Below, piece by piece: positions 1 through 64,000 of a stretch of 64,000 nt of DNA. Source of the DNA: Rhizophagus irregularis. Taxonomy: Eukaryota; Glomeromycota; Glomeromycetes; Glomerales; Glomeraceae. The notes below the pieces were generated by a model that was given only the letters and a program-made list of their open reading frames with translations, ran no database searches and was not told where the DNA came from. Numbering within the stretch: position 1 is the first letter of the stretch; the number at the start of each line of letters is the position of its first letter. Both the position numbers and the translations under genes were made by a program. The DNA lies in the NCBI RefSeq assembly GCF_026210795.1, contig NC_089436.1, forward strand, positions 4,402,001 through 4,466,000. Reading direction: 5' to 3'.

Positions 1-799
1 CGCTTATATCGACAATATTGAAATTATCTAAAGAACTAATAATACTTAATTTTGTAGCTTCGGTAACTTGGGAGTCTTCTATACCACATTGAGATAATTC
101 ATTTGAACCAATAGCGTAAAGCCGACCAATTTTTTGTGAACGAGTAGGAATGGGTATAGTAAAAGTGTCACCCTTTCTACGTTTAGGTCTCAATATTTTC
201 CCGTGATCAGCACGATTTTCACGCTTTCTTGGTTGCCTTGCAAGAGTACTTTCAGTGGCAGGGAGAATAACGGTTAAAGCTGATTTAGGTGGTCTTCCCC
301 GCCTTTTAGGTTGATTAGATTGTTGCATAGTAGTAATAGCCTGAGGATTTTTAGGTGGCCTCCCCCGCCTTTTAGGTTGTACAGCAGTATTAACAACTTG
401 AGAAGCTATATTATCCCGATTTACAGCTTGTGAGTCTTGAACATTAATATTTGAATCAACAGATGATACTACTTGTGTAGATTTGAACTTTTTAGGAATG
501 ATAGTGACTGATTTTGTAACACAAACTTTTGAAGGAGAAACTCCGGTGACTTCTTCACTAACTTCTTTGCGTTTCCTTACATTCCGAACAGTGGCAACTG
601 AAGAAATATCGGAAACTGAAGAAATGTCGGAAGCTGAAGAAATAGTTGGCGCAGCTATAAGAGATCTGTCTGACATAATGATAGCAGCATTTTGAGCATT
701 GCGTGTTACTTGAATTCGAGTGGAGCGTCTGATATATTTTGTGCCATTTGTAGGTACTTGAGCAGCTTGTTGTTTGAGATAAGTTCTTTTTCCAACCAT
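1..799 (-). CDS. AT-hook / RCC1-repeat protein, N-terminal part (runs off the window)
   Basis: An open frame starts with ATG at 799 and stays open to the window edge (266 codons), so the C-terminus is missing. The N-terminal third is basic and Ser/Thr-rich. Two AT-hooks, PKRRGRPPK, lie at about residues 142-150 and 164-172; this motif binds the minor groove of AT-rich DNA. Further basic clusters (RQPRKREN, LRPKRRKGD) follow. From about residue 226 the sequence RLYAIGSNELSQCG is the opening strand of an RCC1 repeat. RCC1 proteins are seven-bladed propellers and the founding member is the chromatin-bound exchange factor for Ran. I infer a nuclear chromatin-associated RCC1-like protein. Whether it is the true Ran exchange factor or another RCC1-repeat protein cannot be decided without the propeller. 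The start codon is the first ATG in frame and the upstream sequence is A/T-rich non-coding. Confidence 0.78.
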   Translation of the reverse strand, partial: MVGKRTYLKQQAAQVPTNGTKYIRRSTRIQVTRNAQNAAIIMSDRSLIAAPTISSASDISSVSDISSVATVRNVRKRKEVSEEVTGVSPSKVCVTKSVTIIPKKFKSTQVVSSVDSNINVQDSQAVNRDNIASQVVNTAVQPKRRGRPPKNPQAITTMQQSNQPKRRGRPPKSALTVILPATESTLARQPRKRENRADHGKILRPKRRKGDTFTIPIPTRSQKIGRLYAIGSNELSQCGIEDSQVTEATKLSIISSLDNFNIVDIS

Positions 800-3010
800 T
801 TTAATAGATTTTAACAAAAATTAATATTTATAAGAAAGGTTTTTGAGTATAAAATAATCATTTATGTAAAAAAAATGATTAAATCAAGAAAAGAGAGAAT
901 TTCAAAAAAAAAATAAAATCTTTTTTATATGCTTCCCAACGATTTTATCGCGCCCAATAGAAAAACGATAATTAATAGAGATAAATATCACGAACTATTG
1001 AATCGCGATCTTATTGTTCTTTATTTATAAATGACTATTAATGATACGTGATACATACAATATATATAAATATTAATCATTTACACGTGCGCAGAAGTGA
1101 TAGGTTAGATCAGGAGTAATTGATGCAATAATGTACGTTTAATAGTTAATACTACAACTCTATCAGGATCGATACCTTTACCACATGTGCTTCACATGGT
1201 TAGTTTATATGTCGAAATATTTTGTACGATGTTCTACCTTTAAAGAATCCGGTCTAAACGAGTTAGTTAAAAAAAAATATTAGTATATATATATACTATA
1301 TAATATGATTAATTTTGGAATAAATGGGATTACAAATTCACAATACATCGCATTCCAAGTATTATTTGATTATTATTACCGCAGAAGTCTTAATAAAAAA
1401 CTTTTGTTAATTGAATTAATAAGATTCAATGATTCATTATGATCCACAGTGTTTTATTATTGAAAGTGATCAATGAGTCATAACAGATTTTTCTAGTACT
1501 CGTATTGCTTTTTGATAATCTTTTTGTCTAAAGCCACAATCTTAATAATACCGAAATAATAGAAGAATTATATACTTGTAGCTATTGTTTTTAAAAATTA
1601 AACAGCCAAGTTTTTTTTTTTTTAACGAAAAAAAAAAAGAAAACACATGTAACATCTTTAAGATCAGATTAAAAGGTAAATATTGCTAAATTATTTTAAT
1701 CTCTTTTATTTTATAACTTTAGAGTTACGTGACGTTAAAAATAATTTGGTTAATTTGGTTATCAATGATAGGCAATATTCAAGCTAATGATAAACTTTTT
1801 CATGCACTCGGAAGAATAATAATGGGAATACAATGATTTTAGAATAGTTTAATTTTACTAATATATAATAAATATATCTTTCATAAAGTATATTTAATAT
1901 TAATGGCATCTATCAAAAAGATGTTTAATTTCAATGTATTTTATTTGTTGTTAAAAAAAAATAAATAAACAAATAAAATGAAAATAATAAAAATAACGAT
2001 AAAAAAATTATACGCGTTAATATTTGTGATACAAATTTTTATTGTTAAGTTATTCGTAAGAATTATAACTATTAGTTATGGTGTTCTGGCAACAATTAAT
2101 TACCTTCTTAACCCTGTATAATATCCCTTCTTGACCACCCTATAGCAACACAATACATGCGATAATACAAGATAGTAAAAGTAATAATATAATTACGAAG
2201 GACTTATTGTATATAGGACAATAGGAGATAGGACAATAGGAGATATTGTGTCAATTCTATGATGCTTATAATTTAGCTTAAAAATTTTATTAATGTTATT
2301 TATTTAATTCTACATAACATCATTCTCGTCTACCTTTTTGATCATTCTATATCATTCTATTATATATACATATAAAATTGCAATTCAAATTACTATAGAT
2401 AAAGGTTGGCTTAATAAATCTCACTTACGTCCAACTTATTTTAAGTTTCTAATGTTAAACAAAATCTTTAAAAAAAACATATCAGAATAAAAAATTTATA
2501 ATTTGGTATTGTTACCACCTAGATCAGAAGGTAGTGACAGGCCCTATAAAAAAAGTGGATATGTTTTTTAGTTTATACCGACGGATACGTTTTGTATACT
2601 AAGAGATACGTTTAGGTATGTTTTTTATACCGAGTTTGAATTGTTCATTTTTCCGTATCTTGCAAGGTACGTTTTTCATCCCTATAAAAAATTCCTGGAA
2701 AACTCCGATGAATGATCATTTTTCTAGTTTTTACACCAGAAAAACTCAGACATGTGACCAATTTTCTAAAGAAATTGTAATACATTTAATATTATAAAAT
2801 CTATTATAAGATATCCCATTCTAATCGGAAGATTTTTTGCTGATATACTCCTGTGCGACAAAAATATGCGGATCACCGGTCAGGTCTGTGCGACATATTA
2901 ATTTCACATAAAATCGAAAAGAAATTACTTTATCTATTTTTTTCCCGAACAAACATGAGAAAAAAGTGAAAGAGGTCTAGTTGCAACACTGGCTTTCCCA
3001 ATAAGTTAAT
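800..3010. other. Gene-free A/T-rich gap
   Basis: No coding frame I can support. It contains homopolymer A and T runs (for example around 1610-1640) and a doubled 15-mer, GGACAATAGGAGATA, at about 2216-2245. A region at 2540-2690 carries repeated GGATACGTTTT/GGTATGTTTTTT words and two copies of CCCTATAAAAAA, possibly a worn miniature transposon. No terminal repeats could be paired convincingly. Confidence 0.5.
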
Positions 3011-3023
3011 AGTGACGACAAAA

Positions 3024-3525
3024 CCATATGCTATGAAGGGCCGAGAACTTTGCAATTTCGAATCTATAGGAACTAACTTTCTTTGCGTCTTGGGGGTAGA
3101 TCTTTATGTGAAAAGGTATGAAGATTCCGTATTCATGTGCTTTCAAAGCTTTCTTGTCATCATACGATAATACTAATCACTCTTCTTATCTCCTTATCTT
3201 TTTCAGCAAGAAATAAAGTGTGAAGGAGTATATAGAAGTTCAGTCAACTTTCCCGCAAAAATCATTCCCGTAAAAATAACGCAAAAACAAGGTATGTATA
3301 TGCCAGAAGTTGTGTATGCATGGGAGCAAGTTTTTCTCACTATGGGACTTGTATTTAGGTATCAAAATGACCGATGAAAAAATCGTCTTATTGTTCCTAT
3401 AGGAAAACTTATGAATATTCCTTGCGTTAAAGTAATACAAACGATTACATTTAACAAACATGATGGTACTAGCGAACTCAAGGTTGCAATTCAAAGCATA
3501 TTGGGCACCATTTAATCATATCCCT
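3024..3525 (+). pseudogene. Eroded coding stretch, family not recognised
   Basis: Several coding-like segments appear in the plus strand but no frame runs through. One begins MKGRELCNFESIG (from about 3034). Another reads MPEVVYAWEQVFLTMGLVF (from about 3301). A third reads NIPCVKVIQTITFNKHDGT (from about 3414). A good intron end (pyrimidine tract then CAG at about 3206, with ACTAATC upstream) lies between the first two. In-frame stops follow each segment. I read this as the remains of a gene, next to and in the same direction as the SAM-domain pseudogene downstream. It may be part of the same decayed locus or an unrelated one. The family is unknown to me. Confidence 0.22.
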
Positions 3526-3790
3526 CTCAAAATTTGTATAATTCAAGCCGGAAGCGTTATTGAAAAAGCAAATGGAACTGTATGATTTTATTTCCGATAT
3601 TTTTACTGAGGCCGGTAACGTTTATCTAGTATTATGAGAGCGGGTCAAGTGTAATGATACATTTGCAACATAAAATCATATTACTGGAACGCTTGCTTTT
3701 CCATCCCAGAAATAATTTTTTATTTCACTCCGGAACGTAACGTAACACTATTTTTATCCGATTCAAATATCCCTATAAAAACGTAACACT

Positions 3791-4866
3791 ATGAATACTC
3801 CTGCTTTTACCTCCACTTCTGTAACTGCTACTGGAATTGTTGGCGGACGAAGTCAAAAAATATGACACGGCTGAACTTATCTCTTTTTTGCGGGGACGGG
3901 ACTTAGTGCTTGACGAGGACAATGAAAAAATCCTTCGTAAGGAAAAAATTATTGGCCGGGACTTTCTCGACTTGACCCGGGAAGAGCTTGAACAAAATGT
4001 TATGAAATTGAGGCCGACAAAAAGACTCGAAAGTTCGCTAAGGAGTGTAAGGAGAAAAATTAAGGGTTTTTTCGACGTACAAGACCAAGAAAGACTTGTG
4101 TGAAGTGCTACGCAAGTACGGAATCGACACCAATGATATAAGAAAGATCCCACCTTTCATACCAGAGTCTGTAAGAATTGACATAAGGACGAGGAGTTGG
4201 AGCAGTGTGTAACTGAGATAAAACGCAAAATGGTATCATAAGCTCAACAACAAACGGTAACGAAGCTGTGCGTTGTGAATGATTTCCGTTATATTGTATG
4301 AATCCATTTTCATCGCCAGAAAAATTACCGAAAAACGAATTACCCTACCCTCAATTTTGAAGTTGTTGGTGAAGAGGCGTCTGGTCGAGTTGATTATGCA
4401 ATCAAAAAAATCATAGATGTCGTTAATGAAGAGCTGGTAGCTATAACTGAGGGTAAACAAAAGGATTTTGTGGCGGGTTTCGTAACAAAACGTACTAATG
4501 CTTCCCATCATACAAATACAAGAAAGAAGAAGCGTTCGATGATTTCGACTATCTATATGAATTCGTTACCACAAGTAGGTTCGATATGGCTTCTTGGTAG
4601 AAAAGGTGCGTTACTAACTTTATTGTTTTTCTATAATAGCTACGAACCAGTACTTCCTCTTGTATACACCAGAAAGGATTTATTGCTCGAAATCCGACTA
4701 TTCACATCGCTTACCCTCCGAGGGTATTTTAGATGACGACACAAAACTTCGCCAAGGTGTGAAGGAGGTTATGGGAGTAATCGTAGATTTGTTGAAGGAT
4801 AGGGTCGAAGTTGGTGACTCTCCAGATAGTAAGGGAGCAAGGACGAAAAAATTTATTAAAGAATAA
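3791..4866 (+). pseudogene. SAM-domain protein pseudogene
   Basis: The opening ATG (3791) gives a short Thr/Ser-rich leader. After a frameshift the frame at 3837-4103 reads KKYDTAELISFLRGRDLVLD and RKEKIIGRDFLDLTREELE. This is the helix pattern of a sterile alpha motif, including the GRDFL segment, and SAM domains mediate protein-protein contacts. The homologous reading then jumps frame to KTKKDLCEVLRKYGIDTND (about 4080-4140), jumps again to FEVVGEEASGRVDYAIKK (about 4357-4410), and once more to LKDRVEVGDSPDSKGARTK (about 4790-4850), ending at 4866. Similar full-length proteins (SAM domain plus a C-terminal part ending in LLKDR-like sequence) are, from memory, a large lineage-specific family in Rhizophagus. 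At least four frame changes and several stops make this copy non-functional. No flanking transposon ends were found. Confidence 0.6.
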
Positions 4867-5601
4867 TCGTGTAGCCTGTATAGAAAATTCATGTAGTCCC
4901 AAGCTTTGTATTTATTTGCATATATTAATAAAATTTTTTTCTTGGCAAAAAAGCGTTCTCCCAGGAAATGATCAGCCGGCATAACGTAATTTTACTTGAC
5001 TGTTTCTATATATGTATATACTAACGAATTTTGAATATTTCCGTTATTGTATAAAATTTATCGAACATGTCGCCGGAAGGAAGAAGGTGATTGAGACTAT
5101 GAATTGAGGCTCTTAAGACTGAGAGGCCTCCCAAAATAATGTCTGTTAAACAAGCTCTTGAACTTATATCATTCGAAGATAAAGAGATCATTATCAGTTA
5201 TTATAATTAGTTCGAAGCGAAGGACTATATACAAGCGGTGACACGAGATTTCTGTCTGTCCGCCCGCTCCTTTGGTTACGCCGGTAATTATAATGCTTCG
5301 GACTATCTAACGGTTCCCGTTTCCTAGTTACTTTAATAGGGCCGAAATTACCTAGTGAAGTCATTAATTTTTGGGCGCAGTATTATATTTAGTTTAAATG
5401 TATAAAATTTTGGTGTTTTGACCTTAAACTACCATCATTAACTCAACCAATGAACCAATGAGGATAAATATTTTTATTGATATTAATTATTTATTCAGGG
5501 ATCGGGTAATTAATATAAGTGACGTAAATACCCTGGAAAATGATCTACATAATCGTGACGAAGGGCAATAGAAATGAACGAATAATTTATAGTCTTTTAA
5601 T
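4867..5601. other. Gap with a small coding-like relic
   Basis: Around 5100-5335 the plus strand reads KIMSVKQALELISFEDKEII, an in-frame stop, then FEAKDYIQAVTRDFCLSARS before another stop. It looks like a worn exon in the same direction as the SAM pseudogene, but I do not recognise it and there is no start or splice framework. The rest is A/T-rich spacer. Confidence 0.25.
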
Positions 5602-5835
5602 AAGACCCAGAAATATATATATAGGGGTCAGGTGATGAAAAAATATTTTTACTATGAGCTGTACGCATTTTTTCAGGGCCGGAATTATGATAATGTCAGT
5701 CGGTTACTATAATAGGAAATAAAATTCTGACCGGCATTATCAAAAATTATCTAAAAAAGGAAAGATTTTCATGATTTTTTTAGTTCAAAATACGCAAACT
5801 CAAACCTGACCCTTTTATATATATTTCTGGGTCTT
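5602..5835. mobile_element. Miniature inverted-repeat transposon, 8-9 bp target duplication
   Basis: The left end begins AAGACCCAGAAATATATATA and runs into GGGTCAGGT. The right end is its reverse complement (ACCTGACCC then TATATATTTCTGGGTCTT), about 32 bp of near-perfect inversion. The flanks read CTTTTAAT at 5594-5601 and 5836-5843, extendable to TCTTTTAAT if one terminal base is given to the flank. An 8-bp duplication points to hAT and a 9-bp one to Mutator-like elements. The 234-bp body has no ORF, so movement would depend on a transposase elsewhere. Confidence 0.75.
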
Positions 5836-6418
5836 CTTTTAATTGGTTTTTCTTTGGGAATTTTAAATGGAAATTATCATTTTAATTGGTTACTTAAACT
5901 TCATAAATATAGTAATTGGGATTTTGTTAGAAATTGGGCTTTGAATTTACTTTCTTTCTTGAATTTTTCATTTATTATTAACTTTTATTTTTATTCTGAA
6001 ACTCGGGAATTATTATAATTTTTATCGAATTTAATAAAATTTATTTTTATAACTTGTGGTGGTGAACGTCTTTATGACGGGCTCAAGTTCTACAGCAACA
6101 ATAAAATACATCCCTCCTATTTTAAAAAAAAATCTTTACCGAAATTTTCTATCAAAAAAAAAAAAATGAAATGAAATGAAATGATCTATTAAAAAAAAAA
6201 AAAATCTTAAAAAATTCTCAGCAAAATTATTTATCTCTCTCATCTCTCTATTAAAGAAAAATTCTTTAACGAAATTCTCTACCAAAAAATGGTTTCACCT
6301 ATTATCCTTTTATTTTACTATTTTTTACTATTTTACTACAAAATATGAACTCAACTATAAAAAAAGTTTGAATAGATTAAAGTCCAAAAAATTTATTTCG
6401 GAATTAAAATCTTTTATA

Positions 6419-6614
6419 CATTCAGACCTCCATAATTGCACACCCCTTGGGACCATATGCATAATTTTCAAAATAGTGCATTTAAAGAGGGTGTGCATTT
6501 ATAGAGGTAAAATAATTAGAGATCATATAAGCTTGGGACCCAACCAGAGGGTGCATTTAGAGAGGGTATACATAGTGGGTGCAATTATGGAGAGTGCAAT
6601 TATAGAGGACTGAC
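6419..6614. mobile_element. Miniature Tc1/mariner-pogo-like element with TA duplication
   Basis: The left end CATTCAGACCTCCATAATTG and the right end (reverse complement CAGTCAGTCCTCTATAATTG) match at most positions, and both are flanked by TA (6417-6418 and 6615-6616). This is the insertion signature of the Tc1/mariner-pogo group. The 196-bp body is made of repeats of a GTGCATTTATAGAGG-type word in one orientation. That is typical of pogo-like subterminal binding sites, though here it is only inferred. No coding capacity. Confidence 0.65.
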
Positions 6615-6616
6615 TG

Positions 6617-7598
6617 TATTAAGCCAAGTCAGTTTTTTCAGTTTGTTTTTGTTTGTTTTGTTTGTTTTGTGGCTTCGAGACACGATAGTCTCGATTTATT
6701 TTTTATACAAAAGTTCAAATCATTCTAACCTTCATGTCCTTTGAAAATGTACTCTCCCAAACTCATTATCGTGGTAAGTTTATTTGTCTCTGCTATATCT
6801 TAAATGCTCAGTTAACACTTTAGTGACTGTACTTATGTTACATTAGAGTATTGGAAGAAGAAAGCGTGCTACGCCACCATTTCGCTGGTATGGCGGTACA
6901 CCATTACACACGTGTCTTGGTCTTTACAACCCTGCGTGCTGCACGTCTTCTTTGTGGATAGGAGTCTTGTCTCCTTTTGTCTTAGTATGATAAATCTTTG
7001 TTTGAGGTCTATTGGTTCTGGAGGAAAAATCAATTATGCACCTTCCTCAAATATCAAGTTTACTATTATGAATACACAGAATATGAATATTTCGTCAAAC
7101 AATGAAACACAATCTTCATAATGATTGATGTATATTAAAAATTTGAAAAAATTGTTAATCGTGATTGCAAAAAAGATGCATATATAAGATAATGAAATTT
7201 TCCTTCTTGAAGTATATATATGCGAGTCAATACAGCAATACAAGAAAGGTTAAAAAGGTAATATTTGAAGCTCTTGGGGTAGTTATATAAATATAGTTTT
7301 TTTTATTTGCATTTATAGCCAAATATAAGATTTCAAAGTGTAAGATTATATATTTTTATGATTTTTTAACACGTGATGTTGTACTATTAATCACACTGTA
7401 TCTCTTTTAAATAATGTAAGACCGAATATATTGACTTAACCATATTCAATATAAAATAAACTGTCAAAGAAACTTAGGCTATATATATTCGGCCCTTTAA
7501 TATAAAATGATGTATTTGTTGGATTGTTGTATAACTCTTCGTTAGAAAACACTTGTAAATATAAATTAAATTGTAAGTTAAATTTTTTTTTACTGAAC
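6617..7598. other. Gap with a degenerate dispersed repeat
   Basis: No gene supported. A segment at 7006-7047 (GGTCTATTGGTTC, then AATTATGCACCTTCCT) recurs with changes at 45824-45866, so it belongs to a dispersed repeat or decayed gene family. CACGTG occurs near 6908 and 7370. The rest is A/T-rich. Confidence 0.35.
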
Positions 7599-7600
7599 TA

Positions 7601-8590
7601 TGGTGCCGGAACTCTATACTAGGGATCAGAAAAGATTTGATTAAAATCGAAACTATCGAAAATCGATAAGAATCGATTTTAAATCGAATCTCGAATAAAA
7701 ATCGAATTTACCTATTGTGGCGCAGTTTCGTTAATTTGACCGTAAATTATTATTTGTTCAAAATAGTTAATTTTGGCCAAATTCATAATTCCGCCCGCGA
7801 ATTACGTGACGGAACACAAACTTCCCAAAAAGGAAATTTTATCTCCCAATAAAATTCAAGTTGCCATCGCACAAGGTTGTACAAATTTCCAAAAAAGGAA
7901 ATTTGTTCGTCGATCACTGTAATTTTTTTGTAATCACGTGATATGTGTTTAAACACACCTATTATAAACAGTATAAAAAAAATCGGTATTTGCGAAATGA
8001 TTAATCGCGATTAATCGATTTTAGAATCGATTCTAATAATGGGAATCGATTCCAATCCCTACTCTATACTCAAAAATAAAATTGGGATACTTATAAATCT
8101 TTCAACACTTTAATAAAATAAAATTTCAAAGAAATAAACCGGTAACTTTGTTCTACAAGACAAGTACTATTAAATTACCGGTCAGATTTTCAAAAAAATA
8201 TCTACATAAAAAGTTATAAGCATTTGAAATTTGATTATTTTTATATGATTGCCCCAAATTTGAAACAAAAAAGTCACATAGATGCATTTATTTTATGGGA
8301 ATTTACATAATTCGTATTGACATTTAATTATTTTAAGGCTTAAAATGGCTTAAAACGTTCTTAATTTACTTAAAAGCTCAAAAAGGCTAAATTCAACCTC
8401 ATATTGGCTTAATTCTTCTTAAATAAATACTACTTTCTGCTTTATTCTTTAACCAATTTCTTTTTTTGTACATGCTCGTATCCATTTTTTCTATTTTTTG
8501 TCCAAAATTATGAGTTTTTATTGGCTATTGTGCTTCTCACGTGATAAATTAAACATTTGAAACATTTTTGAGTATAAAGTTCCGGCACCA
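7601..8590. mobile_element. Tc1/mariner-like miniature transposon, split by a younger insertion
   Basis: The left terminus TGGTGCCGGAACTCTATACT is matched by the right terminus (reverse complement TGGTGCCGGAACTTTATACT). Each end is bounded by TA (7599-7600 and 8591-8592), the target dinucleotide of Tc1/mariner elements. After the left 19 bases the inverted-repeat sequence is broken by the insertion at 7620-8061 and resumes at 8062 with the same eight bases plus TCAAAAATAAAA. Without the insert the element is about 540 bp and non-coding. It carries the palindrome TCACGTGA at 8537-8544. Confidence 0.8.
7620..8061. mobile_element. hAT-type miniature transposon nested in the mariner-like element
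   Basis: The element starts TAGGGATCAG and ends CCAATCCCTA, giving TIRs with TAGGGAT in common. It is flanked by the exact 8-bp duplication CTCTATAC at 7612-7619 and 8062-8069, a hAT hallmark. Subterminal regions hold many copies of AATCGATT-type words in both orientations. The 442-bp interior has no credible ORF. It contains TCACGTGA at 7934-7941. It must be younger than the element it interrupts. Confidence 0.85.
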
Positions 8591-8592
8591 TA

Positions 8593-9374
8593 GAAGTTAG
8601 AATTAAACCAATCTGAAATAATATATAGATACAATTTAATCAGTAATATTCAAATAAGTTTAAGCCAGTTAATTGGATAGTAATTCAGTTATATTAAATA
8701 GAATTAATTTATTTCTTTTATATTTAATATTAATCATGTCATGATAATATAATTATATTTATTTCCTTTAAATGATTGCATTAAAAAAAGCATTTACAAA
8801 TAACCAACTCGCTTACAATCAATAATGCATGTTTGTCTATTATAAATACACAACCCCTTTTTGCTTTTGCTTTTCAATATAATGAAAGTATTAAATTTTT
8901 GGAAATTTAAGAACTTAAAAAAATCAAGCTAATTTTTTAAAAAATCTTATAAATTTCTACTTTTTAAAAAAAGAATAACTAACGTTATAAACCAGATTAA
9001 ACTCAATTCCAGATTAAACTCAATTCTAAGGATTTTATCATACCACTATATGATTTAATTTGGAAAGCTGCCATTAAATATTTTTGTCTAGAAATTTTAT
9101 TTACGCTTTAATGAATTTAGTGGAAATTATATTTTTTATTTTATATTCTGAAGTAAGTTTACGTTATTTTTATCAGTAATACATTTCTCAATTTTGGATT
9201 TGTAGATTTGAAGAATTGAAGATTATTAATTTCCTTTTTAAAAATAAATTAATATCTAGAGACTGATATAATAATTTGATATATCCTAATTTCATTTCTT
9301 TTTAATCAATTAATAAAAGATTATATTACTTGATTAAAAAATTCAAATTTTCCTGAAACTATAAATTTTAAATA
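8593..9374. other. Gene-free A/T-rich gap
   Basis: Long runs of A/T with no coding frame, no paired terminal repeats and no RNA gene seen. Confidence 0.5.
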
Positions 9375-9377
9375 TTA

Positions 9378-9411
9378 GGCGACATAAAGTTAAAAAATTG
9401 GTTCTCATATC
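9378..9411. repeat. Left terminal inverted repeat of the transposon
   Basis: Pairs with 13592-13625, 33 of 34 positions matching by eye; begins GGCGACATAAAG. A G/C-rich patch (CCAGCCGGGTCACC) follows at 9411-9424 and is partly mirrored inside the right end (CGGCCGGGTT). Confidence 0.88.
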
Positions 9412-9668
9412 CCAGCCGGGTCACCAGAACGGGAATCTTAAATTTTTATTTTTTTTCATTAACCAATCAAATTGCGCTAAACTATATCACATGATAAACT
9501 AAAATTTGTACGTAACACTATCTGCTATGCAAATGCCTAGCATACAATAAAAAAAATTTTTTTTTTAAAAAAAACCACAATTATGAACTAATTTGAAGTC
9601 TTTTCTTTCCCTTTCTTTTGTCACCCTGTTTCCATTTTAGACGCTTCTTTGAAGTAACAGTATTACCA

Positions 9669-12600
9669 CTACACTCGATGTTCACCTTTTTCTGCTTTAT
9701 CAATGTTTGAATTCCCACATTCAATACAAATGTCCGGGTAGATACCAGTTGAAAAGTATGGCTTCTCCACTTGTGATGTACAGGACCATGAGTCATTAAC
9801 AAAAACTCTTGAAAACAGTTCCTGGATAGGATCTTCTGTATTATCAATTCCACCATCATCAATAATTGTATCATTATCAGCCTCTTCATCAATATCCGAG
9901 TCTGTATTTTCATTAGAATCTTTCTCTTGCATATTTTCTTGATCATCAACTCCATTATCATCCTCTATAACATCATGTATATCTGGTTGTTTTGGTGGTA
10001 CAGCAATAGATAAATCGCACGTATTATGAAATGACATTCCGCAAGTATAGAAAATCGTATCCAAGAATTCTTGCAATAATATCCTATCCTTTTCAGATAA
10101 TTTCTTTGCACTGAATAAAAGACGTGGCTTCTCACATTCAACACAATTTACAACTACACCAATGTTTTTTGCATGTGCAGCAGAAGGACAAAATGGCATA
10201 GTATGCTTTCCTTTTGTAATTTTTTTTCACCCTTCGCTTTAGTCTTCACATTTTTAAGTGAGGGCCTGTAATTTTCAGTTGTTTGTTTACCATATAATTC
10301 CTCAAATGATTTATAATGTAAATCTTCACCAGGTACTGGATCCGGAAGACAATGAAGTTGCACAAAATCTTCTGGTAGACAACGAGGAGGGCGGCAGATA
10401 GTACAATTTGGTTCACCACATTTCTTAATTGAAAAAAAGTAGTGGCGCATTGTACAACAATGGTCTAAAAATTCTTGCAAATGTGGCTTAAAGCAAAAGT
10501 ATGTTAGACAGTTTTTTTCACAAATAATTTTAATTGTTATTAATATTTTTACTTACTCTTCGTTTTATATGTTCTGTAGTACGATCTTCATAAGTAACAT
10601 TTTCATCAATAAGCCAAATTGCTTCCCAAAATCTCTCCATTTCTGTTTCTGTTGCCGCATCAAACGTTTTAAAAGGCTCATCTTTGAGAGATTGCCGGTT
10701 GAATACATCACGAACTAAATTAATTGGTGTTTGAAAGCTTGCAATAACATCTTCTTTTAAGGTAGGATTTTCTTCAGCAATTTTGCGGATATCATTCATT
10801 GTACCAACTTTACTCATTAATTCCTCAGATTGACCACTCATTTTAGCTCGCATTAATCCAACACTTTGCAATCCTAAGTTTAACATTGACATAATACGTT
10901 CAACAGGATTTTTCCATGAATGTTGTGGTGGAGTTCGAACAGCAACAAAATAATCAAGGTCTAATGCAATAAAAAGGCAAATATAAGAAAGTTGAACACA
11001 AGCATATGTACAGCGATGGTCTGGTCCACCATCTGTATAGAGGCATAGCACAGGTTTATCAAAGAGCTCTTCTTTAAGAAATATATGGTAAAGTTCTGTT
11101 GCATGTCGGAGAGGTGATGAAGGCTGAAATATTGGATCTTTTAACCCAATATGTACTTTTCCCCTGTAAAAATTACCATTAATAGATTCGGGTATATCAC
11201 ATATCATAGCTACACTTGGTATGATTCCTGTTTTGGTGAAATCATGATCTGCTACTGCAAATGTAGTATCTTTACCAACAACTACACTTTTCCCTTTTTC
11301 CACAGCAGCAACAGGAAAGCCTGGTTCACCAACTTTGCAACGATGTTTATCATCTAAAAAAATAATATTTGCAATATTGCGAAACTTCACAGCAAATTCT
11401 TTTTCATAACGAAAAAGTGCTGATGCATAATGAACATCTGGGTGGTAAGCTCGTAACTGGCGTGTTTGAATCATAAATTTTAAAGGTAAGCGACCAGTAA
11501 ATTGTAAACTACTTAATCTTGCTGGATTCTTAGGCCAAAACTGCAATTGTAACCATTGAGCGCTAGGAATTAATGTTCCAGGTGGACACTCACGTTCAAT
11601 TTGAGTTAAAAGGTCATTCACTGAAATTGCAGTTGCAAGATGTACAATAGTATCATGCCTTCGCTCATCTGTAGCAGTAACAGCATCCGCTGCTTTTCCC
11701 GCAAGAAATTAAGCTGCAACTTCCCAAAAGATATCATATTTAGTAGGTTGTCCATCATTATGTTCTCGTAAATCAATAGCAACTTCTGAATCTCCAAGTT
11801 CTAAAGCAAGTTTAACACGCGCATCAACTTTTGCTTCATTTGCAGTCTCAGCTGCAGAAATATCCCCTGTTAGCATTCGATAAATTGTCTGAAGTGCTGA
11901 TGGTTTGGCTTTTGGCAAGAGCAGGTCACAAGTGCGTAGATAATTCATCCTCATTGTTCGTGTATGATAACGAGGTGCATCAGCTTGTAATTCAGTTATT
12001 ATTCGTGTATGTTCTTGTAATATTATACTTTCATTAGCATCTTCATCAATTTTCCAAATTGATATTATATTAAAAGTGTTATTTCCTGAGTTAAATCGAT
12101 ATTCTCCAATAGTGAAAGAAAATGCACAAGATAAGCCCTGAATAAAACGCAATCTTTGTCTAAAATATAGTTTTTCATTAGAATTTTTATTATAAACAGG
12201 TTCAAGATGATAATATTTGGATTTATCAAGAGGTGTAATCCAGGTATTTCGCTTGTGAATTTTAATTGTTGTAGCTTGATCAATGGATCGTATAGGTGAT
12301 TCTGATGCATGATTAATAGCAGTAATATTGCGATGCTGTTGTAAATACTTAGTATAACCTGAGATAGCAATGATAAAATCATCAAATGCATCACGGAGCC
12401 AATTAAAATTCGTCATTAACATCCATGATGATGTGCTATATGGAGCAAGGGCTTGGCAATGTAAGTTTAATTCATTAGCATCAAAGAGTTTTCGTGATTG
12501 CTTATATGATTCTGGATTTGCACGATCAAAAAACTCAAGAAAGAGGTCAGGTATATAATAACTACGCTCTTCAAATTTTTTGTGATTGCGCATATCTATA

Positions 12601-13127
12601 TACCAAATAGTTTCAGTTAAGCTAATAATAAACTCCTTTCCTCGTGTGTCAGCATATGATTGAGTAGACCATTCTCCACCGTGATTTTGAATCCAATTAA
12701 CAAGATCATTGCGCAGTGTTTGCTTACGATTTATCTTATTTGATTGTGAGATAATTGGAAAATATAACTGGGATTTTCGTTCATTTTGCATCAATATTGT
12801 GAAGCTGTTCAGTGGTCCTGTAGTGGAAATTGTTTCATCAGGTTTGAGTCGATAATGCATATGTATCCCCACACTTTTTGTAGGTTCTACAATATTACAG
12901 CTGGGGCTAACTTGGGTTGCAATAGCAGTTGGTGTCTCACTTAACTCAACGCGTTCTATTTCTTCAGAATTTGCTAAAGCTATATTACATTCAGGAGATA
13001 GTTCTTTATTAACAAGTTTTATGAAAAAATCTTTTACTGACATTTCATAAGGAATAGGATGGATATACCATCCGTGGAGTGTTTTCTTTCCTTTAGAGAT
13101 ACGAATATTCACAAAAGGCATGTTCAT
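9669..13127 (-). pseudogene. DDE transposase gene with one stop and one frameshift
   Basis: The first 472 codons run from ATG at 13127 to TAA at 11709-11711. The same frame then continues without a start codon through 11708-10557, so I read one gene broken by a single stop. This second part holds the likely catalytic core: FLDDKHRCKVGEPG (first Asp), LYTDGGPDHR (second Asp) and HSWKNPVERIMS (Glu), with 43 residues between the second Asp and the Glu. A phase-0 intron (10487-10556, GTAAGT...AAG) joins it to PHLQEFLDHC. That exon is cysteine-rich (GEPNCTICRPPRC) and loses frame at a run of eight A (10220-10227). A -1 shift continues into MPFCPSAAHAKNIG, then CVECEKPR, an acidic linker and CIECGNSN, stopping at 9669. 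The cysteine pairs suggest zinc-binding tails. Family name uncertain. Confidence 0.72.
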
Positions 13128-13591
13128 GAAAAAGTTTGTAAAAGATTGAAGTGTGTGTTCTTAACGCGTTAATTTTAAATACATGATGTGCAAATTTTAT
13201 TAGTGGCGCAGTAAAAAAAGGAAAGCCGATTGTCAATTTTCTAATATAATAATAAATATACGTGAGAGACATATTGCTTTATAATGTTAAATTCAATTTA
13301 AAAATTTTCACAAAAAATTTCTTCGTCCCTATATAAATATTTTATAAAATAATTTCCCACGCCAAGTCCATACCGATTAACAATATTTAACTATAAACTG
13401 TTAGTAACATGAGAAATAAACTTGTAATTAACTTGATATATAAATCTGTCTATGACTTTTTATTAAATTAACTATATTAATATAAATGTTTACATATGAA
13501 ATCTTCCATATTACATGATCGGATGAAAAAAAAATTTTTTTCTAAAAAAAAATAAAAAGCTGTGCGGCCGGGTTAAATCAAAGCAAATTTT

Positions 13592-13625
13592 GATATGAGA
13601 ACCAATTTTTTAACTTTATATCGCC
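13592..13625. repeat. Right terminal inverted repeat of the transposon
   Basis: Inverted copy of 9378-9411 followed directly by the TTA duplication at 13626-13628. Confidence 0.88.
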
Positions 13626-13628
13626 TTA

Positions 13629-14596
13629 GGTAAAATATTAATAAGTTACAATAATCTTCGTAAATTCTTTTGCGTTAGGACCAAAATGATACAATATGTT
13701 ATTAAATTTGGCAAGAATAATCACAGAGGCGATGCATTAGTGTTGTTTAATGAAAATAAAAAAATATGCGATCACAAAATCGGAAATCAAATATAAATCA
13801 CGTGATCGAAGGCGTATAAAAATAGAAGTTATAATTTCAAAGATTACAAGTTACAACAAATAGAGAAATTCATTAAGGGTATTATTTGTAGAACAATGTT
13901 TAAACATATCAATGGATTACATATTAAAATGGAAACACCTATGTAAAATTAAATGTAAGCTCAAAAGGTAAAAATAGTTATATATGACGATGGTAGTAGA
14001 AAACTGAATACTAAATATACAAATATTAATAAAAATTCGATCAGGAGATTATAATATCTATGAAATTTGGGGAAAATTGAAATAATAAAATGATATGACG
14101 AATCGAAACCAATACAAGAGCTTATCTAACACCAGAATTATTATCATTACAAATGAATCAGGCTACTTTATATTATTATCACCAGTAGCAATAAATGAGA
14201 TATATATTGAAACATGTAAGTAAAATATAGTATACATTTTATTTATTGTTCATGTCTGTAATCAATTTTTTGAATATTAATTACTACTAAGTTTAAAATA
14301 TAATAACAATTTCATGAAAAAAAAAAGAAAAAAAGAAAATAAATATCAAAATAAAAAACAAAAATGGAATATAAACTATTTAATTTTATCCTAAATTTTT
14401 TCTTTGCCTCACATTCACTATTTTGGTCTGTAAAAGAATAATGGAAAATATATTAAATACAAACAAAAAAGGTAAGTTATCATGTTAGCTAAATATTTTC
14501 CATTTTAATAATATTTAATTGTGAGATATCAATTTGTAAAGATTCTAATTAAGGAATTAAAGTTTTATTATAAGTATATTAAAATGTCAATCAGTT
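13629..14596. other. Gene-free gap downstream of the kinase gene
   Basis: A/T-rich, no supported gene. The palindrome TCACGTGA is present at 13798-13805. The final 250 bases are the presumed 3' untranslated region of the kinase gene, which is transcribed toward lower coordinates. Confidence 0.45.
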
Positions 14597-17500
14597 TTAT
14601 TTTATTGTACAAATACCTGAAAATTCCTTGCTTATTATATCATCATTTTGTTCGTAATAATCATAAGAATTTTTTGGTTCAGGAAGATTATTAAAATTGA
14701 GCAATCTACTTGTATAAATAGCTTCTGAATGTGTTTTATATGATAATCCCAAATTAGTTGGTGTGTTTTCGGTTAACAAATTATTATTTTCTTCTTCCGC
14801 TTCTTTAATTTGTCTTTGTAATTCTGTTTGATTATTATTCAGATCATTTAGCCATTTCTTTAAAATTTCATGAGTTTCTTCTGTTGTAGGCCGATTTAAT
14901 GGATTAGCATCTAAACATCTTTTTATTAAACGTACAACTAATTGAGGTACTTTAATATTAAACCTTGGTCTTAATCCTTTACAAATTTTTATTGCTAAAA
15001 GATTATCATGGCTTATATCATTATATGGAGGTAATCCAGAAATTAATTCATACATAATTACACCAAAACTATAAATATCTGCAGCTTTTGTATAAGTTTG
15101 TCCTCGTATAATTTCAGGAGCTACATAAGATAAAACACCATATATGGTATTTTTTGTATTTTCTGATTCTTTGCAATCTGCGGGTTTACATAATCCCATA
15201 TCAGCTATGTGCATGTTAAGTATAGACATTAATATATTACCACTATGTAAATCTTGATGAATAAATTCTTTTTCATGAATACCATCAAGTCCACTCGCAA
15301 TTTCTAGTAAATATTTAATTTTATCATACCAATTTAAATTATTATAATTTGTATCTAAGTAATTTCGTAAACTCCCATTATCTGCATATTTTAAAACCAT
15401 TATATACTCTTCTGTCTCTGGATCTTGAGTCATTCCATAAAATTTAATTATAAAATCTTCAAACTTATCAAATTTGCTATGTATCATAATCTATTATATA
15501 ATAAAAAATATTAATTAAAATTTATAACCCAATTTCAAAATTAAAAAATAATTATATTATACCTCATTCATAAATTTTAATGTAATATTTTTTGAATTAT
15601 TTAAACTTTTTAACGCCACAGGCATATTTTGATATTCTCCACCATCTATCCAAATTGCTCTATATACTTTACCAAATCCACCTTTTGCAATATACTTAAT
15701 ATCATAAAATCTATCATAAGGTATCCATTTTAATGCATTTGATACGTCATTATGAACTGATAATTGGGTATCTTGAATCAATTTATCAATATCATTATTA
15801 CCACTAGTCCAATTTCCAAAATTTTGTTGAAAATGTATTGTATTACATACATTATTACATTCTTTACATTTATTATTCAAAACCATCATGAAATTTTTTG
15901 TTTCTGGATCCTGAGTTATTCCATAAATTTTATGATCTAGTTTAATCTATATAACATAACATTAGTAAATAAAAATTAACAATCTTACTAAAAGATAATA
16001 AATTAATATACCTCATTTATAAATTCTAATGCAATATCATTCAAACTTTTCAGATTTACAATCATATTTTGATTTTCTCTTATCCAATTTTGACCATTAT
16101 TATCCCAATAATTTATGGTTCCATCAATCCAGTTTGCTATATACTTTTCAGCTTTTGTAATACACTTAATATTATAAAACCTATTATAAGATATCCATTC
16201 TAATACATCAGATACATCATTAGTATGAACTGATAACTGAGTAGCTTGAATAAATTTATCAATATCATTCTTGCCACTAGTCCAGTTTCCAAAATTTTGA
16301 TGAAAATGAAGTGCATTACATATTTTATTACATTTTTTACATTTATTATCTAAAACCATCATATAATTCTTTGTCACCGGATTCTGAGTTATTCCATAAG
16401 ATTTATTGATCTACAAATATAGTAGATTATTAAAATTGAACTTTAAATTTTCATAAGTAATAAATTAAAATACCTCATTCATAAATTCTAATGTGGCACT
16501 CTTAAAATTATTTAAGGGATTCAACTCTACAATCATATTTTTATTTTCTCTTTCCCAGTTTTGATTATAATTACTCCAATAACTTAAATTTCCATCAATC
16601 CAGTTTGCTCTACACTTTTCAGATTTTGTAATACATTTAATATTAAAAAATCTATCATAAGGTATCCATTCTAATGCATTTGATACTTCACAATATTTAC
16701 TACCATGAACTGATAACTGAGTATTTTGAATAAATTTATCAATATCATTATTACCACTGGTCCAATTTATAAAATTATATTCAAAATTTATTGCATAGCA
16801 TACATTATTACATTTTTTACATTTATATTTCAAAACCATCATGTAATTTTTTGTCATTGGATCTTGAGTTATTCCATATAATTTATAATCCATTTTAATC
16901 TGTTAAATAATATATTAGTAAAGTGAAAATTTCAAAATTTCTTAAGTAATAAATTAAAATACCTCATTCATAAATTCTAATGTAGCATTCTTAGAATTAT
17001 TTAAAATTTTTAACTCTACAATCATATCTTTATTTTCTCTTTCCCAATTTTGATTATAATTACTCCAACAACTTAAATTTCCATCAATCCAGTTTGCTCT
17101 ATACATTCCAGTTTTTGTAATATATCTAATATTATAAAATCTATCATAAGGTATCCACTCTAATACATCTGATACTTTATTATGAGCTGACAACTGAGTA
17201 TTTTGAATAAATTTATCAATATCATTATTACTACTGGTCCAGTTTCCAAATTTTTGATGAAAATGCGGTGCATTACATATTTTATTGCATTTTTTACATT
17301 TACTATTTAAAACCATCATATAATTTTTTGTTATTGGATTCTGAGTTATTCCATAAGGCTTATTAATCTACAAAAATAAATAGATTAATAAATTTAATAA
17401 TTTCAATATTTTATAAATTAGTAAACTAAAATACCTCATTTCTAAATTCTAATGTGACATTCTTTAAATCATTTAAAGTTTTCAGTTCTACAATTGTATT

Positions 17501-20208
17501 GTTATTTTCTCTTATCCAATTTTGATTATAATCATTCCAATAACTTATGTTACTATCAATCCAGTTTGCTCTATATTTTTCAGTTTTTGTAATACATTTA
17601 ATATTAGAAAATCTATCATAAGGTATCCATTCTAATGCATTTGATACTTCATAAGATTCATGAACAGATAACTGAGTGTTTTGAATAAATTTATCAATAT
17701 CATTATTGCCACTGGTCCAATTTATGAAATTTTGTTGAAAATGTATTGTATTACATACTTTATTACATTTTTTACATCTATATTCCAAAACCATCATATA
17801 ATTTTTTGTCATTAGATCCTGAGTTATTCCATAAGATTTGCTGGTCTACAAATATAGATAGATTAGTAAAATAGCAAATTTCAAAATTTTCATAAGTAAT
17901 AAGTTAAAAATACCTCATTCGTAAATTCAAATGTAATATTATTTAGATTGTTTAAATTTTTTAGTTCTACAATCATATTGTTATTTTTTCTTATCCAATT
18001 TTGATTATTATTACTCCAATAACTTAAATTTCCATCAATCCAGTTTGCTCTATACTTTTCAGTTTTTGCAATAGATTCAATATTATATAATCTATTATAA
18101 GGGATCCATTCTAATACATCTGATACATTATTATGAACTGATAACTGAGTATTTTGAATAAATCGGTCAATATCATTATTGCCACTGGTCCAGTTTCCAA
18201 AATTTTGATGAAAATATAGTGCATTACATACATCATTACATTTTTTACATTTATATTTCAAAACCATCATGTAATTTTTTGTTATTGGATTCTGAGTTAT
18301 TCCACAAAGTTCTTTGATCTACAAATTTGATAGATAAGTAAAATTGCAAATTTTAAAATTTTCATAAAGTAGTAGTAAAAATACCTCATTCTCAAATTCC
18401 AATGTGACATTCTTTAAATCATTTAAAGTTTTCAGTTCTACAACCATATTGTTATTTTTTCTTATCCAATTTTGATTATTATTATTCCAGTAACTTATGT
18501 TACCATCAATCCAGTTTGCTCTATATTTTTCAGTTTTTGTAATACATTTAATATTAGAAAATCTATCATAAGGTATCCACTCTAATGCATCTGATATTTC
18601 ATAATATTTATGAACTGATAGTTGAGTATCTTGTATAAATTTATCAATATCATTATTTCCACTAGTCCAGTTTCCAAAATTTTGTTGAAAATGTATTGCA
18701 TTACATACTTTATTGCATTTTTTACATCTATATTCCAAAACCATCATATAATTTTTTGTCATTAGATCCTGAGTTATTCCATAAGACTTGCTAGTCTACA
18801 AATATAGGTAGATTAGTAAAATAGCAAATTTCAAAATTTTCATAAATAATAAATTAAAAATACCTCATTCGTAAATTCAAATGTAATATTATTTAGATTG
18901 TTTAAAATTTTCAGTTCTACAATCATATTGTTATTTTTTCTTACCCAATTTTGATTATTATGATCCCAGAATTTTATGTTACCACCAATCCAGTTTGCTC
19001 TATACATTCCAGTTATTGCATTATATTTAATATTGTAAAATTTATTATAAGGTATCCACTCTAATGCATCTGATATTTCACGATATTTATGAACTGATAG
19101 TTGAGTATCTTGTATAAACTCATCAATATCATTATTACCACTAGTCCAGTTTCCAAAATTTTGATGAAAATGCAGCGCATTACACATTTTATTACATATT
19201 ATACATTTTCTATTTAAAACCACCATATAATTTTTTGTTATTGGATTCTGAGTTATTCCATAAGGTTCATTGATCTACAGATTTAAGAGATAAGTAAAAT
19301 AGCGAATTTTAAAGTTTTCATAAAGTAATAGTAAAAATACCTCATTCTCAAATTCCAATGTGACATTCTTTAAATTATTTAAAGTTTTCAACTTTACAAT
19401 CATATTTTTGTGTATTCTTTTCCAATTTTGATAATAATTACTCCAACAACTTAAATTTCCATCAATCCAGTTTGCTCTATACATTCCAGTTATTGTATTA
19501 TATTTAATATTATAAAATCTATCATAAGGTATCCACTCTAATACATCTGATACTTTATTATGAGCTGACAACTGAGTATTTTGAATAAATTTATCAATAT
19601 CATTATTGCCACTGGTCCAATTTATGAAATTTTGTTGAAAATGTATTGTATTACATACTTCATTGCATTTTTTACATCTATATTCAAAAACCATCATATA
19701 ATTCTTTGTCATTGGATTCTGAGTTATTCCATGAGGTTTTTTGATCTATAAATTTAATAGATTAGTAAAATTAAAATTTCCAAATTTTCATAAAGTAATA
19801 GTAAAAATACCTCATTCTCAAATTCCAATGCGATATTCTTTAAATCATTTAAAGTTTTCAGTTCTACAATCATATTGTCATTTTTTCTTATCCAATTTTG
19901 ATTATCATCATTCCAGTAACTTATGTTACCATCAATCCAGTTTGCTCTATATTTTTCATTTATTATAATACATTTAATATTAGAAAATCTACCATAAGGT
20001 ATCCATTCTAATGCATTTGGTACTTCACAAGATTTCTGAACAGATAACTGAGTGTTTTGAATAAATTTGTCAATATCATTATTGCCACTGGTCAGTTTTC
20101 AAAATTTTGTTGAAAACGTATTGCCTTACATATTTTATTACATATTTTACATTTATCATTTAATATTTTGTTAACGTACAATGATTTGATTGGTTTTTCT
20201 TTATCCAT
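14597..20208 (-). CDS. Protein kinase with ten tandem N-lobe-like exons (first exon frameshifted)
   Basis: Eleven exons by splice consensus: 20208-19811, 19745-19341, 19274-18864, 18795-18385, 18318-17914, 17845-17435, 17367-16963, 16899-16474, 16410-16012, 15946-15563, 15490-14597. All introns are phase 0 and 63-72 bp. The last exon is a kinase C-lobe: hinge YIMVLKYADNGSL, catalytic loop HQDLHSGNIL (HRD changed to HQD, Asp and Asn kept), DMG in place of DFG, SYVAPEIIRG, then DIYSFGVIMYELISG. A charged tail follows. Exon 10 supplies the glycine loop IAKGGFGKVYRA and the lysine strand VALKSL. The nine exons before it resemble exon 10 but lack the glycine loop. Exon 1 (MDKEKPIKSLYV) lacks one base near 20093, which breaks the frame. 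The intact product would be about 1650 residues. Probably a Ser/Thr or dual-specificity kinase of the lineage-expanded fungal group. Expression is unknown. Confidence 0.7.
15563..20208 (-). repeat. Tandem array of ten exon-intron units, about 475 bp each
   Basis: Each unit is one 384-426 bp exon plus one 63-68 bp intron; spacing between successive exon starts is 464-489 bp. An exon encodes, in order: a kinase hinge strand (YGITQDPMTKNYMMVL), a zinc-finger-like CxxC...C segment, NFGNWTSGNNDIDKFIQ, then EWIPYDRFYNIK. The degraded loop region (ITKTEKYRANWIDG) follows, then a lysine strand (MIVELKTLNN) and the start of helix C (LEFMNE). Exons 4 and 6 resemble each other most, as do exons 3 and 5 (sharing FEFTNE), so a two-unit block was also copied. 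Every exon length is a multiple of three except the broken first one. Confidence 0.9.
20093..20094 (-). other. Single-base deletion in the first exon of the kinase gene
   Basis: All sister units read ACTGGACCAGTGG at this place, while exon 1 reads ACTGACCAGTGG. The exon is 398 bp instead of 399. This shifts the frame after residue 38 and would end translation early, unless it is an assembly error or translation starts in a later exon. Confidence 0.75.
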
Positions 20209-20759
20209 TAATTTTTTTATTTATTATTTTAATCTTTAATTATTATAAAATTTCATAAAAGAGGAAATTAAGGTTTGTACATAGATTTATAAATATATTT
20301 TTCGTAAAAGACACTGAGGAAAGAAAAAAAATTTCATTCTAAAGCCATTACATAAATAGTAAACTTATGCAATGATTACGACATCCTGGCATCCTGTATA
20401 CGGTACTATATTTGTTGATCATTTCATATGACATCATATGATAACTCCTTATTTTGATAATTAATTATATTTAGATAATAAAATTTCAATATAATGGTTG
20501 ATCACTTCGATCAAAATTTTAGAACGGAAAAGTGGTATTGGAGACAAAATTTATTATCAAAACATACAATTTTACAGGATATAGATATAGGTTTATCAAA
20601 GAAAGTAATAACCTTTTATCTGAACATATTGGCTCACCAGGTTCTTCAAGGTTCGAAGAGTTAGGCGAGACTTTTTAACAAACGGAGTAGAAGAGAGGTA
20701 TTTAGAGTCAATACGGAAGTCCATATTAAACAAAAAAACAACTATAAAACAAATGCAGA
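20209..20759. other. Upstream gap of the kinase gene
   Basis: No gene supported. This holds the presumed promoter of the minus-strand kinase gene. From 20590 coding-like words appear in the plus strand (EERYLESIRKSILNKK) that probably belong to the eroded gene that follows. Confidence 0.35.
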
Positions 20760-20769
20760 TACGTCGTAT

Positions 20770-21130
20770 CATATATATATAGATGAAATGGAAAGACTTT
20801 CGATAGAATGCGAAGAACTACACTCTTGGTTGCAGCAAGCACGTGAGGAGGTTACACGAGTTAAAACGGATAAGGAAAAAATTGGAAGTGAAGGAACGAA
20901 TAATAAGGAAGAATGAAGACGCAATCGATCGCTTAAAAAAAAGAGATTGTTAAGGAAAAGGAGAAGGTGAAACAAAACAAAAAGACGATCAAGAAAAAAG
21001 GAGTTGATCACAGAGATTCCGGTTTTAGTCGACGTCTCGACGATCAGGATCAGGTGTTACAGGATAAGTCACGTGATATTTTCTTTTAAAGATGATGACA
21101 TTTTTAGATAATTTTGAAAGACAATTTTCA
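20770..21130 (+). pseudogene. Eroded coiled-coil-like gene, left part
   Basis: Starting near 20776 the plus strand reads IDEMERLSIECEELHSWLQQ, then AREEVTRVKTDKEKIGSEG. It changes frame to VKQNKKTIKKKGVDHRDSG and FSRRLDDQDQVLQDKS, and ends at 21130 in FLDNFERQFS. Glu/Lys/Arg richness and heptad-like spacing suggest a coiled coil. The reading continues after the retroposed element at 23654. Stops and frame changes make it a relic. Family not recognised. Confidence 0.35.
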
Positions 21131-23636
21131 GAAAACTCTCCCCCCTTTCCGATTTTTTTGTTAACAAACCGCAGTAATATAAATTTTTTCACAAACACTT
21201 ATATTTTTGTAAGGAGCGAGGACCACTTGGTGGCCTCTACGGAAAGGTCTCCTTTTATTACCCTTGACCTTTGAGAGATATGGATACAGAAGTTATATCT
21301 GTTCCCGTTCAGCTGGTTCATAACGACCAGACTACTTTACCTTTACCTCTTCTTTCTCCCTCAAAAACGTTTAATAATACGTCCAATTTTCATAAAAATA
21401 CTTTTCTTGTCTCTGTGAAAAAATTTCACGTGATGACAAAATGCCGAACCGGTTATAACAAGATTTACGAATTCAGGCGCTCAAAAAGTTTCCTTTTTGA
21501 GCTTGCTGATGTTTTCTCGGACACCAATAATCTTCATTTATTTTTACACACCAATGATTATCACATGGATTCTACGCCTATTCGATACACATCCACGAGC
21601 TATTTGCCTAACACAAAATATCAAATTAGTAAAATGCTCACACACTTTTTTACCTTACAAAAAGTTTTACCCCAACGTATTCAACAAAAGTATTTTGATT
21701 TGATTCGCCAGAAATTACTGGATCGAATCGACTTTATCAAGTCACGTGCTTCTAATAGAACTTTGAAGAACACTCATACAAAAACTTTCTTCTCGTTTTC
21801 TTATAAGCGCTATCGCTTCCACTTTGGTATTTACGTTCCTTGTGAACATGTTTGCACACCCGCTTTATCTAATTCTCTTACCCGGTGTCATAGCCCGAGC
21901 CCTTTCGTCATGTCTTTAAATAGACGTGCTTGTGGTACTCATCAACCTGAATTTTCGAGAACAAAAATTAATCACCATTTGAAACCTGTGCCTGAATTGG
22001 ACCCAGGATATACGAATTCAAAATCTTCACACGCTAATCATGTATACGATCTTTGGCAACATCGATGGAAAAATGAGATCTTTTCCAACCGCCTTGGCAT
22101 TCAGTACAATGTATGCTATGTGGCTAACAGTACTAATTTCGTGCGCAAACATCCAGGCGCCTATATTTACAGGAAACACCTTTCGAATTTCAAACTCAAT
22201 CATAGCAGTAATCCTGCAACGAAGCGCAAACAGGAAACCCGCTTCAAGAGACATTGTGCAAGGGTGCTTAAAACTATTGACCCTACCTCCCGCACTTTGA
22301 AAGATGACAAACTCTCAGCTGGAAGACGTTTTCGCTTCCTATTCGATGAATCACAACATATCTACTCACCTCTTCACCATTTGAAATTCAAAAAATTTTC
22401 AACGGAGAAATTATTACCTGATCCTGATGATTATACATTTAAAATACCTCATCACACGCTGCCGAATTGCAGCACTACGTCACAACCTTTGACCTTATCT
22501 AGGCCTTCTGGCGTTAATACTATCCCTCACTATTTGAATGCCGCAGAAATCGAGGCTCTCATGGATTCGTTAGAACCACTTCCTCGTAGCACTATATACT
22601 ATGGTTATAATCCCGTAGACCCGTCTAAAGTGAATAGTAGTTACTATTTGCAATACAACCCCTTTGAACCTGACTTACCCCCGACTACCCATATACGTCG
22701 GTCTAACCCTTTAGATTACGACTCATCCGCCGCTAACGGTATGGGCACCACACTTAAACATTATTATCGTCGAGGAATATCAACTCGACAACTGACGGTT
22801 CATACTAATGGATTTCACGAGCAGATGAACCAACCCCCACCCCCTCCAATGCCTTGCAAAAAGAAACAACATCGCAAGTGGAAGAAATGGGTGGAAAAAT
22901 ATCAAGATTACTACGACTATACGTGCATACCGTACGCTCCTCGGCCTTGTCACCCGGCTGAATACCATATAGATCTCTTTGGTTTACCTTCATACACCTC
23001 AGATGAAACTAAATCGGTGGAATACCGACCTAACAAGAGGGACACTTTGTCCTATCCTTCCGCTTCGTCACAATCACATGACCACAAACGAACAAGACCA
23101 GCGAATAGTTCCCCTACCGACTCCCTATTTTCTAGTCTTAATTCTAATTAATTTAGTTTTTCTTATTCTATATATGTATATTGTTCATGTAATGAGTCTT
23201 AAACACTTTTTTCCTATTTTACATTCTACATTTTGGCGTCTATGAATTACCCTTACGTCATCATGCACGTTTGTATATGTATCAAACAATTTAAAATAGT
23301 GTGAACCATTCCACTTATGACAGTATTGACAAGTGGCAGCCTTAGGGCTGAAAGCAAAATACGGGTTTTATTAATTTTTCTTGTTTTTTTTCTTGGGATT
23401 TTGGTAAAATTGTTTTTTACTTTTTTCTTTTTGCTTTTTCTTTTTTTATTTCAAGGCGGGTGTTCTTGGGAAAGTTCGTGGTTCTGACTCGTGTTCACCT
23501 ACTCCATAAAAGAACAGAATTCGTCACGCTTCGGGGTGGCTTGCCTGTAGTGATAGTATTATAGATAGAACTTTACGTTCTCTGTATAATTGAATCTACG
23601 GGTTCGCTTTTCTGTTTTCTAAAAATAAAAAAAAAA
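21131..23636 (+). mobile_element. A-tailed retroposed element (LINE-like, no reverse transcriptase)
   Basis: The 17-bp word TTGAAAGACAATTTTCA stands at both 21114-21130 and 23637-23653. The sequence between them ends in an A-rich tail (CTAAAAATAAAAAAAAAA). These are the marks of target-primed reverse transcription, as used by LINEs and their parasites. There are no long terminal repeats. The 5' leader holds a hairpin GAGGACCACTTGGTGGCCTC near 21219-21238. One long ORF (21280-23151) fills most of the element and a 480-bp 3' untranslated part follows. No reverse transcriptase, endonuclease or RNase H motif is visible, so the element would need help in trans. It could also be a retrocopy of a host mRNA. 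Codon use is richer in G/C than in neighbouring genes. Confidence 0.7.
21280..23151 (+). CDS. Unrecognised 623-residue protein inside the retroposed element
   Basis: The frame is open upstream to a TTG at 21271, but the first ATG (MDTEVISVPVQLVHND) is at 21280 and is preferred. The protein is rich in His, Tyr, Arg, Ser and Thr and has scattered cysteines (GIYVPCEHVCTPAL). It has a polyproline patch (NQPPPPPMPCKKKQHRKWKK) near residues 517-536 and a Ser-rich polar C-terminus. No signal peptide and no membrane segment. I see no YxDD box, no endonuclease or integrase signature and no CCHC knuckle. Basic, proline-containing proteins of this kind are often nucleic-acid-binding first ORFs of non-LTR elements, but that is inference from the surrounding structure. 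An intact 1.9-kb frame in a region full of broken genes implies recent arrival or selection. Function unknown. Confidence 0.55.
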   Translation: MDTEVISVPVQLVHNDQTTLPLPLLSPSKTFNNTSNFHKNTFLVSVKKFHVMTKCRTGYNKIYEFRRSKSFLFELADVFSDTNNLHLFLHTNDYHMDSTPIRYTSTSYLPNTKYQISKMLTHFFTLQKVLPQRIQQKYFDLIRQKLLDRIDFIKSRASNRTLKNTHTKTFFSFSYKRYRFHFGIYVPCEHVCTPALSNSLTRCHSPSPFVMSLNRRACGTHQPEFSRTKINHHLKPVPELDPGYTNSKSSHANHVYDLWQHRWKNEIFSNRLGIQYNVCYVANSTNFVRKHPGAYIYRKHLSNFKLNHSSNPATKRKQETRFKRHCARVLKTIDPTSRTLKDDKLSAGRRFRFLFDESQHIYSPLHHLKFKKFSTEKLLPDPDDYTFKIPHHTLPNCSTTSQPLTLSRPSGVNTIPHYLNAAEIEALMDSLEPLPRSTIYYGYNPVDPSKVNSSYYLQYNPFEPDLPPTTHIRRSNPLDYDSSAANGMGTTLKHYYRRGISTRQLTVHTNGFHEQMNQPPPPPMPCKKKQHRKWKKWVEKYQDYYDYTCIPYAPRPCHPAEYHIDLFGLPSYTSDETKSVEYRPNKRDTLSYPSASSQSHDHKRTRPANSSPTDSLFSSLNSN

Positions 23637-23653
23637 TTGAAAGACAATTTTCA

Positions 23654-24800
23654 AATAATTCTTTCGGTATTGGTATTAATAAACATTGGATCAGATGGTA
23701 CAAAGGAAGGAGCAGGGATCGTTGGCAATTAACTAGGGACTTGACGGTAGAAGAAATGGGGAATGTAAAAAGAGTGAATATGAATTTGTGAAGAAGGTAG
23801 TGAATAGAGATTCTTTCACAGGTCGTTTTGCTAAGATTCTTATCAACGCGGCCATTACGAATCTATCAACTTTCAATCGCCGGAGTTGATTTCCGAAAAA
23901 ATTCTTTTGAAATCGGAAAACTGCAGTCACGTGATTCATCGGCAAAATGTTTATCCAGATAAGTACTATCAGAAGTTGTTTTAACCGGAACTTCACCAAA
24001 TGGAAAATTATAGTGTATTTTAAGGATCAAAAATCAACGGAGGCAGCGGTGGAAGAGTCATTAGAACAGGGATCGCTGGAGAGAGTATGGAAAGTGAGAA
24101 ATTTCAAAAAGAGAAAGTGGTGAAAGAGAAAACGGTAGGCAGACAAGAGACAGCGCCGATCAGGTACACGGGATTCATAGGACAATGTGAAAGGGATTTC
24201 ACTGAGTCTCATTTGGATACGTCTCCACAAAGAATTTATTCAGAATTAGGTAGTATTAGTATGTATCAGCATCCGAAAAATCCAAATAATGACAAAGTGT
24301 GATGAAGCTGCGTTAACGGAAAATTAAGTTGTGGATGAAATTGATAAGTATAGAAAGGGAGTTGAAGATGATGCACCGATTTCTACGGTAGCGAGTAAGA
24401 AATTACAAAAAGATTACGTTACCACAGATGAGGCCGTAAAAATTATTAACGATCATAGAGAGAAGAATTTCGAAGAGGAACGAATTCCTTATAAAAAATA
24501 TGACCCATATGTATGACTTTGCCAACAAAGGATAAAATGGCAGACGTAACTCCAAAATATGACGAATTAAAAGAAGCTTTTGTGAAATGTGAAGAATAGA
24601 TGGAATGGGAAGCTATAGAAAAGGATGCGGTAAGAATGGAGAAAACAAAGCGTCGTTTACACGGCGGAATCACATGATGTGATACAAAAATTCACTTTAA
24701 ACGATGAGTTTACAAATCGCGAGACGGATATTAAGATTTAAGAATATGAATGAAAAAGAGCAACAAGACCTAAGGAAAAGAAGTATCAAAAAAGATGGAT
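23654..24800 (+). pseudogene. Eroded gene, right part after the retroposed element
   Basis: Joined in frame to the left flank, the target read FERQFS-NNSFGIGINKHWIRW. It continues RDRWQLTRDLTVEEMGNVKR, after a shift EFVKKVVNRDSFTGRFAKIL, and later EAAVEESLEQGSLERVW, KKLQKDYVTTDEAVKIINDH and KNFEEERIPYKKYDPYV (24331-24516). Many stops and shifts interrupt it. The decay probably predates or accompanied the insertion at 21131. Family not recognised. The region also holds TCACGTGA at 23927-23934. Confidence 0.35.
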
Positions 24801-25697
24801 GGTGGAACGAGAGTAAGTCATATTTTTGTTGAAGTTACGTATTTTACGTTATAAAAATTTCCAACAAGAAATAGTTAGGATTAATGTTTAATGTACTAGT
24901 TTAATTTAGATAGATCCCTTATTGACATGATGCTTTGATGCTTTTGCGTCCACGTTATAATCATTTATGCTGTAATAAATTTTTATAATACTAGTTAACT
25001 AGTAAAGGGTGTTAAAAAAAAAAAAAAAAAAAAAAATTTCAATATAATAAAAACAAGATCAGTATCATTCCAATACAGAAAATGTTGACTATACAAATAT
25101 GCGCCGTATAGTACTTCCCTGCCAGTTCTGCCATAAAAAAATATCCCGGGTAATTCAATTTCTTAAATAGGGTAGATTGATTTATACCCGGGTACTTTAG
25201 TAAGTGCTATACGGATAGATTCCAATAAATGGATAATTGAAAAACACTAAACAAGGAACACGACTGCAAATATTAAGAGCATTAAATTCATTACTTATGA
25301 TATATTATTCTTCTAATACAATTTATTTCCAAAATTTGTATTTAACAGTCCACGGTAACCTATCGAATTTTATTCTTTAAAAATAGGGAGTCTAAGGACA
25401 CGAACTCAGTTTTATAGTAAAGTGATTACATGATCCATTGTTACTTTTTTTTGACTTAATTTATTTAAAGATATTTCTATTTACTATTTTAAAATTAGCA
25501 TAAATTTTGTTGTAAGCTTTCCTAAACTGAAGTAAACATCCTAATTCAAAACCCACAAAAGAAATGGTCATTACCAGAGTTGTAAATCAATTAGGCGACT
25601 GGAGATCGCTATCTTTCTGAGATTTTTCTAGGATACTAAAAAAATGGAAAAAAAATAGAAGTCCCACTAGTTCCAACTATAACAATAGAATCAGCAG
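24801..25697. other. Gap with poly-A tract and small palindrome
   Basis: A run of about 22 A at 25015-25036 could be an old retroposition tail. An imperfect palindrome lies at 25104-25214. No gene supported. Confidence 0.45.
25104..25214. repeat. Short fold-back element
   Basis: CCGTATAGTACTT at the left is inverted as AAGTGCTATACGG at the right. Inside, TATCCCGGGTAATTCAAT pairs with GATTTATACCCGGGTA. The 111-bp unit could form a hairpin and resembles a tiny transposon, but I find no target duplication. Confidence 0.45.
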
Positions 25698-25985
25698 CTA
25701 TTGGAAGATCCTTGATTTGATTGCCACGTGATTCACGTTATGGCTTTTAGGTCTTCTTGTTCCTAGTACTACTATCACACTCTTTCCTTGAAGAATTTCA
25801 TCCTTCTCAATAGTTTCAGGAGAACGTCGTAGTTCTTGAATTTCGATGATTAACGGAGTATTTATTGCATATATTAATACTTTATGTTTGTTGAAGTATA
25901 ATATCTTTTTTAGCCGTTCAGTTAATTTATTTAAAATTGAGTAAGAGTTCGTACGTATCACGCATTCAGCGAAGTTGTTTTGCAT
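25698..25985 (-). other. ORF of 95 codons, possibly a gene fragment
   Basis: The frame MQNNFAECVIRTNSYSILNK ... KHKVLIYAINTPLIIEIQEL ... ILQGKSVIVVLGTRR has protein-like composition, unlike the random A/T-rich ORFs around it. Upstream codons in the same frame give no clear start or splice acceptor. I cannot name a family. It may be a remnant of a larger gene. Confidence 0.2.
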
Positions 25986-26754
25986 ACCGTTGGAGACGTT
26001 GCGGGTAACTGCTTGAAACTTATCTAGTTTATTCTTTAATAATGCGTGTATATTTCATCATGCATGTGATGATTTGCGTCAATTGTAAACAGTTTCTTTT
26101 CACAAATGACTATACTAAAACTTTATATATTTACAATAAATTTACCTACCCGACAAATTATATTCGGATGAAAAATGCGTTTTAATTAAAGTTCAATTTA
26201 TTTTTATTTTTTATTTTATTTTTAATATTACGACAAGAACAGAGTAGTGTACAAAACAAAGATTGCTAACCCAAAAAAAGGCAGACATATAAGTCACCGA
26301 CTAAAAGGCGTAACCAGTCTTAAAATTCCAATTTATAAAACAAATTAGTATTAATTATTATCATTTTCGAAAACATTGACAATTTGCGATGTTGTCATGT
26401 GACTTTTCGTGTGATACGAATTTTAACATCTTTGTATTAGGGTTTTTTTTAAATACATTTTAAAAAAAGTCTAAGCGATCGGTAAACAATCGGTATCATG
26501 TGACTTCAAATTTAGAAAATTCCTCGTAACACGTTCTCACGTGAACTTCAATTCCATTTTTATTTAGCGTTTATCCAGGGGATTAAGTGATTAACATATT
26601 TAATCCAAATTTGAAATAGGTAAATAGGCGGATTAGTGTAACAAAAAAAAAAGTTATTATTTTCTATAAAAAAGTAAGAATTTGTACGCCGCATTTCAAA
26701 TTATTTAATATTTTTTTTTCTCTCTCTCTCTCAAATATCTCAAATATTCAAAAG
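25986..26754. other. Upstream region of the first F-box gene
   Basis: No gene. It contains TCACGTGA at 26537-26544 (about 210 bp before the F-box start), related TCATGTGA-type words near 26395 and 26495, and a (TC)n tract at about 26719-26732 just ahead of the ATG. Confidence 0.4.
26537..26544. promoter_or_regulatory. TCACGTGA palindrome upstream of the F-box gene
   Basis: An exact E-box core CACGTG with flanking T and A, the kind of site bound by basic helix-loop-helix factors such as yeast Cbf1. Function here is inferred from position only. Confidence 0.3.
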
Positions 26755-28200
26755 ATGTTACGACTCAACGTAGATTGTCTTGTACTTATTTTTGATGAAT
26801 TGCAAGATAAAGAATCTTTATATTCTTGCCTTTTGGTTAATAGAGAATGGTGTAGATTAGTGGTACCTATATTATGGAAAAATTATTCATGGTGTAACGT
26901 TGATGAATTTAATTTTTTCAATACTATACTTTCTTGGTTATCAACATCATCAAAAAAGATTTTATCAGATAATGATATTAAATTACCTTCAACAACACTT
27001 TTAAAACCTCCATTATTTAATTATATTAGTTTTTGTAGATTTCCAGAAACAGAAATCATAAATAGGATGATAGAAATGGTATTAGAGAAACAAAATGATA
27101 ATAATAAGAGAAATATTTTAGAACAAGAAATTTATAAATTATTTATTAGTCAATGTAAAAATGTTAAAGAATTTGTATGGAGAACTTCACAACCATTATC
27201 ATTATTCCCAGGAGCATCAAAATGTTTCTCACAATTATATAGATTAACTATAGATCTTGATTATATAAATTCTAATTCTCTTAATGAGATGGCGAAAATT
27301 TGTAAAGATTTGAATATATTATCTATTAATAATTGTTCACAAGATTTTCCTGGATTAATTTCTTTAATTGATGCTCAAAGAAATTTAAATTTTGTAACCA
27401 TTTGTAATAATAGTAATAATATTAATAATAATAAAAAAAATTGTGAAGAATTAAGCAAAGCATTAACAAGGAAAGGAAATACAATAAATTATCTTCATTT
27501 GGATTCAGTAAATACCATTATTCCACCTTCATTCTTAACATCACTTGTAAATTTAACATGGATATTAGTTTATAATGATGAACAATATGAAGATTTAGAA
27601 AAGATTAAAGAATTTCAAAAATATCTTGCAATTTCTGAATATCCTGATCTTAGATCTCTTAATATTACTGGATTATTATGTTTTAAAGAATTATCAATGT
27701 TAATTGAAAAGACGAAAGGGAATATTTCACGTATATATATTTATACAATAAATATAGCTAATAGAGCTGCAACAAATACAGGAATGTTAATTAAATCAAT
27801 TGCAAAAAATTGTCCAAAAATTAAATTTTTACGTACATATCTTGAACCAGAAGATTTTATTCATGTAAAATCATTATTATTAAATTGTAGAAATTTAGAA
27901 GATATAAGTTTTGATAATATTAATTTTATTATAAATGAAAATGATGATGATGTGGGTGATGAATTATTAAATATTTTAACAAAATTTTCTCCAAAATCTT
28001 TAACTCATATAACAATTAGTGGAAGTTGGAAATATTCTCTTGATTCTTTTGAACGATTTTTTGCAAGTTATAGAAAGAAATCTTTACTTCATTTTTATAT
28101 AGAATATCATTATGATAAATATTATATTACAGAATATCATAGAATGGTTATTAGGAAATATGTTGACGAAGGAGTTATAAAATATCAAGATCATATATAA
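26755..28200 (+). CDS. F-box protein with leucine-rich-like repeats, paralog 1
   Basis: A single exon of 481 codons. The N-terminus LNVDCLVLIFDELQDKESLYS followed by CLLVNREWCRLVVPILWKN is an F-box, the roughly 40-residue module that docks a protein onto Skp1 in SCF ubiquitin ligases. The rest is built of irregular leucine-rich segments (for example NLNILSINNC, FIHVKSLLLNCRNLEDISF) that would select the substrate. It is closely related along its whole length to the protein at 59747-61219; both contain LEQEIYKLF, QPLSLFPGA and a conserved KSLLLNC block. F-box proteins with this layout are strongly expanded in Rhizophagus-type genomes. Likely cytosolic or nuclear. The start is the first ATG after a (TC)n tract. 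The substrate is unknown. Confidence 0.85.
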   Translation: MLRLNVDCLVLIFDELQDKESLYSCLLVNREWCRLVVPILWKNYSWCNVDEFNFFNTILSWLSTSSKKILSDNDIKLPSTTLLKPPLFNYISFCRFPETEIINRMIEMVLEKQNDNNKRNILEQEIYKLFISQCKNVKEFVWRTSQPLSLFPGASKCFSQLYRLTIDLDYINSNSLNEMAKICKDLNILSINNCSQDFPGLISLIDAQRNLNFVTICNNSNNINNNKKNCEELSKALTRKGNTINYLHLDSVNTIIPPSFLTSLVNLTWILVYNDEQYEDLEKIKEFQKYLAISEYPDLRSLNITGLLCFKELSMLIEKTKGNISRIYIYTINIANRAATNTGMLIKSIAKNCPKIKFLRTYLEPEDFIHVKSLLLNCRNLEDISFDNINFIINENDDDVGDELLNILTKFSPKSLTHITISGSWKYSLDSFERFFASYRKKSLLHFYIEYHYDKYYITEYHRMVIRKYVDEGVIKYQDHI

Positions 28201-30772
28201 AATATATTTATTTATAATTAGTAGTTTATAAAGATGAAAGGCTTTATGATGGATTTGGATCGTATAAAATTTGAATTATAGAACAAGGAATATAGAGAAA
28301 GTTAATCCCAAGAAGAAAAGAAATTATATAAGAGAAGTTTACGTGGTTCCGGGATTCATGAACATCGTAATTGTAACGTTTAAGGCACGCTCTGCTCCCG
28401 GTCCCTCTAAAGCGACAAGATCCTCTAATATAACGCCTAAGAGTTTCCGGGAAATACTTGAGAATGAAGGAGAATATATTTTTGTTTTTTAGCATTTTTA
28501 TATTACACATACAAATTATTTATTTATTTTTTTTTAAAATAAAATATAATTTACGTACTAATTATTCTTGCTTTATATTTTGAATAATAACATGTTATAC
28601 TGTAATTAAGTTCATTTAAATTAAGATTATGATCTGTATACTAAATGATATTTATGTTAATAAACTGATTAAGGCTTATATTTACTTTACTAATAAAGAA
28701 TCAACTACAACAAAATACTATTAAAACAGCTGCTAATAGGTATAATTTATTATTTTTACTATTAATTTATAAATCCTCGTTTTGATTTTAATTTTCCTTT
28801 ATTTAATCCTAATGATTAATTCTTAGTTATATAAAGAATTTTCTGCTGTATAGAGAAACACTTTGAACTAGTGGTGTCAAGCAGGTCATATAAATTTTAA
28901 CGCTTTGAAAGTGGTTTAAATATTTATAATGAAAGCAAATTAAAGTACCATTTAATATAAAATATTTATTATCTCACAAGATACTTATAGGTATAGTAAA
29001 ATTTTTAGATAATATATAAATACGATAAAGATTTCTGGCAAATTATTCCACTCTGACACTTATTCCCCAGATTCTTGTATTGTTGCTGTAAAATAAATCT
29101 TTTATTAATGTCTAAATTCTGCGAAATCCATTTGCACCTTAATACCCTACGTCCCTACCCATGCAGTATTCTTATAATTAAAATTTTTTGACGACCAAAA
29201 TTTTCTATAATTTTTTTCAACGCTATTTTAATTCAAAAATTTAATTTACCCTCAATAAAGTTATGATTTACATGCTGACATTCTGAGTAATTATTATGGA
29301 CGTTCTAACTGATACATCCTAAGCATAACCAGATTCATTATTTCTAAATTATTTGATAATTAATACTTGATCCACCCGATTTTCCAATTCTCTGGCGACT
29401 ATTTTGCAAATTAAAATGACACTTTTGATTATGTTCAAAGGTTGAAAACCCTACATTATAATTCTCGAAACTTACTTCGCTACTAGAATTGCATTATACC
29501 GAAAACTACTCGATTGTCAAAGGATTTTTTTTTTTATCAATCAAATTCAATATTATTTAATGTCTACCGCATTAACCAATAAATTGATCATCTGTGAACT
29601 CAGTTATCTTGAATAGTAGGACAACACCTATAATAATAGAGTTATACAGATCCCACTGAAAATATTATCTATGCGACTTTATATTAATCATGCAAACAGC
29701 TTACTGTATTTTAATATAATCTCCATTACATCAGATTAACAGAACTTTCTACAATCATGTAAATTCTTTTCATCTTTACATAAAATTATTCATGTTATTA
29801 TAATTTGGACTTTTACTAAATCTTGTTATAATGAATATGTCATCGTTTCTTAAAATTTTTTTCAAGTCAAAAGGCCAAAGATTTAATATGAAAGGAAAAT
29901 TAGATATATTCCATAATGTTCAAATGACATGTTGTAAGGAGATTACCATAAAAGAAAGTGTAGTGAACAATCGTTAACGGAAATTGTTATCATTTCAGAA
30001 AGTGTGTATTTTATTGCCCGTCATATCGGAGATGAGCGCAATAATTACTGGTCATTCGGAAATTAAAAAAAACACTTGTGCTTTTACAATCAATGGTGAA
30101 AATTTTACCAGATTGTCTGGCCGTCATATCAAAAATTTTATTTGATTTCATGATCAACGTACAGTACGTAAATATTATAACTTTGAATATTAATAAAATT
30201 ATTTTATAATTTCAAATATTATCAATAAAAGTTGCTCGATTTTAAGATCAGAAATGGGTTGATTCTTGATTCAAAATTAACGAACAGCACAAGTGCAGGA
30301 GGCACATGTAATTAAAATGTCCTGTAATTTATAACAAAATAATGACAGTTTGGAATTTCTAGACACTTCCAGACATTCCTTTTTTTGAATTGATCTTGCT
30401 TTATATGTTTATAGTTCACGCCAAATGATGACGACATACAGTCTGAACTTTCCGGTTACTTCCGGACTTTCCTTTTTTGGATTGATCTTTTACAGTTCAC
30501 TGTATTTTCCCGGAAATGACGTAATAAAAATTATATAGGGCATCTAATCTCATGTTTAGTTAGAATTGCTGTGACTGATTCAGATTCACTACTTTTGATC
30601 ATGACGTATTAAAAAATCGCGTAGTTTATAAACACATGATATCAATGATGTAATGATGTAAATGTGATCCAATCGGCACTATTTATGTATTTAGTAAGGT
30701 TTCATCAGCATAATAAGTTTGATTTTACGTAATATATAATAAAAAAGATTAGTAATCAAAATTTTTTTTTGT
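28201..30772. other. Long gap, no supported gene
   Basis: A 73-codon ORF at 28271-28492 (containing RSAPGPSKATRSSNITPKSF) has more G/C than its surroundings but no family or splice context. A direct duplication of about 45 bp (ACTTCCaGAC, CCTTTTTTG, ATTGATCTT, AGTTCAC) occurs at 30363-30420 and 30456-30501, upstream of the bZIP gene. The rest is A/T-rich. Confidence 0.4.
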
Positions 30773-31879
30773 ATGATAAATAATTCCTTTTCTCTTCTCT
30801 CTTTTGTAAAAATAACGAGGAGGCGTATCAAGAAAAGTAAAACTTTACGAAAGTCGGACAATCCAAAAATAAAATCAAATAACAAACTTCAAATAAAAAG
30901 GCATTTTTACGTGGTTTACCCTGTTTATAATCAGTTATCATCAATGACACATCAGAAAAAACATCCTGGTTATACCGTTAATTCAATTACGTTCTATAAT
31001 CCTCCTTATAATTCTCAACAAACGACAGCTGTGAATCAACAACATTTACAACAAGCGCCTTTGAGTTTTCCTTCTCCACAATATGTTTCTTACGCTCCTC
31101 TTATTTCAAGTCCTTCAAGTTCAACAGCAGAAACTTCTATAGCAGCAAATTTATCTCATCAAGTTCATTCTACGATGCAAGCACATCCTCCATCAACTGT
31201 TAATCTTCAACAGTTGTCCCCACAATTTTTTCATCTCTATCCTCAACTTGTAATTCCATCATTTACACCTATTTCAGCAGATGTAAAGGTCGCTAAGGTC
31301 ATTTCATCATCATCAGATGCACCATCTTCAACTAATGTAAAGGTTGCTAAAGTTCAAGTGAAGGACGTTTCATCATCATCAAATACATCATCATCAGCTA
31401 TAAATAACGTTAAAGTCTTTTCATCATCATCAAATACATCATCATCAGCTATAAATAATGTTAAAGTCTTTTCATCATCATCAAATACACTATCTTCAAT
31501 TGACGTAAAAGACGTTAATCTCGTTTTATCTACAGATAAGAAAATCCAGCGATTGGAGAGAAATCGTCTTGCAGCTAGAGAATGTAGAGAACGTAGAAAG
31601 GCATATATTATAAATTTGGAAAATAGAACAAGTAAATTAGAAGATGATAACTTGATTTTAAGATATCAAATTCAAGAATTAACCACTAAATTAGAATTGA
31701 TGGAGTATATAAATCAAGATAATATCCGATTGGAAAATGAAGTTAGGGAATTAAAAAAAAGAATAATGGGACAAGCAAACAAATGTGCTAGAGTCATAAA
31801 TGATGATGTTGTTATTATTGATGATGACTATGACTATGATGATGTTAGAATCGTGAAAACGGAATCAGAGGATCGTTAG
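30773..31879 (+). CDS. bZIP transcription factor
   Basis: A single exon of 368 codons from the first ATG. The preceding context is poor, and MTHQKKHPGY at 30944 may be the real start because the first 57 residues look like translated leader. Residues from about 90 to 250 are low-complexity Ser/Thr/Pro/Gln, as in activation regions. The basic region RLERNRLAARECRERRKAY keeps the bZIP pattern N-x-x-A-A-R-x-C-R and is followed by a leucine zipper with heptad residues (NLENRTSKLEDDNLILRYQI ... LTTKLE). The C-terminus is acidic (DDVVIIDDDYDYDD). bZIP factors bind DNA as dimers in the nucleus. The basic region resembles the ATF/CREB and Atf1-like class, but the subclass is not certain. A 54-bp in-frame tandem repeat lies in the linker (about 31390-31490). 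Confidence 0.88.
   Translation: MINNSFSLLSFVKITRRRIKKSKTLRKSDNPKIKSNNKLQIKRHFYVVYPVYNQLSSMTHQKKHPGYTVNSITFYNPPYNSQQTTAVNQQHLQQAPLSFPSPQYVSYAPLISSPSSSTAETSIAANLSHQVHSTMQAHPPSTVNLQQLSPQFFHLYPQLVIPSFTPISADVKVAKVISSSSDAPSSTNVKVAKVQVKDVSSSSNTSSSAINNVKVFSSSSNTSSSAINNVKVFSSSSNTLSSIDVKDVNLVLSTDKKIQRLERNRLAARECRERRKAYIINLENRTSKLEDDNLILRYQIQELTTKLELMEYINQDNIRLENEVRELKKRIMGQANKCARVINDDVVIIDDDYDYDDVRIVKTESEDR
31390..31495 (+). repeat. In-frame coding repeat of the bZIP linker
   Basis: Two nearly identical 54-bp units, plus a partial third, encode SSSSNTSSSAINNVKVF. The nucleotide identity is high enough that slippage or unequal exchange is recent. Confidence 0.75.
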
Positions 31880-32336
31880 TTCTGTAATACTAAAAGGTTT
31901 TACGTATTCGGCAAGGTTAATATAGCGCTTATTTTTCTGCATAATGGAATAATTAGGTTAGTTATTTTAACCGCAGGTTTCGTATGTACCTTGTGTTTTT
32001 TTATCGCAGTTATTCCTAATTACCAGGATTTTTTTTTTCTTGCAGGTATTATGGTATTATTGTAGATATTAATTATAGTATATATTTTTTTACATTGTAC
32101 AACATATAACATATGGGAAACATTTATCATATAAATTATTTAGATCCATATTCATGTGAATTCAAAAGGATATGTCTATGTTAAATGCATATTAATTGTT
32201 AATAAAATTCTCTAAATTACGCTACAATGCATGTTTCACGTAAAATTCTTTTATTTATAAAATTGATAAATCAAAAAAATATTGTTAATATAAATATAAT
32301 GTATCTATTTATAAATAAAATCTATCAGAATTTCCC
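31880..32336. other. Convergent 3' region
   Basis: A/T-rich spacer between the ends of the bZIP gene (plus) and the reductase gene (minus). Poly-T/A runs are present; no gene seen. Confidence 0.4.
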
Positions 32337-33669
32337 TCACAAGACGTTAGGTACTTCCCCAGTTTCGATATATTTCAAAATTTCTTTATCACTAATTTTC
32401 CCATCCCAACCTTTTTTAGATTCTATCATATGATTTTCTATGATTTTAATCAAATTAAGAATCCCTCTATTATATTTCACGTCCACGCTTTTTTCATGTT
32501 GTACATCCTCTCTTTGATTATCTTTACTTCTAATTCTTTCACCTAGTTTAACGATTTCACCTTGTAAAAACTCAACTTCAGTTTTTCTCGCCGATTTAAA
32601 ATCATAAACCATACTAGAATTAAGATTTCGCTTTTTCGTAATCAAAAAATGTTCTAAAGCCAAATCACTCACCCATTCTGGTACATAACCTAAACATTTT
32701 ACCAAATTTTTCATTAATAAATTTTCACTAAAGGTAATTCCATTTAATCTATATACATTTAACCCCTCAAATATACATTTCTTATAAATTTCTCTAAAAT
32801 TATTGTCTTGAAGGTATTCAACATAAGATAATCCACTTAACGCGAATAATGATGTATTTAAATTGATGAGTAATTTAAAATACATCAAATCTTCTATATC
32901 GTAAGAAATTACGCACGGTAATTCATTTTGTTCAAGTATTTTTTGAAAGTGTAAAGTCTCCGGAATAGATTCTAATACTATAGATCCTGAAGATGATGAT
33001 TGTTGGATAAAGTGACATGAGGAATCATGAGTTACGGTCATGTCGTTTAATAAACCCCTTATAATTGTAGTATTTGGTAAAAATTGTTTAATTATTTCAG
33101 CATTATGAAAGCTATTTTGAATGGAAACAATCTATATTAAACGATGAAAGAAAGAAAGAAAGAAAGAAGAAATACGTAAGTATACATATAAAAGAAAAAA
33201 AAAATATAATATGTGAAACGAGAAAATAAATTTCGTTTACCGTAGTTTTACCATCCAAATCCTTTAATTCATTAAATACATCAGAAATTTGATTGGATTT
33301 CAATGTTACGATGACATAATCAGGATTAAATTTAATTAATTCTTTTAAATCAGTTTCATAAAAAATTTCATCCCTTAAAATAACAATTTTTTCTTCGTAT
33401 TCATCTTTTTCGTCTTCAGCCTCAATCTTATCATTTTCTTTTAATAAATAATTATTTTCCTTAACGGTATCAATATCTGTAAAATTATTTAATTTAGTTA
33501 ACGTTAATTTTTTGGATAAATTTAGTTCATCCAAAAGTCTTTGGCGTCCGACACAAAGAATTTTATTGTTATTATATGGATTATTAAATGCGTGATGATT
33601 GTTATGAATTAGATGAGATGCGATATAAAATCCTACATTTCCGCATCCCAATATCGCAATTGCTACCAT
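32337..33669 (-). CDS. 2-dehydropantoate 2-reductase (ketopantoate reductase) family protein
   Basis: Two exons, 33669-33241 and 33131-32337, joined by a phase-0 GT-AG intron of 109 bp that contains a (GAAA)n microsatellite; 407 residues. The N-terminus AIAILGCGNVGFYIASHL is the GxGxxG dinucleotide fold. Exon 2 opens IVSIQNSFHNAEIIKQFLPN, which matches the QNG-containing strand of the family. DLMYFKLLINLNTSLFALSG supplies the conserved Lys and Asn of the ApbA/PanE C-terminal domain. The enzyme reduces 2-dehydropantoate to pantoate with NADPH in pantothenate and coenzyme A synthesis. An acidic insert (EAEDEKDEYEE) lies in the N-terminal domain and the protein is longer than bacterial PanE (about 300 residues). 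Substrate assignment within the family is likely but not proved by motifs. Confidence 0.8.
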
Positions 33670-34476
33670 TTTCTAGAAAAAAAAATATTTTTTTTTTGTG
33701 AAAAAAAAAAAGAAGTGTAGGCGAAAAAGGAAGATAATCAATGAAAAAGATGAAACAAAGAGATATATAAAGAATTTTCCGCCGAATTAATAATGACACA
33801 GATTTTTGATTGTAGTACAATGATTTTTTCACATGATAGAAGCTGTTAATTTCATTTAATGCATAAATTTATTACAACATATATACAACTGGGGAAGATT
33901 AACAAAAAAATGTATTTTTTTATAGTTTAAGTTTGCATGATCAACTTTATTAATCGGAAGAGATTTACATTAAAAAAAAAAGACGATATCTACGATATCT
34001 TGATATAAAATAATTAACCTTACACCCGATTTATAAAAGGATGTGAATTTTATGCGGAGAAATTATAATTCTTTCCCAATAAAATAATTTCCTTTTCTAA
34101 AAGTCCCCGTTGAAGCATTAAGTGTTTGTTACACTACTGTTTGTATCACATGATTCTTTTTAATGTTTGTTACATCCAAATCCAATAAATTTATTTGTTC
34201 GGACATATATGAGATAATTCCGAAACTTTTGTAACTCAGTCTTTTTTTCTTTTTTTCTTTCCAAAAGCGGTTTCTTTCTTTTTTTTTCCGGTCCACAAAA
34301 AAAAAAAAAAAAAAATAAATAAATAAATAAATAAAAAATAAATTCTTTCCTCTTCTTTAATTTTATTTATCTGTTTTTCTTTTATTGCATGTTCATAGAT
34401 CATAAAAACGGAAAGTTCTATCATTCAAAAATTAATTCAACAAAAAAAAATTTTTCTTAAAAGAAAATATATAATA
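33670..34476. other. Divergent intergenic region
   Basis: Lies between the reductase and phosphatase starts, so it probably carries both promoters. It holds TCACATGA-like sites near 33830 and 34148 and an A tract followed by (AAAT)n at about 34300-34335. No gene seen. Confidence 0.45.
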
Positions 34477-35460
34477 ATGTCGGAAGAACATCTACCGAAT
34501 ATTCCACTCTTCCTATCGGATGCACAAAATTTGGAACAAGAAACATTATCAAATAAATTTACTAAATTAAATCAAGCGGAAATAGAAAGAATCAATCATT
34601 ATAATGAATCATCTAGCCCGTTTAGTGCAAAAACCGCAATTAGTAAAATTTCAATGAAATTCAATAGATATTCAGATATCATACCATTTGATCGTAATCG
34701 TATTAAGTTGCATAGTAAGCGTAGTAGTAATAATACCGATTATATTAATGCAAGTTATATTGAAGCACCTCAAAAATTACGTAGATACATAGGAACTCAA
34801 GGTCCTTTGGAGAATACTATTGAGGATTTTTGGTGTATGGTTTGGGAACAACGTAGTCATGTTGTTGTGATGTTAACTAAAGAAAATGAAAAGGGTAGAG
34901 TTAAATGTACTAAATATTGGCCAGATTTAAATGGTAACCCGATGATTTTTCAAGAATTGGGACTCAAAGTTGAAATGGAATCTGAAGAATTAGAACCAAG
35001 TTCTTCTAGCTTAATTCGTACGTTTCGTTTAGAGAAGTCTAACTCTCATGTAAGCGTTATTAATGCTTCTCAAGGGATCATGGGAGATAATGTCGATATT
35101 AGAAAAGTAACACAATTACATTTTGTTGGATGGCCTGATCATGGTGTACCAGATTCACCTGAAATGATATTAAATTTAATTGGTAAAACAAATGAATTTC
35201 AACAAAAACATCAAAGTGAATTAAATGAGGAGATTGGACCTCCTATTATTCATTGTAGTGCGGGATGTGGTAGAACTGGTACATTTTGTACTATTGATAG
35301 TTGCCTGGCTATGTTACCGCTTCCTGGAGATGATCCTACTGATATAATTGAATATCTTGTGAATTATTTTAGAGAACAACGTAGAACCATGGTTCAAACT
35401 CTTGGACAATTTCAATATTGTTATTTGGCTGTTCTCAGTAAACTTGTTACAAGTAAGTAA
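34477..35460 (+). CDS. Protein tyrosine phosphatase
   Basis: A single exon of 327 residues, the size of a bare catalytic domain. Recognisable in order: FNRYSDIIPFDRNRIKL (substrate-recognition loop region), YINASYIEAP, YIGTQGPLENTIEDFWCMVW, VVVMLTKENEKGRVKCTKYW, the WPD loop GWPDHGVPDS (Asp221), the signature HCSAGCGRTG (Cys260, Arg266) and the Q-loop region TMVQTLGQFQYCYLAV. These are all the catalytic elements of classical phosphotyrosine phosphatases, so the enzyme should be active. Similar fungal enzymes (yeast Ptp1-3, fission yeast Pyp proteins) dephosphorylate MAP kinases and other signalling proteins. No membrane segment or targeting domain is present. The substrate is unknown. Confidence 0.93.
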   Translation: MSEEHLPNIPLFLSDAQNLEQETLSNKFTKLNQAEIERINHYNESSSPFSAKTAISKISMKFNRYSDIIPFDRNRIKLHSKRSSNNTDYINASYIEAPQKLRRYIGTQGPLENTIEDFWCMVWEQRSHVVVMLTKENEKGRVKCTKYWPDLNGNPMIFQELGLKVEMESEELEPSSSSLIRTFRLEKSNSHVSVINASQGIMGDNVDIRKVTQLHFVGWPDHGVPDSPEMILNLIGKTNEFQQKHQSELNEEIGPPIIHCSAGCGRTGTFCTIDSCLAMLPLPGDDPTDIIEYLVNYFREQRRTMVQTLGQFQYCYLAVLSKLVTSK

Positions 35461-38400
35461 TAGAGTGAAAGGATAATGGTTGAAGATTTTGGGGGGGAAT
35501 AAAATAATTGAGCGTGGGAAGGGAAATAATTTATTTTGTCTATTTATTAATGTTTATTTAATTTTTTTTTTTATTCATGAAATGTATTAAGTGTGATTCA
35601 AAAATAAAAAAGAAAGAATTTTGGCCATTGAATTATGTCACGTTATTCTATGGTGTTTAGATATATAAGTTATATTAATAATCGTTAGTATTATCTAGAT
35701 TTTTTAGGATAGTATTCGTGTATGTGGGTTTATTGCTAAAATCATAGATAGTAAAATTTTATTTTTACAAAAAATGTACGTGGAGTACCACGATATCAAA
35801 TTTAATTATCAATATGACCATTACAAATTTTTTTTCTTTTTTGGAGTAGTTAATTTATTTTTTGGTGCAACAGTATAAAGGGGTAACTGTTAGTAATTAC
35901 AATTAGACTGACTAAAGGAGAGGGTCGGCGACTTTGTTTGTAGTTGGAGAAGAACAACAAAGGTTTTGGTATAACAGGAGTGGCGAATGGGAGTTATAGA
36001 ATTTTTCTTTGTATTATATTACAAATAAATTTAAATGGTTTACCAAAAAAAAAAAATTATTATTAATCGTTTTAACTAAACTACTAGTATTTGTTTTTAT
36101 TAGCATCAGCGAATCAAGATATTATTAATTTAAAATGATAAGGTATACGCTGGATAAATGCAAATGATGAATCATCAAAGATATCGATAAACTAAAGCTG
36201 TCTGTACCAATATAGTCATCCAATTGAAATCTGTGATGACGTGACCAAACAGTTTCTATAAGATCGTACTATATATATATAGTAACCATTCAATCGTATG
36301 ATACTAAAAGAAAATTACCTGTTGGTAAATAAAACACCATCGATCAGTGAAAAAATTATAATAATAACAGATAAAAGTAATTTGTTAAACGTGAAATCAT
36401 ATGTCTTCAACCATCATTTTTTTTCTAATTAATTGCCTTAACTATAATGTTCGCATGCAATTTCACCTTCTTATGGATGATTTATTGCGAATCTGAAATC
36501 TGATAGTCCATATATGTATATAAACATTTTATTCTTTTAAAAAAGATACATCATAAATTTTCAATAACCAGATGGTGATGGAGAATCTATCTTCTCACAA
36601 GTAAAAAAAAAAAATTGGATTACGCTGTTATTTTTTATGGTGGTTGCGTGCTCCTCTGGGAATTTCGATGAGTTTACGTTTTGAAACTAATTAATAATTT
36701 TTTTCCTTTAGGTTATTATGAAAGTCATGTACGCATAGAGCAATTACTGATTACTTTACTTTGCCATCATAATATGCGATCGATCTAGGTGAAAATTATA
36801 TAAAAGATGGTGGTGGTGAATATCCTAAGGGCTCTGCAAGTACTGGGCATACAGCTATAGTAGTGATTTATTTCCCGACGCTATTTTCTGCATTCGTAAC
36901 AATATTTGATTTCATTAGATCAATGGTTTAAAGTGGGTTAAAGTATGATGCGGGATATGTACCGAATTTCAAAAGTTTGATGGGTTTTATTACTGACAGA
37001 GGACTTTTTAATATTTACAGTATATAAAAATCAATGTATTGTACGTGTGATGCCTGAGATATTTGTTATATTGCGAAAATGGAAGCAGAGTGTCTTACAT
37101 GAGGTAATGTGGCCTGAAAAACACGTATCAAGATTTAGATCGTTTGTTTAATTTGGTTGAGAAGTACATTGATTTTTGAAATTGATTTAAATGAAATATT
37201 TTTATTACCTACATGACTTCAAATATTCACAAGAGATTATGGCTGAAAAAAAAATATATAATTTCAGCTCTGAATAGACTATAATTTCAGCCGGGATATT
37301 ATTATTCCAATAATTTTGTATTAATTCTAGTAGTTCCAACCTAAGTTAACCGTAATACGGATCGAAACACTACGATTTAAATTTTAATTTTGTAACGTGA
37401 TCTTACTGATGTTAATAATTCTGTTAATTAATACAAGTTAGAATGTATCTAACAACAGTCGCGTTTTCGTTGTACATTATATAATATTGCGTATTGGTAC
37501 TTATTTATTATACATAGCGATTGATTAATACACATCGCCATATCAATCGACTTAATTGGTCGATTTAGATTGATTGAAAATCAAACAATCATCAATTTTT
37601 GAAAATTATAGAACTGAAATTAATATTTCACTTTCCTGAGTTTTCAGATCTTAAAAATGCACGCAATTTCAGACCAATCAATATCAAATGTTGATCAATT
37701 TTAAAATTTTGGGATCGCTCTATCGTATTCGATTCGACTAAAAGTCTTAACTATAAATTGATGGTGCTGCTTTGTAATATAAATCATTTTTTTTGGTAAT
37801 AAATACAAGTAATAATTAATTATAAAACAAAGTACATTACTTGCATATTTCTATTAATGTTCCTAAATAGCCGAATCTTACTTTAAATATCCTGAAATAT
37901 ATAATACCTTTCATAACTGAGTGTGGAAGCCATTGACAAAATGCAAATATTAACTGACTTAATTTAATATCTAATAAAGGTTTTGAATTGTTTTTTATAA
38001 AAAAAGAATTATTATAGTCATATTTAAATTAAGAATAATAAAATATTATATGTTGATAGCCAAAAAACGTAATAAAGATTATTAAATTTATAATTATTAT
38101 ATTTACATTTTAATTAATAACTTAATATAAATTCTTATTTAATCTTTATTTTAAGAATAGAATATTCTAATTTAAATCATTATTTATTGCTAAAAAAAAA
38201 AAATTTTATTATTTATAATTATACATTGATAAATTTTTTTGAGAATATAATTCTAACATATACTAATTAGATATACAAATCGTTGTATATCGTTGTAAAT
38301 ATAAAACATATATATAATTGATGAATATAAATTATAATAACAATTTTTCAAACAAATTTTTATTATTGTATTTTTATTTAAAAACAATTAAAAATGTATT

Positions 38401-38950
38401 ATTTTACCAATTTGGATGATAATTCAAGTATCATGATTACTACAATTTCTAATATTATTAGAAAATATAATAAGAGAACAAGAAATAATCAAAAAGTATA
38501 AATATATCTATTACACCCAGATAAAACAGATTAATTATTTCTCATTCAATAAGTATAAAATATCATACAAATTTATTACTAGAGAATTGAAAAAGAATAA
38601 AAAGGAAGAATTCATTGGTAACAAAGATAAAATAAAATTAATAAAACCAATTAAACCCTAAAAATAAAATATTTTATTCTTATAATTATATTGTTGAATG
38701 TAAAAAAAAGTAATTTTTACAAAAATATTAATCATTTTTTTTTTTTGGCTTTCCAAACACAATTTTAAAATCAAATAGAATTTTTGGCTTCTTAAAGATT
38801 CCAAATATATAGATAGAATGGCAATTAATAACTTAAAAAAATATTAAAGAATGTGGTAACGAAATGGTAGAGTCAACTTGGGAGCGAACAGCCATGCGGC
38901 TACACCGAGATTTACGATTTTGGTGCACCGCTCGGCAGTGTATTAATATT
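35461..38950. other. Long A/T-rich gap
   Basis: No supported gene. A 3' untranslated region is likely up to about 35600. A unit at about 35880-36055 starts near GTAACTGTTAG, is richer in G/C (GGAGAGGGTCGGCGAC) and ends in an A run; it could be a short retroposon or the end of an unknown transcript. A stretch at 38860-38940 (ATGCGGCTACACCGAG ... CACCGCTCGGCAGTG) is also unusually G/C-rich but does not fold into a tRNA. Confidence 0.4.
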
Positions 38951-38976
38951 AAAAAGACCATTTGCTCTCACAACAA

Positions 38977-39225
38977 AAAAATATACAAATATTATTTTAA
39001 AAAGAATCTACACCTAATAATAATTATTTTAAACCTAGTTGTTTTTTACTAATCAGATGTTCAGAATGCATACATCTGGATGATTACTGATTAAAATAGC
39101 CTGAAGGCCAATATTTTCTTGCAAAAAAAAATATATACAAATATTAATTTAATCATAATTATTTTCAACTCAGATATTCAGAATGCATCTGGATGATTAC
39201 TGATTAAATGGCCCGAAGGCTAATT
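38977..39225. repeat. Tandem duplication, about 117-bp period
   Basis: CAGATGTTCAGAATGCAT ... CTGGATGATTACTGATTAAA ... GCCTGAAGGC at 39054 onward recurs at 39171 onward as CAGATATTCAGAATGCAT. The upstream A-rich part (ATACAAATATTA ... TAATAATTATTTT) is also doubled. The GCC-TGAA-GGC core can form a small hairpin. Non-coding. Confidence 0.65.
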
Positions 39226-40256
39226 TTTATAAAGAACAAAGCTATAATAGCCATAAGATAAAAAATTACTAAATTATAAATATGACATCCATTATAAGTT
39301 AAAAAAAAATTAAAAATATATAAAATACAATATTACAAAGTAATAGTCCTCAAACATATTCGCAATGAACTAAAGCAAATTATTACGTTATGGAGAGGAT
39401 TGTTGCATGGACTTTCTTATACAATTTATACAATTTCACACAAAAAGATATTATAGTTAAAGCACCAAATAATTTTTTTGAATATCAATTATAATCAATG
39501 AATAATAGTATAATATAATGGATATTATTAAAAAAAAATAAAATAACTTTGGCGAACACCTAACAAAATTTATAAGTATAAAATGAGAGTTCTTAAAAAC
39601 TATCAGCCCTATGAAGTAGGAAAGATTGTTTATCAAAAAGGTACTAGTCAAGTAACCATACTATAACAAATTTAAATCCATTATAATAAATTTAAATAAA
39701 TCTTGTGAAATAAAAAATAATTGAATTTTACTAATAATCTTACTGCCTAATCAATTTCATTATGGCAAACTGATGAGCGCCAAATTATTTTATATAACAG
39801 TATTTTGAATTTTATTATTCATATTTCAGATTTAAAATTTTATTTTATTTTATGAAAAATAATGTAATTTAAACCATTTTTATTGAAATTTAAATAATGT
39901 AAAGATTTTTAAAATTAAATACTCCATACTCATAATTTAAAATAACAATTTTCATCAAAAATAACATGTATAAACCATATAGCAAAGTTATATAGTACAA
40001 AATACCAAACTATAAATCCACACAAAAAAAAAAAATTGAACTTAGGAAAGAATTTTGGAATACATATGATAAGTATTAAACTACATTGCTTTAAAAAATA
40101 ATTATATTTATTCAAAAACTTTAAACATGAGTTTATAATTATCTCATTTTTAAAAATTTGCCATGTCAAAAACATTGATGAAACCATAGACATATATTCA
40201 TGATACAACATACTTATCAAGCTGGTCAAATAGAACATGCAATATTAAAAGAATAT
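39226..40256. other. Gap downstream of the acyl-CoA-binding gene
   Basis: A/T-rich with no credible frame. Probably includes the 3' untranslated region of the minus-strand gene at 40257. Confidence 0.4.
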
Positions 40257-41487
40257 TTATTCTTTGATAACTTCCTCTTTAAATTGAGCATCACAATAAT
40301 CAAATGCAATTAAATCTTCAGAATTCTTAATAAGTGAATTAGCTCCATGATGATATAAATATCTTGCACAATCTAAATGTTCTGAAATACAACCTAAAAA
40401 ATATTTACCCAATTATTATTAATTTATTCGTGGAACATTATACATAAAACAATAGACATAAAAATAATAATCAATAATTATAAAATCTTTATAACATACT
40501 ATAATGTAGAGGTGTTTCTTTTTCTTCGTCAGACTAATAGAAGCCATAAAATAAATGCATATAATAAACATACAATAATTAAATAACATTATAAATCTAA
40601 TTGATAAATTGATAATTACCAATATATTTACATCTGCTCCTTTTTCAATCAATAATTTTACAATTTCCAAATAACCACGATCACTTGCCCAATGTAAAAG
40701 CGTTAATCCCTATAAAATAATTTAAAGAAACAATGAATTTTTCATAAAAAAAAAAAAAAATTTAGAAATTAAATTGTCATACTTGATCATCTTTTGCATT
40801 TACATCTATTTCACCTGAATCCAAAATTTTATTCACTGCTGCAGTGTCACCTTTCTTTGTACATGAAAAAATATCATTTCTAAAAATATAAGATTAAATT
40901 AATTCTTTTTTTTACTGGTAAAATCAAATTGGGATACAAACTCATCATCATCATCCTCTTCTTCTTCATAAGACATTGTAGAAACATATTTCATTCTTTC
41001 TTGTTGTGTATTCTCTTTATTCTTTAAATATTTTGACCAAGTTAATCCGAATAATCCAAATGAAATTTAAAAAAAACCTTCATCTTTTTTTATTACCTTT
41101 TCTTTAGTTTCATCTTCAATAGCAATATCATCCAATTGATCTCTATTCCAACCAACATTTGCTTTTTCAACAATTTCAACATACATTTGCATGGCTTCTT
41201 CAGTTGGAGTATTTTCAATTTCTTTCCATGCATCCCATTTAGCTCTTGCTCTAATTTCCCATAAAGATGGTTTTGCTGTATCAACTTTACCTGTTGTTAC
41301 AACTTTATAATAACCATAAAGCTGTTTTTTTTTAAAAAAAAAAATTATTATGTATAATAATATTAATAAAAAAGGATAATTTATTTTTACTTGCTTTAAG
41401 TTTAATCTCATTAGATAAATTAATTTCGGGATGATTATTAAGAAATGTATAGGCCGAAGTAAACTGTTCTTCTAATGGATCATCCAT
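40257..41487 (-). CDS. Acyl-CoA-binding domain protein with ankyrin repeats (ACBD6-like)
   Basis: Seven exons deduced from splice sites and frame: 41487-41395, 41321-41097, 41021-40942, 40879-40783, 40709-40620, 40533-40500, 40393-40257; 251 residues. The N-terminal half is an acyl-CoA-binding domain: EEQFTSAYTFLNNHPEI, IKLK-LYGYYKVVTTG (the YxxYK ligand helix) and RAKWDAWKEI (second ligand lysine), followed by VEIVEKANVGW. After an acidic linker (YEEEEDDDE) come ankyrin repeats: LTLLHWASDRGYLEIVKLLI, then EKETPLHYSCISEHLDCARY and LYHHGANSLIKN. The layout matches animal and plant proteins that carry long-chain acyl-CoA esters in the cytosol and use ankyrins for protein contacts. Intron 1 starts with GCAAGT rather than GT; other introns are GT-AG (62-106 bp). 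Confidence 0.85.
41322..41394 (-). other. GC-AG intron
   Basis: Donor GCAAGT and acceptor AACAG. Splicing at GC gives IKLK-LYGYYK, in frame and matching the domain. Using the GT two bases later shifts the frame. Confidence 0.75.
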
Positions 41488-44393
41488 ACTGAAAATTTAA
41501 AAAAGAAAAGTTTAGTTCGATGTTGATCCGTGAAAATTATTTATTATATTTATTAGTATATTAGTACCACCCAAATGATGTCACATGTCACGACATATTT
41601 TTGCGGGCGTTACAAATTAAACGTTTAACGATCAAAGGATAAGGATTTAATTACTTTCACTAAAATTTATATAACAAACACAAAAGCTTTCAAAATACAT
41701 TATTTAGATATTTAGATATGATACATTTTTATGTCTCTACTCCGGCATTGTGCTCGTAATTACGCGAAGCAACTGAAAAATCCATTCTGTCCCAGCTATT
41801 AACTATTTATCGTTAATAACTGCTTACATTTGTTTAAAATCTCTAATAAAATATTGTTAAAAATTTGAGATGATCACCTTTATAATAAAATTTTATGACC
41901 TGTTTAACGAGAAAAGTTTCCGTATCCGTAAATTAAAAATTTTTGTGATATTGTGATTAAAAAAAAAAATTGTTTTTTGACGCATTATTATTCGTATGTC
42001 AAGTTCTACTATTTATTTTACTGTAATAACAATTTGACTGATTTATTAATTTCTTTGTATATAAAAATACTTTGTTTGGTAATCATAAATCACATTCAAA
42101 TCATGAACAGTCATCAAGACAAAATAAGGTATGGTTTCGAGACATGATTATTAGATTTAATTTGAAATTGGCATTAACAAATATTTCGTAGGTATTAAAA
42201 AAAACTCGTAAAATAATAAATATATAAAATGATAAAAAATGACAAAATAAAAATTTTATTCAGTTTTATATCTTTTATCATGTTTTTACAAGCGTATAAT
42301 TCACTATGGCGTAATAAATTTTTTTTTGTTTTAAGACAGGCAGAACGAAAAAAATTTTTTTTAAAAAAATATTTTTTTAAATAATATTCTTTTAAAGTAA
42401 CATTATAACAATGTAAAAGAATTTTTTTTTCACGTTCTAGAATCAAATAAATAAACAGAAAAAATTAATATATATTGGGAAAAAGTGGAAAAGTACTGTA
42501 ATACTGTATATTCGTTATTTTTTTCGTGAACTGTGATTTGCGGTACTCAGATTTTCGTGCCTAGCTGATTATATAAACACTATAAACGATTATACTATCG
42601 GATTTATAAATTTATAACTAGCGAATAAATTTCCATCCAGTATCCACGGTTAGATGATCCTATTAAGGCAAAGAAGTAGAAGTTTCTCCATAGTATACAC
42701 AAGCTAATCAAGGCCAATATTATTTTGTAAATTTATTATATAATCTTTGTAGTTTAGAGAAGGCCGCCAGTATGCTGGTTATGGGTTGTTTTAGGAGATC
42801 CGAGTGATTTGGAAATAGATCAGAATCAGGATTTCTGGTTTCGTATTTATTGTTGAAGGTGTATAGTGACTTAGATTTTGTCTTATAAAAAAAAACCAAA
42901 ATAGGTTCTTAATTCAAATTATTATTTCATGATTTTTTTTTGTTTTGTATGAAACATTCCGATTTTAAATCTGCTTTATAAAATAATAATAAAAAAAGGC
43001 AATTTTTATTAATTAAAAAAAAGTCATGTAGATACAACATTTTTTTGTGCGTGAAAAATTATAAAAGTATATATTAAAAAAAAGAAAAAATTGAAGACAT
43101 CACCACTAAATAACTTGTAAGATATTCTCATAATATGGATCCTAATGATTCACTGGTTTTCTAGTTATAAATAAATAAAAAAAGCTAAAGTTCGGTCTAT
43201 ATTAAATTCACAATTTTTAATCACGTGATCTGTATCCTGAAAAGAATGAACGTTAAAAATCGTCTCTCATTTTAAAGTATAAAAATTTAATCATCCGTTC
43301 CAAAAGATGCTGAGACATAGAAGTAAAGTCAGGGAGGCATCCATGAAATGTTTTTTAAAGAAAAGATAAGTCTAGCCGAAACCTATAAAAAAAATTCAAA
43401 GTTCAATTCGCTATATCTAAAGAGAAACATCAAATTCAAGTCCGACCTAAAAATAAAAATTCGAAAATGATACCTACAAAATAGACAAAAAAGAAATGGT
43501 TAGTTTCTTCAAAACAAAATTAGAAAAAATTTTAAAGAGTTTGAATAAAATGAAACGTTTCAAAACTTACCGGTCATATCATTCAGGATCTGGGACTCAA
43601 TCTACCGATACCTGCAAAAAAAAGAAATTTAATAAAAAAAACTTCTCATTAATTAATAATATAGGAGTTTGATCGCTGGAAAAAACCTATTTTGGGAATT
43701 TTTTTTTTTAGAAGCACGAGTAATTTATGTAATATGTAATTATTTAAGGCCACATCATCCTTTTTTATATAGATAATACATAAAAATTTATGGATTTTAT
43801 ATAAAGAAATAAATTTTATATTGCGGTATCACGATTTTTTGTAAATATTGAGTGACACGTAAAAAATTTTTTTATATGTGAAGAAAAAATATGTAGGGTA
43901 ACACGTAATTTTTTTCTTTGTTTTTTTTTTGAATGAAAAAAAAAATATATAGCCCATGGAGGTAGGGTTCATGTAGATCAAAACCAAAAAGGAGCGTTTT
44001 GATGATCATTTACTTGGGGAGTTTATGGGGCACTTTTAACAATATATTTCAGAGAGTATGACAGATTACCGAATAGGAAAAGGCTGTTGTCTGTTTTTAC
44101 TCTACGATAAATGAGTCATCATATTTAAAGTATATTCGGAGTATATCATGTGAGTCATGTGGATAAAATTTTTTTCTCACGATTAATACGCGTTCGTATG
44201 ACCCACAAAACGTATAAATCTTATGTAATTCTTAGTTTGCTCTCGTTAAATTTTTCTTCTCCCTCTTTTATGAAAACTTTCTTTTATGAAACCTGTATAT
44301 TTGTTTAATAAGAAAATATCGTTCAAAAGCTAAATATTTTGTAACGTTTATTTTATTATAGAAAAAGTTTTTTATTTATTTTATTATGTGAGG
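41488..44393. other. Long A/T-rich gap
   Basis: No supported gene. TCACGTGA is present at 43221-43228. On the minus strand an exon-like segment (about 43573-43615) is bounded by a pyrimidine tract plus CAG and by GTAAGT. It has no coding continuation and could be part of a non-coding transcript. Confidence 0.4.
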
Positions 44394-44397
44394 TTCC

Positions 44398-44600
44398 GGA
44401 GTGTGGGAGTGTCTCTCTGTCTAGGTCTTCGCTTTATTTTAGGCCCTTTTTCTTTTCGTCTCTCTTTAGGTATGTGGGTAGTGTGGGTGTGGGTGTGTGG
44501 GTTGGGAGTGCGTGTGGGTTGGGAGTGTGGGAGTGTGTGTGGGTTTGTGTATGTGGTGTTTCATTTTATTTTTTTTTTCGTCATCTTTTTTTAGGTTTAC
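44398..44600 (+). repeat. Single inverted copy of the G-rich minisatellite unit
   Basis: Contains GTCTAGGTCTTCGCTTTATT, AGGCCCTTTTTCTTTTCGTC, then many GGGTGTGGG/GGGTTGGGAGTG words and ends in TTTCATTTTATTTTTTTTTC. This is the reverse complement of the units at 47740-48650. The run of GGG triplets within about 60 bp could form G-quadruplexes on the plus strand. Confidence 0.8.
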
Positions 44601-44694
44601 CCGTTTCTTTTCAATGCTAGGTATTTATTGTTGACCACTTTGATGGTTAAGTTTCACCTTAAGGGTGGTGTAAAACACCTTTCGTATGATATTT

Positions 44695-44738
44695 GCCCCT
44701 GTCCTGGGATACCTTCATTGGTATACCTAGGCAGGGGC
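44695..44738. other. Hairpin ahead of the small two-exon gene
   Basis: GCCCCTGTCCTGGGATACC pairs with GGTATACCTAGGCAGGGGC across the loop TTCATT. TATTTGCGTAATT follows. A comparable hairpin at 45487-45555 is also followed by TTTTGCGTAA. Confidence 0.55.
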
Positions 44739-44793
44739 TTATTTGCGTAATTATATTTACGTCTTAGTTTTTTAAAAATTTACACAGTTTAAC

Positions 44794-45276
44794 ATGCCAA
44801 AGGTACAAAGAAAAAGTTTCGCTGTTCGGATGAAGCAAGGAGTTAAGAAGGCTCGAAGGAAGCAAATTAGAAGATTACAGAACACTGTTCAGGATGGTAC
44901 GACTGGTACGTATAGTGTTCATCGTTAAACGTATTTACGTTGACTGCAACCTGGTTATTAAAGGGGGTTACTTTATCAATGGTATCTTTACGTTGTTATC
45001 ATGGTACCATGTAGGTCTTTGTACCTTGTAGTTATTACACACGTCAAACAACTCGTGATATTGTTGATGTACTTAGCTTTGCTAACCACCCTTCTTTATT
45101 TTATTTTAATATGGGCAGATGACCATAATGATGAGATTGTTAATCCTGACGAGGCTGGTCGTCAGGTTCTTGTAGAGGAAGGTACCTCTCAAATGGTGCA
45201 AGATAATAGAGCACCACGTTCTCAGTCACCACCACCACCTAATGAAGAGGCTATTCGTCAAGGTGCCATGGAATAA
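44794..45276 (+). CDS. Hypothetical small protein, two exons
   Basis: ATG at 44794 opens MPKVQRKSFAVRMKQGVKKA followed by more basic residues (RRKQIRRLQNTVQDGTT). Without splicing it stops after 44 residues. A phase-1 intron (donor ACTG/GTACGT at 44905/44906, branch-like GCTAAC, acceptor GGGCAG at 45118) would join it to DDHNDEIVNPDEAGRQVLVE and a Pro-rich acidic tail (SQSPPPPNEEAIRQGAME), 89 residues in total. A strongly basic first half and an acidic second half are visible; no family is recognised. It sits between two hairpins and inside the zone flanked by inverted G-rich minisatellites, so it may belong to a mobile element. The frame of the join and the good branch site are the only support. 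Confidence 0.35.
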
Positions 45277-47735
45277 TGGATTGGCAGAACTTAAATTGTT
45301 CTTGTTGCTGCTATAATAATAATAATTATTGGAATATATCAGGGCAGAGGTCTAGACGTCGTGGTAGACGATATTAAGGTTATTAGAGGATCATGGTGGC
45401 AGGTATACTTTGGATGCCTTATATGCAATATATTAGATCATGCATTTTTAGTACTAAGAGGTGAGGTATGTTCACCACCGTATTTTAGCCCCTCTATGGG
45501 AGTACTTGGTTTGATGGTCAATTGAGTCATTATTCTGGGTCCCTATAGAGAGGCTGTTTTGCGTAAGATAGTTTTAACCTTTTAATAAAATGCAAAAAGT
45601 TAGTTTTTATTCAGTTTATTACGATAGTATAGTAATGGTCATAGGGCAGCCATCCTTATGGTATATATGGATGGTGTGTACCATACCATAGACAGAGATA
45701 TATTTTTGACACATAAGTTCATACTATGTTGAGGTAATACATCTCCGAGCACAGTAGTTATATTATAGTTATTTTACCAGTATTTCTTGTTTACTTCAAG
45801 CCTTTTTTGTTGGACTTGATATAAGGTCTATTGATTCCGAATGAGGTTTTAATTATGTACCTTCCTTATAACAACCTTCAAAAAAACTTGTTTGTGGCAT
45901 GCAAATCTGGTAAAAAGTAATTTTTATAAATATTTTATAAATTTTTAAGATAATTATTTGTATGTTAGAAGTATACTTATCTTTTTATTTAATTTATATG
46001 ATATTAGGTTAATCAAGAGCATCTACAACTACAATCCCAATTCCAGAATTTCTACTTATTAAATTAATGTAAAATAAAATGAAAATAAAAATAAAATTAA
46101 AATTAACATTATTAAATTTATTAAATTAAAAATCAAGATTTCCATTCTCAATGATAAAATCTTTTTCATCATCTGTTAAGAGATTATTACATATTATATA
46201 CATGATATATTTATTAATTTATTTATTAAGTACTTTTCAAAAAGACACATATAAAGTATTGAGCAGCCTACAGGCTCTAGACTTATTCAAGATGGATAAC
46301 GCCTATATTGCCTATATTAACCATAAAGTTTCAAATGTCTGTATCCCTAGGAGACTTTCAACAATGAATGGCGTTACTGATTATTAATTATAGAAAATAT
46401 AGAAAATATGATATCTTGAAACATTATTGACGTGATACATATCTTAAAAAAAATGGAAAAATGGAAAAGTTCATGTTTTAATTGATTGTGTCAGTTATTA
46501 TACGCCTAATAGAGAAATAAATTTATTTTATAAGACGTGCGAAAAATTAGTGAAACATTTTTATTTTTTACATACTGTGTATTATGAAAAAACCCTTTTT
46601 ACCGTATTAGAAAAAAAAAAGAAATATTCATACTTTTTTTTAAAAAAAAGGTTTTAATGCAAAAAAAAAAGAATTTTTTTCGTAAAAATATCATATTTAT
46701 TAAAAGTTAAAACGATCGACTTGATGGAGACGTGTACATTGTATTTCGTTATTGAATGTAATTGAATCCAGAAAGTATTTGAGGGATAATGTATTTATGT
46801 AGAAAATGGTACGACCAAATATAATTAAACTATACAAAATATTTTTTGATTAATTGTTTAATTTTACATTTTACTAAGTATATTTGATTTTAATTTTAGA
46901 ACATAATATAGCAGAAATTATTTACAATTTGGACTATGCAATTTAATTTATTTATGTAACTAGCAATTTTATTAATATACGCTTTCAGGAGAAATAGATA
47001 AAATTAAAAATATAATAAAATTATTGACTTATCAATCATATTGACCTGAATTTAACTTGGAATACCTATAAATTAAAGAGCACTGATGTATGAGTAACAC
47101 AGGTCACTGTAACGTTTAATTAGCAAAAGGAAATTTATAAATAGTCTATCAAGAAAACAAATAAGATTTAACGTCACCCTTATTAGGGACCACCAATCAG
47201 GTACTAACCACCCCACTTAACATAATTTCCTCCAATTTCTGATAAAGTATGCGTATTGCGATTGTATTTTATATTTGGCAATTTCAATGACTTTTTTGAG
47301 GATCCTTATCATAGTCCTGCCATGTAAGAGAAGATTTTGCGGCATTAAATTATAATGATTGATTTTTTTTAGTAAAAACATTTTGTCAAAAGATTTTCAA
47401 AGTCCCAATTTCATCCAAAAAATTACTCATTCAAATTTTTTATAAGTATTAATTAATAAATAGTAATTACAAAATTTGACGTTCAATTAAAAATTTAAAA
47501 GTATTAAAACATATTGTTATTTTCAAATACATAAAATCAAATATTTAAACATTAAATTTTTATGTTGGTAAAGCAAACAAATAAAATAGTGAAATTAATT
47601 ACATGTGCTTATAAACTAAAAAATACCGTCAGAGTTTATGTTCAAAAAAGAAAAATATTATAAACCAGTTTATGCTTATCTTGTGGATCGGCAATATAAG
47701 GTACCGGGCAATACAGAATTTGTATGAAAGGAAGA
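45277..47735. other. Gap after the small gene
   Basis: Holds the second hairpin (45487-45555) and the diverged copy (45824-45866) of the repeat seen at 7006-7047. On the minus strand a short in-frame run before a stop (LLTDDEKDFIIENGNLDF, about 46126-46185) follows an AACAG and may be the last exon of a lost gene. Otherwise A/T-rich with no gene supported. Confidence 0.35.
45487..45555. other. Second hairpin of the same type
   Basis: AGCCCCTCTATGGGAG pairs imperfectly with TCCCTATAGAGAGGCT across about 35 bases, then GTTTTGCGTAAG. It resembles the hairpin at 44695-44738 in arrangement and in the trailing TTTGCGTAA. Confidence 0.45.
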
Positions 47736-48650
47736 CGTAAAGAAAGAAGAGAAGACCTAGATGGAGAGAAGATAAACCTAAAAAAAAATGATGACGAAAA
47801 AAAATAAAATGAAAAACCACATAAAAAAACCCACACACACTCCCACACTCCCAACCCACACTCCCACACCCACCCACACTCCCAACACGCACTCCCAACC
47901 CACACTCCCACATACCTAAAGAGAGACGAAAAGAAAAAGGGCCTAAAAGGAGATCTAATAAAGCGAAGACCTAGACAGAGCGAAGGTAAACCTGAAAAAA
48001 GATGACGAAAAAAAAAATAAAATGAAACACCACATACACAAACCCACACACACTCCCACACTCCCAACCCACACTCCCACACCACGCACTCCCAACCCAC
48101 ACTCCCACGCTCCCACACTCCCACACTCCCAATCCACACGCACTCCCAACCCACACACCCACACCCACCCGCACTCCCAACCCACACTCACACTCCCACA
48201 CCCACCCGCATTCCCACACCCACACTCCCACACCCACCCGCACTCCCAACCCACACTACCCACATACCTAAAGAGAGACGTAAAGAAAAAGGGCCTAAAA
48301 GGAGCTCTAATAAAGAGAAGAGAGAAGGTAAACCTAAAAAAAGATGACGAAAAAAAAAAAATTAAACACCACATATACACACAAACCCACACTCCCAACC
48401 CATACTACTCACATACCTAAAGAGAGACGTAAAGAAAAAAGGGCCTAAAAGGAGATCTAATAAAGAGAAGACCTAGACAGAGAGAAGGTAAACCTAAAAA
48501 AAGATGACGAAAAAAAAATGAAACACCACATACACAAACCAACACACACTCCCACACTCCCAACCCACACTACACCCACTCCCAACCCACACTACCCACA
48601 TACCTAAAGAGAGACGAAAAGAAAAAAGGGCCTAAAAGGAGATCTAATAA
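47736..48650 (-). repeat. C-rich compound minisatellite array
   Basis: Four to five copies of a compound unit. Each has AGAGAGACG(T/A)AAAGAAAA, GGGCCTAAAAGGAGATCTAA, TAAAGAGAAGACCTAGACAG, GGTAAACCTAAAAAAAGATG and then a C-rich tract of ACACTCCCAACCC/ACTCCCACACCC words. Unit starts lie near 47919, 48269, 48418 and 48603, so the period varies (about 150-350 bp) with the length of the C-rich tract. The minus strand is G-rich and quadruplex-prone. Long ORFs reading WVWECGLGVRVGWECG-like repeats here are products of the repeat and not genes. Confidence 0.9.
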
Positions 48651-48863
48651 AAGTGTTTGAAACGCCAAAAAGAATAAGAAAACTATGAAGAAGATAGGTT
48701 ACTACCGCACTAAAGTGTGTGAGTGAGGTTTCTTATATATAAACAAAATAAAGTTAAAAATATAATAATTTTTAAAAAAGAAACTTTTTGAAAAATATCC
48801 TACGCGTAGTGTTTGAAACGCCAAAAAGGATAAGAAAACCACGAAGAAGATGGGTAACTATGT
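48651..48863. repeat. Direct repeat of 47-55 bp bordering the minisatellite
   Basis: AGTGTTTGAAACGCCAAAAA ... ATAAGAAAAC ... GAAGAAGAT occurs at about 48651-48697 and again at 48809-48855. The first copy abuts the truncated last minisatellite unit. Confidence 0.75.
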
Positions 48864-50573
48864 GAAAAAAATAAGTTTTTGTTCGAGCTTTCTTTCCTTT
48901 TTTTGAAAAAAAAGAAACATTATTGGAAGAGAAGGATATTTTTTAAAAAAAATTTTCGGATGGAGAGGTATTTTATATAAAAAAAATTGTCATACAAAAT
49001 TTTTTTTTCCCACGGAGTTTGCGAGTTTGCTATAGTCAGAGCCAAAAATCGCGTCATGATCAAACAAAACAATAGTAATCTGTAAGAGATGACTCATGAT
49101 TATTGATATTATTGATCATGTGATCATGTGATGAAAAATAAGCTTCGATATATTGGATCATGCATAAAATTTTGAAGGTCCGCTTATAAGGTTTATAAAG
49201 TAAATCTAGTTGTTATTATGAGACTTATGAGACGCGATTTGTATATTATAAATATTATAGCGATATGGCTTTTATGGCTTTTATTTTATTTTAACCTTTA
49301 CGCCGCAGCTCCTGATCGTCAGTTTATTTGAATGATAAGATAATGTAATAAAATAATTTTATGAATTAATATTTTCTTTTTTTTTTATAAACAGATGTTA
49401 GTGATAGTGTACTCGGAATAAAACAATATTATTTCTTTATTAAAATTTTAATATTTTCCGATAATTACATTTTTTTTTGTGTCGCGATGATATCACGTGA
49501 TAGAATATTACAAAAGCTATTACTAATGTGTTACTTAAAAAAATTAGGGGTATGTTTACGTAATATTTTTTTTTTGGCGGGTATTATATAATAAATTACT
49601 GAATGATCTACTTTACCTTTTATAAATAATTAATTAAGAACTTATATTTATTAATTAGTTTCACAAAGTAATATTTAATATTTTATATAAAAATATATCT
49701 TTCATTGATCGTAAAAAAAAAGACATGGCGTTCATGCGTTTCGGAAAAACGTCAGGAAACGTAGAAAATATTCGGAATATTATCGGAATATCATAACGTT
49801 TATAAACATGAATCATCACATACTCCGAAAGTTTTCCGGATAACACCCGAACATTTTAAAAATCTCGGACTTTTTTTTCATAGGAAAAAAAAATATTGAC
49901 GTCATTTTTTTTGTCATTTTTTTTTAAAAAAAATAATAAAATTTCGAATTTTTTAGATAAATATTTTGAATTTCACCCGCTTATATCATGTTATCATGTT
50001 ACATTATTTATTTAATACTCGGTATTCGGTAAGTAGCTTCTGCGTAATGATCTACAGTACTTTTTATAATATCAAAATGAAAAAGTAAAACCAAAGTACC
50101 AAAGTTAACCATTGCGCGTTATGATTATTTTAATAAAACAATTTTCAGTCATTATTTCAAATAATTTATTATATGCCAAGAAAAATCTTTCGTTTCATAT
50201 TTTAAAACATTTATTTTATTATAGAATAAATCGACCATTTTATATTTTGACCCTGCATATTTTAAAAAAAATTAAACCCCCTCTTCTTATTTGTGAAATT
50301 ATTTGTTTATTTTATTATATTTTTTTTTCTTAGGTGATTGCATATTTATCACATAATTTGTATAAGATTTTGTAATTGTATTACTACTTAATAGAGATAT
50401 AATGCATATATATTTGCGAAACAAATAAATTCAATCCGTAACACAATTAGTATATTAATAACCTTTTCAATTACATACATAACCTTTTTTTTTCTTCTAA
50501 TTTTTCAAAAAAAATTATATATATATATATATTTTTTTTCATTTTTAAATTTTTTTTTTTAAAAAAAATATTT
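48864..50573. other. Gap upstream of the kelch gene
   Basis: A/T-rich. TCACGTGA at 49493-49500 and a doubled GATCATGTGAT word near 49117. No gene supported. Confidence 0.4.
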
Positions 50574-52134
50574 ATGATGTTAATAAGATCATTAAAATGG
50601 TTTTTGTTATGGTGGATGATACTTCAAATAATATTTGAAGTAGTAAAATCACAAGTTAAATCACTTCAACCACAAGAAAGAATATCTCATACAGCAACAT
50701 ATATTAATAATAAATTATATATATTAGGAGGAGAAAGTATAACAACAAATCCAACAACAAATGAAATTGCTTTAAAAGAATTTTTTTATCTTGATTGTTC
50801 AAAATCATTTGATACAACAAATTTATCATGGGAATTTTTATCAAATATTCAAGTACCAACTCGTTGGTCTGCTGCATCAGCTAAAGGAGGAATAAATAAT
50901 GATACAATATTTATATATGGAGGTTTTTCAAATGATGAAAATGATTTAAATTTAGTTTATACATATAATACAAAAAGTGATACATGGATTATTCCTAAAA
51001 TTTTAAATAATTTTAATATTACAAGTAAAAAAAATTTAGAAGCTATTATTAATTATAATGATGGTAAAATTTATTTATTTGGTGGAACTTCTGATGAACT
51101 TGGTATATCAAATGATATGGTTATATTAGATACGATAAATTTAGTTTATAATATAGGAAATTTAACTAATGCTCCAACTCCTAGATTTTATTATGGTGCT
51201 ACTTTATTACCAAATCAAAATATAATCTATTTTGGTAAGTATATATATATATATATAAAATTATTATTATAAATTTTTATTATTTATTATTTTATCTTTG
51301 ATCTTTAATATTTATTCAGTTTTATTACTTTAGGTGGTAATGATGGTAAAGAAGCTCTCGATTTAGACGTGGTATATTCATACGATACGATTAATAATAT
51401 ATGGAATACAAACGTAAGTTATTACGAACGTTATAAATAAATGTTCACATATTACATACATTAATATATGTATATTCCATTTGTAATACAGAAAGTTACA
51501 GGATTAATACCATCGAAAAGATATTTATTTTCTACAGTACTTGGTAAGTATTAAAAGAGTTAGGTTTTTAATTTTTATTTTATTTCGTTTACTAATACAT
51601 CTCCAATTAGGATCGGACGGAAGGGGAATTATAATATTCGGAGGATTTAATGTTGTAAACACGGATTCACTTTATATATTAGATACTATAAATTTAGAAT
51701 GGTACGTACCGAATGTTACTGGTCAATTACCAGCAAATCGATATAATCATAAAGCGAATGTAATCGGAAATTTTATGGTCGTATCTTTTGGTAAATATGA
51801 TATTTTACATATCGTCATTATTATTTATTTTGTTCATATATATTAACAATTATTTTTAGGATATGGTTATCAACAAGAAAAAGAAAGTGATATTTTATTA
51901 CTTAATATGACAAATGAAAAATATGAATGGTCCATAGTATTTAAACCTTTAAATGATACATTGCCACTACCTTCAACTTCAATTTCATTACCTCCAACAA
52001 TGACACAAACAAGTTCACCAACAATTTCATCAGAACCACAATCAAATATATCATCAACGACTATTAAACCAATTATAATTGCCGGAGTTTTGGTAGGAAT
52101 TTTATTTATTATATTAGGTTATTTATTTTTATAA
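50574..52134 (+). CDS. Kelch-repeat single-pass membrane protein
   Basis: Five exons: 50574-51234, 51334-51413, 51492-51543, 51611-51790, 51860-52134; 415 residues; introns 67-99 bp with GTAAGT or GTAAAT donors. The N-terminus (LIRSLKWFLLWWMILQIIF) is a signal peptide. Kelch strands follow, each with the paired glycines: LYILGGES, IFIYGGFSND, IYLFGGTSDE, IIYFGGNDG, IIIFGGFN and MVVSFGYGYQQEK. That is about six blades of a beta-propeller, placed outside the cell or in the secretory lumen. A Ser/Thr/Pro-rich stalk (SLPPTMTQTSSPTISSEPQS) leads to a C-terminal membrane helix (IIIAGVLVGILFIILGYLFL). Fungal proteins of this shape are common, but their partners are mostly unknown. The ligand is not predictable. 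Confidence 0.88.
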
Positions 52135-52145
52135 AAAACTTTTGA

Positions 52146-52241
52146 TGTTACGGAAACCAATTTCCAATGTGACGGAAACCAACTTCCAATGTGACGGAAA
52201 CCGACTTCCGATGTGATGGAAACTGACTTCCGATGTGACGA
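52146..52241. repeat. 22-bp tandem repeat just after the kelch gene
   Basis: About four copies of GTGACGGAAACCGACTTCCGAT-like units (variants AACCAATTTCCAAT, AACTGACTTCCGAT), starting a dozen bases after the stop. It would lie in the 3' untranslated region of the mRNA. Confidence 0.85.
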
Positions 52242-53591
52242 AAAAAAAAAAAAAAATTAATACTAATAAGCATAAATAGTAGAATTATCATTAAAGTTTC
52301 AAAAAAAAAAAAAAAAAAAAAATACTTATATGTTTTATTAAATAATAAAATTACATCCAAAAAAAAAATTTTAAACTGAACTCAATTCGAAAATTCATGT
52401 AATACTACGCCAAAAATTTGTTGTACGCATGAACCGTAGTCATTGTGATGACGTTGCACAAAGTTCTCAAATAATATTGTACTACATTACTTTCTGTATT
52501 ATTTATTTATGTATTTTCGAGTCATCTGATCTTTACATAATTTGCGCAGCAATGCCAAAAATTCACATAGTTAAAAGTTATTTGGAAATTATATGCATAT
52601 CTTTATGTACCAATCGGAAAACTCGAAATAATTATAGGCCGAAGATCACATAATAAGATTACCGATTTATTTATGTAATACTATGATGTATATTGTATGC
52701 AAAGTGTTTGTTAACTACGGATATTTTTATCATAGTATCTTTTTTTTTCTTTTTTTATTCTAGTTTCAAAATAAAAAGAACAAAAGAGATATTTTTGATT
52801 ATTATAATTACCATGTTTGGTATAAAACTTTTATTATCGATGTACTACTATACAAATTACCAATAAGTTTCAATAAGTTTTTTTTTGCGTTGGTAACTTT
52901 TTAAAACTCAAAAACAAATACCTTATTGGCATTTTCCAGACTTGTCTTATAATATATTATATATATATCAGTAGAATTTAATAGTAATCGTTTAAATAAA
53001 TTTTACGATCATCGTAATTTTTGTACTTTTACAACATATCTTTTTTTTTTTCTAGAAAAATATTTTCTGATCGTAGAACGGCAAAAGTACCAAAACTTTT
53101 AGCGTAAAAAAAATTCCTTTTGTAAGGAAAAAGAAATTTTAAATGTTTATATCGGATCCGATATTAAAAAGAGCATGTGCGATATACTTGTATCTCGTAT
53201 AGGGCCAACATGTATATAAAAAATATTATTTTTGTATCTCAAAGCCTTAAAGGTTGAAACATATTAATGAATTTTTTTCAAAAAAAAAAAATAAATAAAA
53301 TTTTGATTTTCAATAAAAAAAAACGAGATATAAAAAAAAATTGGGAAAAATAATTTTCTGTATCGATATATTTATCGATATACATGATATAGATCATGAC
53401 TCATGATTACGTTTTAAGTTAGGTTTAATGTCTTTTAAGTTTTAACGAATTTTATTCTAATAATTGCTAAATATATCGATACTCTTGTAAAATTTGGTAT
53501 CCTTTTATAACTTTTGAGATGTTACAGCATTTTACACAAATTTCTTTAATGAATTTAATGGATTAACGTCATATTTATCTATATCCCGCTT
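52242..53591. other. Gap between the kelch gene and the tRNA gene
   Basis: A/T-rich with long A runs; no gene supported. Confidence 0.45.
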
Positions 53592-53604
53592 AAAAAAAAA
53601 AAAA
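53592..53604 (-). terminator. T run after the tRNA gene
   Basis: Thirteen consecutive T on the minus strand starting 15 bases past the tRNA 3' end, suitable for RNA polymerase III termination. Confidence 0.6.
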
Positions 53605-53618
53605 TTTTTTTTACTTTT

Positions 53619-53711
53619 TGCTCCTTACAAGGGTCGAACTTGTGACCTTCGCGTTAGAACTTTGATCAAGTTCTATTAGCACGACGCTCTAACCAACTGA
53701 GCTAAAGGAGC
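53619..53711 (-). tRNA. tRNA-Ile (anticodon AAU) with a 19-nt intron
   Basis: Read on the minus strand: acceptor GCTCCTT pairs with AAGGAGC, the D-arm is GCTCAGTTGGTTAGAGC (A box), the anticodon stem and loop are TCGTG-CTAATA-[intron]-A-CGCGA, and the T-arm carries GGTTCGA-type sequence (ACAAGTTCGACCCTTGT). The discriminator base is A. The intron GAACTTGATCAAAGTTCTA sits one base 3' of the anticodon, the standard position, and is itself a hairpin. All stems pair, so the gene should be functional. Confidence 0.95.
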
Positions 53712-54024
53712 ATGATTTCTTATACAACAGTTATAAAATATACATATAAAGATTCTACGCTTCCTTTATATATAGTACTAATAATTTTATGTAAGAATTA
53801 TTCGTTCAATATTATGTATGATGAATTTAATGGAAACGAACCGAACAAAAAAATTTCCAATATGATAATCTCTCCTCATCAAAACAATTTTTTTTCCTAA
53901 AACTACCAACAACGACCCTTACAAAACCTCTATTGTTCAATTTCACCAGCTTTTGTGATTTCCGGAAAATGAAATTGCAAAATGAATATGATCAAAGATG
54001 ACACACTCTAAGTGACATTAATAA

Positions 54025-54208
54025 CCCTGTAAAAAAAGTCCCCGTTTTTTATATTCCATCCTTTTTCCGTAAAAGGCTCATATTTCCGGACTTAATAATC
54101 TTATATCACGGAATTTATCGAATTATTTAAATTTTCTGTGAATGGATCCGTGAAAGGCTCATTTTACGGAGTTTTTACAGAAATAACGGATAAAATTTTT
54201 TTTTAGGG
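54025..54208 (+). mobile_element. 184-bp short repeat, copy A of an inverted pair
   Basis: Starts CCCTGTAAAAAAAGTC and ends AAAATTTTTTTTTAGGG. It contains TATCACGGAATTTATCGAAT, AATGGATCCGTGAAAGGCTC and TTTTTACAGAAATAACGGAT, all of which recur inverted at 57147-57331. The ends CCCT(G)TAAAAAA and TTTTTTTAGGG are loosely inverted, suggesting a miniature transposon or foldback; no clear target duplication. Confidence 0.7.
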
Positions 54209-55321
54209 AAAGAAAAATATTTTCGAACGGGAAACATACAAATTATTATTAACATCAAAGATTAGACCTCTCTAGCATCAAATTTCGGCGCTTTCCTTTA
54301 TCATCATTAACTGGAGCATCAACGTGCGCGGTGGCATAAAAATGTAAAGAGTTGAGTGCATCCACTTGCGATTATTCTCAAGTATTTCTCAAATTAAATA
54401 ATCCTTTTTAATCGATATTCAAAGAATTTAAACTTCAGATACTGAAATTTCCACTTAAGAAAAAATTTATACAAATCACGTGATATTGATTTTATAGTAT
54501 ATAAAATTGTGAAACGCTCCCCGTGATTTGCGTCAATGGAGATCTGTCAATCTGTACAGCTCTGGATGCCTTTTTATTAAATTTTATATCTTTATATATT
54601 TTTTTCCTTTTTAACGTATGTGGGTTTTTTGCATTTATTTTTATCGTTGAAAATATTTATGCATATAATTTTATTCAATATTATTAAAAATTTAAACAAA
54701 TATGCGGTATATATTGCAGAATGTGATACGAATCTATTTTTGGGATAAACAATGGCCCACTAGCCTATTTTAAGGTATACAATGACTCACTATACCAATT
54801 CAAAATTGTTTAATCGGTCTTTTTGATCACGAATTTTATTGGTTGTTGTAATCCGATCAGATGGAACCACAGGTTGGTTTTAGTTGATCGAAAATTCTCA
54901 ATCGAAACAATTCAAAATCATTATCTTTTACATATTGTCCTTATTAATATTACAATATGAATATTATGTTAATTAACTTAAATTAAAAAAAAATTGATTA
55001 TTAACTACAAATGGACAATGAAAATCACCTTTAAACTCTTTAATTGTTTAGTTTGAATACGTTTTTAATTAAATCTGTAAATTTTCTTAAAAGATTTATT
55101 TACACGAAATATAAATTGTGGAATATTCTTTGAATCATTCTTTGAATTTAAATGTAAAAGAAAGAGCTTTCAAATTTTGTTATAAATATACCCTCAATTC
55201 AACACGACTTAACCACGATCAAAAAATATTTCTTCATAAAAAAATCAATAAGGTTAACAAAAAAACCTTAATTCCACACTCATTTCTTCGTACAAAATCA
55301 AAAGTTAACAGAAAAATCAAA
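54209..55321. other. Gap upstream of the secreted peptide gene
   Basis: TCACGTGA at 54476-54483. No other gene. The frame of the peptide is open upstream to 55118, but those codons lack a secretion signal and are taken as leader. Confidence 0.4.
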
Positions 55322-55633
55322 ATGAAATTCAAGCTTTTCTACCTTTTCTTCATCTTGGCCATTTTTGCTGCTGCTACTTTTGCACTTGACGATCATTTGG
55401 TAAAACGTCAAGAGAAAGATGAAAAAGGAGATGTTGAAGCAAAACTTTTGCCCGCTATTATTATCAATCTTGCTAGAAGATTTGGCGCTTCTCTTGTTGC
55501 AAAGTGTCGCGCTAACTCTTGTCGTGGTAGATGTCCTAATGTACTTTGCAAAGCTCCTACTTTGTCTTGTTGTAACCTGGCATGCAAAATCGGAATTGGT
55601 GCTCGCATTCCTCGTGTCGGCGGTCGGTGTTAA
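55322..55633 (+). CDS. Small secreted cysteine-rich peptide precursor
   Basis: 103 residues from ATG at 55322, chosen because it places a clean signal peptide (MKFKLFYLFFILAIFAAATF) at the N-terminus; an in-frame ATG at 55118 would bury it. After a short acidic piece comes LVKR, a Kex2-type cleavage site. The remaining 70 residues are cationic with eight cysteines (KC, SC, RC, LC, SCC, AC, and a final RC) and a Gly/Arg-rich end. The pattern suggests a disulphide-stabilised extracellular peptide. In mycorrhizal fungi such proteins are typical effector or antimicrobial candidates, but no family was recognised. The spacing does not match a defensin I know. The gene is unspliced and richer in G/C than its flanks. 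Confidence 0.8.
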   Translation: MKFKLFYLFFILAIFAAATFALDDHLVKRQEKDEKGDVEAKLLPAIIINLARRFGASLVAKCRANSCRGRCPNVLCKAPTLSCCNLACKIGIGARIPRVGGRC

Positions 55634-57146
55634 ATAATGAAGACCCCTTGGAGAATTCACATATTTAATTATATACTTTAAATATTAGAAGGTTAAAGAT
55701 GACTTTCTTTTTTCGATTTTTTTTGTTAATCTCAATAATATAACTTTAGTCTAGACTTTAGCAACCATTTAGACTTTTATATAATTATAATTTGTTTCTA
55801 GTAAATTTATCAGTTTTATTATTTATGTATCCCTAGATTATTTACGTGATATAAATCATATTAATAAATAAATATTTATTTATACTAATAATATTATTAC
55901 CATAAAATTTTAATGTTCTCAAAGAAAATATTTGTTTATTTATTAAAAATTTTAAATTTATATTAAAATATCTGTAGGTTCATCTATCGAAGACATTTTT
56001 TTTTCTTTCTAATGAATGGAAGAAAGAAAATTCATGTGAATTTACTTTTTTTTTAATTTTTTCTTCTTCGCTTTCAATTCACATGAATGTACTGTACTAA
56101 TGAATGTAATGAATATCCTAATACTACTTCGGCTGTGTTTCTCGAAATTTTGTACTTTCAGAATTTTCACATTCGAGATTAGTAGTTCATTATAATTACT
56201 TAAACTCAAATAAAACATCTCGTAATGACTAATTTTATTGTTTTTTTTTTTTTTTGCTCACAAATTTCACAGCGATATCTTAAACTCAGCCCTAAAAGCC
56301 ATATCATTTCATGCTTCGCCATAATTCATTATTTCCTTATGCGAACGGACACGGTCGTCATAATAAATTTATTTTTTGATTATATCGACATGTTTTGGGC
56401 GGTTTTTTTGTACAACGGGTTTATATATATATATTAAACCTCAAGATGGTATCTAAGCCGCTTTGACGATTTCGTATTATAAATTACAAAAAAACTTCAA
56501 AAAAACTATTTATAAATGTGTTCTAAAGGAGGGCAGTGAGGTGTCATAATCTAAATCTAAATAGTAATCCAAGTAGTAATCGAACACTATTCCTCTACGG
56601 AGGTTTAAAGATAAATCTTAATCGATTAGCTACTCTAAGAATTAAATTTATTGCTAATTTTTTTTCTAATTCGTCCAAGCAGATCCATAAAAGCCAGATT
56701 AAGAAAAACATACGACTTATTTTTTAAAAAATTAGTATAATTCTCTTATATGACATGTAGTAAGTTATATGCACCTCTCATAAAATATGGATTAAGCCAT
56801 TTGTATCATATATTTCATTATTTAATCCGCAAAAATTTTGGCTTAACAAGTTGTGGGACTAAGTTCTGTGTATTGTTGACAACTAATTTGTATCAGAGGC
56901 GTGTAACATTAATTTAATAATGGTACTTGTGATTTTCTGCGGTGACACAATGTCAATTCTGTCTTAAAAAATAATTCTGCGGTTTGGCAAGAATTACGTA
57001 AAATCAGCCATTCACTAAAAATAATGTCAGCCAGCATTACGCGAAAATTTAAAATAGTCACTGCCGATTCTGTGAAACGCAGTCCCTGCATTGTGATTAA
57101 GGGTAGTCTGAAAAACTTGCATATCGACCAATATAAACAGTTGCTA
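55634..57146. other. Gap after the secreted peptide gene
   Basis: No gene supported. Contains near-palindromic ATTCATGTGAATT words around 56030-56090 (one on each side of a T-rich tract). Confidence 0.4.
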
Positions 57147-57331
57147 CCCTATAAAAAATTTTATCCGTTATTTCTGTAAAAACTCCGTGAAAATGAGCCT
57201 TTCACGGATCCATTCACGGAAAATGTAAATAATTCGATAAATTCCGTGATATAAAGTTATTAATTCCGGAAATATGATTTTTACGGAAAAAAATATGGAA
57301 TAAAAAAAAGGATTGACTTTTTTTTACAGGG
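57147..57331 (-). mobile_element. 185-bp short repeat, copy B of an inverted pair
   Basis: Reverse complement of 54025-54208 over its whole length with scattered changes. Begins CCCTATAAAAAATTTTATCC and ends TTTTTTTTACAGGG. The 2.9 kb between the copies includes the secreted peptide gene. Confidence 0.7.
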
Positions 57332-58797
57332 CTATAGTTAAGATTTGTAACTAGTGCATTATTACTCCCCAAACAGGTATATATATTCCGGCTATTTTAA
57401 AGTTCTTTAAACTACAAGTTAATTTTTGGGAATGAAAGGAATGCCTAGAGGGTATTGCTTTGTAACGTAAACGACGGTAGCTCTCTTGAGTATTCTATAC
57501 TCAGAACACGAACCAGAAAAAAAACAGTTTTAATTGAAACAACTATTAAACGTAGTATTTACTTTTTTTACTAATAATGTAGAAAGTGACAAAGTTATTG
57601 TAGAGATTAATGGAGTTAAATCAGAAATCAACGAAATGAAAATCGAAGTCCAGACACGATATTAGATATCATTCAAAAAGACGTAATATAACGAACTGTT
57701 ATTAATTTCTTATCAATTACGTAACCGTGTTGTTTTTTCCGAATAATGAATGCATTCCACTAATATTATTTAATATGTTGCGTATTTTGTTATTCGTAAT
57801 TAACTCAATATTTCGTGTTATTCCGGTATTATAATATCATCAACAAAATTTCGTTGAAAAAGAAATGGTGGACTCACGTTGTAAACAATTGATCTTAATT
57901 CGGGAATTTGTTATCAATGTGTATAATATTATGTATCTGAAGAACATAACAAAATATCAGAACATAAGTTAACGGAAACGGACAGATTATTTGGAAGTTA
58001 CAATACACTTTATCTATAAATTCCGAATTAAGTACCATTCGTTATTGATGTATAGAAAAACAGAACCCACAGATATCCAATGTTGCATAACACCATTGTA
58101 AAGTAATTTTTTTACGTTATTGTATCATGTATTGGTAATAGGAGCGCTTAAAGGGTCATATACGGAACGTACAGTATAATATAATATATACGAGTTTGTT
58201 ACTTTCAGATTCCAATTTTTCTACACATGGAACGAATTTATCTAATTCTTAATACAATGTCCGCTACATAGAAGTTTACAATCCCAATTCATTTTGTGTT
58301 ATCATTGGTATCGAAAACTATATATTTTTTGCATTATCAATGAGGTCCATTTATGGCACACAAAAGGTAAAGGAAAAAAGATCATGTTTTATTTAGCATG
58401 TATTAGTGCATAATATACATACAAATATGCGGGATAAAACAATTCATGTGAATACAAAAAATATATATATACCTTTTTTTTTTGTTATGCATCAATATAC
58501 AGTTTTTTAGATTATGCAATTTCGCTTGTGGATCTTTCGTTTGTAATATATGACGGCATAATTTAGAAGGCACACAATACGACTGCGGAGAAGATTATTA
58601 GTGGACGACGTGTTCCACGAAACTCGCATACACACGTAGTACAATTTACCCTATGGGCTGGAGATTAAAATTAGTTATAGTGAGAAGTTCACTACAACAA
58701 TGAGACCGTGACCCATGGGTCACAGTTGTTTACAATAGAGAGTGAATTTGGTCTTCGACTCAGTCGACATATTGTGTTTCCGATATTTTTTTACTTA
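57332..58797. other. Gap
   Basis: No gene supported. A perfect 16-bp palindrome GTGACCCATGGGTCAC is at 58708-58723, and 58795-58797 is the target duplication of the next element. Confidence 0.4.
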
Positions 58798-59037
58798 GGC
58801 CGTTCCAACTTGATTGTTTGTTTAACGTCTAGATTTTCTGAAAAGGTTGAGGGAGGAGGTTTTTCATTAAACAAACTAAAATGTAATAAACCTTTGAAAA
58901 ATTCGGGAAATTTCGGAAGATTCAGAAACCTGTAATTTAAATTTAAGGGGCATTTAAAACATATATGTTTATCAACATTTAGATTTTAAAAAAAAATTGA
59001 GGGGATAGGCACGTTAAACAAACAAGTTGAAACGGCC
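58798..59037. mobile_element. Harbinger-like miniature transposon with TTA duplication
   Basis: The left end GGCCGTTCCAACTTGATTGT is matched by the right end (reverse complement GGCCGTTTCAACTTGTTTGT) over about 28 bp, with TTTGTTTAACGT shared further in. TTA flanks both sides (58795-58797 and 59038-59040). GGCC termini with TTA duplications fit the PIF/Harbinger group. The 240-bp body is non-coding. Confidence 0.8.
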
Positions 59038-59130
59038 TTAGTTTTAGCTAATTATAAAAAAAATTTTTTTTTTTTTTGTGCCCTACTTTCAAAAATAGTT
59101 ACATGTTTCAAATAAATCTTTTTTTGTATT

Positions 59131-59277
59131 AATTTAGAATTTTTTTGGTTTATTCTCATTTCCTTATTTGTAAACATAAAAAATTTGGAATAAGGTAAAT
59201 TCTAATTTATAATTTTTTTGGTTTATTCTTATTTCCTTATTTGTAAATATAAAAAAAATTGGCATAAGGTTAATTTT
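59131..59277. repeat. Two tandem copies of a 73-bp unit
   Basis: Each unit holds TTTTTTTGGTTTATTCT, ATTTCCTTATTTGTAAA and AATTGG/TTTGG ... ATAAGGT. The copies differ at a few positions. Non-coding. Confidence 0.8.
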
Positions 59278-59448
59278 ATTATATAATTTGCGAAAGTTAA
59301 ATGAAATGAACAATTTAGATGTCATTGTAAGCATAATGTAATTATGTACGACGTTATTAAATAAAAAACAAACATAAATATACTAATTTTTCTTTGTTTT
59401 GAAAATAATTAATTTTGAACCTGCATTGTGAATCTTTATTTTTTTTCG

Positions 59449-59700
59449 TGTGTCATATTTTTTTTTATTTATTTGTTTATTTTTTTTCTCTTTTTTTCGT
59501 TTTCCTTTTTGCTTCACTTTTCGCTTCCCTTTTGCTTCCCTTTTTGCTTCCCTTTTTTTCGTTTCCATTTTTTTTCTTCGCTTCCCTTTTGTTTCACTTT
59601 CTTTTATTTCTCTTTTCTTTTATTTCGCTCCCTTTTTCGCTTTTCGTTTCCCTTTTATTTCGTTTCCCCCTTTTCTTGCCTTCCTTTTTTTTTTTGCTCG
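59449..59700 (+). repeat. Polypyrimidine tract directly upstream of the second F-box gene
   Basis: About 250 bp of TTTCGCTTCCCTTTTTGCTT-type imperfect repeats, almost purely C/T on the plus strand. ORFs rich in Phe, Ser and Leu across it are artefacts. It ends about 50 bp before the F-box ATG and may act as promoter or 5' leader sequence. Confidence 0.75.
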
Positions 59701-59746
59701 TTCGATTTTTTCAAAAAAAAAAAACTTTTAAAATAATTCGATAATA

Positions 59747-61219
59747 ATGAAGGAAATTAATTTTGATTGTTTAATACATATTATTAATGAACTACGAAAT
59801 GATAAGAAAACATTATACACATGTCTTTTGATCAATAAAATCTGGAGTAATATCGTAATACCAATATTATGGAAGTATCATTCATGGAATATTTATAATA
59901 ATGAATCAAAAATAAAACTTTATAATATAATATTATCATTTTTATCATTAAAAACAAGAAATAATTTATTAAATAATGAAATTAAATTACCTTCTTCAAT
60001 ATTAAAATTAAAAACTCCATTATTTAATTATTTAAATTATTGTGAATTTCCTGAACCTGAAGATATTAAAGATATTATTATAAGAATGATTTTAAGTAAT
60101 AAAATTATTATTAATAATGATGATGATAAAAAATATTATTTATTAGAACAAGAAATTTATAAATTATTCGTTAATAATTGTAAAGATATTAAAAATTTAA
60201 TATGGAAAACTTATCAACCTTTATCATTATTTCCTGGAGCTATAAATTGTTTTTCTAAACTTTATAGTTTATCTATTGATCCTGATAATATAAATTCTAA
60301 TTCTATTTATGAAATGTCAAAAATTTGTAAAAATTTAAATATATTATCAATTTATAATTGTTCAAAGGATCATCATGGATTAATTTCTTTGATTGACGTT
60401 CAAAAAAATTTAGAAAAATTAAATATTTATCATAATGATATTAATAAGAAAGGAAATTGTCAAGAATTAAGTAAAGCATTAGCAAGAAAAGGTGATACTA
60501 TAAATGAAATTCATTTAGATTTATTTAATAATATTCCTTCTTCATTTATGATTTCTTTAAATAATTTAAAACGTATTGATATTTTTAATCAAGATATAAG
60601 AGAGGAGGAGATTAATATTAATGAATTTCAACAATATCTTGCAATTTCAAAATTTCCTAAATTGGAATTTTTTAATGTTAAAGGACTTTTATGCTTTAAA
60701 GAATTTTCACTATTAATTAAAGGGACAAGAGGAAATCTTTCACATCTTTTAATTGATATTAAAACGGATGAATTTATTATTAAAAATACTGGAATGTTAA
60801 TTAATGAAATTTCTAATAATTGTCCAAATATTAAAATATTATATACTTTTATTGAATCAAAAGATTTTATTCATATAAAATCTTTATTATTAAATTGTAA
60901 AAAATTACAAGATATAAGATTTTATAATTTAAATAATTTTATTGAAGATTATTATCATAATGATAATATAGGTGATGAATTATTAAATATTTTATCAAAT
61001 AATAATAATGATTTATTTTCTTTAAATCATCTTTTTATTAGTGAAGATTGGGGTTATTCTATTGATGCTCTTGAAAGATTTTTTCAAAGTTTTAAAGAAA
61101 AAAATTTGATTTCTTTTAATATTATACATAATAGAAATTTTTATATTACTGATGATCATAAAGAAATTATTAGAAAATATATTAATGAAGGTGTAATCCG
61201 TTATTCCAATTATATGTAA
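59747..61219 (+). CDS. F-box protein with leucine-rich-like repeats, paralog 2
   Basis: A single exon of 490 codons. The N-terminal F-box reads INFDCLIHIINELRNDKKTL then CLLINKIWSNIVIPILWKY, the Skp1-docking module of SCF ubiquitin ligases. The body has the same order of conserved blocks as the protein at 26755-28200: LEQEIYKLF, QPLSLFPGAINCFSKLY, ICKNLNILSIYNC, CFKEFSLLIK, FIHIKSLLLNCKKLQDI and the C-terminal IRKYINEGVI. The two are clearly paralogs about 33 kb apart, in the same orientation, with Asn-rich insertions differing between them. The codons are extremely A/T-rich. The substrate is unknown. Confidence 0.85.
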   Translation: MKEINFDCLIHIINELRNDKKTLYTCLLINKIWSNIVIPILWKYHSWNIYNNESKIKLYNIILSFLSLKTRNNLLNNEIKLPSSILKLKTPLFNYLNYCEFPEPEDIKDIIIRMILSNKIIINNDDDKKYYLLEQEIYKLFVNNCKDIKNLIWKTYQPLSLFPGAINCFSKLYSLSIDPDNINSNSIYEMSKICKNLNILSIYNCSKDHHGLISLIDVQKNLEKLNIYHNDINKKGNCQELSKALARKGDTINEIHLDLFNNIPSSFMISLNNLKRIDIFNQDIREEEININEFQQYLAISKFPKLEFFNVKGLLCFKEFSLLIKGTRGNLSHLLIDIKTDEFIIKNTGMLINEISNNCPNIKILYTFIESKDFIHIKSLLLNCKKLQDIRFYNLNNFIEDYYHNDNIGDELLNILSNNNNDLFSLNHLFISEDWGYSIDALERFFQSFKEKNLISFNIIHNRNFYITDDHKEIIRKYINEGVIRYSNYM

Positions 61220-64000
61220 TATCTTCGTTTTTTTTTTGGTTTTACGATAAACGAAAATATATTGATACTGGATCACGGGAACATATATCGATATACGTAA
61301 TTATGGTCACGTGGAAATTTATTTTTTACATACAAAATCATTCATTTGATCATTTCTTTATTCGATGAAATTAGCAGAATTATTAGTATTATCATACGTT
61401 ATTATGGATTAATATTTTCATTCCGGACTAATAATTGCAACAATAGCTCCATTTTTTTTACGCTTCGGCCTGTCATTTTCGAAAGTTATATAATAGTCAT
61501 ATACGAAATTACGAATAATACCCATAAAAATGTATAATATTATTTATATACGAAATATTTTACTATTTTACTATTTAAGGAAATACTTTTTCTCTTGAAA
61601 AAATATGTTATTTAATAAAAAAAAAATTCATATTCTTTAGTTCAAACCAAGATTTTGACATGATCTGATCTTATAGCTAACAATATATCCAAAGTTATTT
61701 GTTTCCTTTTTTTTGGTTTTTTACAGTATCTTATAAATAATGTCATATAAATTATGGTATACCGCCAATTATAAAAATAAAATTAATCTCGTGTTATAAG
61801 AAAGTCCACCTTCACTTAAAACCATTCACCAGCCAGTAACCATAAAGTTTAAATTATATTATCTTTCAAATCAGTATATTAAACCATATTAAACCAGTTT
61901 GGACAGTTGTTTGAAGCTAGTTGTAGTACTGTGTCATAAACAAATTTACAAAAATATTTATTTAGGCTATGTCATAGGAACCAATAAAATTTTCGAAAAA
62001 TCAACTTTCAAAAGCCAAAAATTAATTAAAATCACAAAAATTTAATAAATTATGTACGTGGAAAAATATTATTGGTTCATAACATGTTATTAAATATTAA
62101 AAGCCTCATCAATTCTTAGCCTCATTTATTTATTTGTTTATTTATTTTTTTTTTCTTATTATTTATTGTTTGACTTTTATAGCAAAATATTGTTACTTTT
62201 TCTCTGATACAAGATAAGACTTTAGAATTATCTTTTTATTAATATACTTTGAAATGAAAAAATTTTTATTATTTACTATATTAGTAATATTTTATCATAA
62301 GTTTAATATATACATACAGTATATACTTTTTTTTTTTTTTAATGATAAACGATTCCCCTAAATTCGTTCGTTATATGGAGTTATGAAACAATAATACAGT
62401 ATTTCAAATATTCTAATAGATATTCATTATGTGCAGTATACTTTTGAATAATGATTTATTATATGGTAAAGCCATCCATAATATTTACAAATGCTTAGCT
62501 TACACAAAATGATGTTCTCACAGCCCACAAAAGCCTTCCACAGCCTCTGCAGCAGCAGTGTATTTATAAAGTTACCTTTTAAAATTCCTTTTTTAAATAT
62601 TTGAAGTTACTGTTCCAAATTCACTATGCATCAAGATCAGAAAATACACTTATAATTTAAATAACTTATGATATTATATTCTGTTCTAGATTCACTATGC
62701 ATCAAGATCAGAAAATACCCTTATACTTTGAGTAACTTATGACAACATACTCAATATAACCAATGGATAGAAATGATACTTAATTTAAAGTAAAACCACT
62801 ACACTTTTGCTATAGTCAAAGTTAAACATTATCACAATCCTATTGGAGCTATATTAACTAAAGGTTTTGTTCAAAAGATCAACATAGATATTTAAGCAAA
62901 GAATGATCAAGAATAAACTATGGAACAATGCAAATTACAGCAAAATAGCTATTAAATCTTAAAGTCTGAATGAATTATTAACTTTAAAGACTCATTATGA
63001 AGATTGCCTTTAAGACATTTTTAAATTTTCCATACTATTATAAGACAAAAGGACTTTTAAGTTTTAAAATAAACAGTTGTATTTCTTATAATTTTTATGT
63101 TTAAGATTTGCTATCCTCATTTGCTCTCATAACTTTAATTTGTAAATGCATCTTAGTATTTATGGATCTTTTCCTTTGATTCATGCATGTCATTATATAA
63201 AGAACATTATTTACTTCTTATTCTCTTTATTTTTTTGCATACCTTTAATTGCAGTTTCAGTACCATCCAGTCATATGATTAAATGAATTTGTAAATAGTA
63301 TTGAATAAATTACAAATTATAATCATCAAAAACAAACTTTCCATATTCATTTTTGTTTGTTATTATTAAATTTTCAAAGTGGTATGCTACCACTCTGTAA
63401 CTTCCAATCTTAAATCTAAGGCTTTTAAGAGTTTAAAAAAGATACTACATAGTGCCTAAAAAGTTCAAAGGTACTTTTATTTCATACCTATAGAAAAATA
63501 GTACAATATCAAGAATTATTTAAAGATTACCATATAGTAATTTGATCTTACTTTTATAAACAAATTAATAAGTCTTTTAAAAACCATTCTTTAAGAGTAT
63601 TTCCTTTTTATAGTATGTAGAAATATTTTCTTATTTCTCCATTCCTCCCTTATTTTTTATCATTCTCTTATTACATTCTCTCACAATATTACAGTTGCCT
63701 CTCATATATTTTATTTGCATTATTGCCTTTTATTAAGCTATTTTTTCACAAATAACACCATATAGTTTGTTAATGGTTGAAAATTCTATGCCCTTAACCT
63801 CTTGTGAGGCATCTAACTGCATAAACAACATAGTTTCTACCTGGCCATACGATGCCACTAGGGCATTAATTAGGTAAATTTGTATTAATCTTACAATAAA
63901 AAAAATGGAAAGTTAAGAAGAGGAGAAGCCTATAACAACCACTTGATATGAGTATTGACTGTAAGCAGTGTCTTCACAACCTCAATTTTTCCTATAATGT
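61220..64000. other. Gene-free right end
   Basis: No gene supported over 2.8 kb. A tandem duplication (71-bp period) is at 62610-62742. From about 62480 the sequence becomes slightly less extreme in base composition, with words such as GCAGCAGCAG, which may be the start of another repeat or element running off the window. Confidence 0.4.
62610..62742. repeat. Two tandem copies of a 71-bp unit
   Basis: CTGTTCCAAATTCACTATGC, then ATCAAGATCAGAAAATAC and AACTTATGA, recurs 71 bp downstream with few changes. Non-coding. Confidence 0.8.

What the first reader, a model, noticed from the sequence alone, without database searches (positions are those of the whole stretch)
15563..20208. Kinase gene with an array of about ten phase-0 exons encoding N-lobe-like modules
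Seen: ten exon-intron units of about 475 bp, each a symmetric exon, precede one catalytic exon. Each exon spans a hinge-like strand, a cysteine pair segment, and a kinase N-lobe up to helix C. Only the last copy keeps the glycine loop. If all are joined, the protein is a string of nine degenerate N-lobes ahead of one kinase domain. I know of no described protein with this architecture.
Basis: partly seen in the sequence, partly recalled or inferred. Interest (0 to 1): 0.9.

Follow-up and report, generated by a model that had tools for sequence, protein, structure and literature searches.

The report
Kinase gene with repeated half-kinase exons
A gene of a root-symbiotic fungus carries about ten repeated exons, each coding for the upper half of a protein kinase, in front of one complete kinase; it belongs to a large family built this way, for which I found no description in the open papers I searched.

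Summary
E2-E10 are open, 384-426 nt, all multiples of three, separated by 63-72 nt GT..AG introns. E1 has a frameshift, so eight intact degenerate units, not nine, precede the good one. About 26 stops are expected in E2-E10 if their changes were neutral; none is seen.

It is not a one-off. The unit junction occurs 181 times in this genome. Deposited, undescribed gene models from R. irregularis, R. clarus, R. diaphanus and Glomus cerebriforme carry up to 17 units. The glycine loop is kept in the last unit in 107 of 114 proteins and in 5 of 490 upstream units, replaced differently in different arrays. Structure prediction gives a kinase N-lobe for upstream units.

Best reading: one protein, a string of ATP-blind N-lobe modules that regulate, or recruit partners to, one C-terminal kinase, growing and shrinking by exon duplication. 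Architecture well supported; splicing untested; function inferred. Eight searches of open papers found no description.

The parts
19811..20208 (-). E1: first unit exon with ATG at 20208; 398 nt, one-base deletion near 20092-20097, stop after 38 codons
   Evidence: compare open first exons of two other arrays
19341..19745 (-). E2: degenerate N-lobe unit exon, 405 nt, phase 0-0, open
18864..19274 (-). E3: degenerate N-lobe unit exon, 411 nt, phase 0-0, open
18385..18795 (-). E4: degenerate N-lobe unit exon, 411 nt, phase 0-0, open
17914..18318 (-). E5: degenerate N-lobe unit exon, 405 nt, phase 0-0, open
17435..17845 (-). E6: degenerate N-lobe unit exon, 411 nt, phase 0-0, open
16963..17367 (-). 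E7: degenerate N-lobe unit exon, 405 nt, phase 0-0, open
16474..16899 (-). E8: degenerate N-lobe unit exon, 426 nt, phase 0-0, open
16012..16410 (-). E9: degenerate N-lobe unit exon, 399 nt, phase 0-0, open; present whole in deposited model P0121
15563..15946 (-). E10: last unit exon, keeps the GGFG loop, VALK lysine and helix-C Glu; 384 nt
14617..15490 (-). E11: catalytic exon (beta4 to end of kinase C-lobe, HQD and DMG motifs) plus C-terminal tail
14489..14544 (-). E12: short last coding exon with stop (tail ESLQIDISQLNIIKMENI)
14545..14616 (-). intron between E11 and E12, 72 nt, GT..AG
15491..15562 (-). intron 10 (E10/E11), 72 nt, splits the kinase domain just after the helix-C glutamate codon; introns 1-9 between the unit exons are 63-68 nt

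Best explanation
One gene of the expanded Rhizophagus kinase family makes one polypeptide: a chain of N-lobe-only modules (Cys-rich/WTSGN helical part, then beta1-beta2-beta3-helixC, completed by beta4-beta5 from the next exon), ending in one complete kinase whose N-lobe is the last module. Shown by sequence: exon anatomy, reading frames, selection against stops, the family-wide 'glycine loop in the last unit' rule, amplification largely array by array; shown by prediction only: the N-lobe fold of upstream units. Inferred: the unit exon arose when one kinase gene lost its C-lobe coding part and became fused, just after beta5, to the Cys segment of the next gene copy; because the fused exon is symmetric (0-0) it could be multiplied by unequal crossing over without breaking the frame. 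Inferred: freed from catalysis, upstream modules lost ATP-contact residues but are kept as folded binding modules that recruit partners to, or hold in check, the single kinase, their number setting valency or specificity.
Against: No transcript or protein evidence was available. E1 of this copy is frameshifted and P0121 begins within the array at a chimeric E7/E8 stretch, so the full-length product may not be made from this locus. No listed deposited model holds E2-E7 at near identity: listed hits reach 64% over the joined query and 62% over E2-E6 (best 120 of each), 70% for a single exon. Deposited models are automatic predictions and could join neighbouring genes. The loop rule has exceptions: 7 of 114 last units lack it, 5 of 490 upstream units have it, 30 of 490 match a looser, partial form, and in the array on C25 the first unit also keeps GGFG. 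The binding or regulatory role is not tested by anything here. P0155 is a relative, not the window's own product, and its pTM is 0.49.
Confidence: 0.6

Rival explanations
1. Exon graveyard: upstream units are decaying tandem duplicates of a kinase's first half, skipped by splicing; only E10-E11-E12 make protein.
For: Glycine loop lost in nearly all upstream units; E1 frameshifted; dN/dS 0.535 is only moderate; the deposited model of this locus covers only E7/E8(part)-E12.
Against: Zero stops where 25.6 are expected; lengths of E2-E10 all multiples of three; GT..AG in 10 of 10 introns; Cys, WTSGN, EWIPY, WxDG about as conserved upstream as in the last unit; two other arrays wholly open; even P0121 joins part of a unit, E9 and E10.
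Confidence: 0.15
2. Alternative (mutually exclusive) exons: each unit exon can be joined to the catalytic exon, giving kinase variants with different N-lobes.
For: All intact unit exons are phase 0 with equivalent ends, so any could be joined to E11 in frame.
Against: Few upstream units keep the glycine loop (5 of 490) or the VAIK alanine (14%); 114 deposited models chain the units; exons after upstream units open with a short helixC-beta4 linker (5-8 residues against 18 in E11), fitting unit-to-unit joining.
Confidence: 0.08
3. The array makes kinase-free N-lobe chains (premature end by intron retention or separate promoters) that act in trans on kinases.
For: 29 of 159 proteins then held with two or more units lack the HRD-type motif searched for; for example P0206 ends two codons after helix C and P0155 is kinase-free.
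Against: Several of the 29 keep DMG/APE motifs and so have a kinase with a diverged HRD, others are partial models; the position rule ties arrays to a downstream kinase.
Confidence: 0.12
4. Assembly artefact: repeated copies created by mis-assembly.
For: P0121, from another assembly, has an E7/E8 chimera and so differs from the window in the array.
Against: Copies differ by 8-20% at the DNA level, which artefactual duplication does not produce; the same plan occurs in other arrays and species.
Confidence: 0.03

Closest known systems
Expanded Glomeromycotina (Rhizophagus) tyrosine-kinase-like family, PF07714
   Same: E10-E11 give a PF07714 kinase (P0121, 1.7e-49) with the Cys/WTSGN N-terminal part shared with single-module relatives. 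The expansion is reported in PMC3886924, PMC6123716, PMC8647823, PMC10234402 (passages read).
   Different: Those passages give counts, locations and methylation; none describes repeated N-lobe exons.
Plant tandem kinase proteins (Yr15/WTK1, Lr9/WTK6-vWA)
   Same: Duplicated kinase parts in one protein, with loss of key residues in one; decoy or recognition role proposed (passages of PMC6170490 and PMC10260399).
   Different: Those are described as kinase and pseudokinase domains; here only N-lobes are repeated, up to 17 times, one exon each. Unrelated organism.
JAK pseudokinase-kinase (JH2-JH1)
   Same: A degenerate kinase part N-terminal to an active kinase; first Foldseek match of the N-lobe chain is a JAK dimer, poorly superposed overall.
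   Different: JH2 is a complete two-lobed domain and single (recalled).
Fungal repeats with high internal conservation (HET-E type WD40 etc.; recalled)
   Same: Array-specific amplification and unit-number change.
   Different: Units here are half-kinase modules and less alike (mean 71.9% within the window array, up to 82.8%).

Membership tests
Active protein kinase (E10+E11) | Glycine loop, beta3 Lys, helix-C Glu, catalytic Asp, DFG-type Asp | tested here: met
   GGFGKVY, VALK, FMNE, HQD, DMG; PF07714 E 1.7e-49 in P0121. HQD instead of HRD. Activity itself not tested.
Active protein kinase (upstream units) | Glycine loop and C-lobe in the same module | tested here: not met
   No GGFG and no C-lobe in E2-E9; 5 of 490 upstream units have the loop; E5 gives no Pfam match up to E 1
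Kinase N-lobe fold (upstream units) | beta1-beta2-beta3-helixC-beta4-beta5 | tested here: met
Tandem kinase / pseudokinase proteins | Two or more complete two-lobed kinase-like domains | tested here: not met
   Only one C-lobe (E11); units are about 135 aa
Mutually exclusive exon arrays | Each alternative exon keeps the residues needed to complete the same domain | tested here: not met
   Glycine loop 5 of 490 upstream, VAIK Ala 14%
Mutually exclusive exon arrays | Transcripts include one unit each | not testable with these tools
   No RNA data; deposited models chain units
High-internal-conservation repeats | Units of an array nearly identical (threshold about 85%, recalled) | tested here: not met
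   Mean within-array identity 71.9, 73.2, 82.8% in three arrays, last units left out

The most novel reading that the evidence does not exclude
A new class of repeat protein built from half of an enzyme: fungal kinases of Rhizophagus and its relatives carry up to 17 ATP-blind N-lobes as a modular recognition array, one symmetric exon per module, with unit number and sequence turning over quickly, so that dozens of arrays per genome supply a diversifying sensor repertoire (for example for partner or self/non-self recognition) wired to a kinase.
Probability: 0.25. Interest if true: 0.85.

Novelty: new variant of a known kind. Interest (0 to 1): 0.7.

Why it matters
Arbuscular mycorrhizal fungi have thousands of kinase genes of unknown use (2,533 counted for R. 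irregularis in a passage of PMC10234402). A recurrent rule, many kinase N-lobes but as a rule only the last fit to bind ATP, points to a regulatory design rather than random duplication, and offers a testable entry into that expansion. It would also show that a half-domain, split by an intron at the helix-C glutamate, can be multiplied as an independent folding and evolutionary unit.

Tried and rejected
Mutually exclusive splicing, exon decay and assembly artefact were considered and set lower for the reasons given. A PDB sequence search with one module found nothing up to E 1. Pfam gives no match for a middle unit (E5). The Diversispora epigaea model P0234, first noted as a two-unit intermediate with both loops intact, has two letter-identical copies and may be a recent or artefactual duplication; no weight is put on it. 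The first script to profile unit columns failed because gaps and inserts were confused; redone. Literature: eight searches aimed at this fungus or its kinases (one search returned no paper) gave no description of the array, judged from listings, abstract starts and the passages named; two more (one returned none) concerned plant tandem kinases. Kwon et al. 2019 on pseudokinases is not held and remains unread. Rows dropped before counts: one search used the 240 proteins then held and kept 130 with two or more units and an HRD-type motif (last unit 105 of 130, others 13 of 557); one search used 282 and kept 114 whose last unit lies 40-140 residues before that motif; one search kept 105 of 240 by the same distance rule. 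The profile was built from the window's own nine units, so distant units are under-counted. The tree has few columns for its rows; 17 of 70 inner branches are open.

Full report
What is there. The window comes from Rhizophagus irregularis, most likely DAOM197198: a protein deposited for that strain, P0121, matches E10-E11 at 100% over 99% of the query. The assembly has 146.7 Mb in 32 contigs. On the minus strand, tandem units of about 470-489 bp fill 20208-15563. Each unit is an exon plus a short intron. The exons are E1 20208-19811, E2 19745-19341, E3 19274-18864, E4 18795-18385, E5 18318-17914, E6 17845-17435, E7 17367-16963, E8 16899-16474, E9 16410-16012, E10 15946-15563 and catalytic E11 from 15490. 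The tail of P0121 shows that E11 can end at 14617 and that a 72-nt intron leads to a last exon E12, 14544-14489. The ten introns between E1 and E11 begin GTATTTT, GTATATT or GTATAAT; nine end TAG and one CAG; five hold TACTAAT and two TACTTAT before the acceptor.

Frames. E2-E10 are all multiples of three and open. E1 is 398 nt; one base is missing relative to the other copies, and its frame stops after 38 codons; the rest of E1 is open in the next frame. Under a neutral simulation with the observed 389 substitutions and their spectrum, nine units would carry 25.6 stops on average (minimum 9 in 2000 runs); none is present. This treats units as independent, which overstates the power somewhat. 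Pairwise dN/dS among E2-E9 has median 0.535, range 0.20-0.80: moderate constraint. Half of the introns (5 of 10) are also multiples of three, so intron lengths add nothing.

Anatomy. Each unit exon codes for: a beta4-beta5 stretch (YGITQ..TKNYMMVL), C-x2-C-x3-C, a helical FQQNF..WTSGN..ID.FIQ.TQL part, EWIPY, then beta1, beta2, a WIDG..W..QNW.R insertion (largely absent from E10), beta3 with VxLK, and helix C ending on its glutamate (NE), where the intron sits. So the exon is out of register with the fold: an N-lobe is complete only when two neighbouring exons are joined, and every junction is equivalent. The intron E10/E11 splits the real kinase domain at the same point. The assignment of strands and of the Lys and Glu rests on the predicted models and on recalled kinase anatomy.

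Not a single case. A degenerate DNA pattern for the beta5-Cys junction matches 181 places in the genome, 0 with the reversed control (only part of them are listed). A protein search scored 150 of 4134 candidates; 149 lacked stops (the best-scoring ones, so biased to intact). They form 53 clusters, 37 with two or more units, 29 clusters on contig C2 and 8 on C26. Two arrays were read whole: 12 unit exons plus catalytic exon on C25 and 11 plus catalytic on C23, each with an in-frame ATG in the first exon and all unit exons ending in E before GT. On C23 only the last unit has GGFG (1 of 11); on C25 the last and also the first have it (2 of 12).

Other genomes. The database search with the joined window product gives 328 proteins, 120 listed, among them models of 833-2579 aa from R. 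irregularis, R. clarus, R. diaphanus and Glomus cerebriforme named only 'kinase-like', 'hypothetical' or after yeast kinases. Across 282 held proteins up to 17 units occur (P0086, in which no HRD-type motif was found). In the 114 whose last unit lies directly before the catalytic lobe, the loop is in the last unit in 107 and in 5 of 490 upstream units; with only GG-F/Y/C/S-G/S/A asked 109 and 5; with a partial loop allowed 111 and 30; the last glycine alone (F/Y/C-G before xxY/H/F) is in 83 and 109. The 23 Diversispora epigaea proteins held are mostly single-module or two-whole-kinase forms. Comparing 461 upstream with 105 last units, the Cys, WTSGN, EWIPY and WxDG positions are similarly conserved, while ATP-contact positions relax: VAIK alanine 14% vs 96%, a loop glycine column 28% vs 74%, beta3 lysine 85% vs 99%. 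Loop replacements differ between arrays, so the loss was probably repeated; the window array and its nearest relative, R. clarus P0017, share the AEK type.

History. Upstream units mostly group by array (window, P0010, P0027, P0002), but those of C25 and C23 are interleaved, those of P0009 are split, and in P0113 the last unit groups with its own array. W10 joins the last unit of P0017 (support 99/79; 77% identity in E10 and 76% in E11), which has four full units by the profile (five loops found) against ten here: unit number has changed between the species. E1, E4 and E6 are 91-92% alike, E2 and E7 90%, as expected from unequal exchange of one or more units. P0121 starts in a chimera of E7 and E8: either a shorter allele or a collapsed assembly; not distinguishable here.

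How it most likely works. Supported: a conserved chain-of-N-lobes gene design with one competent kinase at the end. Inferred, about 0.5: the upstream modules are binding modules that set which partners reach the kinase or keep it inactive, comparable in logic to the integrated decoys proposed for plant tandem kinases (passages of PMC6170490, PMC10260399). The helical Cys/WTSGN part may cover the face that the C-lobe would hold; this is a guess.

Literature. The kinase expansion is known: about 28% of annotated genes exclusive to R. irregularis with a kinase domain (PMC3886924), PF07714 as commonest motif of expanded genes (PMC6123716), high-copy, more methylated kinase genes (PMC8647823), 2,533 kinases (PMC10234402); all seen as passages. 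None of these passages mentions repeated N-lobe exons, and eight searches found no description. Most subscription papers are not held, so this is a limited negative.

Verdict. Observation confirmed with corrections; interpretation partly supported; the copy in the window may be 5'-damaged; the family pattern is the more interesting finding.

Noticed in passing
L040 (C25:2490001-2499500) and L041 (C23:1542001-1551000): Two larger open arrays of the same design (12 and 11 unit exons plus catalytic exon) with an in-frame ATG in the first exon; better subjects for experiments than the window copy.
   Followed up: yes
P0155, P0206, P0004, P0080 (deposited proteins): Predicted N-lobe chains without a kinase C-lobe; could be partial models or real kinase-free products.
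   Followed up: partly
Diversispora epigaea P0096 and Glomus cerebriforme P0137: Models with two kinase regions in one chain, a possible starting point for the fused unit exon.
   Followed up: no
window 34477-35460 (+): Open protein-tyrosine phosphatase gene (PF00102, 1.6e-71) in the same window as the kinase.
   Followed up: no
window 26755-28200 (+) and 59747-61219 (+): Two similar-looking ORFs of 481 and 490 aa; the first matches F-box-like in Pfam, the second was not run.
   Followed up: no
window 33112-33669 and 32337-33041 (-): Ketopantoate reductase N- and C-terminal parts in two neighbouring ORFs, probably one gene with an intron.
   Followed up: no
window 55118-55633 (+): Small Cys-rich protein with a signal-peptide-like stretch (by eye) and no Pfam match; candidate secreted protein.
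   Followed up: no
window 44475-44545 and 47834-48600: GTGTGGG / CCCACACTCC minisatellites.
   Followed up: no
window 30773-31879 (+): bZIP transcription factor gene (PF00170) with an internal 51-bp tandem repeat at 31368-31489.
   Followed up: no
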